DNA of 64,000 bases from Rhizobium sp. ICMP 5592 (lineage in GTDB: Bacteria > Pseudomonadota > Alphaproteobacteria > Rhizobiales > Rhizobiaceae): the NCBI RefSeq assembly GCF_009498525.1, contig NZ_QSNT01000002.1:372001-436000 (forward strand), read 5' to 3'. Shown piece by piece: positions 1 to 64,000 of the stretch. The translations under genes and the position numbers were made by a program. Positions within the stretch are counted from its first letter, which is position 1. Each line of letters begins with the position of its first letter. The notes under the pieces were generated by a model. It ran no database searches, was not told where the DNA came from, and saw nothing but the letters and a program-made list of their open reading frames with translations.

Positions 1-129
1 CCGGTGGTGTATCGCAACGGCCGTCGCGCCCTGTTGACCATGGAAAAAGGTCCGACCGGCACCGACGCCTTCAGCAAGGCGATTGCCGAATGGCAGGCGC
101 TCGGCGGCGTTGCTTCGAGCGGCCAGTAA
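1..129 (+). CDS. C-terminal fragment of an unidentified protein (5' end outside window)
   Basis: An open frame runs in from the left edge and stops with TAA at 127-129, giving the last 42 residues of a protein that ends in an alanine/serine/glycine-rich tail. I do not recognise a family from so short a piece. The codon pattern is like that of the neighbours and a bidirectional terminator follows directly, so it is probably a real gene end, convergent with rpoH. Confidence 0.55.
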   Translation, partial: PVVYRNGRRALLTMEKGPTGTDAFSKAIAEWQALGGVASSGQ

Positions 130-152
130 CCGGCTTCAAATATCTGGAATCG

Positions 153-182
153 AAAAAGGCGGGCTTTGCGGCCCGCCTTTTT
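153..182. terminator. Bidirectional rho-independent terminator between convergent genes
   Basis: A perfect 12-bp stem, AAAAAGGCGGGC paired with GCCCGCCTTTTT around a 6-base loop, has A-run and T-run flanks. It can therefore stop transcription from the upstream fragment (+) and from rpoH (-). Confidence 0.85.
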
Positions 183-220
183 GTTTGAAGCTTTGGGTAT
201 GGCGTTCGGAGCCTCGTTCG

Positions 221-1129
221 TTAAGCGGTGGCCTCGACAACGCGCAGCGCCTTGGCGCGTTCCAGCGCGTCCTTCTGGACGGCTTCTTGGACCTTTTCGA
301 AGGCACGGACCTCGATCTGGCGAACGCGTTCGCGGCTGATGTCGAACTCGGACGAGAGATCTTCCAGGGTGACCGGATCTTCCGAGAGGCGACGCGCCTC
401 GAAGATGCGGCGTTCGCGGTCGTTCAGGACGCTCATGGCGCGGGCCAGCATGCGGCGGCGCGTATCCAGTTCGTCCTGCTCGATCAGCACGGCTTCCTGG
501 CTGTCGTGATCGTCCACCAGCCAATCCTGCCACTGGCCAGACTCGCCTTCGGAAGCCTTGATCGGCGCATTCAGCGAAGCGTCGCCCGAGAGGCGGCGGT
601 TCATCGAAATGACCTCTTCCTCGGAAACCTTCAGCTTGGTGGCGATCTCGGAGACATGCTCAGGCTTCAGGTCACCTTCATCGATGGCCTGGATACGGCC
701 CTTCAGGCGGCGCAGGTTGAAGAACAGGCGCTTCTGGTTAGCCGTCGTGCCCATCTTCACCAGCGACCACGAGCGCAGGATATATTCCTGGATCGAGGCC
801 TTGATCCACCACATGGCATAGGTCGCCAGGCGGAAACCGCGTTCCGGGTCGAATTTCTTGACAGCCTGCATCAGGCCGACATTGCCTTCGGAAACGACTT
901 CGCCGATCGGCAGGCCGTAGCCGCGGTAGCCCATGGCAATCTTCGCCACGAGGCGTAGATGGCTGGTGACGAGCCTGTGCGCCGCCTCACGGTCAGCGTG
1001 TTCCGCGTAGCGCTTGGCGAGCATATACTCTTCCTGCGGCTCCAGCATCGGGAACTTGCGGATCTCGTCGAGATAACGGTTAAGGCCGGCTTCACCGGCG
1101 GCAATGGACGGCAAGGTATTACGGGCCAT
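221..1129 (-). CDS. rpoH: RNA polymerase sigma-32 factor RpoH
   Basis: A 302-residue heat-shock sigma factor that directs RNA polymerase to chaperone and protease promoters. The N-terminal half shows sigma region 2, including the conserved stretch ending in ATYAMWWIKA and then IQEYILRSW. The C-terminal part has region 4 with the helix-turn-helix FDISRERVRQIE. The usual RpoH box between regions 2 and 3 (QKRLFFNLRR) is present, which separates it from RpoD. I chose the ATG at 1127-1129 because GGAGGG sits just upstream; a longer in-frame start to 1228 would place this ribosome site inside the gene. It lies downstream of rluD but has its own promoter. Rhizobia often carry two rpoH copies, and I cannot tell which one this is. 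Confidence 0.97.
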   Translation of the reverse strand: MARNTLPSIAAGEAGLNRYLDEIRKFPMLEPQEEYMLAKRYAEHADREAAHRLVTSHLRLVAKIAMGYRGYGLPIGEVVSEGNVGLMQAVKKFDPERGFRLATYAMWWIKASIQEYILRSWSLVKMGTTANQKRLFFNLRRLKGRIQAIDEGDLKPEHVSEIATKLKVSEEEVISMNRRLSGDASLNAPIKASEGESGQWQDWLVDDHDSQEAVLIEQDELDTRRRMLARAMSVLNDRERRIFEARRLSEDPVTLEDLSSEFDISRERVRQIEVRAFEKVQEAVQKDALERAKALRVVEATA

Positions 1130-1241
1130 GAATGTGCACCCTCCTATTCGAGATTTGGTCCCTTCTGGGGGCGTGTTGCACGCTCTTTGCGAAGCTGACC
1201 AAGGCGTGCAGGTCTGAAGACCCCGCACTAAACCAATATGT

Positions 1242-1270
1242 AGATAAGTACGGCCAAACAGTGATTCAAG
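1242..1270 (-). promoter_or_regulatory. Candidate housekeeping-type promoter of rpoH
   Basis: On the minus strand CTTGAA is followed after exactly 17 bases by TTATCT. This is close to the rhizobial vegetative consensus CTTGAC-N17-CTATAT. It would give a leader of about 105 bases before the rpoH ATG. The rest of the rluD-rpoH gap (1130-1497) shows no gene. Confidence 0.5.
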
Positions 1271-1497
1271 AACATGGTCACGCAGCTGTTACCCGGCGTG
1301 AACGCTAACCACGCCGTGACATTCGCCCTTGTGACTATCCTCCCGAATCCTCCGGCCCTGGGGGATCCAACCACTTGAACAGCAAATGAATTCTGTTCCG
1401 GGCGGATGAGGGATGTGCCGGAAATCGGTTCCAGGACGCAATTATAGGCCCGCGGGAGGCAGGCGTCCAGCCGTGTGATTATAGGGGGCGCCGATCC

Positions 1498-2529
1498 TTA
1501 CCCGCGCAGTATGGCGGCCAGTTCTTCCATGTCATCCGGCAGGGGCGCTTCGAAATGCATGACTTCGCCTGTGCGCGGATGTTCGAATTGCAGCAGGTAG
1601 GCGTGGAGTGCCTGGCGCGGGAAGCGATTGACGGCCTCCCTTGCCGCATCCGGCAGGAGGTTGGCCTTGGTCTTGAAGCCGCCGCCATAGGCGGCGTCGC
1701 CAAGCAGCGGATGGCCGATATGGGCCATGTGGACGCGGATCTGGTGGGTGCGGCCGGTTTCGAGGTGGCAATCGATCAGCGAGGCGAGCGCGGTGGCATC
1801 TGGAGCCTCATGAAAGCGCTCTATCACTTCATAATGCGTGATGGCCTCGTCGGCGTCCGGGCTGCCGGGGCGCTTGACGGAACGTCGCGTCCGGTCGCCG
1901 GTGGCGCGACCGAGCGGCGCGTTGACGGTGCCGACGAGCTGGCGCGGACGGCCCCAGACGATCGCCTGATAGGCACGTTCCAGCGGCGTGGTGCGGCCAT
2001 GGTCGGCAAATTGCAGCGACAGGTGGCGGTGGGCGATATCGTTCTTGGCGACGACCATGACGCCGGTAGTGTCCTTGTCCAGCCGGTGGACGATGCCCGG
2101 CCGGCGCACGCCGCCGATGCCGGAGAGGCTGTCGCCGCAATGATGGATCAGCGCGTTGACCAGCGTGCCGGTCCAGTTGCCGGCGCCGGGGTGTACGACG
2201 AGGCCGGCGGGCTTGGAGATGACGATGACGTCTTCGTCCTCGAAGAGCACGTCGAGCGGGATGTCCTCGCCCAGCGGCGTCGGATCCTCCGGTTCGGGCA
2301 GGGTGATCTCATAGGTGTCGCCGGGGCGTACCTTGCGCTTGGCGTCGGTCACCGGGGTGCCGTTGAGCAGGACGGCATTGGCCTTGATCAGCGCCTGGAT
2401 GCGACTGCGGGAAAATTCCTCGTCCATTTGCGCTGTCAGCCATGCGTCGAGCCGCCCTTCGGCGGTTTCATCGGCAGTTAGGACTTTTCTATTGCCCGCG
2501 GCTTCTTTAAAGGGGTCGCTCAAACGCAT
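1498..2529 (-). CDS. rluD: 23S rRNA pseudouridine synthase, RluD/RluA family
   Basis: A 343-residue enzyme that isomerises specific uridines of large-subunit rRNA to pseudouridine. An S4 RNA-binding domain spans about residues 19-72 and the RluA catalytic domain follows. The signature HRLDKDTTG is at 148-156, with the catalytic aspartate at 151. Near the C-terminus the family motifs HQIRVHMAHIGHPLLGD and LHAYLLQF are intact. Length suits RluD rather than the shorter RluA/RluE. It is divergent from the small membrane protein gene at 2573. The exact uridine targets (1911/1915/1917 in E. coli RluD) are inferred from family only. Confidence 0.93.
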   Translation of the reverse strand: MRLSDPFKEAAGNRKVLTADETAEGRLDAWLTAQMDEEFSRSRIQALIKANAVLLNGTPVTDAKRKVRPGDTYEITLPEPEDPTPLGEDIPLDVLFEDEDVIVISKPAGLVVHPGAGNWTGTLVNALIHHCGDSLSGIGGVRRPGIVHRLDKDTTGVMVVAKNDIAHRHLSLQFADHGRTTPLERAYQAIVWGRPRQLVGTVNAPLGRATGDRTRRSVKRPGSPDADEAITHYEVIERFHEAPDATALASLIDCHLETGRTHQIRVHMAHIGHPLLGDAAYGGGFKTKANLLPDAAREAVNRFPRQALHAYLLQFEHPRTGEVMHFEAPLPDDMEELAAILRG

Positions 2530-2572
2530 TTCTCCGGCGCACAGGCGCTCTTCAGGAAATAAGGACGCATCG

Positions 2573-2950
2573 ATGACGAATCTCGAGCCAGACGATCAAG
2601 AGGAGAAGCCCCTCGATCCGGCCCTGGAAAGTGTCCGACGCAAGATGGTCCGCCTGCAGATCGTCTCGGCGGCCGTCATGGTGGTGAGCCTTATGGCCGT
2701 GTTCGGCGCCGTTGTCTACAAGACGATGCGCGCTCCGGCAAAGCCGGCGGGCTCCGCTGCCTCGAATATTCCCTCGGATGCGCCGGTCTCCGTGATGGCC
2801 GCGTTGCCGCAGGGCTTCACCGTCCAGTCGACGGCGCTTTCGGGCAATCAGGTGCTGTTCTACGGCACGCTTGCCAGCGGCCAGCGTCAGGCCGTCGTCT
2901 TCGATTACGGCATCGGCCGCATCGTCGCGACGATAGCACTTCCCAACTGA
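2573..2950 (+). CDS. Small single-pass membrane protein of unknown function
   Basis: A 125-residue protein with a charged, acidic N-terminal cytoplasmic segment of about 30 residues, one hydrophobic helix at roughly 32-52, and a C-terminal part of about 70 residues with beta-strand-like alternation that is probably periplasmic. AAGGA lies upstream of the ATG at 2573. The frame stays open further upstream to 2315, but that part overlaps rluD on the other strand and reads like a shadow. It is tightly linked to the RNA methyltransferase that follows (start 5 bases after its stop), suggesting co-transcription. I recognise it only as a rhizobial conserved protein without known role. Confidence 0.75.
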   Translation: MTNLEPDDQEEKPLDPALESVRRKMVRLQIVSAAVMVVSLMAVFGAVVYKTMRAPAKPAGSAASNIPSDAPVSVMAALPQGFTVQSTALSGNQVLFYGTLASGQRQAVVFDYGIGRIVATIALPN

Positions 2951-2954
2951 CGGC

Positions 2955-3791
2955 GTGGCGATGGTGGGCGACCGGCTGATCGAGATCACGCATCCCGACG
3001 ACCCGCGCATCGCCGAATTCCGCGATATCCGCGAGCGTGACCTGACCGGTCGCGAGAGCCGCTTTATCGCCGAGGGTACGGTGGTGCTGCGGCTTCTGGC
3101 CGGGGCGCATGCTGCGGGCGGAGATTTCGTTGCCGAGAAAGTGCTGTTGCTGCGCAACCGCGCCGCCGGCCTGGAGGAGATCATCGCGGCCTTTCCGCCC
3201 GACGTGCCGATCTATGTCGCGGAAGGTTCGGTGCTGGACGGCATTGTCGGCTTCCATTTGCATCGGGGTGTCCTGGCGCTCGGACGGCGGACGGCGAAAG
3301 TGGATATGGACGCCTTTCTCGAAAGGCTGCCGGAACGCTCGCTCGTTCTCGTGGGCTGCGGCATTTCCAACCATGACAATGTCGGCTCGATGTTTCGCAA
3401 TGCCGCGGCCTTCGGCGCCGATGCCGTGCTGCTGGACGCGACCTGCTGCGATCCGCTCTATCGCAAGGCGTTGCGCGTCTCGGTCGGCTCGGTGCTGACC
3501 ATGCCCTATCGCCGTCAACTGAGCGATGTCGACCTGCTTGCGGCGCTTACGGAGCGCGGCTTTGCCATCTGGAGCCTTTCGCCGCGCGGAAAGACCGATA
3601 TCCGTGCCGTTCCTCCAATGGATCGCATGGCACTGGTGGTCGGCACCGAGGGAGAAGGGCTGCCGCAAGAGATACTGTCCATCTTTGGTAGCGTGCGGAT
3701 ACCGCAGGCGCCGGGCCTGGACAGCCTGAATGTGGCGACGGCAAGCGGCATCGCGCTTTTTGAGATGGCATCGTTGCTGAAGCGGGTCTGA
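2955..3791 (+). CDS. TrmH/SpoU-family RNA 2'-O-methyltransferase
   Basis: A 278-residue SPOUT-class enzyme expected to transfer a methyl group from SAM to a ribose 2'-OH of tRNA or rRNA. The three SpoU motifs are visible: motif 1 SNHDNVGSMFRNA at about 138-150, motif 2 LVVGTEGEGL at 227-236, and motif 3 with SLNVATASGIALFE at about 257-270 forming the SAM-binding knot. The N-terminal 110 residues look like the substrate-recognition part of the RlmB/TsnR group. The reading begins with GTG at 2955; an ATG two codons later (2961) is equally possible. The RNA substrate cannot be told from sequence. Confidence 0.9.
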   Translation: MAMVGDRLIEITHPDDPRIAEFRDIRERDLTGRESRFIAEGTVVLRLLAGAHAAGGDFVAEKVLLLRNRAAGLEEIIAAFPPDVPIYVAEGSVLDGIVGFHLHRGVLALGRRTAKVDMDAFLERLPERSLVLVGCGISNHDNVGSMFRNAAAFGADAVLLDATCCDPLYRKALRVSVGSVLTMPYRRQLSDVDLLAALTERGFAIWSLSPRGKTDIRAVPPMDRMALVVGTEGEGLPQEILSIFGSVRIPQAPGLDSLNVATASGIALFEMASLLKRV

Positions 3792-3818
3792 AGTTTCGCC
3801 TTTGCCGAGCCCTTGCTG

Positions 3819-4985
3819 CTATTTCCGCAGGAGGGCGGCGGCGCGATGGGCGAGGCTAAGGCGCGTGACCTGTTCGTCGGGGTTCGTTTCCTTCGGCAGG
3901 AGATCGAAGATCGGCGACTGGTCGCCTTCCCGGCGGGCGGTCAGGGCCACCATGTTGGCGGCGATAACGGCGATTTCCTCACGCATGGCCTGGTCATGTG
4001 CCGGCGAGCGCGATTTGGAGAGGCGGTCCGAAAGGGCCGCGGCGCGATTGCGCACCTCTTCCGTCATATGGGCGATATCGTCTTCCAAGCTGCGCTCCGG
4101 TTTCGATGCGTTGGCGTCATTGTCGGCGGTCGCCGTGATTGCCGGTTCGGCCATCGGCTTGGCGCCATTGGCCCGCTTGGCGGACGAGGCAAGATTGGCG
4201 GCGCGGGGCGCCCGAGCGGTCGGACGCGTCCCGCCGTTGGCGGCTTCCAGCTTTTGCTTCAGGCTCGCTATCGAGGTTTCCTTGTCGGCGTTTCCGGCAA
4301 TCTCCCGGTTCAGCCGCTCGTCGAGCCGCCGGGCCTTGTCGCTTTCCTGGCCCAGCAGCAATTCGGCATCCCTGGCGCGCTGACTTGCCTGGTTGAGGTC
4401 TTGGCGAAGCGTGTCACGCTCGTCCCGCAAGGTGTTGATGCGAAGCTTCAAACTTTCGACTTCGGTTTCCCGCGCCGCAAGATCGATCTTCAGATTATCC
4501 GCGTCGGCGGCCATCTTGGTCATCCGTTTGCGCAGGCTGTCGATATCGGCATCCTTCTCGGCACTTGCCTGCTCGGCCGCATGTACGCCGGATTTGAGTT
4601 CGCTGATATCGCTTTCTTCACGGCGCAGGCGCGAGCGCAGCTCGCCGGCCTCGGTTTCCAGATCGTCGATACGGGTCTGCAACTCGCTGCTTTCGGCAGC
4701 AAAGCGGCTGGCTTCCTGGAGAAGCTTGCCGTTGTGTATCTGTAATGCGACGCCCTTGTCCCGCTCCTGGGTCAGCAGCTGTTCCGTCTTGGCGTTCTCG
4801 GCGGCGAAGAGGGCGCGTGCCATGTCCTTTTGCGCCCGCACTTCCTGCGGACTCAGCGGCATCGTGGCCTTCAGCCGCTTTTCCGTGAACCAGACAATGC
4901 GGCGGTGGATCGCGGGCGCAATCAGGAAAGCCAGAAAGGCGGCGGTTAGAAAGCCCAATCCGAACAACAGAGCAAATTCAATCAC
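3819..4985 (-). CDS. Membrane-anchored coiled-coil protein of unknown function
   Basis: A 388-residue protein. Residues about 3-28 form a hydrophobic anchor. They are followed by a basic segment and a long region rich in E, K, Q, R and A with heptad periodicity (about 50-270), which should form an extended coiled coil. A linker rich in alanine, proline and threonine and a helical C-terminal domain complete it. Such layouts occur in cell-envelope or division-scaffold proteins. I do not recognise a named family. It converges on the methyltransferase gene and is transcribed towards it, with only 27 bases between stops. Confidence 0.75.
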   Translation of the reverse strand: MIEFALLFGLGFLTAAFLAFLIAPAIHRRIVWFTEKRLKATMPLSPQEVRAQKDMARALFAAENAKTEQLLTQERDKGVALQIHNGKLLQEASRFAAESSELQTRIDDLETEAGELRSRLRREESDISELKSGVHAAEQASAEKDADIDSLRKRMTKMAADADNLKIDLAARETEVESLKLRINTLRDERDTLRQDLNQASQRARDAELLLGQESDKARRLDERLNREIAGNADKETSIASLKQKLEAANGGTRPTARAPRAANLASSAKRANGAKPMAEPAITATADNDANASKPERSLEDDIAHMTEEVRNRAAALSDRLSKSRSPAHDQAMREEIAVIAANMVALTARREGDQSPIFDLLPKETNPDEQVTRLSLAHRAAALLRK

Positions 4986-5172
4986 GGCACTGCCTGCATC
5001 TGGGAGTTGTTTGCGATATCGATGAATTGATTAAGCATGGGGGCAGGCCGACGGGCAAGGGTTTAAATCGGATATGGTTTACCGGCGTGCCGATGTTGTC
5101 CGGACAAGAAAAGGCCCGCGATCGGCGCGGGCCAGGAGATCGAATGCATGGGAGACGATATTGCTCGAAGCC

Positions 5173-5787
5173 TCAGAAAGGATTCCATGTCGCGCTCGGC
5201 GTGACCTTGAGATAGCCGAGATTGACGCCGAGGCGGGCGCCGAGGCCGGTGCGGATCGGCACCAGCACGATGTTGTTGTTCTTCAGCACCGTCATGCCGA
5301 AGCCGGCGACGACGAAGGCCTGGCCGCTGACGCCGCCGAAACGGGTATAGACGCTGTCGATGCTCGGCAGGTCGTAGACCAGCATCATCACGCGAGCGCC
5401 CTGGCCGCCATAATCGAGACCGAGGGACGGTCCCTGCCAATAGAGCGGGTGCTCGCCGGCATTCTTGGTGTTGAGCTGGCCTTCGCCATAGGTCAGACCG
5501 GCGATGAAGGCGCCGGAGCCTTCCTGACCGAGGATGTAGCCGTTCGGAAGGCCATATTGTTGAAAGGCCCGCTCGACCACCTTGGCAAGACCGCCGCTGG
5601 TGGAGCCGAAGAAGGAATGCCCGGCATCGACGATTTCCTGCATCGAATAATGTTGGTTGGTCGGCGCTGCCGCCGCCTGACGAACCGGCAATACAAAGCT
5701 CACGAACGCAACGATGGCCAAGATCAAGCCGAGGCCTACCGTTCTTGAGCCGGGGCTGGGCATTCTCTTCAGGAGTTGATAGCGCAT
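5173..5787 (-). CDS. eipA: DUF1134 envelope integrity protein, EipA-type
   Basis: A 204-residue secreted protein. An N-terminal hydrophobic segment (about 17-37) ending in an alanine-rich cleavage site (around 38-41) predicts export. The mature domain carries DUF1134 hallmarks: a glycine-rich stretch around GPSLGLDYGGQGARVMMLVYDL and a downstream FGGVSGQAFVVAGFG. In Brucella the family member EipA is a periplasmic protein needed for envelope integrity and is controlled by CtrA (established knowledge). Here ctrA is less than 3 kb away. A second ATG eight codons in (MPSPGS) is an alternative start. The symbol is by homology to the DUF1134 family and needs an orthology check. Confidence 0.82.
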   Translation of the reverse strand: MRYQLLKRMPSPGSRTVGLGLILAIVAFVSFVLPVRQAAAAPTNQHYSMQEIVDAGHSFFGSTSGGLAKVVERAFQQYGLPNGYILGQEGSGAFIAGLTYGEGQLNTKNAGEHPLYWQGPSLGLDYGGQGARVMMLVYDLPSIDSVYTRFGGVSGQAFVVAGFGMTVLKNNNIVLVPIRTGLGARLGVNLGYLKVTPSATWNPF

Positions 5788-5962
5788 GTCAAGTCATCCG
5801 TTCATCATGGTCGGTGCGATTGAGAGCGAGCTCGTGGCGCAATTCGCATGAACGCACCCAATATGCCTCGCTCCCCGTTCCAGACTGTTCCGCCCGATTT
5901 CCGCAGGGCGATTCGCGCGCGAAAAAGTCTGGTGGTGATGAATGCATTTTGCGTCGATCATC

Positions 5963-5979
5963 TTAACAATCGGTTTACC
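5963..5979 (+). promoter_or_regulatory. CtrA-like box upstream of chpT
   Basis: TTAA, seven bases, then TTTACC matches the CtrA recognition pattern TTAA-N7-TTAAC with one mismatch. It lies 117 bases before the chpT start, within the 308-base eipA-chpT gap (5788-6095), which otherwise shows no gene. This is a match by eye only; binding is inferred. Confidence 0.4.
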
Positions 5980-6095
5980 AAATATGGTGTCTTTATGGCG
6001 AGTGGTACGCCGCCTGCGGCAATCCTCGAGCAATCTTGCCGTGGCAACGTGAAATCATACGGCGTTCCGCCTTGTCAGCATTCAGGAGACAATGA

Positions 6096-6743
6096 ATGTC
6101 GAAGAATCCGAACCTCACCTTGACCGGACCGGATCTGGCCGCGCTGCTGTGCAGCCGCGTCTGCCATGATGTGATCTCGCCGGTCGGTGCGATCAATAAC
6201 GGCCTGGAGCTGCTCGACGAGGGCGGTGCCGATGCTGATGCCATGGACCTGATCCGCACGAGCGCGCTCAATGCTTCGGTCCGACTCAAGTTTGCGCGCC
6301 TTGCCTTCGGCGCCTCCGGCTCGGTCGGTGCCTCGATCGATACGGGCGAGGCTGAACGCGCGGCCAAGGATTTCGCCGCCGCCGAGAAGAAGGCCGAGGT
6401 GAGCTGGACCGGCCCGCGCGCCATCATCCCCAAGAATCGGGTCAAGCTGCTGCTCAATCTTTTCCTCGTCGCCTATGGCTCGATCCCGCGCGGCGGCAAT
6501 ATCGACGTGACGCTGGAAAATCCCGATCTTGACGCGAAGTTCACGATCACCACCAAGGGCCGGCTGATGCGCGTGCCGCCGAAATTCGCCGAAATCTGCT
6601 CCGGTACGCTGGAAGAGGCGGTCGATGCCCATTCGATCCAGCCCTATTACACCGTGCTTCTGGCTGATGAGAGCGGCATGGAACTTTCCTACAAGGCCAC
6701 GCCGGAAGAACTGACCTTCATCGCCGCCATGCGCGGCGAATAG
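6096..6743 (+). CDS. chpT: Histidine phosphotransferase ChpT
   Basis: A 215-residue phosphotransferase that relays phosphate from the CckA hybrid kinase to CtrA (and CpdR) in the alphaproteobacterial cell-cycle circuit. The N-terminal helix contains the phosphorylated histidine in RVCHDVISPVGAINNG (His24), and the C-terminal part is the degenerate HATPase-like fold of the family. The start is preceded by AGGAG (GGAGAC region at about 6084). It is divergent from eipA and followed by a strong terminator. Physical proximity to ctrA and sciP supports the assignment. Confidence 0.93.
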   Translation: MSKNPNLTLTGPDLAALLCSRVCHDVISPVGAINNGLELLDEGGADADAMDLIRTSALNASVRLKFARLAFGASGSVGASIDTGEAERAAKDFAAAEKKAEVSWTGPRAIIPKNRVKLLLNLFLVAYGSIPRGGNIDVTLENPDLDAKFTITTKGRLMRVPPKFAEICSGTLEEAVDAHSIQPYYTVLLADESGMELSYKATPEELTFIAAMRGE

Positions 6744-6765
6744 CCGGCTTTCGCAGGCTGCATTT

Positions 6766-6803
6766 TTATACCCCATGGCCGGAGGCGGCTATGGGGTATT
6801 TTT
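6766..6803 (+). terminator. Rho-independent terminator after chpT
   Basis: ATACCCCATGGCC and GGCTATGGGGTAT form a 13-bp stem with a single mismatch, followed by a run of five T. Confidence 0.85.
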
Positions 6804-6948
6804 ACGTGCATCATTATGTTTCTGCACAATCTTTCGGTTGGCCGTACAATTGAAATATAACGGTAACGAATCCTTAGCCTCGCGCGCCTATCGTTCCAAT
6901 TTGAGGTTGGTGCCCGACCGATGGCGACCGGGCGCGAAGGAGCGGATA

Positions 6949-7311
6949 ATGCAGCGGTTCATGATTACGGATACGTCGGATGTCGTACGCAAGGTCGGCA
7001 AGCGCATTCTGTCCGAGCTGGATTTTCTCGTGAGCGAGGCCGGCGATGCCCGCGAGGCGTTGGCGCGCTGCCAGGCTGAAATTCCCGATTATCTGATCGT
7101 CGATGCCGGTATGGAAGGCGCGCTGGAGCTGATCGCCAGCATCCGGGCCATGCCGAACGGCAAGGAGGTGAAGATTTACTACTGCGTCATCGAGGCGGAT
7201 CTGCGCAAGCTGATGGCCGGAAAGCGGGCCGGCGCCACCGATTTCCTGCTGAAGCCCTTCGACCGCAAGATCCTGACCGCCGTTTTCGGCAATCGCGCCA
7301 TCGCGGCCTGA
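6949..7311 (+). CDS. Atypical single-domain response regulator
   Basis: A 120-residue stand-alone receiver domain with no output domain. The phosphoacceptor is Asp52 (LIVDAGMEG) and the conserved lysine is Lys102 (LLKPF). Two features depart from the usual receiver. Only one acidic residue (Asp8, in ITDTSD) represents the N-terminal acidic pair, and the Thr/Ser switch position near residue 80 is occupied by CVIEAD. I chose the ATG at 6949 because AAGGAG lies nine bases upstream; the frame remains open to 6775 through the chpT terminator. It sits between chpT and ctrA, so a role in the same phosphorelay (as a DivK- or CpdR-like element) is likely but unproven. Confidence 0.82.
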   Translation: MQRFMITDTSDVVRKVGKRILSELDFLVSEAGDAREALARCQAEIPDYLIVDAGMEGALELIASIRAMPNGKEVKIYYCVIEADLRKLMAGKRAGATDFLLKPFDRKILTAVFGNRAIAA

Positions 7312-7344
7312 TCTTAGCCGAGCCATTCCAGTTCATGAATGACG

Positions 7345-7367
7345 GCCGCCTCTCCGGGCGGCTTTTT
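7345..7367 (+). terminator. Terminator after the receiver gene
   Basis: GCCGCC and GGCGGC form a 6-bp GC stem with a 6-base loop, followed by TTTTT. Confidence 0.75.
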
Positions 7368-7387
7368 AGTGGCCGATGACATCGACA

Positions 7388-7418
7388 ACAAAAAATCCCG
7401 CCTGATAGGGCGGGATTT
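7388..7418 (-). terminator. Rho-independent terminator of ctrA
   Basis: A perfect 10-bp stem, AAATCCCGCC with GGCGGGATTT, is followed on the minus strand by a run of T. It directly follows the end of ctrA. Confidence 0.85.
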
Positions 7419-7449
7419 CGATTGGTGTGGCGGTTGTGGGGCAGGCGGC

Positions 7450-8151
7450 TCAGGCGCTTTCGGCTAGCTCGTTACTGTCGGGCTCGCGCAGCACATAGCC
7501 GCGGCCCCAGACCGTTTCGATGTAGTTGGCGCCGCCGGCAGCATTTGCGAGCTTCTTGCGCAGCTTGCAGATGAAGACGTCGATGATCTTCAGTTCCGGC
7601 TCGTCCATGCCGCCATAAAGGTGGTTCAGGAACATTTCCTTGGTGAGCGTGGTGCCCTTGCGGAGCGAAAGCAGCTCCAGCATCTGGTATTCCTTGCCCG
7701 TCAGATGCACACGCTGGCCGCCGACTTCGACGGTCTTGGCATCGAGATTGACGATCAGTTCGCCGGTCATGATCACCGACTGGGCATGGCCCTTGGAACG
7801 GCGAACGATGGCGTGAATTCGTGCGACCAATTCATCCTTATGAAAGGGTTTGGTCATATAGTCGTCTGCACCGAAGCCGAGACCGCGAACCTTGTCTTCA
7901 ATACCGGCCATGCCGGAGAGGATGAGGATCGGTGTCTTGACCTTCGACAGGCGCAGCGTGCGAAGCACTTCGTAGCCGGACATGTCGGGTAGGTTGAGAT
8001 CGAGCAGAATGATGTCGTAGTCGTAGAGCTTTCCAAGATCCACGCCTTCTTCACCGAGATCGGTGGTGTAGACGTTGAAACTCTCGGATTTGAGCATCAG
8101 CTCGATGCTCTGCGCTGTCGCGCTATCGTCTTCAATTAGTAGAACCCGCAT
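7450..8151 (-). CDS. ctrA: Cell-cycle master regulator CtrA
   Basis: A 233-residue OmpR-type response regulator. The receiver domain (1-120) has acidic residues EDD at 7-9, phosphoacceptor Asp51 (ILLDLNLPD) and Lys104 region TKPFHKDEL. The C-terminal winged helix (about 128-226) has the family's [14 protein letters not shown] recognition helix and WGRGYVL. When phosphorylated through CckA-ChpT, CtrA activates flagellar, division and envelope genes and in Caulobacter blocks replication initiation. The C-terminus ends ELAESA; Caulobacter CtrA ends in two alanines recognised by ClpXP, so turnover signals may differ. It is divergent from fliJ and has CtrA-type and GANTC sites in its upstream region. 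Confidence 0.98.
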
Positions 8152-8238
8152 AATTATCCCCTTTACCGCCGCCGAAAGGTCGTCAGCCCCCTACGCGATA
8201 CCGAACAAATCACTGCCTGATTTGGAAGCTGCCATGGA

Positions 8239-8246
8239 ATGGTTAA
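8239..8246 (-). promoter_or_regulatory. CtrA half-site TTAACCAT upstream of ctrA
   Basis: On the minus strand TTAACCAT, an exact copy of the short CtrA-binding motif known from Caulobacter, lies 88 bases upstream of the ctrA start. It suggests autoregulation. Confidence 0.5.
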
Positions 8247-8254
8247 CAAATTCT

Positions 8255-8384
8255 GATTCACTCTGGCAAGTCGTATCGAATTTATTAAATAATTTTTCCA
8301 TTGCACTGTTTTCCAAAGAGAATCGGCAAATATCAATCCTAAAGTGTTGCATTAAGAAGACACGCCAAGTGATTCATTCGACTC
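8255..8384. promoter_or_regulatory. Cluster of four GANTC (CcrM) methylation sites upstream of ctrA
   Basis: GATTC at 8255-8259, GAATC at 8320-8324, GATTC at 8371-8375 and GACTC at 8380-8384 fall within 130 bases. GANTC is expected about once per 256 bases by chance. CcrM methylation of such sites times ctrA transcription in Caulobacter and GANTC sites matter in other Rhizobiales. The 434-base ctrA-fliJ gap (8152-8585) is AT-rich and shows no gene. Confidence 0.5.
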
Positions 8385-8514
8385 GCCAATGCCGACATAT
8401 CGAATTCCGACCTCGGCATTTACTGACCCTTAAATCATTGCCCCTATCATTAACGATGCCCGTAAACGAAAGGTTACCAGCGGTAGGTTTTTATTAAGAT
8501 CGCTGGAAATTTTT

Positions 8515-8522
8515 TTAACCAA
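8515..8522 (+). promoter_or_regulatory. CtrA-like half-site upstream of fliJ
   Basis: TTAACCAA lies about 70 bases before the fliJ-like start, after a run of T. Flagellar genes are classical CtrA targets, so this is a plausible activator site. It is a single short motif and could be chance. Confidence 0.35.
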
Positions 8523-8585
8523 ACCGTCTCAAAGCGGCGCGGCGGGTCATTTTATCGAGAGCCGGGGTCTCGCATCACGGGAGTA

Positions 8586-8948
8586 ATGCGTATGAAGTCA
8601 CGTGAGAGCCTAACGCGCCTGAAAGAGTTTCAGGTGAACGAAAAACGCCGTCAGTTGCAGCAATTGCAGATGATGATGGCGGAATTCGACCGTATGACAA
8701 AGGATCTGGAGAGCCAGATCGTGCTGGAAGAGAAAAAGTCCGGCATTGTCGACCCGAGCCACTTTGCCTATCCGACCTTTGCCAAGGCCGCGCGCCAGCG
8801 TGCGGACAACCTGCAGGTGTCGATCCGGGAATTGCAGGTGCAGGAAGAGGCGTTGGAAACATCGCTGGAAGAAATGCAGGCCGAATATGCCAAGGCGGCA
8901 GCCTTGGAGGAGCGTGACGGCTCGGGTCCGGTAAGGGCGCGTGCCTAA
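8586..8948 (+). CDS. fliJ: FliJ-like flagellar export chaperone
   Basis: A 120-residue, almost wholly helical protein with heptad-like patterns. It starts with a basic segment and an MKSRESLTRLKEFQVNEKRRQL helix and has a long C-terminal coiled coil, which fits FliJ. FliJ works with the FliI ATPase and FliH at the flagellar type III export gate. Length is at the short end of the family. ATGs at 8586 and 8592 are both possible; GGGAG is just upstream. The divergent position next to ctrA is common in Rhizobiales. No other flagellar genes are in the window, so the name rests on fold features and context. Confidence 0.7.
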   Translation: MRMKSRESLTRLKEFQVNEKRRQLQQLQMMMAEFDRMTKDLESQIVLEEKKSGIVDPSHFAYPTFAKAARQRADNLQVSIRELQVQEEALETSLEEMQAEYAKAAALEERDGSGPVRARA

Positions 8949-9048
8949 TGTAACCATTCCGTCGCCAGCTGTTGCCCCCAAGCCGACTGTGTTCCGAAAT
9001 CGGAATGTTTTCCAGGGGATACGAGAAGCGGCGGGAACGGCACGAGAG

Positions 9049-9092
9049 CCGTGCATGACTGGCCATGATTGGGCCGGCCATGCACGGTTTTT
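9049..9092 (+). terminator. Terminator after fliJ-like gene
   Basis: CCGTGCATG and CATGCACGG pair perfectly, with further pairing through GGCC in the loop, and TTTTT follows. Confidence 0.75.
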
Positions 9093-9137
9093 GGTGTTTT
9101 CAGGAGAAGAAGTGGGTCGCCTTTGCTGAGGGGACGC

Positions 9138-9419
9138 CTACATATTCACAACATCATGCCATTCCGCATGACGTAGAGACTGCGCCTTGAAAAAAGGGCA
9201 GAGCGGAATGATTTTCCAGCCGCCGCGACGAGCTTCCTCGACGGCATGAAGGGCGAGTGCCTGGCCGACGCCCTTGCCGCGAAGGGCATCCGGAACACCG
9301 GTATGATCGATGATGATGAGGTTTGGTGAGGCGCGCGAAAAGGTCATTTCGGCCTCGTTGCCCTCGACCGTGGCGACATAGCGGCCGCCTGACGCGTTGT
9401 TTTCGTTGCTAATATCCAT
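9138..9419 (-). CDS. Small GNAT-family N-acetyltransferase
   Basis: A 93-residue protein of the compact GNAT type (YjdJ/GtlX-like). It shows the acetyl-CoA loop pattern VPDALRGKGVGQAL (R-G-K-G-V-G), then LALHAVEEAR, and a terminal IIPLCPFFKAQ segment typical of this subgroup. The substrate is unknown. I chose the ATG at 9417-9419 because GGGAGG lies five bases upstream; an upstream in-frame start at 9494 would read through that site. A short inverted repeat (9428-9449) overlaps the ribosome site. Confidence 0.85.
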   Translation of the reverse strand: MDISNENNASGGRYVATVEGNEAEMTFSRASPNLIIIDHTGVPDALRGKGVGQALALHAVEEARRGGWKIIPLCPFFKAQSLRHAEWHDVVNM

Positions 9420-9427
9420 GAGCAGCC

Positions 9428-9449
9428 TCCCAAGTGTTGTGTGTTGGGA
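9428..9449 (-). repeat. Inverted repeat over the ribosome site of the GNAT gene
   Basis: TCCCAA and TTGGGA, separated by ten bases, flank the leader of the GNAT gene, and one arm contains part of its Shine-Dalgarno sequence. It could be an operator or could occlude translation. Confidence 0.3.
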
Positions 9450-9640
9450 AGAGTGCCATGCGGAAGGCGAGCTGCCAACCGGTGAAATCGGCAACGCATC
9501 GTCTCCTTTTGGAATATCGCTTCGACATCAAGGAGAATATTAAACAGTCTAATTAGACGGATTTTATGTTTGGTCTGCCAAATGCGGTTTCCAGCGGCCG
9601 TTTGGCCATCGCCAAAAGGGCGGATTTGCCGCGACGTCCA

Positions 9641-9725
9641 TGCAGCCAGGTCTGTGGTTTTACGCTGGCTGCATCATGATTTCGGGCCTTCTTCTTGTCC
9701 TCGAGAGGAGGGAAGGAGGCCCGAA
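9641..9725. other. Two adjacent hairpins in the GNAT-sciP gap
   Basis: TGCAGCCAG pairs with CTGGCTGCA (9641-9673). A larger imperfect dyad, TTCGGGCCT...AGGCCCGAA, spans 9681-9725 and encloses a pyrimidine-rich strand on the minus strand (CCTTCCCTCCTCTC). No protein gene is visible in the 342-base gap 9420-9761. It may be the 3' end or terminator of the sciP transcript, or a small RNA; there is no T-run, so a simple terminator is not clear. Confidence 0.4.
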
Positions 9726-9761
9726 CCGAAGATCAAACGGATATCGCGGCTGCTGCAATCG

Positions 9762-10037
9762 TCAGTGACGATACTGCTGTATGCGGGTCGTCCGCAGGCC
9801 GGCGAGGCCATGGGAATTGATGGACGACTGCCAGGAAAGGAATTCTTCGACAGTGAGCGTATAACGTTCGCAGGCTTCTTCCAAGCTCAGCAAGCCACCG
9901 CGCACAGCGGCGACAACCTCGGCCTTACGACGGATAACCCAGCGGCGCGTGTTCGGCGGCGGCAGGTCGGCTATCGTCAGCGGGCTGCCATCGGGGCCGA
10001 TGACATACTTTACTCGGGGACGTATCATTTCGGTCAT
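9762..10037 (-). CDS. sciP: CtrA inhibitory protein SciP (DUF1153)
   Basis: A 91-residue helix-turn-helix protein. The family signature is clear: VKYVIGPDGSPLTIADLPPP near the N-terminus, then RWVIRRKAEVVAAVRGGLLS, EEACERY and LTVEEFLSWQ, ending LRTTRIQQYR. In Caulobacter SciP accumulates in G1, binds CtrA at its promoters and blocks activation of CtrA targets. Here it lies about 1.6 kb from ctrA, completing a local chpT-ctrA-sciP group. A GANTC site (GACTC, 10040-10044) sits immediately upstream of the start. The 231 bases upstream (10038-10268) show no gene. Confidence 0.95.
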   Translation of the reverse strand: MTEMIRPRVKYVIGPDGSPLTIADLPPPNTRRWVIRRKAEVVAAVRGGLLSLEEACERYTLTVEEFLSWQSSINSHGLAGLRTTRIQQYRH

Positions 10038-10268
10038 TGGACTCTCTACACATACTCAAGACCACAAGAGCCACTCTAGCTTGCCACATTTAAAAATTGC
10101 CTAAGCGCTTAGTAACACTTTGCTAAGAATTTTAAGAAAAGCCGCCGCTGGCTGATTTGCACTTGGCACGGTGCCGCCATGAGCGAAGCAATCCCCTATA
10201 ATTCATAGGAGAAAAACGGCTTCGCTACTACTTTTTGTCAGTGAAAACTTACGTTTCCGGATCGAAAA

Positions 10269-11063
10269 CTACGCGTCGACGAGATTTTTCTTTCCGCCCC
10301 AGCAGATGAAATTGGGGTTGGCGAAATCGGAATCCTCGCTCTGGTCGGTCTTGCCGTAGGCGAGGGGATGGCCGTCGAGCGTGACGGTCGAGCCGCCCGC
10401 GGCGCGCAATACGGCATCGCCGGCCGCCGTGTCCCATTCCATCGTGCGGGTGAAGCGCGGATAGACATCGGCCTTGCCTTCGGCGAGAAGACAGAATTTC
10501 AGGGAGGAACCGATCGAGGTGCAGGCGGAGACGGCGTTTTCCTCAAGGAAGCTGTCGGTCCTCGGGCTGCTGTTGCAGCGACTGGCAAGCGCCAGCAGCC
10601 TGTCGGGCCGCCCGCGCACGGTAATGATCGAGCGGTCGGAGACGGTGAAACTGGCCGAAATGACGAGCTTGCGTGCCTCGTGGCCTTCTCCGGTAAAGGC
10701 AATGCCGAGTGCCGGCGCGAAAACGATCCCGGCAACGGGTGCGCCGTTGTGGATATAGGCGATGTTGACGGTGAACTCGTCGCGATGCTCGATGAATTCG
10801 CGGGTGCCGTCGAGCGGATCGACGAGGAAGAAGGAGCGGCCGCGAATGTCGGGAATCCTGCCGGCGGCCACCGATTCCTCGGCAATTGCCGGAATGCCGG
10901 GGAAGTCGCGCGTCAGATGCTCAAGAATGATATGTTCGGCGCGTTCGTCGGCGAGGGTGACGGGGCTCTGATCCTGCTTCAAGGCGACAGCGTAGCCCGC
11001 GCGGTAGACCTCCAAAATGGCCTTACCTGCCTCAAGGGCCGCTTTTTCGAATGTCGCGAGCAT
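10269..11063 (-). CDS. cysQ: 3'(2'),5'-bisphosphate nucleotidase CysQ
   Basis: A 264-residue inositol-monophosphatase-superfamily enzyme. It removes the 3'-phosphate from PAP (and PAPS), the by-product of sulfate assimilation and sulfotransfer. Metal-binding motifs are present: the EE pair at about 62-63, DPLDGT at 82-87, and WDTAAGDAVLRAAGG near residue 210. Length and the N-terminal KQDQSPVTLADERAE segment favour CysQ over SuhB. It precedes sciP on the same strand by 231 bases. The 328-base gap upstream (11064-11391) shows no gene or clear RNA element. Confidence 0.92.
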   Translation of the reverse strand: MLATFEKAALEAGKAILEVYRAGYAVALKQDQSPVTLADERAEHIILEHLTRDFPGIPAIAEESVAAGRIPDIRGRSFFLVDPLDGTREFIEHRDEFTVNIAYIHNGAPVAGIVFAPALGIAFTGEGHEARKLVISASFTVSDRSIITVRGRPDRLLALASRCNSSPRTDSFLEENAVSACTSIGSSLKFCLLAEGKADVYPRFTRTMEWDTAAGDAVLRAAGGSTVTLDGHPLAYGKTDQSEDSDFANPNFICWGGKKNLVDA

Positions 11064-11391
11064 TTGCCTGTTCGTCTTTCCGCAGCTCGTCTGCGTTGCA
11101 AATCTAGAACTATAATACTTAAGAGGTCTTCACTATGAAATGTAGACCCAGCGTTGATCACGTTTTTACCGCCTAGCTATCGGATTGTGACTCGGCAAGA
11201 GGACTTTGCAAGCCCTGCGCTGATCCCGGCGGCATCCATGGAACCGCGTGCTTTTTGGGATACAGCGATTTGCCGCCGTAGCGCATTCGGGAAAGAAGAT
11301 GTCCTGTTTGCGAAGATTTTCCGTCCTTTCGGGACTTGTCGTTTTTATTGCATATGCGAATGTGCGGCCGGGTAGAGATCGGGATGAATTC
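11064..11391. other. Intergenic region between divergent cysQ and soxB
   Basis: 328 bases that must hold the promoters of cysQ (-) and soxBDAG (+). I see no convincing ribosome site with coding sequence, no glycine-riboswitch-like repeats and no strong consensus promoter. Confidence 0.5.
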
Positions 11392-12645
11392 ATGCGTTAT
11401 TCGGCATATCAGCTTCTAAAACAGGCGCTTTCGGGAAACCGGCATTGGCAACCTGTGTGGCGAACCCCGGAGCCGAAGCCGCATTACGATGTGATCATTG
11501 TCGGCGGCGGTGGCCATGGGCTGGCGACGGCCTATTATCTCGCCAAGGAGTTCGGTATCACCAATGTCGCTGTGCTGGAAAAGAGCTATCTTGGCTCCGG
11601 CAATGCCGGCCGCAACACCACGATCATCCGCTCCAATTATCTGCTGCCGGGCAACGAGCCCTTCTACGAATTTTCGATGCAGCTTTGGGAAGGGCTGGAG
11701 CAGGACTTCAACTACAACGCCATGGTCTCGCAGCGCGGCGTCCTCAACCTCTTCCATTCTGATGGCCAGCGCGATGCCTATGCCCGGCGCGGCAATGCGA
11801 TGCGTATGCATGGGGTCGACGCGGAGCTGCTGAACCGGGATCAGGTGCGCAAGATGATGCCCTATCTCAATTTCGATCACGCGCGCTTCCCGATCCTCGG
11901 CGGCCTGCTGCAGGAACGTGGCGGCACGGCCCGGCATGATGCGGTCGCCTGGGGCTATGCGCGCGGCGCCGACAGCCGTGGCGTCGATCTCATCCAGCAA
12001 TGCGAGGTGATCGGCATTCGCCGTGACGAGAGCGGCGCGGTGACCGGCGTCGAGACGACGCGCGGCTTCATCGGCTGCGGCAAGCTGGCGCTGGCGGCGG
12101 CCGGCCATACTTCCATTCTCGGTAAAATGGCGGATCTGGAACTGCCGATCGAAACCCATGTGCTGCAGGCTTTCGTTTCGGAGGGCCTGAAGCCGGTGAT
12201 CGATCACGTCATCACCTATGGTGCCGGACATTTCTATATATCGCAGTCGGACAAAGGCGGTTTGGTCTTCGGCGCTGATATCGACTATTACAGTTCCTAT
12301 GCGCAGCGCGGCAATCTTGCGACCGTCGAGCACACGATGGAGGAGGGGGTGTCGCTGATCCCCGGCCTGTCGCGCGTCCGCGTGCTGCGCACATGGGGCG
12401 GGGTGATGGATATGAGCATGGACGGCTCGCCGATCATCGACCGCACGCATATCGACAATCTCTATCTGAACTGCGGCTGGAACTATGGGGGCTTCAAGGC
12501 GACGCCGGCCTCCGGTTTCTGCTTCGCGCACCTGATCGCCAAGGGCGAGAGCCACGAGGTCAGCCGCTTCATGCGTCTCGATCGCTTCGAGCGCGGTTTT
12601 GTGATCGACGAAAGCGGCAAGGGTCCGCAGCCGAATCTGCATTGA
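11392..12645 (+). CDS. soxB: Sarcosine oxidase subunit beta
   Basis: A 417-residue flavoprotein subunit of heterotetrameric sarcosine oxidase, which oxidatively demethylates sarcosine to glycine with O2 and tetrahydrofolate. The FAD-binding GGGGHG motif is at 38-43, with the acidic end of the Rossmann strand in VAVLEKSYLGSGNAGRN. That GNAGRNTTIIRSNY region is where the family binds covalent FMN (His in the T. maritima/Pseudomonas numbering lies further on). The end includes the conserved NCGWNYGGFKATPASG. I start at the ATG 11392 (MRYSAYQLLK is the usual N-terminus); the frame is open to 11248. First gene of soxBDAG. Confidence 0.96.
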   Translation: MRYSAYQLLKQALSGNRHWQPVWRTPEPKPHYDVIIVGGGGHGLATAYYLAKEFGITNVAVLEKSYLGSGNAGRNTTIIRSNYLLPGNEPFYEFSMQLWEGLEQDFNYNAMVSQRGVLNLFHSDGQRDAYARRGNAMRMHGVDAELLNRDQVRKMMPYLNFDHARFPILGGLLQERGGTARHDAVAWGYARGADSRGVDLIQQCEVIGIRRDESGAVTGVETTRGFIGCGKLALAAAGHTSILGKMADLELPIETHVLQAFVSEGLKPVIDHVITYGAGHFYISQSDKGGLVFGADIDYYSSYAQRGNLATVEHTMEEGVSLIPGLSRVRVLRTWGGVMDMSMDGSPIIDRTHIDNLYLNCGWNYGGFKATPASGFCFAHLIAKGESHEVSRFMRLDRFERGFVIDESGKGPQPNLH

Positions 12646-12658
12646 GGGCACGAAACCA

Positions 12659-12934
12659 ATGGCAAGCTTGATCAACTGCCCGCATTGCGGCGCGCGCCCG
12701 AAAGAAGAGTTCAGCATTCGCGGCGCCTCGGTTGTCCGCCCGGCACCGTCCGCGCCGGATGAGGACTGGCATCGCTATGTCTATATTCGCGACAACGAGC
12801 GCGGGCGCATTCTCGAGGATTGGCATCATGCGGGCGGTTGCCGCCGCTGGCTGATCGTCGAGCGCAGCAATGTCACCCACGAAGTTTTCACCGTCACGGA
12901 TGCGGCCGATAAGGCGCGGGAGGCGGCGCAATGA
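12659..12934 (+). CDS. soxD: Sarcosine oxidase subunit delta
   Basis: A 91-residue zinc-binding small subunit. CPHCG near residues 7-11 and a later HHAGGC supply the ligands, and the motif RDNERGRILEDWHHAGGCRRW is characteristic. Thirteen bases separate it from soxB, and its stop overlaps the soxA start by four bases (ATGA at 12931-12934), indicating translational coupling. Confidence 0.96.
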   Translation: MASLINCPHCGARPKEEFSIRGASVVRPAPSAPDEDWHRYVYIRDNERGRILEDWHHAGGCRRWLIVERSNVTHEVFTVTDAADKAREAAQ

Positions 12935-15888
12935 CAGCCTATCGTCTCTCCTCCGGCGGTCTCGTCAATCGCAGCCGGCCGCTTTCGTTCAAGTTTGACG
13001 GCAAGGATATGAAAGGTCTGGAGGGTGATACGCTCGCCGCTGCCCTTCTCGCCAACGACCAGCTGCTGGTCGGTCGCAGCTTCAAGTATCATCGGCCGCG
13101 CGGCATTCTGACGGCGGGTTCGGCCGAGCCGAACGCGCTGGTGACGATCGGCAAGGATGGGCGTACCGAGCCGAACACGCGGGCGACCGTTGCGGAACTC
13201 TATCAGGGCATGACGGCTGTCAGCCAGAACCGCTGGCCGTCGCTGAAATATGATGTCGCCTCGATCAACGGATTGTTGTCGCCCTTCCTTGGCGCTGGCT
13301 TCTACTACAAGACCTTCATGTGGCCGGCAGCCTTCTGGGAGAAGGTCTACGAGCCGCTGATCCGCCGCGCCGCCGGTCTCGGCAAGGCGGTGATGGAGGC
13401 GGATCCGGATCGTTATGAGAAGGCCTGGGCACATTGCGACCTGTTGGTGATCGGCTCCGGCCCGGCGGGATTGATGGCGGCGCTGACGGCGGCGCGTGCC
13501 GGTCTGCGCATCATTCTCGCGGACGAAGGATTTCGTCTGGGCGGGTCGCTTCTGTCCGAACGGCTGTCGATCGGCGGCGTTGCCGCCGACGCCTTCTTGC
13601 ATGCGGCGCTCGAGGAACTTCAGAGCTTCGAAAATGTCACCTTGATGCCGCGCACCACGGTGGTTGGCTGGTACGACGATAATGTCTTCGGCGCGGTCGA
13701 AAAAGTGCAGAAGCATGTGGCGATGCCGTCGCCGGATCTGCCGGTCGAGCGCCTTTGGCGTATCGCTGCCAAGCACGCCATCCTTGCGACCGGCGCTGAA
13801 GAACGGCCCCTGGTGTTCGGCGGCAATGACAAGCCAGGCGTGATGATGGCCGGTGCGATGCGCAGCTATCTCAACCGCTATGGTGTGGTGGCCGGCCAGA
13901 AGGTGGCGGTGTTCACCAACGGTGGCTCCGGCTATCGCACGGCGCAGGATCTGGCGGCCGAAGGTGTCGAGATATCGGCGATCATCGATACGCGCACTGA
14001 CGCGTCGGATGCAGCGCCACAGGGCGTTCGGGTCATCCATGGCGGCACCGTGCAGACGACGAAGGGCAAATATCGCATCAGTGGCGTCCTCGCCGATCGC
14101 GGCGGCCTGGACGAGCTTATCGGCTGCGATGCGCTGGCCATGTCCGGCGGCTGGTCACCGGTCATCCATCTTGCCTGTCAGCGCGGCGCAAAGCCGGTGT
14201 GGTCGGAGGAGACGCAGGCCTTTATGGCGCCGACGGTCGGTGGTGAACTGGAGATTGCCGGTTCGGCGGCCGGCATCGACGGTGTCTCGGGCTGCCTTGC
14301 CGATGGCGCTGCAAAGGCGCGGCTGGTAATCGCAAGCCTTGGCCGCAAGGCGCATGCGGCCGAGATGCTGGAAGTGGAAGGCGATTACGATCCGTCCTTT
14401 GCTGCGACCTGGCATTTGCCGGGTGCCAGGGACAAGGCCTTCGTCGATTTCCAGAACGACGTGCACACCAAGGATCTGGGCCTGGCGCTGCGCGAGGGCT
14501 TCGGCCATGCGGAACATGCCAAGCGCTATACGACCAGCGGCATGGCGACGGATCAGGGCAAGCTCGGCAATGTCAACGCTGCCGGGATCATCGCCGGCAT
14601 GCGTGGCGTCAGTCCGGCCGCCGTTGGTACGACGACATTTCGGCCTTTCTATACCCCTGTCTCATTTGGTGCCCTGGCGGGCACGTCGCGCGGCGAGCAC
14701 GCGCATCCGGTGCGGGAATCGCCGTTGCATGGCTGGGCGAAGAAGAACGGCGCTGTTTTCGTCGAATCCGGTCTTTGGTATCGCTCTTCATGGTTTGCGC
14801 GCGATGGCGAAAAGACCTGGCGCGACAGCGTCGACCGCGAGGTGCTGAATGTCCGGACCAATGTCGGCCTCTGCGATGTCTCGACGCTCGGCAAGATCGA
14901 AATCTTCGGCAAGGATGCCGCTGAGTTTCTCAGCCGGCTCTATTCCAATGCTTTCCTGAAGCTGCCGATCGGCAAGGCGCGCTACGGGCTGATGCTGCGT
15001 GAAGACGGCATCGTGTTCGACGACGGCACGACGAGCCATCTATCGCCGAATCACTTCTTCCTCACCACCACCACCGCAATGGCCGGCGAGGTGATGACGC
15101 ATATGGAGTTCTGCTCTCAGAACCTTTGGCCGCAACTCGACGTGCGTTTCGTCTCCTCGTCCGATCAATGGGCGCAGATGGCGATTGCCGGGCCGAAGGC
15201 GCGGCTGGTTCTGGAACAGATCGTCGAGGACGATATTTCCGATGAGTTCTTCCCGTTCCTCGCCGCCTCGGAGGTGATGCTGAAGGGTGGGCTGAAGGCG
15301 CGGCTCTTCCGTATCTCCTTCTCCGGTGAACTGGCTTACGAGCTTGCCGTTCCCGCCGGTTATGGCGAGGCGGTGGCGGATGCGGTCATGGAGGCGGGCA
15401 AGGCGCATGGTATCTGCGCTTACGGTGTCGAGGCGCTGAATGTGCTGCGCATCGAGAAGGGCCATGTCACTCACAACGAACTCGATGGCCGCACCACGCC
15501 CGACGATGTCGGTCTCGGCCGGATGATGTCGACGCAGAAGCCGGATTTCATCGGCAAGCGTCTTTCGACCCGCTTTGGCCTCACCGCCGCGGACCGAGGC
15601 CAGCTTGTCGGGCTGAAGCCGATTGAGGCCGGCAAGGAAATCCGGGCCGGCGCACACCTCCTGAGGGAGGGTGCCAAGCCGTCGACCGCGAATGATCAGG
15701 GTCATGTCTCCTCGGCCTGCTTCTCGCCGGTTCTCAATCATTTCATCGCGCTCGCCTTCCTGAAATCGGGTCGCGAGCGGATCGGCGAACATGTGATCGT
15801 CTGGGATGGATTGCGTGGCGAGGAAGTGCTGGCCGAGGTCTGTAATCCGGTCTTCGTCGATCCCGACAACAAGAAGCTTTTAGGGTGA
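12931..15888 (+). CDS. soxA: Sarcosine oxidase subunit alpha
   Basis: A 985-residue large subunit. The N-terminal part (about 15-100) is the 2Fe-2S-ferredoxin-like fold without iron-sulfur cysteines, with SFKYHRPRGILTAGSAEPNA. The NAD-binding Rossmann segment LLVIGSGPAG is at about 171-180. A central FAD/NAD domain follows, and the C-terminal roughly 380 residues are an aminomethyltransferase (GcvT-like) domain that takes the formaldehyde unit onto tetrahydrofolate, with the GcvT-type ending GHVSSACFSPVL. Full length for the family; coupled to soxD by the ATGA overlap and followed after seven bases by soxG. Confidence 0.96.
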   Translation: MTAYRLSSGGLVNRSRPLSFKFDGKDMKGLEGDTLAAALLANDQLLVGRSFKYHRPRGILTAGSAEPNALVTIGKDGRTEPNTRATVAELYQGMTAVSQNRWPSLKYDVASINGLLSPFLGAGFYYKTFMWPAAFWEKVYEPLIRRAAGLGKAVMEADPDRYEKAWAHCDLLVIGSGPAGLMAALTAARAGLRIILADEGFRLGGSLLSERLSIGGVAADAFLHAALEELQSFENVTLMPRTTVVGWYDDNVFGAVEKVQKHVAMPSPDLPVERLWRIAAKHAILATGAEERPLVFGGNDKPGVMMAGAMRSYLNRYGVVAGQKVAVFTNGGSGYRTAQDLAAEGVEISAIIDTRTDASDAAPQGVRVIHGGTVQTTKGKYRISGVLADRGGLDELIGCDALAMSGGWSPVIHLACQRGAKPVWSEETQAFMAPTVGGELEIAGSAAGIDGVSGCLADGAAKARLVIASLGRKAHAAEMLEVEGDYDPSFAATWHLPGARDKAFVDFQNDVHTKDLGLALREGFGHAEHAKRYTTSGMATDQGKLGNVNAAGIIAGMRGVSPAAVGTTTFRPFYTPVSFGALAGTSRGEHAHPVRESPLHGWAKKNGAVFVESGLWYRSSWFARDGEKTWRDSVDREVLNVRTNVGLCDVSTLGKIEIFGKDAAEFLSRLYSNAFLKLPIGKARYGLMLREDGIVFDDGTTSHLSPNHFFLTTTTAMAGEVMTHMEFCSQNLWPQLDVRFVSSSDQWAQMAIAGPKARLVLEQIVEDDISDEFFPFLAASEVMLKGGLKARLFRISFSGELAYELAVPAGYGEAVADAVMEAGKAHGICAYGVEALNVLRIEKGHVTHNELDGRTTPDDVGLGRMMSTQKPDFIGKRLSTRFGLTAADRGQLVGLKPIEAGKEIRAGAHLLREGAKPSTANDQGHVSSACFSPVLNHFIALAFLKSGRERIGEHVIVWDGLRGEEVLAEVCNPVFVDPDNKKLLG

Positions 15889-15895
15889 GGGTCTG

Positions 15896-16450
15896 ATGAG
15901 CGCCGCATATCAAAACAGGCATGTTCTGGAAGATCATATCTCCGGTTTCGAGGCCGAGCCCAATCCGAACCATCTTGCCGTCGTCCGTCGCCCCGTCATC
16001 TTCTCCGTGCTCGGCCATGCTGGGCAAGAGGGCTGGACGCTGGCGGCGCTGAAGGCGATGCCGGATATTTCCGTGCGCCATGTCGGGCCTGGCGAATGGC
16101 TGGCTGTGTCCGAGACGCTCGGGGCGGAGGGCCTCGCGCGTGATCTCGCCATGCTGGATGCGGCCCGCGCCTCCTTTTTCGAGCAGAGCGACGGCCGTGT
16201 CGTGTTGCGCCTTTCCGGCCCGAGCGTTCGCCGCATCCTGGCGAAATGCGTGGCGATCGACCTTCATCCGCAGGTCTTTGCCGAGGGGCAGTCCGCGAGC
16301 ATGTTGTGTTGCCATGTCAGCGCCAATCTCGCCCGCACCGGCCCCGACCGTTTCGAGATCATCGTTCCGCGTTCCTATGCCGGCAGCGTTTTCGGGGAGG
16401 TGATGGAGATGGGACGCGAGTTCGCGTTGACGGCTGGTTTCGCTGATTGA
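15896..16450 (+). CDS. soxG: Sarcosine oxidase subunit gamma
   Basis: A 184-residue subunit with the family pattern GEWLAVSE, then a VLRLSGPSVRRILAKCVAIDLHP segment and a terminal domain ending with SYAGSVFGEVMEMGREF. It is structurally related to the GcvT fold and packs on the alpha subunit. Last gene of the soxBDAG unit. No glyA, purU or folD accompanies the cluster here. Confidence 0.94.
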   Translation: MSAAYQNRHVLEDHISGFEAEPNPNHLAVVRRPVIFSVLGHAGQEGWTLAALKAMPDISVRHVGPGEWLAVSETLGAEGLARDLAMLDAARASFFEQSDGRVVLRLSGPSVRRILAKCVAIDLHPQVFAEGQSASMLCCHVSANLARTGPDRFEIIVPRSYAGSVFGEVMEMGREFALTAGFAD

Positions 16451-16669
16451 ACTTGCCAATCCGGAACGGTGTGATGCGGTTTCCCAAGGGGACCATGCGT
16501 CTGAAAGTAAATGGCGCGATCCGAACAATCGCGATGGCGCAAACAGACATATCGGTTTCGCAGTTCGGGCTATTTGGCCTTCCGGATAGTCTCTAGGCTG
16601 CCCTGCAAATACGGCCGGTCACAGGGGAAAACTCTCTGCGGCTTCGAGCCGAAAACAGGGGATTTCCAG

Positions 16670-19096
16670 ATGAAAAGCCATGCCAGGGTCGTCGTCATCG
16701 GCGGCGGGGTCGTCGGATGTTCGGTGCTTTATCACCTGACGAAATTCGGCTGGACGGATGTCGTCCTGCTTGAGCGCTCCGAACTGACGTCGGGTTCGAC
16801 CTGGCATGCGGCTGGCGGCATGCACACGATCAATGGCGACCCGAATGTTGCCAAGCTGCAGAAATACACGGTCGAGCTTTACAAGGAAATTCAGGAATAT
16901 TCCGGCCAGGATATCGGTCTGCACATGACCTCCGGTCTGATGCTGGCCGCGACACCGCAGCGTTTCGACTGGCTGAAGTCGATCCTCGCCAAGGGGCGCT
17001 ATAATGGTCTGGAGGCGACATTGCTGACGCCGAAGGAAGCGCACGAGATGATGCCGCTTCTCGATCCTGACCAGTTTGTCGGCGCTCTCTACGACCCCGT
17101 CGAGGGCCATCTCGATCCTTATGGCACGACACATGCCTATGCCCGTTCCGCCAAGAAGAATGGTGCCGATATCTATCTGCACACCAAGGTCGAGGAACTG
17201 GTGCAGCGCGAGGACGGCTCCTGGCGAGTGATCACCAACCAGGGCGAGATCATCGCCGAGCATGTTGTCAATGCCGGCGGCCTCTGGGCGCGCGAAGTCG
17301 GCCGCATGGTCGGGCTGGAGCTGCCGGTGCTCGCCATGGAACATATGTATCTGATCACCGAGGACATGCCCGAGGTGATGGACTTCAACAAATCCACCGG
17401 CAAGGAGCTGATGCACTGCGTCGATTTCGACGGCGAGATCTATCTGCGCCAGGAGCGGCAGGGCATGCTGATGGGCACCTATGAAAAGGCCTGTCGTCCG
17501 TGGTCGCCGGTAACCACGCCCTGGGATTTCGGTCACGAGCTGCTGGCCGAGGATATCGAGCGTATCACGCCGGAGCTCGAAGTCGGCTTCCGCCATTTCC
17601 CCGCTTTCAACAATGCCGGCATCAAGAAGATCATCAACGGGCCTTTCACCTTCTCGCCGGATGGCAATCCGCTGGTCGGGCCGGTGCGGGGTCTGACGAA
17701 TTACTGGTCGGCCTGTGCCGTCATGGCCGGCTTCAGCCAGGGCGGCGGCGTCGGACTGGCGCTCGCCAACTGGATGATCCACGGTGACCCGGGCTTTGAC
17801 GTTTTTGCCATGGATGTCTCGCGCTACGGCGATTATGCGACGCTTGCCTACACCAACGCCAAAGTGCGGGAGAATTACACGCGCCGCTTCTCCATCCGCT
17901 ATCCCAATGAGGAGTTACCGGCGGCGCGGCCGCTGTTGACGACGCCGATCTATGACAAGCTCAAGGCGGCGGGCGGTGTTTTCGGTGCGTATTATGGGCT
18001 GGAGCAGGCATTGTGGTTTGCGCCCGAGGGCGAGGTGGACCAATTCTCCTGGCGGCGCTCGAATGATTTCGACGTCGTCGGCGCGGAGGCCAAGGCAGTG
18101 CGCAACAGCGTCGGGCTGATGGAAACTTCCGGCTTCGCCAAATATTCGGTCAAGGGACCGGGCGCGGAAGCCTTTCTCGACCAGTTGCTTGCCTGCCGTA
18201 TTCCGGCCATCGGTCGGATGACGCTGGCGCCGATGCTGAAGCATGACGGCAAGCTGATCGGCGACTTCACGCTCGCCAAGCTGGGCGAGGGGGATTTCCT
18301 GGTTATCGGCTCCGGCATCGCCGAGGCCTATCACATGCGCTGGTTCGAAGGCCTGCTGCCGAAGGACGGATCGGTGGAGCTGAAGGCGCTCGGCCTGTCG
18401 TTGCTCGGCCTCTCCATCGCCGGGCCGAATGCACGCACGCTCCTGGAAAAGCTGACGCATCAGGATGTGTCCTCAGCCGCGTTTCCCTTCATGTCCATTC
18501 GCCGCATGGATCTCGGCATGGCGCCCGCCATTGTCGGCCGCGTCTCCTATACCGGCGATCTCGGTTACGAGATCTGGATGAAGCCGGAGCATCAGCGCTA
18601 TCTCTTCGACCTGCTGACGGAGGTTGGCGCTGAATTCGGTATCCGGCTCTTTGGCTTGAGAGCCCTGAACGCGCTGCGCCTCGACAAATCCTATGGCAGC
18701 TGGGCGCGTGAATATCGTCCGCTTTACGGGCCGTTTGAGGCCGGGCTCGGCCGATTCGTAGCGCTTTCCAAGGATGCGGATTTCATCGGCAAGGCAGCGG
18801 CGGCAAGCGAGAAGGCGGAAGGTGGAGCGATGAGGCTGCGTACCTTCATTTTGGCGGCGAAAGACGCCGACGTTATCGGCGACGAGCCGATCTATTACGA
18901 AGGAGCGGTCTGCGGCTGGGTGACTTCGGGCGGCTATGCCCATGCCTCCGGCGTTTCGGTCGCCATCGGTTATGTGCCCAAAGAGATTGCCGACAAGGCG
19001 CTGGGATGGTCGATCGAGCTGCTCGGCGACATGGTGCCGGCAACGTTGCAGCCACTGCCGTTGTTCGATGCTGATGGCGCGCGCATGCGCTCCTGA
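16670..19096 (+). CDS. FAD-dependent dimethylglycine/sarcosine dehydrogenase-like protein
   Basis: An 808-residue two-part flavoprotein. The N-terminal DAO-type oxidoreductase domain has GGGVVG at 11-16 and STWHAAG with His46, the position that carries covalent 8-alpha-(N3-histidyl) FAD in dimethylglycine dehydrogenases. The second half (about 440-808) is a GcvT-like folate-binding aminomethyltransferase domain with its C-terminal barrel. It should demethylate an N-methylglycine and pass the one-carbon unit to tetrahydrofolate. ATG 16670 follows CAGGGG; the frame is open upstream to 16511 without a ribosome site. Placement after soxBDAG suggests consecutive demethylation of betaine-derived dimethylglycine to glycine. 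The exact substrate is unproven. Confidence 0.88.
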   Translation: MKSHARVVVIGGGVVGCSVLYHLTKFGWTDVVLLERSELTSGSTWHAAGGMHTINGDPNVAKLQKYTVELYKEIQEYSGQDIGLHMTSGLMLAATPQRFDWLKSILAKGRYNGLEATLLTPKEAHEMMPLLDPDQFVGALYDPVEGHLDPYGTTHAYARSAKKNGADIYLHTKVEELVQREDGSWRVITNQGEIIAEHVVNAGGLWAREVGRMVGLELPVLAMEHMYLITEDMPEVMDFNKSTGKELMHCVDFDGEIYLRQERQGMLMGTYEKACRPWSPVTTPWDFGHELLAEDIERITPELEVGFRHFPAFNNAGIKKIINGPFTFSPDGNPLVGPVRGLTNYWSACAVMAGFSQGGGVGLALANWMIHGDPGFDVFAMDVSRYGDYATLAYTNAKVRENYTRRFSIRYPNEELPAARPLLTTPIYDKLKAAGGVFGAYYGLEQALWFAPEGEVDQFSWRRSNDFDVVGAEAKAVRNSVGLMETSGFAKYSVKGPGAEAFLDQLLACRIPAIGRMTLAPMLKHDGKLIGDFTLAKLGEGDFLVIGSGIAEAYHMRWFEGLLPKDGSVELKALGLSLLGLSIAGPNARTLLEKLTHQDVSSAAFPFMSIRRMDLGMAPAIVGRVSYTGDLGYEIWMKPEHQRYLFDLLTEVGAEFGIRLFGLRALNALRLDKSYGSWAREYRPLYGPFEAGLGRFVALSKDADFIGKAAAASEKAEGGAMRLRTFILAAKDADVIGDEPIYYEGAVCGWVTSGGYAHASGVSVAIGYVPKEIADKALGWSIELLGDMVPATLQPLPLFDADGARMRS

Positions 19097-19115
19097 ACGT
19101 CAGCCTTGAGCGAAT

Positions 19116-19143
19116 GGAGCGGGCTTGCTGTAGAGCCCGCTCC
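19116..19143 (+). terminator. Stem-loop after the dehydrogenase gene
   Basis: A perfect 10-bp GC-rich stem (GGAGCGGGCT with AGCCCGCTCC) lies 20 bases after the stop. It lacks an immediate T-run. The 306-base gap up to livH (19097-19402) shows nothing else recognisable. Confidence 0.6.
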
Positions 19144-19402
19144 CGAAGAGATGTTTTCGGTCTGAACCATCTATTCTGCTGTCTTGGCTATTTTTTGAGC
19201 TGGAACATGCCGTTTTTCTGCCATTTTTGGTTCGAATTGCGCCATTGCACGGTCATTTGAAAAGAATTTGTCAATTTCCTGCCTTTTTGGCTTCACATTT
19301 CCTTCGAAAGCAGTATGGAATCGCGACCAAGGGCCCTCTCGAAAGGAACCTCAATCAATAAGAGATGCGGTCCATAGGCTTCGCATCCAGGGGAAATGAC
19401 AT

Positions 19403-20305
19403 ATGGATTATTTTATCCAGCAGCTCCTAAACGGGCTGACTCTCGGGTCTATTTATGGCCTGATCGCCATTGGCTATACCATGGTTTACGGCATCATCGG
19501 CATGATCAACTTTGCCCATGGCGACGTTTTCATGCTGGGTGGCTTCGCCGCTCTCATCACCTACCTGGTTCTTGTATCGTTCTTCGCCGGCCTGCCGGTG
19601 GCGGTCCTGCTTCTGATCATGCTCATCGTCGCCATGCTGATGACGAGCCTGTGGAACTGGGTGATCGAGCGTATTGCTTACAGGCCGCTGCGCGGTTCGT
19701 TCCGCCTGGCGCCGCTAATTACGGCAATCGGCATGTCGATCGTGCTGTCGAACTTCATCCAGGTGGCACAAGGCCCGCGCAACAAGCCGATCCCGACGCT
19801 GGTGGGCGATGTCTATAACTTCGACGGCGTATCGCTGTCGCTGAAGCAGATCATCATCTTCGTCATCACTGTCGTGCTGTTGGCCGCCTTCTGGTATCTG
19901 GTCAACAAGACCGCGCTTGGCCGCGCCCAGCGCGCCACGGAACAGGACCGCAAGATGGCGGCACTGCTCGGCATTAATGTTGACCGCACCATTTCCGTCA
20001 CCTTCATCATGGGTGCGGCACTCGCAGCCGTCGCCGGCACGATGTACCTGATGTATTATGGTGTTGCCAATTTCACCGACGGCTTCACTCCCGGTGTCAA
20101 GGCGTTCACCGCAGCCGTTCTCGGTGGCATCGGCTCTCTGCCAGGCGCCGTCCTCGGCGGTCTGATGATTGGTTTCATCGAATCGTTCTGGTCGGGCAAT
20201 TTCGCTATCGCGTATAAGGATGTCGCGACCTACGCCATCCTGGCCTACGTGTTGATCTTCAAGCCGACGGGTATCCTCGGACGGCCGGAAGTCGAGAAGG
20301 TATAA
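19403..20305 (+). CDS. livH: Branched-chain amino acid ABC transporter permease LivH
   Basis: A 300-residue inner-membrane permease with about eight hydrophobic helices. The family hallmarks [30 protein letters not shown] near the N-terminus and [19 protein letters not shown] near the C-terminus are present. It pairs with LivM for import of leucine, isoleucine and valine. First of a tight livHMGF operon (4-bp gap to livM). An ATG at 19396 is in another frame. Confidence 0.95.
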
Positions 20306-20309
20306 GGCC

Positions 20310-21701
20310 ATGGCAAATTCAAATTTCGTTGCAGGCAAGACCGCACCCGGCCTTGTCCAGAAAGGGCTTACCGATGCCCTCTGGACGGCGATCATCACCT
20401 TCGGCATGTTCGTGCTCTATATCGGCCTGAAGACCGAGCAGAATATCGACAACCAGTTGGTCATCGTTCAGCGCTGGGGCCTGCTGGCATCCATCGTCGC
20501 CATTGCGGCGGCCGGCCGTTTCGTCATGACCGTCTTCATACAGCCGCAACTGGCTGCGAGGAAAGCAACCAAGGCGAAGGCGCCGCCGGTCGTTGCCGAG
20601 CCGGGTTTCATGTCGAAGAACTTCAACAAGATGGCGCTGGCCTTCCTGCTCATCTATCCGATGCTGGCCCTGGCGCTTTTCGGCCCACAGGGATCGCTGA
20701 CCTATGTCGACAATTTCGGCATCCAGATCCTGATCTACGTGATGCTGGCCTGGGGCCTGAACATTGTCGTCGGTCTCGCCGGTCTGCTCGATCTTGGCTA
20801 TGTCGCCTTCTATGCCGTTGGCGCCTATTCCTATGCGCTATTGTCGACGCATTTTGGCCTGTCCTTCTGGATCCTGTTGCCGCTATCCGGCATTTTCGCC
20901 GCCCTTTGGGGCATGATCCTTGGCTTTCCGGTGCTGCGCCTGCGCGGCGACTATCTGGCGATCGTGACGCTGGCCTTCGGCGAAATCATCCGCATCGTGC
21001 TCACCAACTGGACCGATGTCACGAAGGGCAGTTTCGGTATTTCCAATATCACCAAGGCGTCGCTGTTCGGGCTTTACACCTTCGATATGAAGGATCCGCA
21101 CAACGTCATCAGGACCTTTGGCCTGTCGACGTCGTCGGCCTGGTACAAGATCTTCCTGTTCTACGTCATCCTGGCTCTCTGCGCGCTGACCGCTTATGTG
21201 ACGATCCGGCTGCGCCGCATGCCGATCGGTCGTGCCTGGGAAGCGTTACGCGAAGACGAGATCGCCTGCCGCTCCCTCGGCATCAACACGGTGACGACGA
21301 AGCTGACGGCTTTTTCCACCGGCGCGATGTTCGGCGGCTTTGCCGGCTCCTTCTTCGCTGCCCGCCAGGGTTTCGTCTCGCCGGAATCCTTCGTGTTTCT
21401 GGAATCGGCGGTCATCCTTGCCATCGTCGTTCTCGGTGGTATGGGTTCGCTGAAGGGTATCGCCATTGCTGCGATCGCGATGATCGGTGGCACGGAATTG
21501 CTGCGCAGCATGGGCTTCCTCAAGATTATCTTCGGTGCCGACTTTACGCCGGAACTCTACCGCATGCTGATCTTCGGTCTCGCCATGGTCATCGTCATGC
21601 TGTTTAAGCCGCGCGGCTTTGTCGGAACTCGTGAGCCGACCGCCTTCCTCAAGGAGCGAAAAGCGGTATCCGGCAGCTTTATCAAGGAGGGCCACGGCTG
21701 A
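20310..21701 (+). CDS. livM: Branched-chain amino acid ABC transporter permease LivM
   Basis: A 463-residue permease. It has an N-terminal extension with two additional hydrophobic segments (about 25-75) joined by a basic linker, as is usual for long LivM. The conserved core follows, with [26 protein letters not shown], the EAA-like loop [20 protein letters not shown] and a terminal set of helices. The stop overlaps the livG start (TGATG), and AAGGAGG within its last codons serves as the livG ribosome site. Confidence 0.95.
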
Positions 21702-22573
21702 TGAACGCTGTGACCGCAACCCCCGACGACGTCCTGCTGAAGGTCGACCATCTCTCGATGCGATTCGGCGGCCTGATGGCCATCAACGATTTCTCCTTCG
21801 AGGCCAAGCGCGGCGATATCACCGCGCTGATCGGACCGAACGGTGCAGGCAAAACGACCGTGTTCAACTGCATCACCGGCTTCTACAAGCCGACGATGGG
21901 GATGATCACGCTCCAGCAGAAGAGCGGCAAGGAGTATCTCCTTGAGCGGCTACCGGATTTCCGAATCACCCGCGAAGCCAAGGTGGCACGGACGTTCCAG
22001 AACATCCGGCTGTTCTCGGGCCTCACCGTGCTCGAAAACTTGCTGGTGGCGCAGCACAACAAGCTGATGAAGGCGTCCGGTTATACGGTGCTCGGTCTGC
22101 TCGGCATCGGCAAATATCGTGCTGAAGCCAAGAATGCCATCGAACTGGCACGCTTCTGGCTGGAGAAGGCCGATCTCATCGATCGTGCCGACGATCCTGC
22201 CGGCGATCTTCCCTATGGCGCACAGCGCCGCCTGGAAATTGCCCGCGCCATGTGTACCGGTCCGGAACTTCTGTGCCTAGATGAGCCTGCCGCTGGTCTC
22301 AACCCGCGCGAATCACTGGTGCTCAACGAATTCCTGCGCAACATCCGCAAGGATGCCGGCACGTCGCTCCTCCTGATCGAGCACGATATGTCGGTGGTAA
22401 TGGAAATCTCCGATCATGTGGTCGTGCTCGAATACGGACAGAAAATTGCCGACGGCACGCCGGACCAGGTCAAGAACGATCCAAGAGTGATCGCGGCCTA
22501 TCTTGGCGTCGAGGATGAAGAAGTGGAAGAGGTCATCGCCGAAGTCGAGCACCTCCAGGAGGGTGAACACTGA
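21701..22573 (+). CDS. livG: Branched-chain amino acid ABC transporter ATP-binding protein LivG
   Basis: A 290-residue ATPase. Walker A GPNGAGKT is at about 45-52, the ABC signature is replaced by the LivG-type LPYGAQRRLEIARA, Walker B is ELLCLDEPAAGLNP, and the H-loop is in LLIEHDMSVVM. A C-terminal acidic extension of about 25 residues (EDEEVEEVIAEVEHLQEGEH) is longer than in E. coli LivG. Translationally coupled to livM and livF. Confidence 0.96.
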   Translation: MNAVTATPDDVLLKVDHLSMRFGGLMAINDFSFEAKRGDITALIGPNGAGKTTVFNCITGFYKPTMGMITLQQKSGKEYLLERLPDFRITREAKVARTFQNIRLFSGLTVLENLLVAQHNKLMKASGYTVLGLLGIGKYRAEAKNAIELARFWLEKADLIDRADDPAGDLPYGAQRRLEIARAMCTGPELLCLDEPAAGLNPRESLVLNEFLRNIRKDAGTSLLLIEHDMSVVMEISDHVVVLEYGQKIADGTPDQVKNDPRVIAAYLGVEDEEVEEVIAEVEHLQEGEH

Positions 22574-23301
22574 TGACGGGGCAACCGCTTCTGAAAGTTG
22601 ACGGCGTCGAAACCTACTATGGCAATATCCGCGCTCTTGCCGGCGTCAATGTCGAAGTCAACAGTGGCGAAATCGTCAGCCTGATCGGTGCCAACGGTGC
22701 CGGCAAGTCGACGCTGATGATGACGATCTGTGGCAGCCCGCAGGCTCGTGCTGGTTCGGTGACTTTCGATGGCCAGGACATCACCCGCATGCCGACACAC
22801 GAGATCGCTCGGCTGCGCATTGCGCAGTCACCGGAAGGACGACGCATCTTTCCGCGCATGACGGTCTATGAAAACCTGCAGATGGGCGCGAGCCTCGACA
22901 AGCTCAAATATTTCAATGAGGACGTCGAGAAGATCTTCGCCCTGTTTCCGCGCCTGAAGGAGCGCCAGTCGCAGCGCGGCGGCACACTGTCGGGCGGCGA
23001 GCAGCAGATGCTATCCATCGGCCGCGCATTGATGGCGCGCCCGAAGCTGCTTTTGCTCGACGAGCCCTCGCTGGGCCTCGCGCCTCTGATCGTCAAGGGC
23101 ATCTTTGAAGCCATCAAGGTCCTGAATCAGACCCAAGGGCTCACCGTCTTCCTCGTCGAGCAGAACGCCTTTGCGGCGTTGAAGCTGTCCGATCGTGGCT
23201 ATGTCATGGTCAATGGCCGGGTGACGATGAGTGGATCGGGTAAGGAACTGCTCGCCAATCCGGAAGTGCGCGCCGCCTATCTTGAAGGCGGGCATCATTG
23301 A
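22573..23301 (+). CDS. livF: Branched-chain amino acid ABC transporter ATP-binding protein LivF
   Basis: A 242-residue ATPase. Walker A GANGAGKST is at about 39-47, the signature is LSGGEQQMLSIGRAL, and Walker B is LLLLDEPSLGLAP. These are the typical LivF variants. Its start overlaps the livG stop. It energises transport together with LivG. Confidence 0.96.
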   Translation: MTGQPLLKVDGVETYYGNIRALAGVNVEVNSGEIVSLIGANGAGKSTLMMTICGSPQARAGSVTFDGQDITRMPTHEIARLRIAQSPEGRRIFPRMTVYENLQMGASLDKLKYFNEDVEKIFALFPRLKERQSQRGGTLSGGEQQMLSIGRALMARPKLLLLDEPSLGLAPLIVKGIFEAIKVLNQTQGLTVFLVEQNAFAALKLSDRGYVMVNGRVTMSGSGKELLANPEVRAAYLEGGHH

Positions 23302-23325
23302 GCCTCGCTCCGCGGAGAATTTGAT

Positions 23326-23679
23326 ATGCAGGGACTTTTCATCGATAGCGATACCGGCGGGCGCATGATCATCCGCGCGGTCATCGTGCTCCTGGGTTTC
23401 TGGACCGCATGGCGCGCAGGTCGCGCGGTGGCGTCCAATTGGAACTCCTTTCCGCTGGTGGTCATCTATACGTTCATGATCGGACTTGCGCTGCAGTTCC
23501 TGCATCATGCGTTGTTCAACGGGCCGGTGTTCGACCTTCTCAACTATAGTGTCGACGTGGCTCTGCTGCTCATCTTCGCCACCGCCGGATATCGGACCCG
23601 GCGCACGGATCAGATGGTGAATAATTATTACTGGCTCTATGAAAAGACATCGGCCTTTTCATGGAAGAAGAAGAATTGA
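23326..23679 (+). CDS. Small membrane protein linked to the liv operon
   Basis: A 117-residue protein with three hydrophobic segments (roughly 17-32, 42-63 and 73-92) and a short basic, aromatic tail. It starts 25 bases after livF on the same strand and before the binding-protein gene. I know this as a conserved neighbour of liv genes in Rhizobiales (I believe a DUF6867-type protein), with no established function. An accessory role in the transporter is only suggested by position. Confidence 0.75.
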   Translation: MQGLFIDSDTGGRMIIRAVIVLLGFWTAWRAGRAVASNWNSFPLVVIYTFMIGLALQFLHHALFNGPVFDLLNYSVDVALLLIFATAGYRTRRTDQMVNNYYWLYEKTSAFSWKKKN

Positions 23680-23858
23680 CACCGCGCTGAAACTGGGCAC
23701 AGTCTGAATACCAAGCTGGAAATGCTCGCGAAATCGCTTAACATATTTCGAGAACATACTTTCCAGGCGTTAAGAGGCAAATATACCGGCGCGATGGTTG
23801 GTGGGTATTGCGCAGGGCAAAGCAAATGGAACCCGCTTAAAAAATTGGGAGTAACAAT

Positions 23859-24980
23859 ATGAAGAAGTATCTCATGTCGGCCGTGGCTCTGTCGGCGATG
23901 ATCGCTTTCAGCGGCGTTGCGAAGGCCGACATTCTCCTTGGCGTTGGCGGTCCGTTGACCGGCCCGAATGCTGCCTTTGGTGCTCAGCTCCAGAAGGGTG
24001 CTGAACAGGCTGTTGCCGACATCAATGCAGCCGGCGGCATCAATGGCGAAAAGCTCAAGCTCGAACTCGGTGACGACGTTTCCGACGCCAAGCAGGGCGT
24101 TTCGGTTGCCAACAAGTTCGTCGCTGACGGCGTGAAGTTCGTGGTCGGTCACTTCAACTCGGGCGTTTCCATCCCGGCTTCGGAAGTCTACGCCGAAAAC
24201 GGCATCCTTCAGATCACCCCTGCTTCGACCAACCCGCAGTTCACCGAACGCGGTCTGTGGAACACCTTCCGTACTTGCGGTCGTGACGACCAGCAGGGTG
24301 CTGTTGCCGGCAAGTACATCGCCGACAACTTCAAGGGCGCCAAGGTTGCTGTCGTTCACGACAAGACCCCCTATGGCCAGGGTCTTGCCGACGAAACCAA
24401 GAAGAACCTCAACGCCGCTGGCGTGAAGGAAGTTCTCTATGAAGGCATCACCCCCGGCGACAAGGACTACTCGGCCCTCATCGCCAAGATGAAGGATGCC
24501 GGCGTCGATTTCGTCTACTACGGCGGTCTGCACACCGAAGCCGGCCTGATCCTGCGTCAGCTGGCTGACCAGGGTGTCAAGGCACACTTCATGTCCGGTG
24601 ACGGCATCGTTTCGAACGAGCTGGCATCGATCGCTGGCGACGCCGTTGACGGCACGCTGATGACCTTCGCTCCGGATCCGCGCAAGAATCCGGCTTCCAC
24701 CGATCTCGTCGCCAAGTTCCGCGCTGCGGGCTATGAGCCGGAAGGCTATACGCTCTACGCCTACTCTGCCGTACAGGTCATTGCCGACGCCGCCAAGGCT
24801 GCCGGCTCGAATGATCCGATGGCTGTTGCCGACGCGCTGAAGGCAAAGGGTCCGTTCAAGACCGCCATCGGCGAACTCGGCTTCAACGCAAAGGGCGACA
24901 TCACCCGCCCGGACTACGTCATGTACAAGTGGTCTAAGGGTGCCGACGGCAAGTACACTTACGACGAAATCTCGAAGTAA
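23859..24980 (+). CDS. livK: Branched-chain amino acid-binding protein (LivK/BraC type)
   Basis: A 373-residue periplasmic binding protein. A 23-residue signal peptide ends in VAKA before DILLG. The mature protein follows the type I Leu/Ile/Val-binding pattern ([48 protein letters not shown]). It is separated from the upstream gene by 179 bases, so it likely has its own promoter and higher expression, consistent with its strongly biased codon use. Rhizobial homologues have broad amino-acid specificity. Confidence 0.95.
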
Positions 24981-25022
24981 TCTTCGCAACGCCTGTTTCC
25001 GGCAATGCGTTCGATCTGGGGA

Positions 25023-25047
25023 GCCCGGCCATTGGCCGGGCTTCTTT
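25023..25047 (+). terminator. Terminator after livK
   Basis: GCCCGGCC-ATT-GGCCGGGC forms a perfect 8-bp GC stem followed by TTCTTT. Confidence 0.8.
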
Positions 25048-25120
25048 CGTTCGGGGCTTCGAATTACCGTATCGAGGGGAGATCTTTTCACACCGCAAGC
25101 GGGAGGAGGGACAGTCTTAT

Positions 25121-26044
25121 CTACATCTCATGCAGCACATGCGCCGCCTTGACTGCGGCGGAGGCGCGGTTCTCGACGCCGAGCTTCACATAGATCTGCT
25201 CCAGATGCTTGTTCACCGTCCGAGCGGAGAGCCCCAAAATCTCGCCAATATCGCGGTTGGATTTGCCCTTGGCGATCCAGAGCAGCACTTCGGATTCGCG
25301 CTGGGTGAGCGCAAAATGCTGGCGCAATACGCCGTCGTCGGCGCGCTGGTTGGTGGCGGTCAGGCGGAAGAGGTATTCGTCCGGGCCGATGGCACCGAGG
25401 AAGGCGAATTGCAGGGCGGCCTGGCCGCCATTGCTGATCGAGACCAGGTTGTCGCGCGCCGGGCCGAGCCGCGCTCGCTCGGCCATGAAGGCGGCGATGT
25501 GCTTCACGACGAGCTCCAGTCCGTCGTCGCTGCCGGTGGCGGCGTTGATCAGGCGGGTTGCCTGCGGTGTCGACCAATGGATCGCACCATCGCCCTTGAC
25601 CGCCAGCAGATGCCGCCCGGCGGCATCGAGCGCCACCCGGGCGCTCTGGGCGGAACGGGCATTGCGCAGATGGACACGGATGCGGGCGCGCAATTCATCG
25701 ACATTGATCGGCTTGGAGAGATAGTCGACCCCACCGGATTCCAGCGCGTGCACCACATGTTCGGTCTCTGTCAGCCCGGTCATGAAGATGACCGGGATCT
25801 GCGCGACACCGACATTGGCCTTCAGCCGCCGGCAGGTTTCGAAGCCGTCCATGGAGGGCATGACGGCATCCAGCAGGATCAGGTCCGGGGTGATCCGTTC
25901 GACGATGTTCAGCGCCGCAGATCCCGAGGTGGCAATCAGCACGGAGAAGCCTGACTGTTCCAGAGCATCGGTCAGGAATCCGAGTGCCTCCGGCGAATCG
26001 TCCACGAGCAAGACTATATCGCGGGGAAGGGCGGGCTCAGCCAA
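25121..26044 (-). CDS. Response regulator, REC - PAS-like - LuxR HTH
   Basis: A 307-residue regulator. The receiver (about 9-125) has DD at 15-16, phosphoacceptor Asp59 (LILLDAVMP) and Lys111 (LSKPI). The middle segment (about 130-235) resembles a degenerate PAS domain, which is unusual for this regulator class. The C-terminus is a LuxR/GerE HTH (about 242-302) with LTQRESEVLLWIAKGKSNRDI and LGLSARTVNKHLEQIYVKLGV. Its start overlaps the end of the hybrid kinase gene by eight bases, so the two are a coupled pair. Likely targets are the adjacent urea-transport or liv genes, by position only. Confidence 0.9.
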   Translation of the reverse strand: MAEPALPRDIVLLVDDSPEALGFLTDALEQSGFSVLIATSGSAALNIVERITPDLILLDAVMPSMDGFETCRRLKANVGVAQIPVIFMTGLTETEHVVHALESGGVDYLSKPINVDELRARIRVHLRNARSAQSARVALDAAGRHLLAVKGDGAIHWSTPQATRLINAATGSDDGLELVVKHIAAFMAERARLGPARDNLVSISNGGQAALQFAFLGAIGPDEYLFRLTATNQRADDGVLRQHFALTQRESEVLLWIAKGKSNRDIGEILGLSARTVNKHLEQIYVKLGVENRASAAVKAAHVLHEM

Positions 26045-29000
26045 TCGGTTCTACCTTTTCGTTGTCGAATTTGCTCAGGAAATCCAGGAAGCCGTCGAGG
26101 TTGAAGGCCTGGACATAGGTGCGCAGGGCATCGGTGAAGGGTTGGTTTTCATCCAGCTTGGCAAGATCCGCGAGCTTCGCCTCGATGCCCCTGACATAGC
26201 CGATTTCGCCGAGCCGTATCAACTCGCGCACATGCTCTATCCCGGGGCTCTTCATCGGCAGCGGCGGCTTCGGCAGAACCGGTGCCGAGGCATCGGCATA
26301 GACCCATTTCAGGCCGAGATGCAGCGCAAGCTTGTCGCGAAGCTGGCGGATATCGATCGGCTTGGCGATGGCGTCATTATGGCTGTCGTCGCTGTCCTTG
26401 GCGGCGGCGCCGTCACCGATATTGGCCGACAGCATCAGGATAGGTGCCATCTGGCCGCTCTCCCTCAGCCGCGAAACCAGCTGCCAGCCGTTCATGCCCG
26501 GCATGGAGATATCGACGAGAAAGAGATCGGGCTTGATGCCCTCGATCAGCGTCAGACAGTCCGGGCCGCCAGTGGCCGTCAGCACGATGAAATCGAGCGG
26601 CGACAGCACCTCACGCATCAGTTCGCGATGATCCTCATTGTCATCGACGACGACGATGGTACGGCGCGGGCCTTCATAGCCGACGATCCGCTGTTCCTGC
26701 GCCGGCGGTTTCATCGGTCGGATCACCGCCGACAGCATCAGGCGCACCCGGAAGGTCGAGCCCTTGTCCTTCTCGCTGACGACGGCGATCTCGCCACCGA
26801 GCGTGTTGGTAAGCAGTTGCGTGATGGTGAGGCCAAGGCCGAGGCCCGGCATCGGGCGGATGCTCTCGGCCTCGCCGCGCTGGAAGGGCTCGTAGATGCG
26901 GGTGAGGTCCTTCTCGGCGATGCCACGGCCGGTATCGGCAATGGTGAAGGTCGCGACCTGGCTGCGATAACCGACCTCAAAACGAACGCCGCCGGCGTCG
27001 GTGAACTTGATGGCATTGGAGAGCAGATTGACAAGGATCTGCCGCAGCCGCTTCTCATCGGTGCGGACATAGTCCGGCAGGGCGGCGGTGGGTTCGTAAA
27101 CGAAGACAAGACCTTTGGCCTGCGCCTGCGGGCGGAACATGTCGACGATCTGGTCGAGAAAGTCCTTGATGTTGATTTCGTTGGAATAGACCTGCAGGCG
27201 GCCGGCCTCGATCTTGGAAATATCCAGCAGCCCATCGATCAGCCCCGACAGGTGCTCGGCGCTGCGGCGGATGACCTTCAGCGAGGATTGCCGCGGCGCC
27301 GGAATGGTCTCGTCGCGCTCGAGGATCTGGGCATAGCCGAGCACGGCGTTGAGCGGCGTGCGCAATTCGTGGCTGAGGCCGACGACGTAGCGGCTTTTGG
27401 CGCGGTTTGCCGCCTCCGCTGCTTCCTTGGCGCTTTGCAAGGCGGCGTCCGTCTTCTTGTGCGCGGCGATTTCTTTCAGCAGCAGCGTGTTCTGGCGCGA
27501 GGATTCCTCTTCGGCGACAACGCGGCTGTCATGGGCAAGCACGTAGAACCAGCAGACGACGCCGGCGATCACGGCAAAGACGAAGAAGACGATCAGGATA
27601 GTGCGGTCGACCACCTGCGCCGTCTCGGGCGAGGCGGAGCCGACCTGATGGGCGATCATCGCGAGGATGGCGCCGACGGCCGTCAGCGCCACGGCAACGG
27701 CGATGCCGTAGCGACCGAGGCGGGTGGCGAGCTTGGCGACGATGGTCGCCGGCAGCAATGTCTTGGCGACGGTACCGACCTGCGTGTTGAGCCGCGCCTT
27801 CGGTTTGCACATGTCGTGGCAGCGGCTGTCGAGCGAGCAGCAGAGCGAACAGATCGGTGCTGCATAGGCCGGGCACCAGGCCATGTCCTCCGGCTCGAAG
27901 GGATGTTCGCAGATCGAGCAGGTGATGGTGCTGAGGTTCTTCCAGCTCTGGCGCGGCTTGCGGGCGAGATAGAACTTGCCCTTGGTCGCCCAGGCGATGG
28001 TGGGCGAGGCGATCAGCGCGATGACCAGGGTGATGTAGGGAGCGAGAGAGGCGGCAACCGCGCCGAAAACGCCGAAATGGGCGATCAGCGAGATCGTTGC
28101 CGACAGCGCCATGGCGCCGAGGCCAACCGGATTGATATCGTAGAGATGGGCGCGCTTGAACTCGATGCCGGGCGGAGCAAGGCCGAGTGGCTTGTTGATG
28201 AAGAGATCGGCGGAGATCGTGCAGAGCCAGGCCATGGCGATGATCGAGAAGATGCCGAGCGTCTCCTCCAGCAGCTTGTAAATGCCGAGTTCCATCAGGA
28301 GCAGGGCGATGGCGACGTTGAAGATCAGCCAGATAACGCGGCCGGGATGGCTATGCGTCAGCCGCGAAAAGAAGTTCGACCAGGCGAGCGAGCCGGCATA
28401 GGCATTCATCACATTGATCTTCAACTGCGAGATCATGACGAAGGCGGCCATCAGCAGCAGCGCGGCGTTGTGCCAGGGGATCATGTAACCGAAAGCGGTG
28501 AGATACATCTGTGCCGGATCGGCGGCGCGATCGGCAGGCACGCCCGAGCTTAAGGTCAGGACGACGAGAAACGAGCCGGCCAGCAGCTTCGGCGCACCGA
28601 TGATCACCCAGCCGGGGCCGGCAAGGAAGATCACCAGGCGATGCCGCCACTTGCGGTGACCTTCCGGCGGCAGGAAGCGCAGGAAGTCGGCCTGCTCGCC
28701 GATCTGCGACATCAGCGCCAGGATGACGGCGGAGGCCGCACCGAATTCGACGAGATTGAAGGGAGCAGCACTCCCGGGCACGCCCGCGGCATGATGGATG
28801 CCCGCGAAAGCCCGCCAGAGGTCGAACTTGCCCCAGTCGGAAAAGGCGATGAAGACGAAGGGCAGGATATTGAGGACGATCCAGAATGGCTGGGTCAGCA
28901 GCTGGAACCGGCTGATCAGGCTGACCCCGTGCGTGACCAGCGGTATGACCATGACGGCGCTGATGATGTAGCCGATCCATAAGGGGATGCCGAGCGTCAG

Positions 29001-29426
29001 CTCCAGCGCGCCAGACATGATCGAGGCCTCGATCGCAAACAGCATGAAGGTGAAGCTGGCATAGATCAGCGAGGTGATGGTCGAGCCGATATAGCCGAAG
29101 CTAGCACCGCGGGTCAGCAGATCGATGTCGACACCATGGCGGATGGCATAGCGGCTGATCGGCAGGCCGATCGCCAGCATGGCGATGCTGGCGACGATGA
29201 TAGCGTAGAAGGCGTTGGTCGTGCCGTAGGAGAGCGTGATGGCGCCGCCGATTGCCTCCAGCGCCAGGAAGGAGATGGCACCGATCGCCGTCTGCGAGAT
29301 GCGCTGCGAGGAGAATTGCCGGGCGCTCTTTGCGGTGAAGCGCAGGGCATAGTCTTCCAGCGTCTGGTTCGCGACCCAGCGGTTATATTCGCGTCTTACC
29401 GGAATGATGCGTTGCCGCGCTGCCAT
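26037..29426 (-). CDS. Hybrid histidine kinase with NCS1-permease-like sensor domain
   Basis: A 1129-residue fusion. Residues about 20-485 form some 12 hydrophobic segments resembling a purine/cytosine (NCS1) permease, with ALEAIGGAITLSYGTTNA and a DIDLLTRGASFGYIGSTITSLIYASF region. A Cys-rich patch (eight Cys at 503-540, CxxC spacing) could bind metal. Two further helices (about 571-594, 608-631) and a short coiled coil lead to HisKA (SHELRTP, His686), HATPase (N804, DTGRGI 831-836, GLGLGL 861-866) and a receiver (about 922-1035, Asp972, Lys1022). The last 75 residues are helical. The gene is upstream of and overlaps its LuxR-type partner and diverges from urtA. I infer that it senses a nitrogenous solute, either through transport or through a permease-derived binding site. 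Confidence 0.9.
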   Translation of the reverse strand: MAARQRIIPVRREYNRWVANQTLEDYALRFTAKSARQFSSQRISQTAIGAISFLALEAIGGAITLSYGTTNAFYAIIVASIAMLAIGLPISRYAIRHGVDIDLLTRGASFGYIGSTITSLIYASFTFMLFAIEASIMSGALELTLGIPLWIGYIISAVMVIPLVTHGVSLISRFQLLTQPFWIVLNILPFVFIAFSDWGKFDLWRAFAGIHHAAGVPGSAAPFNLVEFGAASAVILALMSQIGEQADFLRFLPPEGHRKWRHRLVIFLAGPGWVIIGAPKLLAGSFLVVLTLSSGVPADRAADPAQMYLTAFGYMIPWHNAALLLMAAFVMISQLKINVMNAYAGSLAWSNFFSRLTHSHPGRVIWLIFNVAIALLLMELGIYKLLEETLGIFSIIAMAWLCTISADLFINKPLGLAPPGIEFKRAHLYDINPVGLGAMALSATISLIAHFGVFGAVAASLAPYITLVIALIASPTIAWATKGKFYLARKPRQSWKNLSTITCSICEHPFEPEDMAWCPAYAAPICSLCCSLDSRCHDMCKPKARLNTQVGTVAKTLLPATIVAKLATRLGRYGIAVAVALTAVGAILAMIAHQVGSASPETAQVVDRTILIVFFVFAVIAGVVCWFYVLAHDSRVVAEEESSRQNTLLLKEIAAHKKTDAALQSAKEAAEAANRAKSRYVVGLSHELRTPLNAVLGYAQILERDETIPAPRQSSLKVIRRSAEHLSGLIDGLLDISKIEAGRLQVYSNEINIKDFLDQIVDMFRPQAQAKGLVFVYEPTAALPDYVRTDEKRLRQILVNLLSNAIKFTDAGGVRFEVGYRSQVATFTIADTGRGIAEKDLTRIYEPFQRGEAESIRPMPGLGLGLTITQLLTNTLGGEIAVVSEKDKGSTFRVRLMLSAVIRPMKPPAQEQRIVGYEGPRRTIVVVDDNEDHRELMREVLSPLDFIVLTATGGPDCLTLIEGIKPDLFLVDISMPGMNGWQLVSRLRESGQMAPILMLSANIGDGAAAKDSDDSHNDAIAKPIDIRQLRDKLALHLGLKWVYADASAPVLPKPPLPMKSPGIEHVRELIRLGEIGYVRGIEAKLADLAKLDENQPFTDALRTYVQAFNLDGFLDFLSKFDNEKVEPIG

Positions 29427-29655
29427 GCTTACCCTTCAGCAGTTCCGCCACAGTATTCCGGCGGTCCAGAGATGTCGTAACACGGATCGATACGGCGCTT
29501 AAGGGCATGAGAGTGGCATAGACTGCACATTTCGCCCCGGCGTCTACGTCATATTACGTATGTGGTTTCCCCCGGTGCTGCCGGATATTCCGGGCAGGCA
29601 ACGGTTAATCTTTGTTTACGAGCCGTTGCGGCAGATAAAAAGAGGGGAACTAAAC

Positions 29656-30945
29656 ATGAAATTGAAGACTCTCGTCTCCGGCGCGCTTTTGGGCGCCATC
29701 ATGTCGACAACGGCATTCCATGGAGCCTTTGCTGCCGACGACACCATCAAGGTCGGCGTTCTCCACTCGCTTTCGGGCACCATGGCGATTTCGGAAACGA
29801 CGCTGAAAGACGCCATGCTGATGCTCATCGACGAGCAGAACAAGAAGGGCGGCGTTCTCGGCAAGAAGCTTGAGCCTGTCGTCGTCGATCCCGCTTCCGA
29901 CTGGCCGCTGTTTGCCGAAAAGGCGCGCGAGCTGATCCAGAAGGACAAGGTTTCGGCCGTGTTCGGTTGCTGGACCTCGGTGTCGCGCAAGTCGGTCCTG
30001 CCGGTGTTCAAGGAACTGGACTCGATCCTGTTCTATCCGGTTCAGTTCGAAGGTGAAGAGTCCGAGCGCAACGTCTTCTATACGGGCGCTGCTCCGAACC
30101 AGCAGGCGATCCCCGCCGTCGACTACCTGATGAAAAACGAAGGCGTGCAGCGCTGGGTTCTGGAAGGCACCGACTATGTCTACCCGCGCACGACCAACAA
30201 GATCCTTGAAGCCTATCTGAAGTCCAAGGGCGTCAAGGACGAAGACATCATCACCAACTACACGCCGTTCGGTTTCTCCGACTGGCAGACGGAAGTCTCG
30301 AAGATCAAGGCTTTCGGCGCCGCCGGCAAGAAGACCGCCGTGGTCTCCACCATCAACGGCGACGCCAACGTTCCCTTCTACAAGGAACTCGGCAACCAGG
30401 GCGTCAAGGCGGAAGACATTCCGGTCGTCGCCTTCTCGGTCGGCGAAGAAGAGCTGGCCGGCGTCGACACCAAGCCGCTGGTCGGCCATCTCGCCGCCTG
30501 GAATTACTTCCAGTCCGTCGATACGCCCGCCAATGCTGCCTTCATCAAGGAATGGCACGCCTACACGAAGAACGACAAGCGCGTCACCAACGACCCGATG
30601 GAAGCCGCCTATATCGGCTTCAACATGTGGGTGAAGGCCGTCGAGAAGGCCGGCACGACCGATCCGGACAAGGTGATCGACGCGCTCGTCGGCGTCTCGG
30701 TTCCGAACCTCTCGGGCGGCTATGCCACGATGATGCCGAACCACTACATCACCAAGCCGGTGCTGATCGGCGAAGTGCAGGAAAACGGCCAGTTCGACAT
30801 CGTTTCGCAGACCCCGGAAGTCGTCGGCGACGAATGGTCCGACTTTCTGCCGGACAGCAAGGATCTGATCTCGGATTGGCGCCTGCCAATGAACTGCGGC
30901 AACTTCAACGTTGCCACTGGCAAGTGCGGCGGCAAGGGTTCCTGA
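29656..30945 (+). CDS. urtA: Urea ABC transporter substrate-binding protein UrtA
   Basis: A 429-residue periplasmic protein. The signal peptide (about 1-26) ends before ADDTIKVG. UrtA family landmarks include LHSLSGTMAISE, a FGCWTSVSRKSVLPV stretch, LFYPVQFEGEESERN, and the C-terminal WRLPMNCGNFNVATGKCGG. The ATG at 29656 follows GAGGGGAAC; the frame is open upstream to 29560. It is divergent from the hybrid kinase (229-base gap), with the rest of urtBCDE downstream, so high-affinity urea uptake is the clear role. Confidence 0.96.
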   Translation: MKLKTLVSGALLGAIMSTTAFHGAFAADDTIKVGVLHSLSGTMAISETTLKDAMLMLIDEQNKKGGVLGKKLEPVVVDPASDWPLFAEKARELIQKDKVSAVFGCWTSVSRKSVLPVFKELDSILFYPVQFEGEESERNVFYTGAAPNQQAIPAVDYLMKNEGVQRWVLEGTDYVYPRTTNKILEAYLKSKGVKDEDIITNYTPFGFSDWQTEVSKIKAFGAAGKKTAVVSTINGDANVPFYKELGNQGVKAEDIPVVAFSVGEEELAGVDTKPLVGHLAAWNYFQSVDTPANAAFIKEWHAYTKNDKRVTNDPMEAAYIGFNMWVKAVEKAGTTDPDKVIDALVGVSVPNLSGGYATMMPNHYITKPVLIGEVQENGQFDIVSQTPEVVGDEWSDFLPDSKDLISDWRLPMNCGNFNVATGKCGGKGS

Positions 30946-31017
30946 GTTCCGCCGATTTGACGCAAGACCGTCGCGGGCAGGCTTCTCTGCCCGCGACAGC
31001 TTGAGGGGACAAGCGCG

Positions 31018-32643
31018 ATGTTTGACAAATTCGCTTACCGCATAGCCTTGGCGCTCGTCGCCGGCTTTTGCCTGATGCTGGTGCTGACCGCCACGGCGCT
31101 GCGCGCTGAGGAGGATGTACATAGCCTCATCAACGCGCTTGGTCCGGCGAACTTCCAGCAGGCCGACGAGATCGTCAAGAACCTGGCCAAGACCGGCAAT
31201 CCCAAGGTGGTGCCGGCGTTGCAGGCTTTTTCGGATGGCGATCTCTATATTCGCAAATCCGACAATCAGGTCTTCATTGCCAAATCCTCCGGCGATGCCA
31301 TGAGCCTGATCGATCCGGTCACCGGGCAGGCGGCCGGCGAGGAAGCCAAGGGCAACCTCGCGAAAATCAAGATCAACAACAATCTCCGTCGCTCGGTCCG
31401 CGCGGCACTCGGCGGCTTGACGCTGTTGAGCCCGGATCGCGGCGTTCGGCTGGAGGCCGCGCAATCGGTGCTGAAGTCGCCGAGCCCGGATTCGCTGGAG
31501 GTGCTCGAGGCAGCCCTTCAGAACGAGAAGGACAGCGAGATTCGCGGCGTGCTGGAAAAGGCGCGCGCGGTTGCCGTGCTTGGCTCCGATCGCCCCCTGG
31601 AACAGAAGAAAGCCGCGATCGAAACGATCAAGACCGAAGGCGGACGTGATGCCATCGGCATCCTTTCCTCCGTCTCCGTCGATGACAGCCTGAAGCCCGA
31701 CGTTGCCGCCGCCATTGCCGGCATCCAGGATCAATTGCAGATCTGGGATGCGGTGCAGAATGTCTGGTACGGCCTGTCGCTCGGTTCGGTGCTGCTGCTG
31801 GCCGCCATCGGCCTTGCCATCACCTTCGGGGTCATGGGCATCATCAACATGGCGCATGGCGAGATGGTGATGCTCGGGGCCTATTCCACCTTCATGGTCC
31901 AAAGCGTCATCCGCACGTCTTATCCGGAACTCTTCGACTGGTCGCTGGCGATCGCCTTGCCCGTTGCATTCGTGGTGACGGGTGCTGTCGGCCTCGTCAT
32001 CGAGCGGGGCGTCATTCGCTTTCTCTATGGCCGGCCGCTGGAAACGTTGCTTGCCACCTGGGGCATCTCGCTGATCCTGCAACAGGCGGTGCGTTCGATC
32101 TTCGGGCCGACCAATCAGGAAGTCGGCAATCCCTCCTGGATGTCCGGCTCCTTCGATATCGGCTATCTCTCGTTCACCTGGAACCGCCTCTGGATCATCG
32201 TCTTCTCGCTCGGCGTCTTCGTCGCCCTGCTGTTGCTGCTCAAGCGTTCGGCCTTCGGGCTGCAGATGCGGGCGGTGACGCAGAACCGGCGCATGGCCTC
32301 CTCGATGGGCATTCGTACGCCCTGGGTCGATGCCTTCACCTTCGCGCTCGGCTCCGGCATTGCCGGCATGGCGGGCGTCGCGCTCTCGCAGATCGATAAC
32401 GTCTCGCCGAACCTCGGCCAGAGCTACATCATCGACAGCTTCATGGTCGTGGTGTTCGGCGGTGTCGGCAATCTCTGGGGCACCCTGGTCGGCGCCTTTT
32501 CGCTCGGTATCCTCAACAAGTTCCTCGAACCCTATGCGGGCGCGGTGCTCGGCAAGATCCTGGTGCTCGTCCTCATCATCCTCTTTATTCAGAAACGTCC
32601 GCGCGGGCTCTTCGCCCTCAAGGGCAGGGCGGTGGAAGCATGA
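31018..32643 (+). CDS. urtB: Urea ABC transporter permease UrtB
   Basis: A 541-residue permease. A signal-like N-terminal helix and a roughly 200-residue HEAT-like periplasmic extension precede a LivH-type membrane domain that begins at about 255 (LSLGSVLLLAAIGLAITFGVMGIINMAHGE). This long form is normal for proteobacterial UrtB. GAGGGG precedes the ATG, and the stop overlaps the urtC start (ATGA). Confidence 0.96.
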   Translation: MFDKFAYRIALALVAGFCLMLVLTATALRAEEDVHSLINALGPANFQQADEIVKNLAKTGNPKVVPALQAFSDGDLYIRKSDNQVFIAKSSGDAMSLIDPVTGQAAGEEAKGNLAKIKINNNLRRSVRAALGGLTLLSPDRGVRLEAAQSVLKSPSPDSLEVLEAALQNEKDSEIRGVLEKARAVAVLGSDRPLEQKKAAIETIKTEGGRDAIGILSSVSVDDSLKPDVAAAIAGIQDQLQIWDAVQNVWYGLSLGSVLLLAAIGLAITFGVMGIINMAHGEMVMLGAYSTFMVQSVIRTSYPELFDWSLAIALPVAFVVTGAVGLVIERGVIRFLYGRPLETLLATWGISLILQQAVRSIFGPTNQEVGNPSWMSGSFDIGYLSFTWNRLWIIVFSLGVFVALLLLLKRSAFGLQMRAVTQNRRMASSMGIRTPWVDAFTFALGSGIAGMAGVALSQIDNVSPNLGQSYIIDSFMVVVFGGVGNLWGTLVGAFSLGILNKFLEPYAGAVLGKILVLVLIILFIQKRPRGLFALKGRAVEA

Positions 32644-33800
32644 TCACGGCCTTTCTCCTTCGCTCGCTCGACCGCCGCATCAGTATCGCCATCGCGATAT
32701 TGATCGCCGTCGCCTTGCTGGTGCCATTGTCGAACCTGTTGTTGCCGGAAACCAGCGCGCTGCACGTGCCGACCTATCTGATGTCGCTGTTCGGCAAGTA
32801 TCTGACCTATGCGCTGCTCGCCCTGGCGCTTGATCTCGTCTGGGGTTATTGCGGCATTCTCTCGCTTGGCCACGGTGCCTTCTTCGCGCTCGGTGGCTAT
32901 GCGATGGGCATGTACCTGATGCGGCAGATCGGCACGCGCGGCACCTATGGCAATCCGATCCTGCCGGACTTCATGGTCTTCCTGAACTGGAAAGAGTTGC
33001 CGTGGTTCTGGTACGGTTTCGATCATTTCTGGTTCGCGATGATCATGGTACTGGCGGCACCCGGTCTGCTCGCCTTCGTCTTCGGCTGGTTTGCCTTCCG
33101 CTCCCGCGTCAACGGCGTCTATCTCTCCATCATTACGCAGGCGATGACCTATGCGCTGTTGCTTGCCTTCTTCCGCAACGACATGGGCTTCGGTGGGAAT
33201 AATGGTCTGACGGATTTCAAGGATATCCTCGGCTTCAACATCCAGGCCGACGGCACGCGCGCCACGCTTTTTGCCATCACGGCGCTGCTCCTGGCGCTGG
33301 CGCTGATGCTGTCCTCGGCGATCGTGCGCTCGAAGTTTGGCAAGGTGCTGGTTGGTGTCCGCGACGCGGAAAGCCGGACGCGTTTCCTCGGCTACCGCGT
33401 CGAGCACATGAAGCTCTTCGTCTTCGTGGTGTCGGCGATGATGGCGGGTATTGCCGGCGCGCTCTATGTGCCGCAGATCGGCATCATCAACCCCGGCGAA
33501 TTCGCGCCCGCCAATTCCATCGAAGTGGTGATCTGGACCGCCGTTGGCGGCCGGGCAACGCTGATCGGCCCGATCATCGGCGCCATCCTCGTCAATGGCG
33601 GCAAGACGATCTTCACCGGCCTGTTCCCGAGTTTCTGGCTTTTTGCGCTTGGCGGCCTCTTCGTCGCGGTGACGCTGTTCCTGCCCAAGGGTATCGTTGG
33701 CACGGCGGCGCAGTATATCGGCAATGGTCGCAAGCCCGTCAGCCCAAAGCCCAAGGCCGAGGAAGACGAAGCCAGCAAGACCATTCAGGCGGCGGAGTAA
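32640..33800 (+). CDS. urtC: Urea ABC transporter permease UrtC
   Basis: A 386-residue LivM-type permease with about ten membrane helices. It contains GYCGILSLGHGAFFALGGYAMGMYL, the loop GKVLVGVRDAESRTRFLGY and the UrtC-typical NNGLTDFKDILGF segment. The C-terminal tail is charged and proline/lysine-rich. It overlaps urtB by four bases and is followed after four bases by urtD. Confidence 0.96.
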   Translation: MITAFLLRSLDRRISIAIAILIAVALLVPLSNLLLPETSALHVPTYLMSLFGKYLTYALLALALDLVWGYCGILSLGHGAFFALGGYAMGMYLMRQIGTRGTYGNPILPDFMVFLNWKELPWFWYGFDHFWFAMIMVLAAPGLLAFVFGWFAFRSRVNGVYLSIITQAMTYALLLAFFRNDMGFGGNNGLTDFKDILGFNIQADGTRATLFAITALLLALALMLSSAIVRSKFGKVLVGVRDAESRTRFLGYRVEHMKLFVFVVSAMMAGIAGALYVPQIGIINPGEFAPANSIEVVIWTAVGGRATLIGPIIGAILVNGGKTIFTGLFPSFWLFALGGLFVAVTLFLPKGIVGTAAQYIGNGRKPVSPKPKAEEDEASKTIQAAE

Positions 33801-33804
33801 GAGC

Positions 33805-34560
33805 ATGATCCCTGATATCAAACCCAACAGCATGCTCTATCTCAACAACGTCTCCGTCTCCTTTGATGGTTTCAAGGCGCTGAATTCGCTGTCGATCGTC
33901 ATCGAACCGGGAGAGCTGCGCGCCATCATTGGCCCGAACGGTGCCGGCAAGACGACGATGATGGACATCATCACCGGCAAGACGCGGCCCGACGAGGGCG
34001 AAGTGTTCTTCAACGGCCAGATCGATCTCACCAAGAAGGACGAGGCCGATATCGCCCAGCTCGGCATCGGCCGCAAATTCCAGAAGCCGACCGTCTTTGA
34101 AAGTCATACGGTCTGGGACAATCTGGAACTGGCGCTCAACCGCAAGCGCGGCGTTTTCTCGACGCTGTTCTATCGTCTGACACCCGACGATAGCGACCGC
34201 ATCCACGAAATTCTCGACACGGTGCGGCTTTCGCACCGCCGCGACGAGCTGGCCGCCAATCTCTCGCATGGGCAGAAGCAATGGCTGGAGATCGGCATGC
34301 TGCTCGCTCAGGAGCCGAAGCTGCTTCTGGTCGATGAGCCTGTTGCCGGCATGACCGATGCCGAGACGGCGGAAACGGCGGTGCTGCTGAAGGAAATCGC
34401 CAAGACGCGGTCGGTGGTGGTGGTGGAGCACGACATGGGCTTCATCCGCGACCTCGGCGTCAAGGTGACATGCCTGGCGGAAGGGTCTGTGCTGGCCGAG
34501 GGGTCGATCGATTTCGTCAGCAGCGATCCGAAGGTGATCGAGAATTATCTGGGGCGATGA
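33805..34560 (+). CDS. urtD: Urea ABC transporter ATP-binding protein UrtD
   Basis: A 251-residue LivG-like ATPase. Walker A GPNGAGKTT is at about 44-52, the signature region is LSHGQKQWLEIGMLLA (serine-histidine variant typical of UrtD), Walker B is LLLVDEPVAGMTD, and the switch is VVVEHDM. The ATG at 33805 lies four bases after urtC. An upstream open extension into urtC (to 33697) is not used. Confidence 0.96.
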   Translation: MIPDIKPNSMLYLNNVSVSFDGFKALNSLSIVIEPGELRAIIGPNGAGKTTMMDIITGKTRPDEGEVFFNGQIDLTKKDEADIAQLGIGRKFQKPTVFESHTVWDNLELALNRKRGVFSTLFYRLTPDDSDRIHEILDTVRLSHRRDELAANLSHGQKQWLEIGMLLAQEPKLLLVDEPVAGMTDAETAETAVLLKEIAKTRSVVVVEHDMGFIRDLGVKVTCLAEGSVLAEGSIDFVSSDPKVIENYLGR

Positions 34561-34561
34561 G

Positions 34562-35257
34562 ATGCTGACAGTCGAAAACGCAAATCTGCATTATGGCGCC
34601 GCACAGGCGCTGCGTGGCGTCTCGGTCAAGGCCGAGATGGGCAAGATCACCTGCGTGCTCGGGCGCAACGGCGTCGGCAAGAGTTCGCTGTTGCGCGCCG
34701 TCACCGGCCAGCATGCGTTGTCGGCGGGCACGGTCGCCTTCAACGGTGTGACGCTGAACGGCATGGCGCCCTTTGCTCGCGCCAAACAGGGCATCGGCTA
34801 TGTGCCGCAGGGCCGCGAGATATTTCCGCTGCTGACGGTGAAGGAGAATCTCGAGACCGGATTTGCGCCCGTACCGCGCCGCGACCGCACTATTCCCGAT
34901 GATATTTACAATCTGTTCCCTGTGCTGAAATCCATGCTGTCGCGCCGTGGCGGTGATCTCTCCGGCGGCCAGCAGCAACAGCTGGCGATCGGCCGGGCGA
35001 TGGTGACACGGCCGAGAATCCTGGTGCTGGACGAGCCGACGGAAGGCATCCAGCCGTCGATCATCAAGGATATCGGCCGGGCGATCCGCTATCTCCGGGA
35101 TTCCACCGGCATGGCGATCCTGCTGGTCGAGCAATATCTCGATTTCTGCCGCGAACTTGCCGACTACGTCTACATCATGGACCGCGGCGAGATCGTCCAT
35201 GAGGGTCTGGCGGAGACACTGGACACGCCTGAGGCGCGCCGGCATCTGACGGTCTGA
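34562..35257 (+). CDS. urtE: Urea ABC transporter ATP-binding protein UrtE
   Basis: A 231-residue LivF-like ATPase with Walker A GRNGVGKSS (about 34-42), signature LSGGQQQQLAIGRAM, Walker B ILVLDEPTEGIQP and the UrtE-typical LLVEQYLDFCRELADYVYIMDRGEIV. It begins one base after the urtD stop and ends the urt operon 165 bases before ureD. Confidence 0.96.
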   Translation: MLTVENANLHYGAAQALRGVSVKAEMGKITCVLGRNGVGKSSLLRAVTGQHALSAGTVAFNGVTLNGMAPFARAKQGIGYVPQGREIFPLLTVKENLETGFAPVPRRDRTIPDDIYNLFPVLKSMLSRRGGDLSGGQQQQLAIGRAMVTRPRILVLDEPTEGIQPSIIKDIGRAIRYLRDSTGMAILLVEQYLDFCRELADYVYIMDRGEIVHEGLAETLDTPEARRHLTV

Positions 35258-35340
35258 GGCCGTTGCCTCTGTTTTCATCGTCTGGCGAAAAATGCGGCGG
35301 CTACCGGGGTGCTCCGGGCCGGGGTTCTGGGCAGTCGCAT

Positions 35341-35357
35341 AAGGCACAGAAATTGCT
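35341..35357 (+). promoter_or_regulatory. Candidate sigma-54 (RpoN) promoter of the urease operon
   Basis: GGCAC, five bases, then TTGC reproduces the -24/-12 layout of the RpoN consensus TGGCAC-N5-TTGC with only the first T changed (A). The start point would be near 35368, about 55 bases before ureD. NtrC-RpoN control of urease under nitrogen limitation is well known in other proteobacteria, which supports the match. Confidence 0.6.
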
Positions 35358-35422
35358 TGCGTTTGTTCCCTGTCGGGTTTCAATGACCTGCGATGACATG
35401 ATGGGTTAAGTGGAGAAACGGG

Positions 35423-36244
35423 ATGACGGTGGCAGCGGCAAGCACGAGACCGCAGAGGGCGCGCGGACGCGGCCATCTGGCGGCCAAGGCGCTTGACGGG
35501 CGTACGCGTCTTGCCGAGCTTTTCCAGGAGGGGTCGGCGAAGATCCGCTTGCCCGCAACGTTCGACAATTCCATGGAAGCGGTCATCATTAACACCGCCG
35601 GCGGCCTGACCGGCGGCGACCGCATGGATTGGAGTGTCGTCGCCGGGCCGGGCACACGCATCGACGTGACCACGCAGGCCTGCGAGAAGATCTACAAGGC
35701 ATCCGATGGCACGGCCGAGGTCGTGACCTCGATCAGGGCCGGCGCCGGCGCGCGCGTCGACTGGTTGCCGCAGGAGACCATTCTGTTCGATCGGGCTTCG
35801 CTGTTCCGCAGGCTCGATGTCGATCTCGACGAGACGGCTGAATTCCTGGCGGTCGAGGCGATCCTGTTGGGGCGAAAGGCCATGGGCGAGGCGATGCGGC
35901 AGGGGCTGTTCCGCGACCGCTGGCGTATTCGTCGCGCCGGGCGGCTGATCCATGCCGAGGAGTTGCGGCTCGATGGTGATGTCGCGGCCTTGACCGCCGA
36001 GCATGCCGTGTTGAGCGGACAGGTCGCCTTTGCGACGTTGCTTTATGCCGGGCCGCTGGCGGAGACTTATCTTGCCCAGGTGCGCCCGCTTGTCGAGGGG
36101 CACATGGGCGGCGCCAGCCAATGGCGCGACAAGCTGGTGGTGCGGCTGGCGGCGTCCGACGGCTTCGCCCTCAGAAAAATCCTGATCCCGGTCATTTCCG
36201 CCTTGCGCAACGGAGCGCCTGTGCCGAAAGTCTGGAATCTGTAA
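35423..36244 (+). CDS. ureD: Urease accessory protein UreD
   Basis: A 273-residue scaffold protein for nickel delivery to apo-urease, acting with UreF and UreG. Family features include the N-terminal [32 protein letters not shown], the [11 protein letters not shown]-like [14 protein letters not shown] and [17 protein letters not shown] sequence precedes the ATG. It opens the urease operon, as in most rhizobia. Confidence 0.96.
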
Positions 36245-36275
36245 TTCAAGACCATAGCAATCACATAGGTAGGCG

Positions 36276-36578
36276 ATGAACCTCACTCCGAGAGAAAAAG
36301 ACAAGCTGTTGATTTCCATGGCGGCGATGGTGGCGCGGCGGCGACTGGAGCGTGGCGTCAAGCTCAACTATCCCGAAGCCATCGCGCTGATCTCCGATTT
36401 CGTCGTCGAAGGCGCCCGCGACGGCCGCCCGGTTGCCGAGCTGATGGAGGCCGGCGCCCATGTCATCACCCGCGATCAGGTGATGGAAGGGATTGCCGAG
36501 ATGATCCATGACGTGCAGGTCGAGGCGACGTTTCCGGATGGAACGAAGCTTGTGACCGTGCACGAGCCGATCCGCTGA
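36276..36578 (+). CDS. ureA: Urease subunit gamma
   Basis: A 100-residue structural subunit with the standard start [12 protein letters not shown], then [15 protein letters not shown] and the conserved [29 protein letters not shown] end. Length is exactly typical. It forms the (alpha-beta-gamma)3 enzyme with UreB and UreC. Confidence 0.98.
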
Positions 36579-36600
36579 GCGACGGCAGAGGAGAAAGACC

Positions 36601-36906
36601 ATGATCCCAGGCGAAATCATTGCCGCAGGCGGCGATATCGAACTCAACGTCGGTGCACCGACCGTGACGCTGGAGGTCTCCAATACCGGCGACCGGCCGG
36701 TGCAGGTCGGCAGCCATTATCATTTTGCCGAGACCAATGGCGGCCTGTCTTTCGATCGGGACAAGGCGAGAGGTATGCGACTCGATATTCCCGCAGGCAC
36801 TGCCGTGCGTTTCGAGCCGGGCCAGACACGCTCGGTGACGCTGATCCCGCTGTCCGGCAAGCGCGAAGTCTACGGCTTCCGCCAGCAGGTCATGGGCAAG
36901 CTCTAA
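36601..36906 (+). CDS. ureB: Urease subunit beta
   Basis: A 101-residue subunit beginning MIPGEI and containing [34 protein letters not shown] and the ending [18 protein letters not shown], all family hallmarks. It starts 22 bases after ureA with AGGAG upstream. Confidence 0.98.
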
Positions 36907-36924
36907 GGCTTGCGGAGGAAGCAC

Positions 36925-37353
36925 ATGTCTTCGGGATTGTTTGTATTCAGCTCGTTCGTTGCTGCAATTTTGGTATGCGGTTCGGCATTTGCGCAGGACG
37001 ACCCGGAGGTCGATTGCAACAATGCCCAGACGCAGACGGATATGAACATCTGCTCGCAACGGGCATATGATACCGCCGATAAGGCTTTGAATGCACAATA
37101 CAAGAAGACGCGCGCGGCGATGGTGGCCGCCGATGCCGATCTGGATGCCAACCTGAAGGGTGCGGAAAAAGCGCTTGTAAAGGCGCAGCGCGCCTGGGTC
37201 GACTATCGCGACGGCCAGTGTGAGGCCGAAGGGTTTCAGGCGCGGGGCGGCTCCATGGAGTCGATGCTCGTTTCCGGATGCAAGGCGGCATTAACGGAAG
37301 CGCGGACCAAAGAACTGAAGGCGCTGGCGGATGGGCCGGAGGGTGCGCGGTGA
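36925..37353 (+). CDS. LprI-like (DUF1311) secreted protein
   Basis: A 142-residue protein with an N-terminal signal peptide (cleavage after AFA near residue 23) and a DUF1311/LprI-type helical domain. Cysteines sit in the family positions (VDCNNAQTQTDMNICS, GQCEAEG, SGCKAALT). Some relatives inhibit lysozyme; others are uncharacterised periplasmic proteins. GGAGG lies before the ATG at 36925, which makes the in-frame TTG at 36910 unlikely. It lies between ureB and ureC, and its stop overlaps the next start (GTGA). A link to urease is positional only. Confidence 0.85.
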   Translation: MSSGLFVFSSFVAAILVCGSAFAQDDPEVDCNNAQTQTDMNICSQRAYDTADKALNAQYKKTRAAMVAADADLDANLKGAEKALVKAQRAWVDYRDGQCEAEGFQARGGSMESMLVSGCKAALTEARTKELKALADGPEGAR

Positions 37354-37994
37354 GCGCAAAACGCAAGATCATGATCGTCGGCAACGGCGAGATCGCTGAG
37401 GGAGCGGCGAGTGATATCGACGCCGCCGACATGGTCGTGCGCTTCAATGATTGCCGTTCTTTCGGGGCAGGCGGCAGCCGCACCGATATCGTCGCCGTCT
37501 GCAACACCGGTAGGCCCGCCCGCGCCATGCTTGGCTCCGCCGAATGGCGCAAGAGCCCGTCTGTCGCGGCCGCGTCGGAGATCTGGAGCGTGCGCGATCC
37601 CCGCAAGTTTGCGGCCTTGCGTGCGCCGCTTGCCCTGTCACATCCGGAACTCAATGATTTCTGCGACGATTATACCGATCAGTTCACCGCCTTCTGCCGC
37701 GCAACCGGCAAGCGCCATGTGGTGATCGACCAGTCCGTTCATGAGCGCGTCGACGAGGCGCTTTCGGCGCATGAGCCGGGTTCTTATGTCGTGCCGAGCA
37801 GCGGCCTGGTCGTAATCGGCGCGCTGCTTTTACTCTACCCCGACGACGACATCGCCATCACCGGCTTCAGCCACACCGGCTGGGACGGTCACCCCTTCGC
37901 GGCGGAGAAGCGGTTGGTCGATTTTTATGTTTCCCTTGGCCGCCTCCGGCGCATGGCCAGCTCAACACCCATTCTTTCCTCCCAAGGAGCCTGA
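37350..37994 (+). CDS. Sialyltransferase-like (GT29) urease-operon protein
   Basis: A 214-residue protein starting with GTG at 37350, overlapping the upstream stop. The N-terminal part resembles the L-sialylmotif of family-29 glycosyltransferases: IMIVGNGEIAEGAASDID, DMVVRFNDC, GSRTDIVAVCNTG. A second block near residue 145-175 (PSSGLVVIGALLLL, then ITGFSHTGWDGHPF) resembles the S/III motif region of the fold. Rhizobial genomes label such genes as urease-operon accessory proteins, without proven function. No membrane anchor is seen, so it would act in the cytoplasm. The next gene, ureC, follows after three bases. Confidence 0.72.
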   Translation: MSAKRKIMIVGNGEIAEGAASDIDAADMVVRFNDCRSFGAGGSRTDIVAVCNTGRPARAMLGSAEWRKSPSVAAASEIWSVRDPRKFAALRAPLALSHPELNDFCDDYTDQFTAFCRATGKRHVVIDQSVHERVDEALSAHEPGSYVVPSSGLVVIGALLLLYPDDDIAITGFSHTGWDGHPFAAEKRLVDFYVSLGRLRRMASSTPILSSQGA

Positions 37995-37997
37995 TTC

Positions 37998-39707
37998 ATG
38001 TCCTACAAAATTTCCCGCGCCGCCTATGCCAACATGTTCGGGCCGACCACCGGCGACAAGGTGCGGCTTGCCGACACCGAGCTCTTCATCGAGGTTGAGA
38101 AGGATTTCACCACCTATGGCGAAGAGGTGAAGTTCGGCGGCGGCAAGGTCATTCGAGATGGCATGGGGCAGAGCCAGGTGACGCGGGCGAACGGCGCCGT
38201 CGATACCGTCATCACCAACGCGCTGATTATCGACACCTGGGGTATCGTCAAAGCCGATGTCGGCCTGAAGAACGGCCGCATCGCCGCGATCGGCAAGGCC
38301 GGTAATCCGGACACCCAGCCGGGGATCACGATCATCATCGGTCCTTCGACGGAAATCATTGCCGGCGAGGGCAAGATCCTGACTGCGGGGGGCATGGACG
38401 CGCATATCCACTTCATCTGCCCGCAGCAGATCGAGGAGGCACTGATGAGCGGCGTAACGACCATGCTCGGCGGCGGCTCCGGCCCTGCGCATGGCACGCT
38501 CGCCACCACCTGCACCGGTGCTTGGCATATCGAACGAATGATCGAAAGCTTCGATGCCTTTCCCATGAACCTCGCGCTTGCCGGAAAGGGGAACGCATCG
38601 CTGCCGGCTGCCCTTGAGGAAATGGTGCTGGCCGGCGCTTCTTCACTGAAGTTGCATGAGGATTGGGGCACGACGCCGGCGGCGATTGACTGCTGCCTGA
38701 GCGTCGCCGATGAGTATGACGTGCAGGTGATGATCCACACGGATACGTTGAATGAAAGCGGCTTCGTCGAGGATACGATCGGCGCCATCAAGGGCCGCAC
38801 CATCCACGCTTTTCATACCGAAGGTGCCGGTGGCGGCCATGCGCCCGATATCATCAAGATCTGCGGCCAGTCGAATGTCATCCCGTCGTCGACCAACCCG
38901 ACGCGACCCTATACGGTTAACACGATTGCCGAGCATCTCGACATGCTGATGGTCTGCCATCACCTGTCGCCGTCGATCCCGGAAGACATCGCCTTTGCCG
39001 AAAGCCGTATCCGTAAGGAGACGATCGCGGCGGAAGATATCCTCCACGATATCGGCGCATTCTCGATCATCTCCTCCGACAGCCAGGCCATGGGCCGCGT
39101 CGGCGAAGTGGCGATCCGTACCTGGCAGACTGCCGACAAGATGAAGCGCCAGCGCGGCCGTCTGGCCCAGGAAACCGGCGACAACGACAATTTCCGCGTC
39201 AAGCGTTACATCGCCAAATATACGATCAATCCGGCGATCGCCCAGGGCCTTAGCCATGAGATCGGCTCGATCGAAGTCGGCAAGCGCGCCGACCTGGTGA
39301 TCTGGAACCCGGCCTTCTTCGGGGTCAAGCCGGAAATGGTCCTGCTCGGCGGCTCGATCGCGGCTGCTCCCATGGGCGATCCGAATGCCTCGATCCCGAC
39401 GCCGCAGCCGATGCACTATCGTCCAATGTTTGCCGCACATGGCAAGCTGCGCACGAATTCTTCGGTCACCTTCGTATCGCAGGCCTCGCTCGATGCCGGT
39501 CTTGCCGGACGGCTTGGCGTCGCCAAGAAGCTCCTTGCGGTCAAGAATACCCGCGGCGGCATCTCCAAAGCGTCGATGATCCATAACAGCCTGACGCCGC
39601 ATATCGAGGTGGATCCGGAGACATACGAAGTGCGGGCCGACGGCGAGCTTCTGACCTGCGAGCCGGCGACGGTGCTGCCGATGGCGCAGCGCTACTTCCT
39701 GTTCTGA
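37998..39707 (+). CDS. ureC: Urease subunit alpha
   Basis: A 569-residue catalytic subunit that hydrolyses urea to ammonia and carbamate at a di-nickel site. The ligands are in place: His136 and His138 (AHIHF), the carbamylated lysine Lys218 (LKLHEDWG), His247 (IHTD) and His273 (FHTEGAGGG), plus the mobile flap MVCHHL near 320 and an Asp in SSDSQAMGR near 361. Length and ending (PMAQRYFLF) are standard. Confidence 0.98.
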
Positions 39708-39714
39708 GCGGCTG

Positions 39715-40389
39715 ATGGCGGGAGCCATTCGCTGGTTGTTTCGCCTGCTGCTGCTGGCTTTGCTGGCCGTGTCAGGCGGAACTTTTATTCCGAGGCCATT
39801 GTTTGCGCCGGCCGAGGCGGCAGGCGAGGCTGTGGGCTCACAGCGCATTCTGGTGCTCTCCAATCCGATCCATACGGACATCGCCGTGCCGCTTGACGAG
39901 GAGACCCGGGCGGCATTTTCCTTTCTTGGACAAGCTGGCATTCCCTTGGCGTCACCCGATGCGGAATGGCTGATTTTCGGCTGGGGCGGCCGCGCCTTTT
40001 ATCTGGAAACGCCGCATTGGGCCGACCTGAAGCCGATGCCGGTACTACGGGTGCTGACGCTGGACCGTTCGGTGCTGCATGTCGACATAGCAGCACATAT
40101 TCCCGAGCAGCATCCTTCCATTCAGGCATTTGACGTCAGTTCCGGTGAATTCAAGGCTTTGCTGCGGTTCATTGCAGGGAGTTTCGAGAAGCAAAACGGC
40201 GAAATAACGCCGATTGCCGATGCAGCCTATGGTGTTGTCGATCGCTTCTTTGAGGCGAAGGGCTATTTCAATGCGCTGTTCGGCTGTAACACCTGGACGG
40301 CGGCGGCGTTGCGAGCAGCCGGAATCAGAACCGGCCTGTGGAACCCTGTTCCGGAGACGCTGAAGCTGTCGCTTGCCCTTTACAATTAA
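39715..40389 (+). CDS. DUF2459 (TIGR02117) protein of urease gene regions
   Basis: A 224-residue protein with an N-terminal hydrophobic anchor (about 8-28). Family motifs are NPIHTDIAVPL, a WLIFGWGGRAFYLETP stretch, and FFEAKGYFNALFGCNTWTAAALRAAGI. This family was named for its repeated occurrence near urease genes; its activity is unknown. It starts seven bases after ureC. The Cys-Asn-Thr-Trp segment and preceding histidines could form a catalytic centre, but that is speculative. Confidence 0.85.
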   Translation: MAGAIRWLFRLLLLALLAVSGGTFIPRPLFAPAEAAGEAVGSQRILVLSNPIHTDIAVPLDEETRAAFSFLGQAGIPLASPDAEWLIFGWGGRAFYLETPHWADLKPMPVLRVLTLDRSVLHVDIAAHIPEQHPSIQAFDVSSGEFKALLRFIAGSFEKQNGEITPIADAAYGVVDRFFEAKGYFNALFGCNTWTAAALRAAGIRTGLWNPVPETLKLSLALYN

Positions 40390-40728
40390 GGCGCTTCTAA
40401 TCGGCAAGTGCGGTTACAGGCCGACGCTCCATTTTATCCTCAGTTTTCTGCCGCTCCCGCTGCGTTTTCTTGGCCAACAAACACGGCATCCCTAGGATTT
40501 CAGGGGTTTTTCATAAGGCTGCAGAACTAGTGCAGCATTATCAGAGACTTGCATCTGTGTGCATCATAGCCGGTGTTTCACCTGATACCGGGCATGTCGT
40601 TGGCGGTCATTTCTAACCGTTCACAAGTTGGGAAATGCCACGCATTTTAATCATTGCATTAAAGACCTGGAAGAGCGTTCGCCTCTATCTCACATCATGG
40701 GCACGGTGGGCTGAGGAAGGTGAATCGC
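40390..40728. other. Intergenic region before the GGDEF gene
   Basis: 339 bases without a supported gene. It contains only short, weak inverted repeats (for example around 40519-40535) and no clear terminator. It separates the ureD-to-DUF2459 unit from the diguanylate cyclase and ureEFG, so a second promoter is likely here. Confidence 0.4.
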
Positions 40729-41586
40729 ATGAAACAATGGATTTCGCTGCAGGCCGAATTGGGTGATTTTCAGTGCCGCCGCACGATATACTTTTTCGCG
40801 TTGAAGATGAGTGGCGCTGCCATCGTTCTGTCCGTCGCCATCATTCTTATGATGCTGCCGATCGTGCAGTGGTTTGGTCTGTTGCCGCTGCCGATGCTGG
40901 ATGCCATCCGCCTCTGTATTTTCCTCGCATCGTTCATCGGTGGCATCGTCTCCGCCGCGCTGGCGTTGCTGGCCGGCCATGCAATTCACAAGCTCGCCCT
41001 CTCCAATGCCGAATTCGAACGGCTGAGCCGCACGGACATGCTGTCCGGCCTATTGAATCGCCGCGCCTTCACCGAAGCGCTGGATAGGGTCGAAGACAAT
41101 GCCTCGCTGGTCATCTTCGATGTCGACCGATTCAAGACGATCAATGACCGCTATGGGCATGCCTCGGGCGATGCCGTCATCATCGCCGTGTCGCAGATCT
41201 TTTCCAGTATCTTCGGGGGCGGGGATGTGGTCGCCCGTCTGGGTGGCGAAGAATTCGGAGCTATCGTCCATGGCCGCGACATGGCTGAGCGCATCGCCCG
41301 CATCGAGGATGTAAAGGCGCTGATCGCCGACCACGCCATTGCCGTCGAGGGCGGCGCGGTGAAGATCACCATTTCAGCCGGGATCGCCGACATATGGGGG
41401 CCGCGCAGGAAAGAAGCCGCCTATGCCGCCGCCGACAAGGCGCTCTATCTTGCCAAGGCGCTCGGCCGCAATCGCATCGTCCATGAAAGCGAATGGATGA
41501 ACCAGGCCTGGCATCGCTGTTCGACCGACGAAGAGCGGGAGACGCCGGAGCCTATTGAGCAATATCGATACAGCAACAGGATATAG
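40729..41586 (+). CDS. Membrane-bound diguanylate cyclase (GGDEF)
   Basis: A 285-residue protein with two hydrophobic segments (about 27-50 and 57-83) followed by a GGDEF domain (about 97-255). The active-site loop is RLGGEEF (GGEEF at 172-176), and the metal/substrate residues FDVDRFKTINDRYGH are intact, so c-di-GMP synthesis is likely. The position of the RxxD inhibitory site reads GGGD, so product inhibition at that site is probably lost. The ATG at 40729 has GAGGAAGG nine bases upstream. It sits inside the urease region, between DUF2459 and ureE, which is not a typical place. Confidence 0.88.
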   Translation: MKQWISLQAELGDFQCRRTIYFFALKMSGAAIVLSVAIILMMLPIVQWFGLLPLPMLDAIRLCIFLASFIGGIVSAALALLAGHAIHKLALSNAEFERLSRTDMLSGLLNRRAFTEALDRVEDNASLVIFDVDRFKTINDRYGHASGDAVIIAVSQIFSSIFGGGDVVARLGGEEFGAIVHGRDMAERIARIEDVKALIADHAIAVEGGAVKITISAGIADIWGPRRKEAAYAAADKALYLAKALGRNRIVHESEWMNQAWHRCSTDEERETPEPIEQYRYSNRI

Positions 41587-41665
41587 GTCTGCGAAACCGG
41601 CATTGGTCCTTGCGCGGAAAGCGACTATTTTGCATGGTCTGACAAAGCTTTGAATTGGATCCGTC

Positions 41666-42169
41666 ATGCAACGCGTCACTTCCTATCTGCCGGCCGGCAC
41701 CCCTTCTTCCAATCCGATCGATCGTGTCGAACTGCCGCATGATCTCCGCCATCTGCGCCGTAAGCTGCTGCATCTCGAAAATGGCGACATGGTCATGCTC
41801 GATCTCAAGGAGCCGGTTCTGTTCGCCAATGGCGACCTGCTGGTGCGCGAGGACGGCGAACTGATCGAGATCGTCGCGGCGGCGGAAAAGCTGTTCGAGA
41901 TCAGGCCGCGCGACCGCCGGCATCTGATCGAGCTCGCCTGGCACCTCGGCAACCGGCATCTTTCGGCACAGATCGAGGACGAGCGCATCCTCATCCTGCG
42001 CGATCATGTCATCCGTTCGATGCTTGAAGGTCTCGGTGCGACCGTGACGGAGGTCAGCGAGCCCTTCCAGCCGGCTCGCGGCGCCTATCACGCCCATGGC
42101 GGTCATTCACATGGTCATGACCACGGGCACAGCCATGGCCACGATCACCACGACCATTCGCACGACTGA
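41666..42169 (+). CDS. ureE: Urease nickel metallochaperone UreE
   Basis: A 167-residue protein. It has an N-terminal peptide-binding domain ([19 protein letters not shown]), then a nickel-binding domain with [26 protein letters not shown], including the conserved histidine of the dimer-interface site. The tail from about 141 holds 13 histidines in a His/Gly/Asp/Ser-rich stretch, which can store extra nickel. Starts about 80 bases after the GGDEF gene. Confidence 0.96.
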
Positions 42170-42175
42170 GCGTCA

Positions 42176-42862
42176 ATGACCGAGGTCTCAGCGACAGGCA
42201 ATCGCGATCTGCAGGCGCTCCTGCGGCTGATGGCATGGCTGTCTCCGGCCTTTCCTGTTGGTTCCTTTGCCTATTCGGGTGGCCTGGAGCGCGCCGTGCA
42301 TGACGGCCTGGTGCGGGATGCCGCGAGCCTCAAGGACTGGATCACGGCGCTGATCCGCCACGGCTCCGCCTGGAACGATGCCGTGCTGCTTGCCGAGGCG
42401 TATGGCGCCGGCGAGGATACGGTGCGGCTGGCTGATGTGGCCGAACTTGCCAAGGCGCTAGCCGGCTCGAAGGAGCGACATCAGGAAACCATGCTGCTAG
42501 GAGAAGCCTTCCTCTCAGCAGCTGAAGCCTGGCCGCATCCGGTCTTTTCGATATTGTCCGCGAAGACCGCCTATCCTGTCGCGGTCGGTACGGTCGCCCG
42601 CGCGCATGGGATCGCCTGCGAGGCGGCGCTTGCCGCCTTCCTGCATGCGCTGGCATCGCAAATGATGTCGGCGGGGATCCGGCTCGGGGTGAGCGGGCAG
42701 AAGGACGGTGTCGCGATCCTGGCGGCGCTGGAGGATATCCTGGCCGATGTCGCGAAACGGGCCGCGCAATCGAGTCTCGATGATCTCGGCGCTGCGACGG
42801 TTCAGGCAGATATCGTTAGCCTTCGTCATGAAACGCAGGGCACGCGCCTCTTTCGCTCATGA
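42176..42862 (+). CDS. ureF: Urease accessory protein UreF
   Basis: A 228-residue helical protein with [24 protein letters not shown] near the N-terminus and [14 protein letters not shown] in the middle, as in UreF. It bridges UreD and UreG and gates GTP hydrolysis during nickel insertion. Six bases follow ureE. Confidence 0.95.
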
Positions 42863-42968
42863 AGAGACGGCGCGGGGAAATGTTATATTCGGAGCCATTC
42901 CTACGTCATTCGCCGCTGTGCGGCAGTCGCGCGCTTCGCTATTCTGATTTTTCATTGGAGTTTTGAGC

Positions 42969-43580
42969 ATGAAATCGAGAAATGGACCTTTGCGCGTCGG
43001 CATCGGCGGGCCTGTCGGTTCGGGCAAGACGGCGCTGACGGAGAAGCTGTGCAAGGCGATGCGGGACGATTATTCCGTCGCCGTCGTCACCAACGATATC
43101 TACACGACGGAAGATGCCGAGGCGCTGGTGCGTATGCAGGCGCTGACCTCGGACCGCATCGTCGGTGTCGAAACCGGCGGCTGCCCGCATACCGCCATCC
43201 GCGAGGATGCGACGATCAATCTGCAGGCCATTGCCGGGCTCAACGAGCGGCTTCCGGATCTCGACGTCGTCTTCATCGAATCCGGCGGCGATAATCTGGC
43301 GGCGACCTTTTCGCCGGATCTTGCCGATATCACCATCTATGTGATTTCGGTCTGCCAGGGTGAGGAGATTCCGCGCAAGGGCGGTCCTGGTATCACCAAG
43401 TCTGATCTTCTCGTCATCAACAAGAAGGATCTCGCGCCCTTCGTCGATGTCGATCTCGATGTCATGGACCGCGACGCGACCCGGATGCGCCAGGCTCGTC
43501 CCTTCGTCTTCTCCGACATGAAGCGCGGTGATGGTGTCGGAACGATCGTCGACTTCCTAAAGGAACAGGGCGGCCTCTAA
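42969..43580 (+). CDS. ureG: Urease accessory GTPase UreG
   Basis: A 203-residue SIMIBI GTPase. The P-loop GPVGSGKT is at 14-21; [15 protein letters not shown], the nickel-binding CPH ([11 protein letters not shown]), ESGGDNL and the guanine motif NKKDL are all present. I prefer the ATG at 42969 (GGAG about ten bases upstream); an in-frame TTG at 42963 is an alternative. Last gene of the urease set. Confidence 0.97.
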
Positions 43581-43619
43581 GCCGCCCCGCCGTTCGTTAA
43601 TTTTACTGTCGGGTTGCCG

Positions 43620-46600
43620 CTATTCGGCGGCAAATGGCGGCAGCTTCAGGATATTCGTCCTTGCCGTCGCGCTGCCATGTTGCGGCGCGTCCTTGTGCTC
43701 CACGGCGTCGATGCGCTCTTCCAACGCAGTCAGCGACTTGCGGTTTTCATCGACGGCGGCCGCCAGGCTTTCCTTGGTCAGAACCTCGTCATCCGCGTCC
43801 TTCTTGCCGACGAGGCGGCCGAAGATCCAGGCGAGCAGGCGCGACAGGTCGTCCATGATCAGGAAGAAGGACGGCACGACTACCAGGCTGAGCACGGTGG
43901 AGACGATGATGCCGCCGATCACCGCGATCGCCATCGGCGCGCGGAACGAGCCGCCTTCGCCGACGCCCAGCGCCGATGGCAACATGCCGGCGGACATGGC
44001 GATTGAGGTCATGATGATCGGCCGGGCACGCTTGCGGCCGGCCTCGACCACGGCCTCCAGCCTCGGCATGCCGTGATGCATCATTTCGATGGCGAAATCG
44101 ACCAGCAGGATGGCGTTCTTGGTGACGATACCCATCAGCATCAGAATACCGATCATGACGGGCATGGACAGGGCATTGCCGGTCATGATCAGCGCCAGCG
44201 CCACGCCGCCGATCGCCAGAGGCAGCGACAGCAGGATGGTGAAGGGCTGGATCACATCCTTGAACAGCAGGATCAACACGGTCAGCACCAGCAGCAGGCC
44301 CATCAGCATGGCGTTGCCGAAGCTTGTCTGCATTTCCTTCTGGATCTTGGTGTCGCCGCTTTCCGCCAGATGGACGCTGGCGGGGATCTTGGCGTTGTTG
44401 ACGATGTCGAGGAAGTGGCTTGAAGCCGTATCCAGCGCCACGCCCTGCGGCAAGTCCGCGCCGATCGCGACGACGCGATAGCGGTTGTTGCGCTTGATCG
44501 AGGACAGGCCTTCGGAATAGTCGATATCAGCCACGCTCGACATCGGCACTGTGGCGCCGGTGGCGGTCTTGATCCGCAGTGCCCTGATCGAGGCGAGGTC
44601 GCGGCGCAGGCCGAGCGATGCCTGCACCCGGATCGGGATCTGGCGATCATCAAGCGAGATCTTGGCCAGCGAAGCGTCGATATCGCCGATGGTCGCGACG
44701 CGCACCGTGTCGGAAATCATCTGCGGCGTGATGCCGAGGCGGGCGGCCTCATCCTTGCGCGGATAGATCTGTAGTTCCGGCCGGGGCAGGGCGCCGTCGG
44801 CGCTGACATTGGCAAGCGCCGGATCGCTGCGCAGCTTGGCTTCGAGAATGCCAACGGCCTGGTTCAGATCCTTCTCGTTGCGGGAGAGGAAGTTGTAGGT
44901 CAGGTCGCGATCGCCGCGGTCGTTGAGCTTGGTGATACGGACGTCGGGAAGCGAACGCAGCTTGGCGAAGACTTCCTTTTCTATATCCCATTGCGGGCGC
45001 TCGCGGCCATGGACGGTCACTTTCGGCAGATAGGGGCCGATGACGGGTATCGAGCCGAGGACATCGTTGACCAGCTTCTTGGCGAGCGACTGGTCAAGCT
45101 TGCCGAGCGTTAGCGTAATCGTTGCGCGGCGCAGTTCCAGATCGCCCTTGGGCGAGGCGCCGCCGAGGACGAAGACGCTGTCAACACCGTTGATGTCCTT
45201 GACGCGGTTGTAAATTTCATTGGTTGCGTGCTCGGTGTCGTCGAGCCGGGCATTGGGCGGCAGCTCCGCCGAGAGCACGATACGGGAGGCATCTTCCGGG
45301 GGGATGAAGCTACCAGGCACGAACATGATCAGCGCGAAGACGGAGGCGATGGAGAAGGCGAAGGCCGCGACCAATGTCGGGTAGCGCGTGTACCATTTCC
45401 GCGTTGTCAGCCGAACCAGCCAGCTATAGCCGCGCATGAAGCGACCGTCATTATCATGATGGTCGTCGACGGCGTCCTCCGCCCGCATCAGATAGGCGGC
45501 CATCATCGGCGTAATCAGGCGTGCGACCAGCAGCGAGAAGAACACAGAGAAGGCGACGGTCAGGCCGAACTGGATGAAATATTGGCCGGGAATGCCCGGC
45601 ATGAAGGAGACCGGCACGAAGACGGCGATGATGGTGAAGGTGGTGGCTATGACGGCAAGGCCGATTTCGTCGGCGGCTTCGATCGCGGCGCGATAGGGCG
45701 TCTTGCCCATCTTGATGTGACGCGCGATGTTCTCGATCTCGACGATGGCGTCGTCGACGAGGATACCGGTCGCGAGCGTCAGGGCGAGGAAGCTGACCAG
45801 GTTCAGCGAAAAGCCGATCTGGTTCATGATCCAGAAGGTCGGGATCGCCGAGAGCGGCAGGGCGACGGCCGAGATCAGTGTCGCTCGCCAGTTCCGGAGG
45901 AATAGGAAGACGACGATGACCGCCAGCAGCGCGCCCTCGAGCAGCGTATGCATGGCCGCTTCGTAGTTGCCGTAGGTGTAATAGACGGAGTCGTCGATCA
46001 GCTCGATCGAGACGTTCGGGTTTTCGGCGCGCACCTTGTCCAGCGTGTCGTTCACGGTCTTGGCGACGGTCACTTCGCTGGCGCCCTTGGCGCGGAATAC
46101 GCCGAAGGTGACGACGGGCGTGCTGTTGAAGCGCGAGAAGGACTTCGGCTCCTGATAGGTATCCTTGATGACACCGAGATCGGAGAGCTTGACGAAGCGG
46201 CCGTTGGTCAGCGCGATCGTGGTGTCGGCAAGCTGGGCGACCTCGCGGGCGTCGCCAAGCACGCGGATTGCCTGCTCACTGCCCGCCACCTGGCCACGGC
46301 CGGAACCGAGATCGATATTGGTGCCGCGCAGTTGCTGGCTGACCGAAAGCGCGGTGATACCGTAGGCGTTCAGCTTGTTGGGATCGAGTTCGATGCGAAC
46401 TTCGCGGTCGGCGCCGCCATAGCGGTCGACGCGGCCGATGCCGGACTGGCCCTGCAGGGCGCGTTTGACGACATCGTCGACGAACCAGGACATTTCCTCG
46501 AGCGTCATGTTCGGCGAGGAGACGGCGAAGCTCTGGATCGCCTGTCCCTCGACATCGACCTTGGAGACGATTGGTTCATCGATGGTGGAGGGCAGATTGC

Positions 46601-46949
46601 CGCGGATGCGGTCGATCGCGTCCTTGGTATCCTGAACGGCCTGTGGTGTCGGCACTTCGAGGCGGAAGACCACGACGGTCTGCGACTGGCCGTCGGTGAC
46701 GGTCGATTGGATCTCGTCGATGCCGTTGATGCTGGCGACGGCGTCTTCGATCTCCTTCGTCACTTGCATTTCAAGTTCAGCGGGCGACGCGCCGCTCTGC
46801 GTCACGGTCACGTTGACGACCGGCACGTCGATGTTCGGGAAACGGGTGATCGGCAGATTGAAGAAGGCGTGGGCGCCCACCACCATCAGCAGGAAAAAGC
46901 CCAGAAGCGGCGCGACCGGATTTCGGATGGACCAGGCGGAAAAGTTCAT
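43620..46949 (-). CDS. RND-family efflux transporter, inner-membrane pump
   Basis: A 1109-residue AcrB/MexF-type (HAE) transporter with 12 predicted helices and two large periplasmic loops. The proton-relay aspartates are in GILVDDAIVE within TM4, and the family start MNFSAWSIRNPVAPLLGFFLLM matches the HAE group rather than CzcA. A charged cytoplasmic tail of about 70 residues extends beyond the last helix. It is coupled with the adaptor gene upstream. No outer-membrane factor or regulator gene is beside it, so it probably uses a TolC encoded elsewhere. Substrate unknown. Confidence 0.93.
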   Translation of the reverse strand: MNFSAWSIRNPVAPLLGFFLLMVVGAHAFFNLPITRFPNIDVPVVNVTVTQSGASPAELEMQVTKEIEDAVASINGIDEIQSTVTDGQSQTVVVFRLEVPTPQAVQDTKDAIDRIRGNLPSTIDEPIVSKVDVEGQAIQSFAVSSPNMTLEEMSWFVDDVVKRALQGQSGIGRVDRYGGADREVRIELDPNKLNAYGITALSVSQQLRGTNIDLGSGRGQVAGSEQAIRVLGDAREVAQLADTTIALTNGRFVKLSDLGVIKDTYQEPKSFSRFNSTPVVTFGVFRAKGASEVTVAKTVNDTLDKVRAENPNVSIELIDDSVYYTYGNYEAAMHTLLEGALLAVIVVFLFLRNWRATLISAVALPLSAIPTFWIMNQIGFSLNLVSFLALTLATGILVDDAIVEIENIARHIKMGKTPYRAAIEAADEIGLAVIATTFTIIAVFVPVSFMPGIPGQYFIQFGLTVAFSVFFSLLVARLITPMMAAYLMRAEDAVDDHHDNDGRFMRGYSWLVRLTTRKWYTRYPTLVAAFAFSIASVFALIMFVPGSFIPPEDASRIVLSAELPPNARLDDTEHATNEIYNRVKDINGVDSVFVLGGASPKGDLELRRATITLTLGKLDQSLAKKLVNDVLGSIPVIGPYLPKVTVHGRERPQWDIEKEVFAKLRSLPDVRITKLNDRGDRDLTYNFLSRNEKDLNQAVGILEAKLRSDPALANVSADGALPRPELQIYPRKDEAARLGITPQMISDTVRVATIGDIDASLAKISLDDRQIPIRVQASLGLRRDLASIRALRIKTATGATVPMSSVADIDYSEGLSSIKRNNRYRVVAIGADLPQGVALDTASSHFLDIVNNAKIPASVHLAESGDTKIQKEMQTSFGNAMLMGLLLVLTVLILLFKDVIQPFTILLSLPLAIGGVALALIMTGNALSMPVMIGILMLMGIVTKNAILLVDFAIEMMHHGMPRLEAVVEAGRKRARPIIMTSIAMSAGMLPSALGVGEGGSFRAPMAIAVIGGIIVSTVLSLVVVPSFFLIMDDLSRLLAWIFGRLVGKKDADDEVLTKESLAAAVDENRKSLTALEERIDAVEHKDAPQHGSATARTNILKLPPFAAE

Positions 46950-46963
46950 CTTGCCGTTCTCGC

Positions 46964-48154
46964 TCAGTTGGACGCTTGCGGCGCTTGTTTGACGGGCGTG
47001 ATGTGGTCGCCGTCGCGGACATAGGCGCCGGCCTTGGCCACGACCTCTTCGCCATCCTGCAGGCCCTTGACGATCTCGACATAAGCGCCGTCCTGGATGC
47101 CGGTCTCGACATTGACGAACTTGACGACGCCGTTCTCGACCTTGCGGGCGGAGGAGCCGTTTTCGTCGCTGTTGACGGCGGTCAACGGCAGGGCGACGCC
47201 CTGGGTCTCGCGGATGACGATCTCGGCGCTGCCGTACATGCCGGCGCGGGCCTTGTCGCCGTCATCGATGGAAATGTGAACCGCGCCCAGACGGGTCACG
47301 GAGTCGACGATCGGAGCAACCAGACGCACCGTACCCGAGAGCTTTTCTCGGCTGCCGGACAGCGAGATCAACGCCTTTTGCCCGACATTGATCTTGGTGA
47401 TGTCGCTTTCGGAAACGTCGACCACAAGCTCAAGCTTGCTGTCGCGGATGATGGTGAACAAGGGATCGTTGCTGCCGTTGGCGATGGCGCCGATGCGGGC
47501 GTTGCGCGAGGCAACGGTGCCGGCAACCGGCGTCTTGATGCCGGTGCGGGCGAGTTTCAGGTCGGTATCGGCAATCTGGCTGTCGGTGACCTTGAGATCG
47601 GCTTCGGCAACGGCGATCGCCTGCTCGGCAGAGGCTACGCGCGCCTTGTTAGCGGCGGCCGTGGCGTTTGCCTGCTCGACGGAAGACGTCGAGACCGTGC
47701 CCCTTGCGCCCATGGCGACGGCGCGAGCACGCGCCAGTTCCGCCTCGTCCGCATTGGCATGAGCCTCGATAAGCTGCGCGCGCAACTGGGCAAGCGTTGC
47801 CTGGCCCTTGGCTTTCGTCGCCGCCATCTGGCTTTTCTGCAGGATGAGCGCGTCATCGTTCAGCGTGGCGAGCGTGCCGTTCGCCTCGACCTTGTCGCCG
47901 ACGTCGGCGTTGAGCGACCGGACCGACAGGCCATCCACCTGCGGCTGGATATAGACCTCTTCCACGGCTTTCACCGTGCCGGTGGCGACCACCTTGTCGA
48001 CCAGCTTTCGCGTTTGCGCTTGCGTGACGACGATGGCTGGCAGGTTCTGTTTCGGAGCGGTTACGACAGGCTCTTCCGCGAAGGTCGCGGGTGCTGACAG
48101 CAGGGCAAGCAGGATTGCGGTCGTGCTCAGAAATCTATGCAGCGTGAGGGCCAT
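46964..48154 (-). CDS. RND efflux periplasmic adaptor (membrane fusion protein)
   Basis: A 396-residue adaptor with a signal peptide (about 1-26), a biotinyl-lipoyl-like half-motif around VYIQPQVDGLSVRSLNADVGDKV, a helical hairpin (about 100-175) and beta-barrel/membrane-proximal domains. The ATG at 48152-48154 gives a clean signal peptide; an in-frame start at 48214 adds 20 residues lacking signal features. It lies 14 bases before the pump gene and forms its operon partner. Confidence 0.9.
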   Translation of the reverse strand: MALTLHRFLSTTAILLALLSAPATFAEEPVVTAPKQNLPAIVVTQAQTRKLVDKVVATGTVKAVEEVYIQPQVDGLSVRSLNADVGDKVEANGTLATLNDDALILQKSQMAATKAKGQATLAQLRAQLIEAHANADEAELARARAVAMGARGTVSTSSVEQANATAAANKARVASAEQAIAVAEADLKVTDSQIADTDLKLARTGIKTPVAGTVASRNARIGAIANGSNDPLFTIIRDSKLELVVDVSESDITKINVGQKALISLSGSREKLSGTVRLVAPIVDSVTRLGAVHISIDDGDKARAGMYGSAEIVIRETQGVALPLTAVNSDENGSSARKVENGVVKFVNVETGIQDGAYVEIVKGLQDGEEVVAKAGAYVRDGDHITPVKQAPQASN

Positions 48155-48295
48155 GCGTCCGGTTCCAGTTCGGCATTTGGGTAACAGGGATTTCGCTGTT
48201 TCCGTCGCGAACACGGGGGATATGCATGCGGGCCGGCTTCGTCCGGCGGATCAACATCCGTCTGTCATGCCAGAAAGTCCCTCATCCTCAACTCG

Positions 48296-48310
48296 TCCCA
48301 TTAAATGGGA
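48296..48310. promoter_or_regulatory. Perfect dyad upstream of the RND operon
   Basis: TCCCATT-A-AATGGGA is a perfect 7+7 inverted repeat about 140 bases upstream of the adaptor start. It is of operator size. The surrounding 395-base gap (48155-48549) shows no gene; its right end is the terminator of the convergent-side ABC operon. Confidence 0.35.
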
Positions 48311-48492
48311 ACGATTTCTAAATCCCGCAAGATCACGAGAAAATGATTTCTGCCGCAGGATAATTCTAGTGTGAGCAACGCTAGGAATCAATCACGGCAA
48401 TGTGATGTCCGCATTCAAATACTTGATCGACGCCTGGCTTTTCATCCAGACGCAACGATAAAGCCAGCTTTTTGTGGTCGTTGTTACAAAAT

Positions 48493-48526
48493 GAAAAAAA
48501 CGCGCGAGTAAAGAAACCCGCGCGTT
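48493..48526 (-). terminator. Rho-independent terminator of the pyrimidine-type ABC operon
   Basis: AACGCGCG and CGCGCGTT form a perfect 8-bp stem. On the minus strand it is followed by a run of seven T. Confidence 0.85.
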
Positions 48527-48549
48527 CCGGTCATTTGTTTGCGCCGGGA

Positions 48550-49527
48550 CTATTTCAGTGCGGCGTCGGTGATCTCGTGCGTGTAAGCGCCGGTCGGCTT
48601 CTTGTTGATGATCTTCTGGTCGAGAAGAGCCTCGACGGTGCGATCATAGAGCTTGGTGTCGAGCTTGCCGCTGCCGATCAGCTTGGCGACTTCGCCCATC
48701 ATGCGCTTCTGATGGTTTTCGTCCTGGCCGCCATTGTCCATGACAATTTCGGCGGCTTCATCCGGATGCTCGACGGCATATTTCCAGCCCTTCAGCGAAG
48801 CACGGACGAACTTGACCATGTCGGCCTTGAACTTCGGATCCTTCAGCTTGTCTTCTTTGACATAGAGGCCGTCTTCCAGAAGGTCGATGCCGAGTTTGGA
48901 GTAGTTGAAGACGGTGAGGTCTTCCGCCTTGAAGCCGGCATCGATCGCCTGCCAGTATTCATTGTAGGTCATGACGGAGATGCAGTCGGCCTGCTTCTGG
49001 ACGAGCGGCTGGACGTCGAAGCTCTGCTTCAGGACGGTGACGCCATCCTTGCCACCACCGGTCTTCAGGCCAAGCTTGTTCATCCAGGCGAAGAAGGGAT
49101 ATTCGTTGCCGAAGAACCAGACGCCGAGCGTATGGCCCTTGAAATCCTTCTCTGTCTTGACCGGGCCGTCCTTCGGGCAAATCAGCTCGAGGCCAGATTT
49201 TTCGAAGGGCTGGGCGATGTTGATCAGCGGCACGCCCTTTTCGCGGGCAACCAGAGCGCCGCCCATCCAGTCGACGATGACATCGGCGCCCCCGCCGGCG
49301 ATTACCTGTTCCGGAGCAATGTCCGGGCCGCCCGGCTTGATGTCGACGTCGAGGCCTTCTTCCTTGTAGAAGCCCTTGTCCTTGGCAACGAAGTAGCCGC
49401 CGAACTGGCCCTGTGCCACCCATTTCAGCTGCAGCGTCACCTTGTCGGCGGCGTTGGCGGCCTGAGCCATGGTCAGCGCCATGGCGCTTGCCATCAGTGT
49501 AAGCATCAGTCTTTTCATGGTCTTCAC
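48550..49527 (-). CDS. ABC transporter substrate-binding protein, NMT1/ThiY-like
   Basis: A 325-residue periplasmic protein with a signal peptide (cleavage after ANA, about residue 26). It has the NMT1/THI5-like pattern LQLKWVAQGQFGGYFVAKDKGFYKEEGLDV, followed by GGGADVIVDWMGGAL. Members bind pyrimidine-like or riboflavin/thiamine precursors. Last gene of a five-gene minus-strand operon, next to dihydropyrimidine degradation genes, so a pyrimidine or its reduced form is the best guess for the ligand. Confidence 0.88.
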   Translation of the reverse strand: MKTMKRLMLTLMASAMALTMAQAANAADKVTLQLKWVAQGQFGGYFVAKDKGFYKEEGLDVDIKPGGPDIAPEQVIAGGGADVIVDWMGGALVAREKGVPLINIAQPFEKSGLELICPKDGPVKTEKDFKGHTLGVWFFGNEYPFFAWMNKLGLKTGGGKDGVTVLKQSFDVQPLVQKQADCISVMTYNEYWQAIDAGFKAEDLTVFNYSKLGIDLLEDGLYVKEDKLKDPKFKADMVKFVRASLKGWKYAVEHPDEAAEIVMDNGGQDENHQKRMMGEVAKLIGSGKLDTKLYDRTVEALLDQKIINKKPTGAYTHEITDAALK

Positions 49528-49575
49528 CCTTTTCCCTCTGAAGTTATGCCCTGATCCCTTGCCCAGGATCTTAGT

Positions 49576-50709
49576 CTACGTCTTTCCACCGCGGATAGAC
49601 GGATGCCAGAACGTCGTCATCCTCTCGAGAATGGCGACGATGCCGTAGAAGACGGAACCCGCAATTGCGGCGACTGCGATTTCCGCCCAGACCATGTCGA
49701 GATTCAGCCGACCGTTTTCGGTCGAGATGCGAAAACCCATACCCGACATGGGTGTACCAAAGAACTCCGCCACGATGGCACCGATCATGGCCAAGGTCGA
49801 GTTGATCTTTAGCGCATTGAAAATAAAGGGAGCGGCGGCCGGCAGGCGCAGTTTGAACAGCGTTTGCCAATAGCCTGACGCATAGGTCCGCATAAGGTCG
49901 CGCTCGATGTTGCCGGCGGCGGCGAGGCCGGCGACCGTGTTCACCAGCATCGGGAAGAAGGTCATGATGACGACGACGGCGGCCTTGGACTGCCAGTCGA
50001 AGCCGAACCACATGACCATGATCGGCGCGACGCCGATGATCGGCAACGCCGAGACGAAATTGCCGATCGGCAGCAGGCCGCGGCGCAGGAATCCGAAACG
50101 GTCGGCAAGGATGGCGACGACGAAGCCACTGCCGCAGCCGATGATGTAGCCGATCAAGACCGATTTGAAGATGGTTTGCTGCACATCGATCCAAAGGATG
50201 GAAAGCGAGCTGGCAATCTTTGCTCCGATGGCGCTCGGGGGTGGCAGGAGGATGAAGGGGACGCCGGCCCCGCGCGTCACCGCTTCCCAGATGATCAGGA
50301 TCCAGGCGCCGAAGATCGCGGGGATCAACAGCCGCAGCATATAGCTGCCAGCGTTCGACTGCAGCCGGATGCCCGACAGGATGGAAACGCAACGCCAGGC
50401 AAGCAGCCAGGCAGCGGCGATCAGGAGAAAGAATGACACGAGCGCCTTGCCGTCATTGCCCGATATTCCGGCGAGCAACAGCCAGGCGGCTGCGTGCGCG
50501 GAGAAGAAGAGGATCGCCGCGCTGAGGGTTGCGGACAGGTTCATGAAAGAAAAGACGGCCGAGGCGGCTATGAGAATGAAGATGACGAACGTGGTTCCGC
50601 TGCTGAAGGGGGCGGCGGCATCGTCGGCAAGCAGCGGCAGCGTGGTAAGTGCTGCAAGACAGAGCAGCACAGAGAGCAGGCCCTGCCATGAGACATGTAG
50701 ATTCTTCAT
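49576..50709 (-). CDS. ABC transporter permease (long form)
   Basis: A 377-residue permease. The first 110 residues carry several extra hydrophobic helices before the ordinary BPD_transp_1 domain, which has the EAA-type loop RTYASGYWQTLFKLRLPAAAPFIFNALKI. I place the start at the ATG 50709, overlapping the neighbouring permease stop by four bases. The frame stays open up to 51522 but that part overlaps the other permease and has no membrane character. Confidence 0.88.
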   Translation of the reverse strand: MKNLHVSWQGLLSVLLCLAALTTLPLLADDAAAPFSSGTTFVIFILIAASAVFSFMNLSATLSAAILFFSAHAAAWLLLAGISGNDGKALVSFFLLIAAAWLLAWRCVSILSGIRLQSNAGSYMLRLLIPAIFGAWILIIWEAVTRGAGVPFILLPPPSAIGAKIASSLSILWIDVQQTIFKSVLIGYIIGCGSGFVVAILADRFGFLRRGLLPIGNFVSALPIIGVAPIMVMWFGFDWQSKAAVVVIMTFFPMLVNTVAGLAAAGNIERDLMRTYASGYWQTLFKLRLPAAAPFIFNALKINSTLAMIGAIVAEFFGTPMSGMGFRISTENGRLNLDMVWAEIAVAAIAGSVFYGIVAILERMTTFWHPSIRGGKT

Positions 50710-51593
50710 GCCGGCCGACCTCCCATCGCGCGATCGACGATCCGCGCCGCGATACCGACGATGGCAATCAACACGGCGGCCAGTATCGAGCCGGCGACGA
50801 GCGCCGCCCATATGTCGATCGTCAGGCTTTGATAGGAACCGGCGAGCAGTTTGGCTCCAATGCCGGCGACCGCGCCGGTTGGCAGTTCGCCAACGATCGT
50901 TCCGGTCAGGCTTGCTGCTATCGCGACTTTCATCGAGGTGAAAAGGAACGGGACCGATGCGGGCATGCGCAGTTTCCAGAAGGTCTGCATGGCGCTGGCA
51001 TTGTAGGTACGCATCAGGTCGAGATGCATGGTTTCCGGCGATCGCAATCCCTTGACCATGCCAACGGCGACGGGAAAGAAGGAGAGGTAGGTTGAGACCA
51101 GCGCCTTGGGAATAAGGCCGGTAAGGCCGATCGAACCCAATACGACGATGACCATTGGCGCGATGGCGAGGATCGGCACGGTCTGGGATGCGATGATCCA
51201 GGGCATGAGGCTGCGGTCGAGCGCGACCACATGCACGATGCCAACGGCAAAGAGGATGCCGAGCACGGTGCCGAAAGCGAAGCCGACGGCGGTGGGGGCG
51301 AGCGTTACCCAGGCATTGTAGACCAGGCTGCGATTGCTGGTCAGGGTTCGGAGAAAGGTGTTTTCGAAGACATTCTGCGCCACCTGATGCGGCGCCGGCA
51401 GGATCGGTTTCGGCTGTGCCAGCGTCTTGCCGATGAACTCCATCGTCGTCGAGGTGACATTGCCGCGGCGGTCGAGATCGCGCTGGAACGGCGCGTTGAG
51501 GATGACGGCGAAGATGTACCACAGCAAGACGATCGCCAGCACGATGGTCGTCACTGGCAGGAACTTGTGCTTGAAGAACTGCTCCTTCTCCAT
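50706..51593 (-). CDS. ABC transporter permease
   Basis: A 295-residue BPD_transp_1 permease with about six to seven helices and the EAA loop RTYNASAMQTFWKLRMPASVPFLFTSMKV. It forms a presumed heterodimer with the longer permease encoded next. Upstream is the SMR-like gene, two bases away. Confidence 0.92.
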   Translation of the reverse strand: MEKEQFFKHKFLPVTTIVLAIVLLWYIFAVILNAPFQRDLDRRGNVTSTTMEFIGKTLAQPKPILPAPHQVAQNVFENTFLRTLTSNRSLVYNAWVTLAPTAVGFAFGTVLGILFAVGIVHVVALDRSLMPWIIASQTVPILAIAPMVIVVLGSIGLTGLIPKALVSTYLSFFPVAVGMVKGLRSPETMHLDLMRTYNASAMQTFWKLRMPASVPFLFTSMKVAIAASLTGTIVGELPTGAVAGIGAKLLAGSYQSLTIDIWAALVAGSILAAVLIAIVGIAARIVDRAMGGRPA

Positions 51594-51595
51594 GC

Positions 51596-51931
51596 TTACG
51601 TCCTCCCTTGTGCCGGAAACAGCATCAGCACCATGGCGACGATGCCGAGCCCGACGCCGGCCAGCTGCGGCAGGCTGAGCCGCTCGCCGAAGACGACGAA
51701 GGCAACGATGTTGACGACCACGAGCTGGGCGATGGAGGAGGCCGATATTGCCAGCCCCAGCCCGCCTTCACGCATGAGCCGGATCATCATCAGATTGCCG
51801 ATGCAATAGAGAATAAGCGCGAAGACGAGGATCAGGATGTTGTTGCTGGCGATATAGGTCCGCGAGGCGGTTGCCCCGCCGATGAAGATTGCCATGGCGC
51901 CGACGAGCCAGAGGAGGAATTGCGGGTTCAT
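51596..51931 (-). CDS. Small EamA/SMR-like membrane transporter
   Basis: A 111-residue protein with four predicted helices and the pattern GLGLAISASSIAQLVVVNIVAFVVFGERLS, which matches a half-size drug/metabolite transporter (EamA/SMR) unit. It must work as a dimer or with a partner. It is unusual as a member of an ABC importer operon (two bases before the permease, nine bases after the ATPase), and may export or exchange a product of pyrimidine breakdown; that is inference. Confidence 0.85.
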   Translation of the reverse strand: MNPQFLLWLVGAMAIFIGGATASRTYIASNNILILVFALILYCIGNLMMIRLMREGGLGLAISASSIAQLVVVNIVAFVVFGERLSLPQLAGVGLGIVAMVLMLFPAQGRT

Positions 51932-51940
51932 GATGCGATC

Positions 51941-52732
51941 CTATTCCTCATAGCTATGCCCGGCTCTCAGCCCTTCGCGGACGCGATGGGCGATCTCCAG
52001 GAATTCGGGTGTTTCGCGAATGTCGAGCGGACGCTCCAGCGGCAGCGTAGATTCGATGATGTCGGTGACGCGGCCGGGGCGGGGCGACATGACGACGATC
52101 TTGGTGGAGAGATAGACCGCTTCCGGGATCGAATGCGTCACGAAACAAATGGTCTTGTTCGTGCGCTTCCAGAGCTTCAAGAGCTGTTCGTTGAGATGGT
52201 CGCGAACAATCTCATCGAGTGCGCCGAAGGGCTCGTCCATCAGGAGCAGATCGGCGTCGAAGGCGAGCGCGCGGGCGATCGACGCGCGCTGCTGCATGCC
52301 GCCCGAAAGCTGCCAGGGGAATTTCTTCTCGAAACCAGTGAGGTTGACCAGATCCAGTGTCTGGGCGATGCGCTTGGCCTGCTCGTCCCTGGCATAGCCC
52401 ATGATCTCCAGCGGCAAGGCGATGTTTTTTTCGATGGTGCGCCACGGATAAAGGGCCGGCGCCTGAAAGACATAGCCGTAGGCGCGGGCCTTGCGGGCCT
52501 CGTCCGGCGTCATGCCGTTGACGGTGATATCGCCGGAGGTCTTGCGCTCGAGATCGGCGATGACGCGCAGGAACGTGGTCTTGCCGCAGCCGGAGGGTCC
52601 GATGAAGGAAACGAAATCGCCCTTGCTCACCTCGAGATCGACATTGCTCAGCGCATGCACCGGCCCATCATTGGTCTCGTAGGTGAGACAGAGGTTCCGC
52701 GCGGAGACGACGGAGGAAGCGGACGACGTCAT
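51941..52732 (-). CDS. ABC transporter ATP-binding protein (nitrate/taurine/NMT1 class)
   Basis: A 263-residue ATPase with Walker A GPSGCGKTT, signature LSGGMQQRASIARAL, Walker B LLLMDEPFGALDE and H-loop FVTHSIPEAV. These are the usual forms of the SsuB/TauB/ThiZ group, matching the NMT1-like binding protein. I start at the ATG 52732 (AGGTG upstream); GTG at 52738 is an alternative. First gene of the operon that ends with the binding protein. Confidence 0.93.
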   Translation of the reverse strand: MTSSASSVVSARNLCLTYETNDGPVHALSNVDLEVSKGDFVSFIGPSGCGKTTFLRVIADLERKTSGDITVNGMTPDEARKARAYGYVFQAPALYPWRTIEKNIALPLEIMGYARDEQAKRIAQTLDLVNLTGFEKKFPWQLSGGMQQRASIARALAFDADLLLMDEPFGALDEIVRDHLNEQLLKLWKRTNKTICFVTHSIPEAVYLSTKIVVMSPRPGRVTDIIESTLPLERPLDIRETPEFLEIAHRVREGLRAGHSYEE

Positions 52733-52856
52733 TAACACCTACCAGTCATGTTTTTCGCCGCGTAGAGCGGCGGATTGCCTGTTATCCTGTTTGGCATTGC
52801 GGTAATTTCGGAAGGCAAGGCCGCGGCGCGGCTGCCCGATCCAGAGGAGCAATGCC

Positions 52857-53270
52857 ATGAGCATATCATCGAAGCCCACCTGCCGTGTCGTGCGGCCTGG
52901 CGGCACCTATGCCGGCAAGCAGGGCTTTAGCTATTTCGAGGGAATTGCCGCCGAGACCGTCGGCTCGACAGGCATCTGCATGCATCTTCTGACCATCCCG
53001 CCGGGCGGCCGCGCCAAGGCGCATCTGCATGCCGCGCATGAGACGGCGATCTATGCGCTCGCCGGTGAGACACATTGCTGGTTCGGGGATCAGCTGGAAG
53101 AGCACGTTATCGTTCGCGCCGGCGAAATGTTCTACATTCCAGCCGGCGTGCCGCACCTGCCCGCGAATCTCAGCGACCAGCCGGCGACGGCCATCATCGC
53201 CCGCACCGACCCGAACGAGCAGGAAAGTGTCGTCCTGCTGCCGGATCTGGAGCGGTTGGTGCCGCTTTGA
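52857..53270 (+). CDS. Cupin-domain protein
   Basis: A 137-residue single-domain cupin. Motif 1 is PPGGRAKAHLHAAHETAIYALAGE (two His and one Glu as metal ligands), and motif 2 is GEMFYIPAGVPHLPANL with the third His. GAGGAGC precedes the ATG. Enzyme activity is unknown; small cupins often serve as sugar- or purine/pyrimidine-ring-handling accessory enzymes. It stands alone on the plus strand inside the pyrimidine degradation region. Confidence 0.85.
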   Translation: MSISSKPTCRVVRPGGTYAGKQGFSYFEGIAAETVGSTGICMHLLTIPPGGRAKAHLHAAHETAIYALAGETHCWFGDQLEEHVIVRAGEMFYIPAGVPHLPANLSDQPATAIIARTDPNEQESVVLLPDLERLVPL

Positions 53271-53300
53271 GCTGATGGGCCGAAATGCCGGAGTCAAGTG

Positions 53301-54755
53301 TTACACCCCGCTTGCGGGGATGCCGCTGCGCTGCACCTTGCGCGGCGCGGTGACTTCCTTCCAGGTCGAAAGCGCCCGGTTGGCGGCGGTGAAGGGCGCG
53401 CGCTTCACGAACTCGCCGTGGCCCTGCTGGGTCCTGATCGTGCCTTCCTCGATGGCGACCACGCCGCGGGTCAGCGTATAGCGCGGCAAGCCGGTCACTT
53501 CCTTGCCTTCGAAGACGTTATAGTCGATTGCCGACTGCTGCGTCTTGGCGGCGATGGTCTTCGAGCGCTTCGGGTCCCAGACGACGATATCGGCATCGGC
53601 GCCGACGAGGATCGCGCCCTTCTTCGGATAACAGTTGAGGATCTTGGCGATGTTGGTCGAGGTCACCGCCACGAATTCGTTCATGGTCAGGCGGCCGGTG
53701 TTGACGCCGTAGGTCCAGAGCATCGGCATGCGGTCTTCAAGGCCGCCGGTGCCGTTCGGAATCTTAGTGAAGTCGCCAAGGCCGAAACGCTTCTGTTCGG
53801 TGGTGAAGGCGCAATGGTCGGTGGCGACCACCTGCAGCGATCCGGAGGCGAGGCCTGCCCAGAGGCTGTCCTGATGCTGCTTGTTACGGAAGGGTGGCGA
53901 CATGACACGGCGGGCGGCATGGTCCCAATCGGCATTGGCATATTCGGTTTCGTCCAGCGTCAAATGCTGGATCAGCGGCTCGCCATAGACGCGCATGCCC
54001 TTCTGGCGGGCGCGGCGGATGGCTTCGTGGGCCTGTTCGCAGGAGGTGTGGACGATGTAAACCGGGCTGCCCGCCATATCGGCGATCATGATTGCGCGGT
54101 TCGTCGCTTCGCCCTCGACTTCGGCGGGGCGGGAATAGGCGTGCGCTTCCGGGCCGTTATTACCCTCGGCCAACAGCTTTGCCTGCATCTGCGCGACCAC
54201 ATCGCCGTTTTCGGCATGGACGAGTGGCAGCGCGCCGAGTTCGGCGCAACGCTGGAAGGACGAGAACATCTCGTCGTCATCCACCATCAGCGCACCCTTA
54301 TAGGCCATGAAATGCTTGAAGGTGTTGATGCCCTTGTCGCGGACGATGGCTTCCATCTCGTTGAAGACCTGCTCGCCCCACCAGGTGATCGCCATGTGGA
54401 AGGAGTAGTCGCAGTTCGCCCGTGTCGACTTGTTGTCCCACATGGTCAAGGCTTCCAGCAGCGACTGGCCGGGCGAGGGGAGCGCGAAATCCACCACCAT
54501 TGTCGTGCCGCCGGCGAGCGCCGCCCGCGTGCCGCTCTCGAAATCGTCGGAGGAATAGGTGCCCATGAACGGCATTTCGAGATGCGTGTGCGGATCGATG
54601 CCGCCCGGCATGACATAACAGCCTGTGGCATCGAGCACTTCGTTACCGGACAGATTCTGCCCGATCTCGACGATCTTCCCGCCTTCGACCTTGACGTCGG
54701 CCTTGTAGGTCAGGTCGGCCGTGACGATGGTTCCACCCTTGATGACAGTGCTCAT
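53301..54755 (-). CDS. hydA: Dihydropyrimidinase (D-hydantoinase family)
   Basis: A 484-residue amidohydrolase that opens dihydrouracil/dihydrothymine to the N-carbamoyl-beta-amino acids. Metal-site residues are visible: His56 and His58 (PHTHLE), carbamylated Lys153 (FMAYKGAL), and later His residues in HAENGD and IVHTSCEQAHEAI, with Asp in the ATDHCAF stretch. The start at ATG 54755 gives the standard MSTVIKGGTIVTA; the frame continues to 54851 without a ribosome site. It is downstream of the ureidopropionase gene by 49 bases on the same strand. Confidence 0.95.
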   Translation of the reverse strand: MSTVIKGGTIVTADLTYKADVKVEGGKIVEIGQNLSGNEVLDATGCYVMPGGIDPHTHLEMPFMGTYSSDDFESGTRAALAGGTTMVVDFALPSPGQSLLEALTMWDNKSTRANCDYSFHMAITWWGEQVFNEMEAIVRDKGINTFKHFMAYKGALMVDDDEMFSSFQRCAELGALPLVHAENGDVVAQMQAKLLAEGNNGPEAHAYSRPAEVEGEATNRAIMIADMAGSPVYIVHTSCEQAHEAIRRARQKGMRVYGEPLIQHLTLDETEYANADWDHAARRVMSPPFRNKQHQDSLWAGLASGSLQVVATDHCAFTTEQKRFGLGDFTKIPNGTGGLEDRMPMLWTYGVNTGRLTMNEFVAVTSTNIAKILNCYPKKGAILVGADADIVVWDPKRSKTIAAKTQQSAIDYNVFEGKEVTGLPRYTLTRGVVAIEEGTIRTQQGHGEFVKRAPFTAANRALSTWKEVTAPRKVQRSGIPASGV

Positions 54756-54804
54756 GGTGTCTGCTCCCGATATTTGAGATTCTGGTGCTCGGCGAAGACG
54801 GGCA

Positions 54805-56034
54805 TCACGCCACGATCTCCGCCGTCTCCACGACCGCGTGGAACAGGACATCGGCGCCGGCCGCCGCCCATTCCTTGGAAATCTCTTCCGCCTCGTTATG
54901 CGACAGGCCGCCGACGCAGGGGCACATGACCATGGTGGCGGGGGCTACCTTGGCGGCCCAGCAGGCGTCGTGGCCGGCGCCGGAGATGATGTTCATGTGG
55001 CTGTAACCGAGCCTCTCGGCGGCGTTGCGCACGGCGGTTACCAGCTTCGGGTCGAAGGTCACCGGCTCGAAATGGCCGATCGCCTCGACGGAGCAGCCGA
55101 CGCCGAGGGCGTCGCAGATCTTCGGCGCTTCGGCCTCGATCTTGGCGCGCATGCGATCGAGCTTGTCCTTGTCGGGCGTGCGGATGTCGACGGTGAAGAC
55201 CACTTTGCCGGGGAGCACGTTGCGTGAATTCGGCGAGAAGAACACCTGGCCGACACCGCCGACGGCGCCCGGCTGGTTTTCCATGGCGACGCCCTGAACC
55301 ATCTCGATGATCCGCGACATGGCAAGCCCGGCATTGACGCGCATGTTCATCGGCGTCGAGCCGGTATGCGCTTCCTTGCCGGTCAGTGTGAACTCCAACC
55401 ACCACAGGCCCTGACAGTGCGTGACGACGCCGATCGTCTTGTCCTCGGCCTCAAGGATCGGGCCTTGCTCGATGTGATATTCGAAATAGGCGTGCATCTT
55501 GCGGGCGCCAACCTCTTCGTCGCCGAGCCAGCCGATGCGCTTCAGTTCTTCGCCATAGGTTTTGCCATCCGGGTCCTTGCGCCCATAGGCGTAATCCAGC
55601 GTATGCATGCCGGCGAAGACGCCGGAGGCGAGCATGGCTGGGGCGAAGCGCGCGCCCTCTTCATTGGCCCAGTTGGTGACCACGATCGGATGCTTGGTCT
55701 TGATGCCGAGATCGTTCATCGTGCGGACGACTTCCAGCGCGCCGAGGACACCGAGCACGCCGTCATACTTGCCGCCGGTCGGCTGGGTGTCGAGATGCGA
55801 GCCGACATAGATCGGCAGCGCGTCCGGATCGGCGCCGGCGCGGGTGGCGAACATCGTGCCCATCTTGTCGACGCCGACTTTCATGCCGGCATTTTCGCAC
55901 CAGGCCTTGAAAAGGCTGCGGCCTTCGGCGTCGGCGTCGGTGAGCGTCTGACGATTATTGCCGCCGGCAACGCCAGGGCCGATTTTCGCCATGTCCATCA
56001 ATGCGTCCCAAAGGCGATCGCCATTGATACGCAT
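54805..56034 (-). CDS. Beta-ureidopropionase (N-carbamoyl-beta-alanine amidohydrolase), Zn-dependent
   Basis: A 409-residue M20-family hydrolase (allantoate amidohydrolase-like). Metal-binding motifs are GSHLDTQPTGGKYDGVLGVLG and NEEGARF. It releases beta-alanine, CO2 and ammonia from N-carbamoyl-beta-alanine. I place the start at the ATG 56032-56034 (MRINGDRLW) because AGGAG lies five bases upstream, a much better site than that of the in-frame ATG at 56058 or the start at 56094. It is divergent from the RutR-type regulator and precedes hydA, forming steps 2-3 of the reductive uracil pathway. Confidence 0.92.
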   Translation of the reverse strand: MRINGDRLWDALMDMAKIGPGVAGGNNRQTLTDADAEGRSLFKAWCENAGMKVGVDKMGTMFATRAGADPDALPIYVGSHLDTQPTGGKYDGVLGVLGALEVVRTMNDLGIKTKHPIVVTNWANEEGARFAPAMLASGVFAGMHTLDYAYGRKDPDGKTYGEELKRIGWLGDEEVGARKMHAYFEYHIEQGPILEAEDKTIGVVTHCQGLWWLEFTLTGKEAHTGSTPMNMRVNAGLAMSRIIEMVQGVAMENQPGAVGGVGQVFFSPNSRNVLPGKVVFTVDIRTPDKDKLDRMRAKIEAEAPKICDALGVGCSVEAIGHFEPVTFDPKLVTAVRNAAERLGYSHMNIISGAGHDACWAAKVAPATMVMCPCVGGLSHNEAEEISKEWAAAGADVLFHAVVETAEIVA

Positions 56035-56197
56035 GTTTTCTCCTGGCGCTGCCACCATGATGCAATCCTCACCTGTTTGTCCTGGGGCATGCAAGGCGCA
56101 TGCCCAATTGTTCCCGATGGTCGTTGCCGGAGCGTTTGCTTGTTTTTCTTGCCCCGGAAAATCGCCGGTTGCCTTTGTAAGACATCTGACAGATAAT

Positions 56198-56213
56198 TTG
56201 ACCGATTGGTAAA
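56198..56213. promoter_or_regulatory. Candidate RutR operator
   Basis: TTGACCGATTGGTAAA agrees at 12 of 14 defined positions with the E. coli RutR box TTGACCANNTGGTCAA. It lies in the 325-base gap (56035-56359) between divergent beta-ureidopropionase and the rutR-like gene, the expected place for control by uracil/thymine. The rest of the gap shows no gene. Confidence 0.65.
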
Positions 56214-56359
56214 CATTACAACTTCCGTGGCGGCGCTCAAGACGAAAAGCGCGAAAATTCCCGATAAAATTTCAGGCAATTGCCCAAATTTACAGCGCGG
56301 GCAGGGTGCAATGAGAACTTGGCCGAAGGGCTTGGATTTCAAGGAGAAACAGAGCAGAC

Positions 56360-57004
56360 ATGGCCATTCCCAGAGCCGCCAGGACCCAGCGCCGCACCCG
56401 CATCCAGGAAGAAAAAGAGGAAGTGATACTTGAAGCAGCGCTGGACGTGTTTTCCGTCCACGGTTTCCGCGGCTCGACCATCGACCAGATCGCCGATGTC
56501 GCCGGCATGTCGAAGCCAAATGTGCTCTATTATTTCCGCACCAAGGAGGCCATGCATCGGGCGCTAATCGACCGCGTGCTGTTTACCTGGCTGGAGCCGC
56601 TGCGTGCCTTCGACGCCAATGGCAATCCCGAAAGCGAGATCCGCTCCTATATCCGCCGCAAGCTCGAAATGGCCCGCGATTTCCCGCGTGAAAGCCGCCT
56701 GTTCGCCAATGAGATGCTGCAGGGTGCGCCGCATATCGAGGACGAGCTTCGCGGCCCGCTGAAGAGTCTTGTCGATGAAAAGGCCGAGGTCATCCGCACC
56801 TGGGCCAAGGCTGGCAAGATCGCCAAATGCGATCCCTACCACCTGATCTTCTCCATCTGGTCGACGACGCAGCATTATGCGGATTTCGACGTGCAGGTGC
56901 GCGCGGTGCTCGGGCAGGAACATTCGGGCGAGGGGCGCTTCGAGGATGCGGCGCGCTATCTGGAAAAGCTATTTGTCGACGGGCTCGGCATTCGCCGGCC
57001 TTAG
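56360..57004 (+). CDS. rutR: TetR-family regulator RutR-like
   Basis: A 214-residue TetR regulator. The N-terminal HTH (about 20-66) contains FSVHGFRGSTIDQIADVAGMSKPNVLYYFRTKE, and the C-terminal domain matches the RutR type (ESRLFANEMLQGAPHIED, then WAKAGKIAKCDPYHLIFSIWSTTQHYADF). RutR senses uracil/thymine and represses pyrimidine-catabolism genes in E. coli. AAGGAGAAA precedes the ATG. Position beside preA/preT and the ureidopropionase supports the name. Confidence 0.9.
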   Translation: MAIPRAARTQRRTRIQEEKEEVILEAALDVFSVHGFRGSTIDQIADVAGMSKPNVLYYFRTKEAMHRALIDRVLFTWLEPLRAFDANGNPESEIRSYIRRKLEMARDFPRESRLFANEMLQGAPHIEDELRGPLKSLVDEKAEVIRTWAKAGKIAKCDPYHLIFSIWSTTQHYADFDVQVRAVLGQEHSGEGRFEDAARYLEKLFVDGLGIRRP

Positions 57005-57009
57005 TTCTT

Positions 57010-57045
57010 AACCTTCGCACTCATGTCGACATAAGTGCGAAGGTT
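57010..57045. terminator. Long palindrome between convergent rutR and preA
   Basis: AACCTTCGCACT and AGTGCGAAGGTT pair perfectly (12 bp), and the loop contains a further palindrome ATGTCGACAT, so nearly the whole 36 bases fold on themselves. No T-run follows. It sits 6 bases after the rutR stop and 24 before the preA end, so it likely ends both messages. Confidence 0.6.
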
Positions 57046-57068
57046 GATCTTTAGGAAAAGTTCCCGTG

Positions 57069-58382
57069 TTACTCCGCTGCCTGCTGGGCCATCGGGTTGT
57101 TCGGATGGGTCGTCCAGTTGGCGTAGTTCGGGTCGACGATCTTGCCGGTGCGCTTGTCGAGGCTGCCGGCCGGCAGTTCTTCCATGGTGATACAGTTCTC
57201 GACCGGACAGACGCTGACGCAGAGATTGCAGCCGACGCATTCCTCATCCATCACCTCGAAATGCCGCGCGCCGTCGACCATGTTGGTGATCGCCTGGTGC
57301 GAGGTGTCCTCGCAGGCGATGTAGCAGCGGCCGCACTTGATGCAGGCGTCCTGGTCGATCTTGGCCTTGGCGATGTAGTTGAGGTTGAGATACTGCCAGT
57401 CGGAGACGTTCGGCACGGCGCGGGCGATGATGTCGTCCAGGCTGCGATGTCCCTTTTCGTCCATCCAGTCGGAGAGGCCGGTAATCATCTCCTGGACGAT
57501 CTTGAAGCCGTAGGTCATTGCCGCCGTGCAGACCTGTACGTTACCGGCGCCGAGCGCCAGGAATTCGGCCGCGTCACGCCAGGTGGTGATGCCGCCGATG
57601 CCGGAGATCGGCAGGCCGTGGGTTTGCGGATCGCGGGCGATCTCGGCCACCATGTTAAGCGCGATCGGCTTAACCGCCGGGCCGCAATAGCCGCCATGGC
57701 TGCCCTTGCCGCCGACTGTCGGGTTCGGCGCGAAATTGTCGAGATCGACGGAGACGATCGAGTTGATCGTGTTGATCAGCGACACGGCATCGGTGCCGCC
57801 GGCCTTGGCGGCGCGGGCGGGCATGCGGACGTCGGTGATATTCGGCGTCAGCTTGGTGATGACGGGCATGCGGGTATATTGCTTGCACCAGCGCACGACC
57901 ATCTCGATATATTCCGGCACCTGTCCGACCGCGGCACCCATGCCGCGTTCCGACATGCCGTGCGGACAGCCGAAGTTGAGCTCGATGCCGTCGGCACCGG
58001 TTTCCTCGACCAGCGGCAGGATCGCCTTCCAGGCATCCTCGACGCAGGGAACCATGATCGAGGCGATGAGGGCGCGGTCCGGCCAGTTCATCTTCACCTG
58101 CTTCATTTCGCGCAGGTTGGTATAGAGGTCGCGGTCGGTGATCAGCTCGATATTGTTGAGGCCGAGCAGGCGGCGGTCGGCGCCCCAGATCGCGCCGTAA
58201 CGCGGACCGTTGACGTTGACGACCGGAGGGCCTTCCTCGCCAAGCGTCTTCCAGACGACGCCGCCCCAGCCCGCCTTGAAAGCGCGTTCGACATTGTAGG
58301 CCTTGTCGGTTGGCGGCGCGGAGGCGAGCCAGAAGGGGTTCGGGGATTTGATGCCGACGAAATTATTGCGGAGATCAGCCAT
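57069..58382 (-). CDS. preA: NAD-dependent dihydropyrimidine dehydrogenase subunit PreA
   Basis: A 437-residue FMN- and Fe-S-binding subunit. The TIM-barrel dihydroorotate-dehydrogenase-like domain (about 1-320) begins DLRNNFVGIKSPNPFWLASAPP and includes the catalytic-loop ELNFGCPHGMSERGMGAAVGQ. The C-terminus has two 4Fe-4S motifs, CIKCGRCYIAC and CVGCNLCVSVCPVENC. It reduces uracil and thymine with electrons passed from PreT. The start at ATG 58382 gives the family N-terminus. Fourteen bases separate it from preT. Confidence 0.95.
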   Translation of the reverse strand: MADLRNNFVGIKSPNPFWLASAPPTDKAYNVERAFKAGWGGVVWKTLGEEGPPVVNVNGPRYGAIWGADRRLLGLNNIELITDRDLYTNLREMKQVKMNWPDRALIASIMVPCVEDAWKAILPLVEETGADGIELNFGCPHGMSERGMGAAVGQVPEYIEMVVRWCKQYTRMPVITKLTPNITDVRMPARAAKAGGTDAVSLINTINSIVSVDLDNFAPNPTVGGKGSHGGYCGPAVKPIALNMVAEIARDPQTHGLPISGIGGITTWRDAAEFLALGAGNVQVCTAAMTYGFKIVQEMITGLSDWMDEKGHRSLDDIIARAVPNVSDWQYLNLNYIAKAKIDQDACIKCGRCYIACEDTSHQAITNMVDGARHFEVMDEECVGCNLCVSVCPVENCITMEELPAGSLDKRTGKIVDPNYANWTTHPNNPMAQQAAE

Positions 58383-58395
58383 ATCGATTTCCCCT

Positions 58396-59757
58396 TCAAG
58401 CGACGGCGGCGTTCGGCTGCGCAGAGGCAGCGAGCGCGTGGTTGATGGATTCGGCCGCGTCACGGCCCTGTGCGACTGCGGAAACCGTCAGATCGTCGCC
58501 GCCGAGCACGCAGTCGCCGCCGGCCCAAACGCCGTCGAGCGAGGTGCGGCCTTCGCCGTCGATGGCGATGCGGCTGGCTTCCATGCGCAAGGCGCCGAGG
58601 CCGGAAGCTTCGAAAGTCTGGCCGATCGCCTTGAAGATCTGGTCGGCGGCGATGACGCCGATGTCGCCGGTGCCGGTGAGCTTGCCGTCACGCAGTTCGG
58701 TATATTCGACCTCGATGCCGGCGACCTTGCCGTCCTTGTCGAGAATGCGCTTCGGAGCCAGCCAATGGCGGATCATAACGCCCTTGGAAGCGGCGAGATC
58801 CTGCTCGTACTCGGAAGCATTCATGTGCTCCTTGCCGCGGCGATAACAGATCGTTACCTCCTCGGCGCCGAGCAGCTTTGCCTGTACGGCGGCGTCGATG
58901 GCGGTCATGCCGCCGCCGAGAACGACGACGCGGCGGCCGATGGCGATATCGGCCTTGTCGCCCGCCTGCCGTAGGTCGGCGATATAGGCGACTGCATCGG
59001 CAACGCCGTCGAGATCTTCGCCTTCGGCGCGCAGCGCGTTGACGCCGGCAAGGCCGAGGCCGAGGAAGACGGCGTCATATTGCTGGGAGAGGTCGGACAG
59101 GCTGAAGTCACGGCCGAGCGCCTGGCCGTTTTTCACCTCGATACCGCCGATCGACAGCACGTAATCGACTTCCTTCTGGGCGAAATCGTCGACGGCCTTA
59201 TAGGTGGCGATGCCGTATTCGTTCAGGCCGCCGGCCTTTTCGCGGGCGTCGAAGATTACGACCTCATGGCCCTTCACCGCGAGGCGATGGGCGCAGGCGA
59301 GGCCAGCGGGACCAGCGCCGACGACTGCGATCTTCTTGCCGCTCGACGCGGCGCGAGCGTAGAACTGCTTGTTCTCCGCCATCGCTATATCGGTCGCGTA
59401 GCGCTGCAGGCGACCGATTTCGACCGGGCGCTCCTCGGCAGTGTTGCGCACGCAATCCTGCTCGCAGAGCTGTTCGGTGGGACAGACGCGGGCGCACATG
59501 CCGCCCAGAATGTTCTGGTCGAAGATCGTCTTCGCCGAGCCGATGGGATTGCCCGTCGAGATCTGGCGGATGAACAGCGGAATGTCGATGGAGGTGGGAC
59601 AGGCCGTCATGCACGGCGCGTCGTAGCAGAAATAACAGCGGTCGGCAGCGACCAGCGCCTCGTGATCGTTCAGGCGCGGATGAAGATCGGAGAAGTTCGC
59701 ATCATACTCGGCAGGCGTCAGCCGGCCTTTATGAATCCCTGTTTCCAGTCGTCCCAT
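58396..59757 (-). CDS. preT: NAD-dependent dihydropyrimidine dehydrogenase subunit PreT
   Basis: A 453-residue GltD-like subunit. Its N-terminal Fe-S region has cysteines in CYFCYDAPCMTACPTSIDIP and GGMCARVCPTEQLCEQDCVR. The FAD site is VVGAGPAGLACAHRL and the NAD(P) site is VVVLGGGMTAID. It passes electrons from NADH through FAD and Fe-S clusters to PreA. First gene of preTA; its promoter region contains a repeated CAAACGGTAA motif. Confidence 0.95.
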   Translation of the reverse strand: MGRLETGIHKGRLTPAEYDANFSDLHPRLNDHEALVAADRCYFCYDAPCMTACPTSIDIPLFIRQISTGNPIGSAKTIFDQNILGGMCARVCPTEQLCEQDCVRNTAEERPVEIGRLQRYATDIAMAENKQFYARAASSGKKIAVVGAGPAGLACAHRLAVKGHEVVIFDAREKAGGLNEYGIATYKAVDDFAQKEVDYVLSIGGIEVKNGQALGRDFSLSDLSQQYDAVFLGLGLAGVNALRAEGEDLDGVADAVAYIADLRQAGDKADIAIGRRVVVLGGGMTAIDAAVQAKLLGAEEVTICYRRGKEHMNASEYEQDLAASKGVMIRHWLAPKRILDKDGKVAGIEVEYTELRDGKLTGTGDIGVIAADQIFKAIGQTFEASGLGALRMEASRIAIDGEGRTSLDGVWAGGDCVLGGDDLTVSAVAQGRDAAESINHALAASAQPNAAVA

Positions 59758-59791
59758 TGACGTTCCCTCTTATAGTAAACGGCCAGTGGAA

Positions 59792-59831
59792 CAAACGGTA
59801 ACTCAGGATAAAAAATTTATCAAACGGTAAA
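59792..59831. promoter_or_regulatory. Direct repeat CAAACGGTAA and RutR-like dyad upstream of preT
   Basis: CAAACGGTAA occurs at 59792-59801 and again at 59821-59830. The second copy is part of TTTATC-AAAC-GGTAAA (59816-59831), a dyad with one mismatch that matches the RutR box at 10 of 14 defined positions. It may be a second operator of the local RutR-type regulator. Confidence 0.4.
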
Positions 59832-60088
59832 ATTTTGGATTTCACTTTTGTCGAAATAGAAATTTTCGTCGATGCCGCGCATTGCTGAACCTGATCGGAG
59901 GGTTTCTACTAAGGGTATGTTTTGTATTTTGTATTCGTGAGTTTCCGATCGGCGAAAGATCAAAAAACTTAACTCTAATAGTCTAGAATTATGGGGCATT
60001 CTCAAAGCGTGCGACGGCTGTCGTTGACGCTGCTTCGAGATGGCGGCGGACGCATGAGAAGAAAATCAAAATTTTTTTGAAAAAGATG

Positions 60089-60113
60089 GGAACCAAGGCC
60101 CGGCGCCGTCGTT
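60089..60113 (+). promoter_or_regulatory. EcfG-type (general stress) promoter of an intergenic transcript
   Basis: GGAAC, sixteen bases, then CGTT: an exact match to the EcfG/RpoE2 consensus GGAAC-N16/17-CGTT. Transcription would start near 60120. Confidence 0.75.
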
Positions 60114-60119
60114 TAGAGA

Positions 60120-60240
60120 GTGCTTGGTGATGAGTGCATTAGTTGATGCAGGCCCCCAACATCGTTACCGGGCAACTACTCACGGTCCCCTCCCGATGAG
60201 TGAAAAGCAGCCAGTGCGCCGCCCTCGCACTGGCTGTTTT
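60120..60240 (+). ncRNA. Candidate stress-induced small RNA (possibly GsrN counterpart)
   Basis: About 120 bases between the EcfG promoter and a strong terminator (60208-60240). The body has C-rich single-strand candidates at 60153-60157 (five C) and 60187-60194 (CCCCTCCC). TAGTTG can pair with CAACTA to close a stem around the first of these. Both flanking genes are on the opposite strand, so it is a free-standing unit. A short open frame exists but has no ribosome site and crosses the terminator. GsrN of Caulobacter is an EcfG/SigT-dependent sRNA with a C-rich loop, which motivates the comparison; homology is not shown here. Confidence 0.6.
60208..60240 (+). terminator. Rho-independent terminator of the candidate sRNA
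   Basis: CAGCCAGTGCG and CGCACTGGCTG form a perfect 11-bp stem, a 7-base loop lies between them, and TTTT follows. No protein gene on the plus strand precedes it in the 508-base gap 59758-60265. Confidence 0.85.
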
Positions 60241-60265
60241 CGGTTGCGTTCTTCACACGCGCCGT

Positions 60266-61360
60266 TCAGCCACGGCGGAGGATTTCGTATTCGGTTTCCG
60301 GGATGGTCAGACGATAGCCGATGCTGTCGTCGCCGATGGAGAAATCGGCGCGACCGTTCATGGAGCTCGGCACCACGCGCTCAAGCACGGTGCGGCTGAA
60401 GCTGTTATCTTCGAATTCGTGGTCCGCGGGGAAATAGAAACGCTCCGACCAGGTGACCTCGATCGCTCTCTTGCCGTCGAGTTCGGATTCCTTGCAATTC
60501 AGCGTGATGCTGGTGGCCCCGGCCGAAATGGCGCCGTGCGAAGCGGAGTTGACGATCAGCTCGTGCAGGGCAAGGCCGAGATGCACGGCGGCATTCGGCG
60601 TCAGATGCGCGTTGATCCCGTAGATCGGCATGGGCACACCGGCATCGGGCCAGTAGGGGGCGAATTGCTTTTCGGCGAGTTCGAACAGATAGGCGCCGCG
60701 CCAGCTGGAATCGGTGATCAGGTCCTGGGAATTCGACAGCGATTGCAGGCGACCGCGGAACTTGATCAGGAAGTTTTCGATCGTCAGCGTATGGCGGGCC
60801 GTCTGCGTGGCAATACCCTGGATGATCGCCAGAAGGTTCTTGGAGCGATGCGAGAGCTCGCGCAGCAGCGATTTCAGCACCTTTTCGCGATGGCGGGTCT
60901 CGGTGACCTCGGAGATGACGGAGAGCAGGCCCTGCGGCTTGCGCGCGCCTATGCGCTCGATCTTCAGCTCGTAGACGCGCACGCCGTCGCCGGTTGGAAG
61001 CTCCACTTCCGCGCTGGCGGACTTGCCGCTTTCCAGCACGCCGCGCTTTAGCTGCAGCAGGTGCGCGCCATCCTTCTCGCCGAAGAGGTGCAGATCGGTG
61101 CCGCCGATGATCAGGGATGGTTTCAGGTGGTCGGGCAGGTTTTCGGCATAGCGAATCGCAAGGGTCGTATCCTGAAAGAGGATCGAAATGCCGGCGCTTC
61201 CGAGCGCCCGCTCCATCATAGCGGCCTTGCCTTCAAAACTCAAAGGCGCGCCGGACAATGGTTCAGTCGTATTCACCGGTTTGCCTTTCACTCGAATTTC
61301 GAGAGCCCCGCCGACAGGGCATTCTCGGCCGGAAGAACTCGGTCCGGTCCATACATTCAC
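60266..61360 (-). CDS. HWE-family sensor histidine kinase of the general stress response
   Basis: A 364-residue soluble kinase. A PAS-like sensor occupies about 45-155. The HWE dimerisation/phosphorylation region follows (LRELSHRSKNLLAIIQGIATQTARH, His171), then ALHELIVNSASHGA as the N-box and VTWSER with the W-x-E motif that names the family. HWE/HisKA_2 kinases beside phyR phosphorylate PhyR. The start at ATG 61360 gives a leader of about 30 bases from its own EcfG promoter. The first 40 residues are of low complexity, so a later start (near residue 30) is possible. The C-terminal ATP-lid region is short, as is usual for HWE. Confidence 0.9.
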   Translation of the reverse strand: MNVWTGPSSSGRECPVGGALEIRVKGKPVNTTEPLSGAPLSFEGKAAMMERALGSAGISILFQDTTLAIRYAENLPDHLKPSLIIGGTDLHLFGEKDGAHLLQLKRGVLESGKSASAEVELPTGDGVRVYELKIERIGARKPQGLLSVISEVTETRHREKVLKSLLRELSHRSKNLLAIIQGIATQTARHTLTIENFLIKFRGRLQSLSNSQDLITDSSWRGAYLFELAEKQFAPYWPDAGVPMPIYGINAHLTPNAAVHLGLALHELIVNSASHGAISAGATSITLNCKESELDGKRAIEVTWSERFYFPADHEFEDNSFSRTVLERVVPSSMNGRADFSIGDDSIGYRLTIPETEYEILRRG

Positions 61361-61398
61361 TCGCCATAACAGTCGGTAAAGCGTGCCTTAGCAGCCGG

Positions 61399-61423
61399 AA
61401 CGTTCGGTTGCTATCTTTGTTCC
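61399..61423 (-). promoter_or_regulatory. EcfG-type promoter of the HWE kinase gene
   Basis: On the minus strand GGAAC, sixteen bases, then CGTT, an exact consensus match lying 39 bases upstream of the kinase start. The kinase should therefore be induced by the sigma factor it helps to release (positive feedback). It overlaps the intergenic end of phyR. Confidence 0.8.
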
Positions 61424-61444
61424 GCGACAGGGTGTCGAATCGAG

Positions 61445-62239
61445 TCAGGCGGCCACCTTTGTGGTTTCGTTGAAGAAAAGCGCCTGGCTGATCAGGGCTT
61501 TCACCATGTCCGGATTGAACGGCTTGGTGACGAGGAAGGTCGGCTCGGGGCGTTCGCCGGTCAGCAGACGCTCCGGGAAAGCGGTGATGAAAATGACCGG
61601 GATGCTCGATGTCTTGAGGATGTCGTTGACGGCGTCGATGCCGGAGCTGCCGTCGGCAAGCTGAATGTCGGCAAGCACCATGCTGGGCTTGGTCGCATTG
61701 TGCAGGGCGACAGCTTCCGCATGGGTACGGGCGATGCCGGTCACGCGATGTCCGAGGCTTTCCACCATCTGCTCGATATCCATCGCGATCAGTGGCTCGT
61801 CCTCGATGATCATGATATCGGTGGCGACCTGGCGTGAAATCTCCTGCGACGCCTTGTCGAGCAGGCTCATGGCCTCGGTTTCCGACACCTCGAGAATATT
61901 GGCGATCTCGCCAAGGCGAAAGTTTTCGACGGAGGCCAGAAGGAAGGCCTGACGGGCGATCGGCGACACCTTTGCGAGGTTTATCGAAGCACGCTGCTCC
62001 CAGGCATAGGGCGACGTCGGTTCTGGGATCTGGATCGCCGAGGTACCGAAGAGCTTGGTGAAGAGCTTATAAAGGGCGAGTCGATCGTTGGATGTTTCCG
62101 GAAAGATGGAGAGATCGCTGATGATCGCTTCGAGGACCGCTGCGACATAAGCGTCTCCCGAAGTCTGTGTCCCGGTCAACGCGCGGGAGTAGCGGCGCAA
62201 GTACGGAAGATGCGGCGCAATGCGTGTGGAAAGTGTCAT
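61445..62239 (-). CDS. phyR: General stress response regulator PhyR
   Basis: A 264-residue protein with an N-terminal sigma-factor-like domain (about 1-135; sigma2/sigma4 mimic) and a C-terminal receiver (about 140-258). The receiver has ED at 146-147, phosphoacceptor Asp191 (VLADIQLADG) and VTKPF with the conserved Lys. When phosphorylated, PhyR binds the anti-sigma NepR and frees EcfG. GGGAG precedes the ATG at 62239; an upstream in-frame start at 62263 is less likely. It is divergent from nepR. Confidence 0.97.
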   Translation of the reverse strand: MTLSTRIAPHLPYLRRYSRALTGTQTSGDAYVAAVLEAIISDLSIFPETSNDRLALYKLFTKLFGTSAIQIPEPTSPYAWEQRASINLAKVSPIARQAFLLASVENFRLGEIANILEVSETEAMSLLDKASQEISRQVATDIMIIEDEPLIAMDIEQMVESLGHRVTGIARTHAEAVALHNATKPSMVLADIQLADGSSGIDAVNDILKTSSIPVIFITAFPERLLTGERPEPTFLVTKPFNPDMVKALISQALFFNETTKVAA

Positions 62240-62304
62240 TAACGGCTCCCGCCTTTTAATCAATTCTTAATTGAAACACAGCCTCCGAGCTGCAATGACA
62301 AAGA

Positions 62305-62329
62305 AACGCCAGTTTGGTAAAAAAGTTCC
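62305..62329 (-). promoter_or_regulatory. EcfG-type promoter of phyR
   Basis: On the minus strand GGAAC, TTTTTT and ten more bases (N16), then CGTT. Exact consensus, 66 bases upstream of the phyR start. Its -35 element is eight bases from that of the divergent nepR promoter. Confidence 0.85.
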
Positions 62330-62337
62330 TCTGCACC

Positions 62338-62362
62338 GGAACTTTTTTTAGGCAATGGCATT
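62338..62362 (+). promoter_or_regulatory. EcfG-type promoter of nepR-ecfG
   Basis: GGAAC followed by TTTTTTT and nine bases (N16), then CATT: one base from the consensus CGTT. It would autoregulate the anti-sigma/sigma operon from about 62370. Confidence 0.75.
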
Positions 62363-62484
62363 ACCCTGCGAACGAACAGTAGGTTTCATCCTCCTCCGAT
62401 TTCGGATCGAAGCGGACGTGAACGAGGCAGACTGGTCATCCGGACCAGGGCATACAGGCGCACCCGACCCATGAACGCGAGAAA

Positions 62485-62712
62485 ATGCGGAAGCGAGCAG
62501 GCCAAATGACCACCCAAAATCAAGAGGAAGCGGACCGGAACCGCGCTGATCTGCGCGCTGCCGATATCCTCGATCCCAACAATCAGATCGGCAACCGGCT
62601 ACGCTCCTTCTACGCCGCGGTGCAGGATGAGGCTATCCCCGATCGCTTTCTCGACCTGCTCGAGAAACTGGATCAGGTTGAACGCTTGGCTTCCGCAAAA
62701 GTCTCCGATTGA
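62485..62712 (+). CDS. nepR: Anti-sigma factor NepR
   Basis: A 75-residue helical protein with the NepR signature IGNRLRSFYAAVQDEAIPDRFLDLLEKLD. It holds EcfG until displaced by phosphorylated PhyR. An in-frame ATG at 62506 (68 residues) is a fair alternative start; the upstream ribosome sites are both weak. The coding end overlaps the region of the ecfG ribosome site (GAGGGG at 62711-62716), so the two are coupled. Confidence 0.93.
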   Translation: MRKRAGQMTTQNQEEADRNRADLRAADILDPNNQIGNRLRSFYAAVQDEAIPDRFLDLLEKLDQVERLASAKVSD

Positions 62713-62723
62713 GGGGAAGCATC

Positions 62724-63275
62724 ATGGAACAGCAACCGAGCTTCAAACGCGAACTTCTGGCTGCCCTACCGAGCCTCCGTGCCTTCGCCATTTCGCTCAC
62801 CGGCCGTCATGACCGGGCCGATGATCTCGTGCAGGACACGATCATGAAAGCCTGGGCGAAGCAGGATCATTTCGAGATGGGCACGAACATGAAGGCCTGG
62901 CTCTTCACCATCCTGCGCAACGAGCTCTACAGCCAGATGCGCAAGAGCGGCCGCGAGGTGCAGGACAGTGACGGCCTCTTCACCGAATCGATGGCGACGC
63001 ATCCGTCGCAATATGGCGCACTCGACCTGCAGGATTTCCGCAAGGCGCTCGATCAGCTGCCGCCCGATCAGCGCGAAGCCATCATCCTCGTCGGCGCTTC
63101 CGGTTTTTCCTATGAGGAAGCCGCCGAGATCTGCGGTTGCGCTGTCGGCACCATCAAGAGCCGCGTCAACCGTGCGCGCCAGCGGCTGCAGGAAGTGCTG
63201 CAGATTTCGGGAGAAGCGGATTTCGGCCCCGACGCCACGTCCGCGCCGCTGACCTCCAAGGCGTTTGCTTTCTGA
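62724..63275 (+). CDS. ecfG: ECF sigma factor EcfG (general stress response)
   Basis: A 183-residue ECF15-type sigma factor. Region 2 is LTGRHDRADDLVQDTIMKAWAKQDHF and MKAWLFTILRNELYSQMRK; region 4 is LDQLPPDQREAIILVGASGFSYEEAAEICGCAVGTIKSRVNRARQRL. It starts at the ATG 62724 after GAGGGG. It directs transcription of stress genes from GGAAC-N16-CGTT promoters, of which four lie in this locus. A short C-terminal tail of about 25 residues follows region 4. Confidence 0.96.
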   Translation: MEQQPSFKRELLAALPSLRAFAISLTGRHDRADDLVQDTIMKAWAKQDHFEMGTNMKAWLFTILRNELYSQMRKSGREVQDSDGLFTESMATHPSQYGALDLQDFRKALDQLPPDQREAIILVGASGFSYEEAAEICGCAVGTIKSRVNRARQRLQEVLQISGEADFGPDATSAPLTSKAFAF

Positions 63276-63283
63276 GATCGCAA

Positions 63284-63326
63284 TCAGCCCGCACGATCAC
63301 TCATGATGGTGCGGGCTGATCATCTT
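63284..63326 (+). terminator. Terminator-like hairpin after ecfG
   Basis: ATCAGCCCGCAC and GTGCGGGCTGAT form a perfect 12-bp stem with a 13-base loop, followed by CATCTTAT rather than a full T-run. Confidence 0.7.
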
Positions 63327-63374
63327 ATACGTTTGCGTGTCGTCGCGAGCCCTATCGATCGGCTGGGCCGCCGC

Positions 63375-63779
63375 TCAATCATCCCGTTTCTTCGTTCCAA
63401 CCAGGTTGCCGAACACCAGCGCCGTCGCGATGGCGGCCGTCAGCAGCGGCTGGGTCTTTGCAAGTCCGAGCGCGGCAACTGCCATGGTCTCCAGGGAGGC
63501 GCGGCGTTCACGGGCACGGCGCTCCTCCTGCTTGTTGAGGATCGCCATGATAACCAGGACGATCAATCCGAGCAGTAGCGCGCCTGCGGCGAGCAGCAGC
63601 GCCGAGATGGCGGCACCATAGATAGTGGCAAGCCAGATGGCGGCGGCCACCAATGCGAAGCCATAGGCCGTGAGAAGAAGGATCGCGGCGATGGCGACGA
63701 AAATACCGTTGCGCTTGGTGCGCGCAACGGTACGGTTCAGTGTGCCTGACATCAACAGGCCGAGGATTGGAGCGAGCAT
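63375..63779 (-). CDS. Small membrane protein (phage-holin/DUF1469-like)
   Basis: A 134-residue protein with two long hydrophobic segments (about 28-50 and 55-80) and a third near the C-terminus (about 112-127), with a basic stretch of RERRAR-type between them. It resembles the holin-superfamily or DUF1469 membrane proteins that often accompany YqjD/ElaB-like proteins. Such pairs are frequent EcfG targets. The start of its unit is beyond the window's right edge. Confidence 0.7.
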   Translation of the reverse strand: MLAPILGLLMSGTLNRTVARTKRNGIFVAIAAILLLTAYGFALVAAAIWLATIYGAAISALLLAAGALLLGLIVLVIMAILNKQEERRARERRASLETMAVAALGLAKTQPLLTAAIATALVFGNLVGTKKRDD

Positions 63780-63788
63780 CGCGGCTCC

Positions 63789-64000
63789 TTAGCGGCGGGA
63801 CAGAAGCAGGGCGATTGCTAAGCCGAAGACGGCCGCGGCCCCGATGGTTGCGACTGGATGCTGCCGGACGGTCCTGCGCACTTCGCGCGAACCCTTGGCG
63901 TAACCGTGCTGGAGCTCGCGCAGCAGTTCTTCGCCGCGCGCCGTCAGATCTTCCAAGCCGGTTTCGGCGCGGGCACGCATCGTTTCGCCCTGCTTGGCGC
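63789..64000 (-). CDS. ElaB/YqjD-like (DUF883) protein, partial
   Basis: The C-terminal part of a protein whose beginning lies outside the window. The visible part has a helical, charged segment (LEDLTARGEELLRELQHGYAKGSREVRRTVRQHP) and ends with the family's membrane anchor and dibasic tail (VFGLAIALLLSRR). The family comprises inner-membrane, ribosome-associated or stress-induced proteins. The reading frame remains open to base 64000, so the internal ATG at 63980 need not be the start. Nine bases separate it from the holin-like gene. Confidence 0.75.
   Translation of the reverse strand, partial: AKQGETMRARAETGLEDLTARGEELLRELQHGYAKGSREVRRTVRQHPVATIGAAAVFGLAIALLLSRR

Follow-up and report, generated by a model that had tools for sequence, protein, structure and literature searches.

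Between a reductase gene and a histidine kinase gene of Rhizobium sp. ICMP 5592, beside the general stress response (GSR) locus, lies a short interval that a first-pass annotation had singled out as the site of a candidate small RNA driven by the stress sigma factor EcfG. Does this interval hold a free-standing sRNA gene, and if it does, is the RNA a rhizobial counterpart of Caulobacter GsrN or something unrelated? We analysed a stretch of 64,000 nucleotides around it (the window) together with the corresponding loci of related genomes. We think it likely that the interval is a free-standing gene for a trans-acting GSR sRNA, orthologous to ReC64 of Rhizobium etli and acting by the mechanism that we propose below.

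Promoter, neighbours and fold of the RNA

The promoter that the first-pass annotation had called perfect is an exact match to the EcfG-type motif GGAAC-N16-CGTT, at 60089-60113 on the plus strand. The window contains four such sites, compared with a shuffle mean of 0.56 (none of 100 shuffles reached four), and zero sites with an N17 spacer. Three of the four fall at the GSR locus, which is laid out as follows.

58396-59757, minus strand: reductase gene with Fer4_20 and Pyr_redox_2 domains, one flank of the RNA
60120-60242, plus strand: sRNA of ~122 nt, its start taken from the promoter and its end from the terminator
60266-61360, minus strand: HWE histidine kinase gene in the TcrY position (PF07536, 76.8 bits)
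61399-61423, minus strand: EcfG-type site ahead of the kinase gene, exact match
61445-62236, minus strand: phyR (PF22029, PF22233, PF00072)
62305-62329, minus strand: EcfG-type site ahead of phyR, exact match
62485-62712, plus strand: nepR (PF18557)
62709-63275, plus strand: ecfG (PF08281, PF04542)

By these domain matches the kinase gene, phyR, nepR and ecfG do adjoin the interval, and both of its neighbours lie on the opposite strand, as the annotation had it. Because exact EcfG sites also stand ahead of the kinase gene and phyR, the GSR locus appears to be self-regulated. Over 182 aa the EcfG encoded here shares 96.7% identity with the one that adjoins the RNA in strain 3841. The remaining exact site, at 239-263 (minus strand), is probably a chance occurrence; it sits within a long same-strand reading frame (221-1228, minus strand).

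With a start predicted from the promoter at ~60119-60121, the RNA is a structured unit close to the 120 bases first proposed. The sequence 60119-60242 folds at -55.1 kcal/mol, versus a shuffle mean of -36.6 (sd 3.7; z -4.98), and none of 200 shuffles folds as low. R1, a covariance model built from 28 genus sequences with this one among them, matches 60117-60242 (G000:C12:432117-432242) with 119 bits. The fold has the following parts.

60121-60174, plus strand: domain 1, which encloses the inner hairpin and C-rich site 1
60121-60133/60162-60174, plus strand: outer 13-bp stem of domain 1, from the minimum-energy fold
60135-60150, plus strand: inner hairpin of domain 1, loop AGUU here and a C-rich loop in most relatives
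60153-60157, plus strand: C-rich site 1, CCCCC, unpaired or weakly paired
60177-60202, plus strand: hairpin 2, loop UCCCCUC, from the fold
60186-60194, plus strand: C-rich site 2, TCCCCTCCC, which includes CCUCC
60204-60240, plus strand: terminator hairpin, from the fold
60219-60225, plus strand: terminator loop CCGCCCT, the third C-rich loop

The two C-rich stretches of the first-pass annotation are where it had placed them, CCCCC at 60153-60157 and CCCCTCCC at 60187-60194. The inner-hairpin loop of the window RNA is without its C-run (AGUU), with the neighbouring strand still reading CCCCC. The strong terminator that had been claimed holds in part: the hairpin is strong, but four T alone follow it on the plus strand (GTTTTCGG), and a simple terminator scan listed it for the minus strand only, so that it may serve to terminate the convergent kinase transcript as well. 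The minus-strand listing, together with the mere 25 bases between the RNA 3' end and the kinase gene, would suit a reading of the interval as a cis element only, that is, the bidirectional terminator and 3' region of the kinase gene that has no trans role; the comparative evidence given below bears on this.

A search of Rfam 15 at gathering and permissive thresholds placed no family on the RNA (best chance match 12.7 bits, threshold 55). Elsewhere in the window, Rfam's 5_ureB_sRNA matched 38150-38439 (minus strand) with 108 bits, antisense to the start of an apparent urease alpha-subunit gene (37999 on, plus strand; named by eye). This match probably reflects coding conservation rather than an sRNA.

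Conservation and covariation

By blastn, the RNA is present in all 37 same-genus genomes (its own included) and in none of 24 genomes from other families. Upstream of the genus orthologues GGAAC-N16 is followed by CGTT (33/37) or AGTT (4/37), and the co-occurrence of RNA and GGAAC-N16-[C/A]GTT in 37 of 37 genomes is not chance. The loop-2 sequence CGGTCCCCTCCCG is invariant across all 37. The first-pass annotation had named failure to align among close relatives as grounds for dropping the idea; the region aligns. We also scanned named genomes with a hairpin-2 pattern, which returned 105 stretches, the 80 matches listed being titled Rhizobium or 'Rhizobiales bacterium'. Among the matches listed, GGAAC-N16-[C/A]GTT precedes the RNA in all 78 that have enough upstream sequence (69 C, 9 A), and a kinase gene match is found in 80 of 80 stretches, with phyR also within the stretch in 66; since the loop was the search criterion, independent evidence comes only from the promoter and the neighbouring genes.

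For covariation within the genus we used a plain alignment (A1) of 28 of the 37 sequences, the nine omitted being identical copies. The outer stem and the inner hairpin appear in the minimum-energy fold of each of the 28 distinct RNAs, and hairpin 2 is absent from a single one (L037, given with a longer 3' tail). Both sides are changed in six of the 12 outer-stem pairs, and both-side-changed cells number 40, as against 16.5 in shuffles. Further pair types in A1 do not exceed shuffles (336 of 500 shuffles reach the count). RNAalifold run on A1 missed the outer stem, which we placed by hand from the single folds, and gave just two pairs with both sides changed.

The same 28 RNAs bear on whether the interval encodes a small peptide instead. 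In some species ATG codons near the 5' end do open frames as long as ~40 codons, yet these frames vary in phase and length among species, stop at differing places and reach the invariant loop in any of the three phases, and one of the 28 RNAs is without an ATG in its first 30 nt; the stems, moreover, covary as RNA. No conserved peptide was found in the 28 distinct genus RNAs, in line with the earlier claim that no gene led by a ribosome site lies between promoter and terminator. We rejected a peptide gene on these grounds and give it next to no probability.

Beyond the genus, we searched 297 genomes of the family with R1 and with a second covariance model, R2, made from 39 sequences; 25 of these come from other genera and so match R2 by construction. 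R1 gave 42 genomes, four of which were weak and left out (G142, G161, G336, G354), and R2 gave 45, of which seven with E > 1e-4 were left out. The two models then agree on the same 38 of 297 genomes, in 13 genera, with E <= 3.2e-9 for R2. All 25 extra-genus loci that we inspected (L043-L067) adjoin GSR-locus genes, to which R1 is blind: PhyR is near the RNA in 22, and in L047, L048 and L050 the kinase alone is near it, at 46 to 61% identity. GGAAC stands upstream of the RNA in 25 of 25, followed at 16 or 17 bases by a strict CGTT in 12 and by GTGTT, GCATT or similar in the rest. At L056 and L059-L067 the RNA adjoins phyR, and the stretch has no kinase match.

An order-wide R1 search returned 10 of 297 genomes at E <= 0.1, four of them belonging to the genus. 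The six matches outside the family (L068-L073) have none of the five marker genes in their stretches and look terminator-only or chance, and we discarded them. At 27 other loci of the class beside PhyR, R2 gave nothing but two terminator-like matches in one locus (E 2.5 and 3.1). The R1 and R2 searches thus produced no credible match outside the family, and absence from a genome search is weak evidence because 11 candidates are scored per genome. Judged from its distribution, the RNA is older than the genus.

The family alignment (A3) extends the covariation. Of its 39 pairs, 32 show changes in both partners, including 12 of 12 in the outer stem, and each of the eight modelled pairs of hairpin 2 does so somewhere. 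Cells changed on both sides number 225, where shuffles give 69 and slid controls never more than 39; this count is favoured by the fitting of A3 to the structure. C-runs of four or more recur at three places: of the 39 family sequences, 38 have one where domain 1 is unpaired (shuffle mean 4.5, maximum 12), all 39 have one in loop 2 (mean 2.5, maximum 8) and 14 have one in the terminator loop (mean 1.6, maximum 6). These counts are favoured in turn, because the model used to find the A3 members itself contains the C-runs. Conservation of the two C-rich loops in related genomes, proposed at the outset as a check, was found in both, and the comparison supports the view that the stems of the family covary while its C-rich loops persist.

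We can now return to a purely cis-acting element. It does not account for a promoter of the RNA's own that every one of the 37 genus genomes has kept, for stems that covary and loops that persist well away from the terminator, or for the loci L056 and L059-L067, where the RNA lies beside phyR and the stretch holds no kinase match. In R. etli, moreover, ReC64 is described as a separate transcript (PMC3892343, PMC2881028). We consider the cis-only reading very improbable and keep to that of a free-standing sRNA gene.

Relation to ReC64 and GsrN

The window-type RNA is contained in locus L148 of Rhizobium johnstonii 3841, which we take to be the same strain as R. leguminosarum bv. viciae 3841. 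According to Jans 2013 (PMC3892343), ReC64 of R. etli CFN42 is intergenic, lies downstream of tcrY and has an EcfG1 consensus promoter; its 5' end by 5' RACE falls where expected, and it is conserved in R. leguminosarum bv. viciae 3841. The same paper reports that its reporter is abolished in an ecfG1 mutant, with 82% remaining without ecfG2, and that EcfG1 and EcfG2 switch on the reporter in E. coli. ReC64 was also detected by Northern blot, along with a larger band that is left unexplained (Vercruysse 2010, PMC2881028). An RNA-seq study (PMC4167512) found it to be up in saline shock; the promoters predicted there are those of SigA and RpoH, which counts against the EcfG reading.

The window RNA occupies the same place, in the intergenic space that follows the tcrY kinase gene within the phyR-ecfG1 region, it has an exact EcfG consensus promoter ahead of it, and it is kept in strain 3841, at L148. 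By position, promoter type and conservation in 3841, it is very probably the orthologue of ReC64, and its gene is very probably one that the bacteria turn on in stress. Conservation, covariation and the published RNA at the same place together lend strong support to the sRNA part of the original proposal. The two differ in length: ReC64 is given as 88 nt (PMC3892343), whereas the promoter-to-terminator unit here is ~122 nt. By hand count, 88 nt from the start would stop just past hairpin 2, in the linker ahead of the terminator. The 88-nt ReC64 could have arisen from the ~122-nt unit by processing, as a 5' fragment comparable to the 5' isoform of GsrN, and the larger Northern band could be the full-length RNA. 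Compared with the ReC64 literature, what is new is the family distribution, the covariation, the three-loop anatomy and this suggested reading of the 88-nt species as a fragment; in the open-licence literature, subscription papers being outside our reach, we found no family-wide model or target study of the RNA.

A link to GsrN had also been made before. In Tien et al. 2018 (PMC5869019), GsrN homologues are predicted in R. etli, S. meliloti and Brucella on the basis of expression, place and promoter, and the R. etli RNA had already been put forward as one. For comparison we recovered gsrN-like RNAs without the use of annotation; 13 of 32 Caulobacteraceae loci have one next to phyR. A further one was found by pattern at L243:1485-1606, in a genome that we take to be C. 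crescentus from its PhyR, which shows 100% identity to PDB 3n0r over 256 aa. Across 12 aligned Caulobacteraceae gsrN-like loci CCCCCCCGACTTGAG is invariant, and the C. crescentus-like L243 has six C. The L243 motif CGCCCCCCGACUUGA is complementary to sites such as UCGGGGGGCG and UCAAGUCGGGGC, both among the interacting sites in Table 1 of Tien et al. (PMC5869019), and for this reason we treat the Caulobacteraceae RNAs as gsrN.

In regulation and layout the window RNA resembles GsrN. Each has a promoter for the general stress sigma factor (SigT/EcfG; the C. crescentus site is GGAACCAAGGGACGGGGCGGTCGTT), a usual place at the GSR locus, a terminator, and a long stem at the 5' end within which lie a C-run and a small hairpin; the C-rich unpaired loop in the 5' domain of GsrN has its equivalent in the window RNA. 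These likenesses, the position of gsrN next to phyR in the 13 Caulobacteraceae loci and the earlier suggestion of Tien et al. (PMC5869019) would all fit a single ancestral alphaproteobacterial GSR-locus sRNA that has diverged beyond recognition. The details of the fold speak against this: in gsrN the C-run comes before the inner hairpin, whereas in the family of the window RNA it comes after that hairpin or in its loop, and gsrN is without hairpin 2, the extra C-rich hairpin of the Rhizobiaceae RNA. So do the covariance models, which fail in both directions. R3, a model of gsrN for which the held-out C. crescentus-like gsrN served as positive control, gave that control 115 bits and the Rhizobiaceae RNAs at most 13.4 bits (noise up to 19.2). 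R2 gave at most 15.2 bits on gsrN sites (noise up to 18.5) and 13.2 bits on the C. crescentus-like locus (noise 14.6), and its search of 27 other class loci beside PhyR, given above, fits no better with common ancestry. The covariance search with GsrN and alphaproteobacterial sRNA families that the first-pass annotation had called for gave no match, with R2 and R3 below noise and Rfam below thresholds. Its alternative of a GsrN counterpart or an unrelated RNA comes out divided: promoter type, position and the C-rich-loop design fit GsrN, but the covariance models do not demonstrate common descent, which we regard as possible and rather doubtful.

Other known sRNAs offer a different comparison. 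Bsr6 of Brucella abortus, which we liken by description only, is an sRNA that requires the general stress sigma factor RpoE1 and has a consensus box (PMC12772402). The SmelA075 and SmelA099 families of Rhizobiales carry the motif CCUCCUCCC in hairpin loops and, like the window RNA, have several hairpins with C-rich, ribosome-site-like loops in one RNA (PMC3927594). The window loop is UCCCCUCCC, not CCUCCUCCC, and the window RNA is bound to one locus and one promoter type.

Proposed mechanism, candidate targets and meaning

Stress frees EcfG through PhyR and NepR, an established pathway, and in our proposal it is this release that would start the sequence of events. EcfG would then transcribe the RNA from the site at 60089, as others have found for ReC64 and as the shared motif and place would predict here. 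The transcript would form three hairpin domains that display C-rich loops, a step backed by covariation and loop conservation. By base pairing with G-rich or Shine-Dalgarno-like sequences in target mRNAs, the loops may alter the translation or stability of these messages, probably with Hfq taking part, to judge from GsrN and the anti-SD sRNAs. A cleavage site probably lies between hairpin 2 and the terminator, and cutting there would leave a 5' fragment of the kind that the 88-nt ReC64 suggests. Its most likely function would be that of a trans-acting GSR riboregulator whose C-rich loops pair with such mRNA sites.

The direction of its effect could go either way. CCUCC is the anti-SD core, and because loop 2 holds it, translational repression is as likely as activation of the GsrN type. 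The RNA could be a GSR sRNA of independent origin whose chief role is anti-Shine-Dalgarno repression, as with the Rhizobiales sRNAs that carry CCUCCUCCC. CCUCC is in loop 2 throughout the genus and in several other genera, and the multiple C-rich hairpin loops per RNA recall SmelA075 and SmelA099 (PMC3927594). The exact motif CCUCCUCCC, however, is absent from the hairpins of the window RNA, other genera often have CCCCCUC in loop 2 without CCUCC, and loop-2 complements are not enriched: the own genome has 161 against 229 control sites, so that they are rarer than the control. Near-complements of loop 2 with one mismatch (four sites inspected) were uninformative. A chiefly repressive anti-SD role is, on this evidence, conceivable, and we would not favour it.

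As for individual targets, the leader of a small membrane-protein gene near ecfG (63375-63779, minus strand; weak holin superfamily III match below cut-off) ranks 5 and 3 of 55 in pairing with loops 1 and 2, and we list this gene as a candidate target. A DUF883_C gene lies at 63789-63980 (minus strand), also near ecfG. In the same crude test for pairing of the GsrN type, the katG leader of this genome ranked 55 and 38 of 55, a poor match, and katG as a target in common with GsrN is unsupported. In three genus genomes (L255, L257 and L259) a G-rich stretch GGGAGAGAGTGGGGC, noted by eye and absent from the own genome, lies ~60-75 nt ahead of katG and could pair with C-rich site 1 there.

It is tempting to ask whether the job of GsrN was invented a second time. 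On this account a three-loop, C-rich reader of G-tracts would have become fixed at the GSR locus throughout the Rhizobiaceae, promoter, place and C-run would be convergent, and the CCUCC hairpin would reset ribosome access under stress. We offer it tentatively, as a speculation that we do not expect to hold in full.

Of the post-transcriptional arm of the alphaproteobacterial GSR, we found detailed knowledge for Caulobacter GsrN alone. A conserved RNA with an EcfG-type promoter that recurs at the GSR locus across 13 or more genera of a single family amounts to a defined family backed by covariation, and it offers obvious loop mutants for symbionts and soil bacteria. With it, whether the post-transcriptional arm of the GSR was inherited once or invented twice becomes testable.
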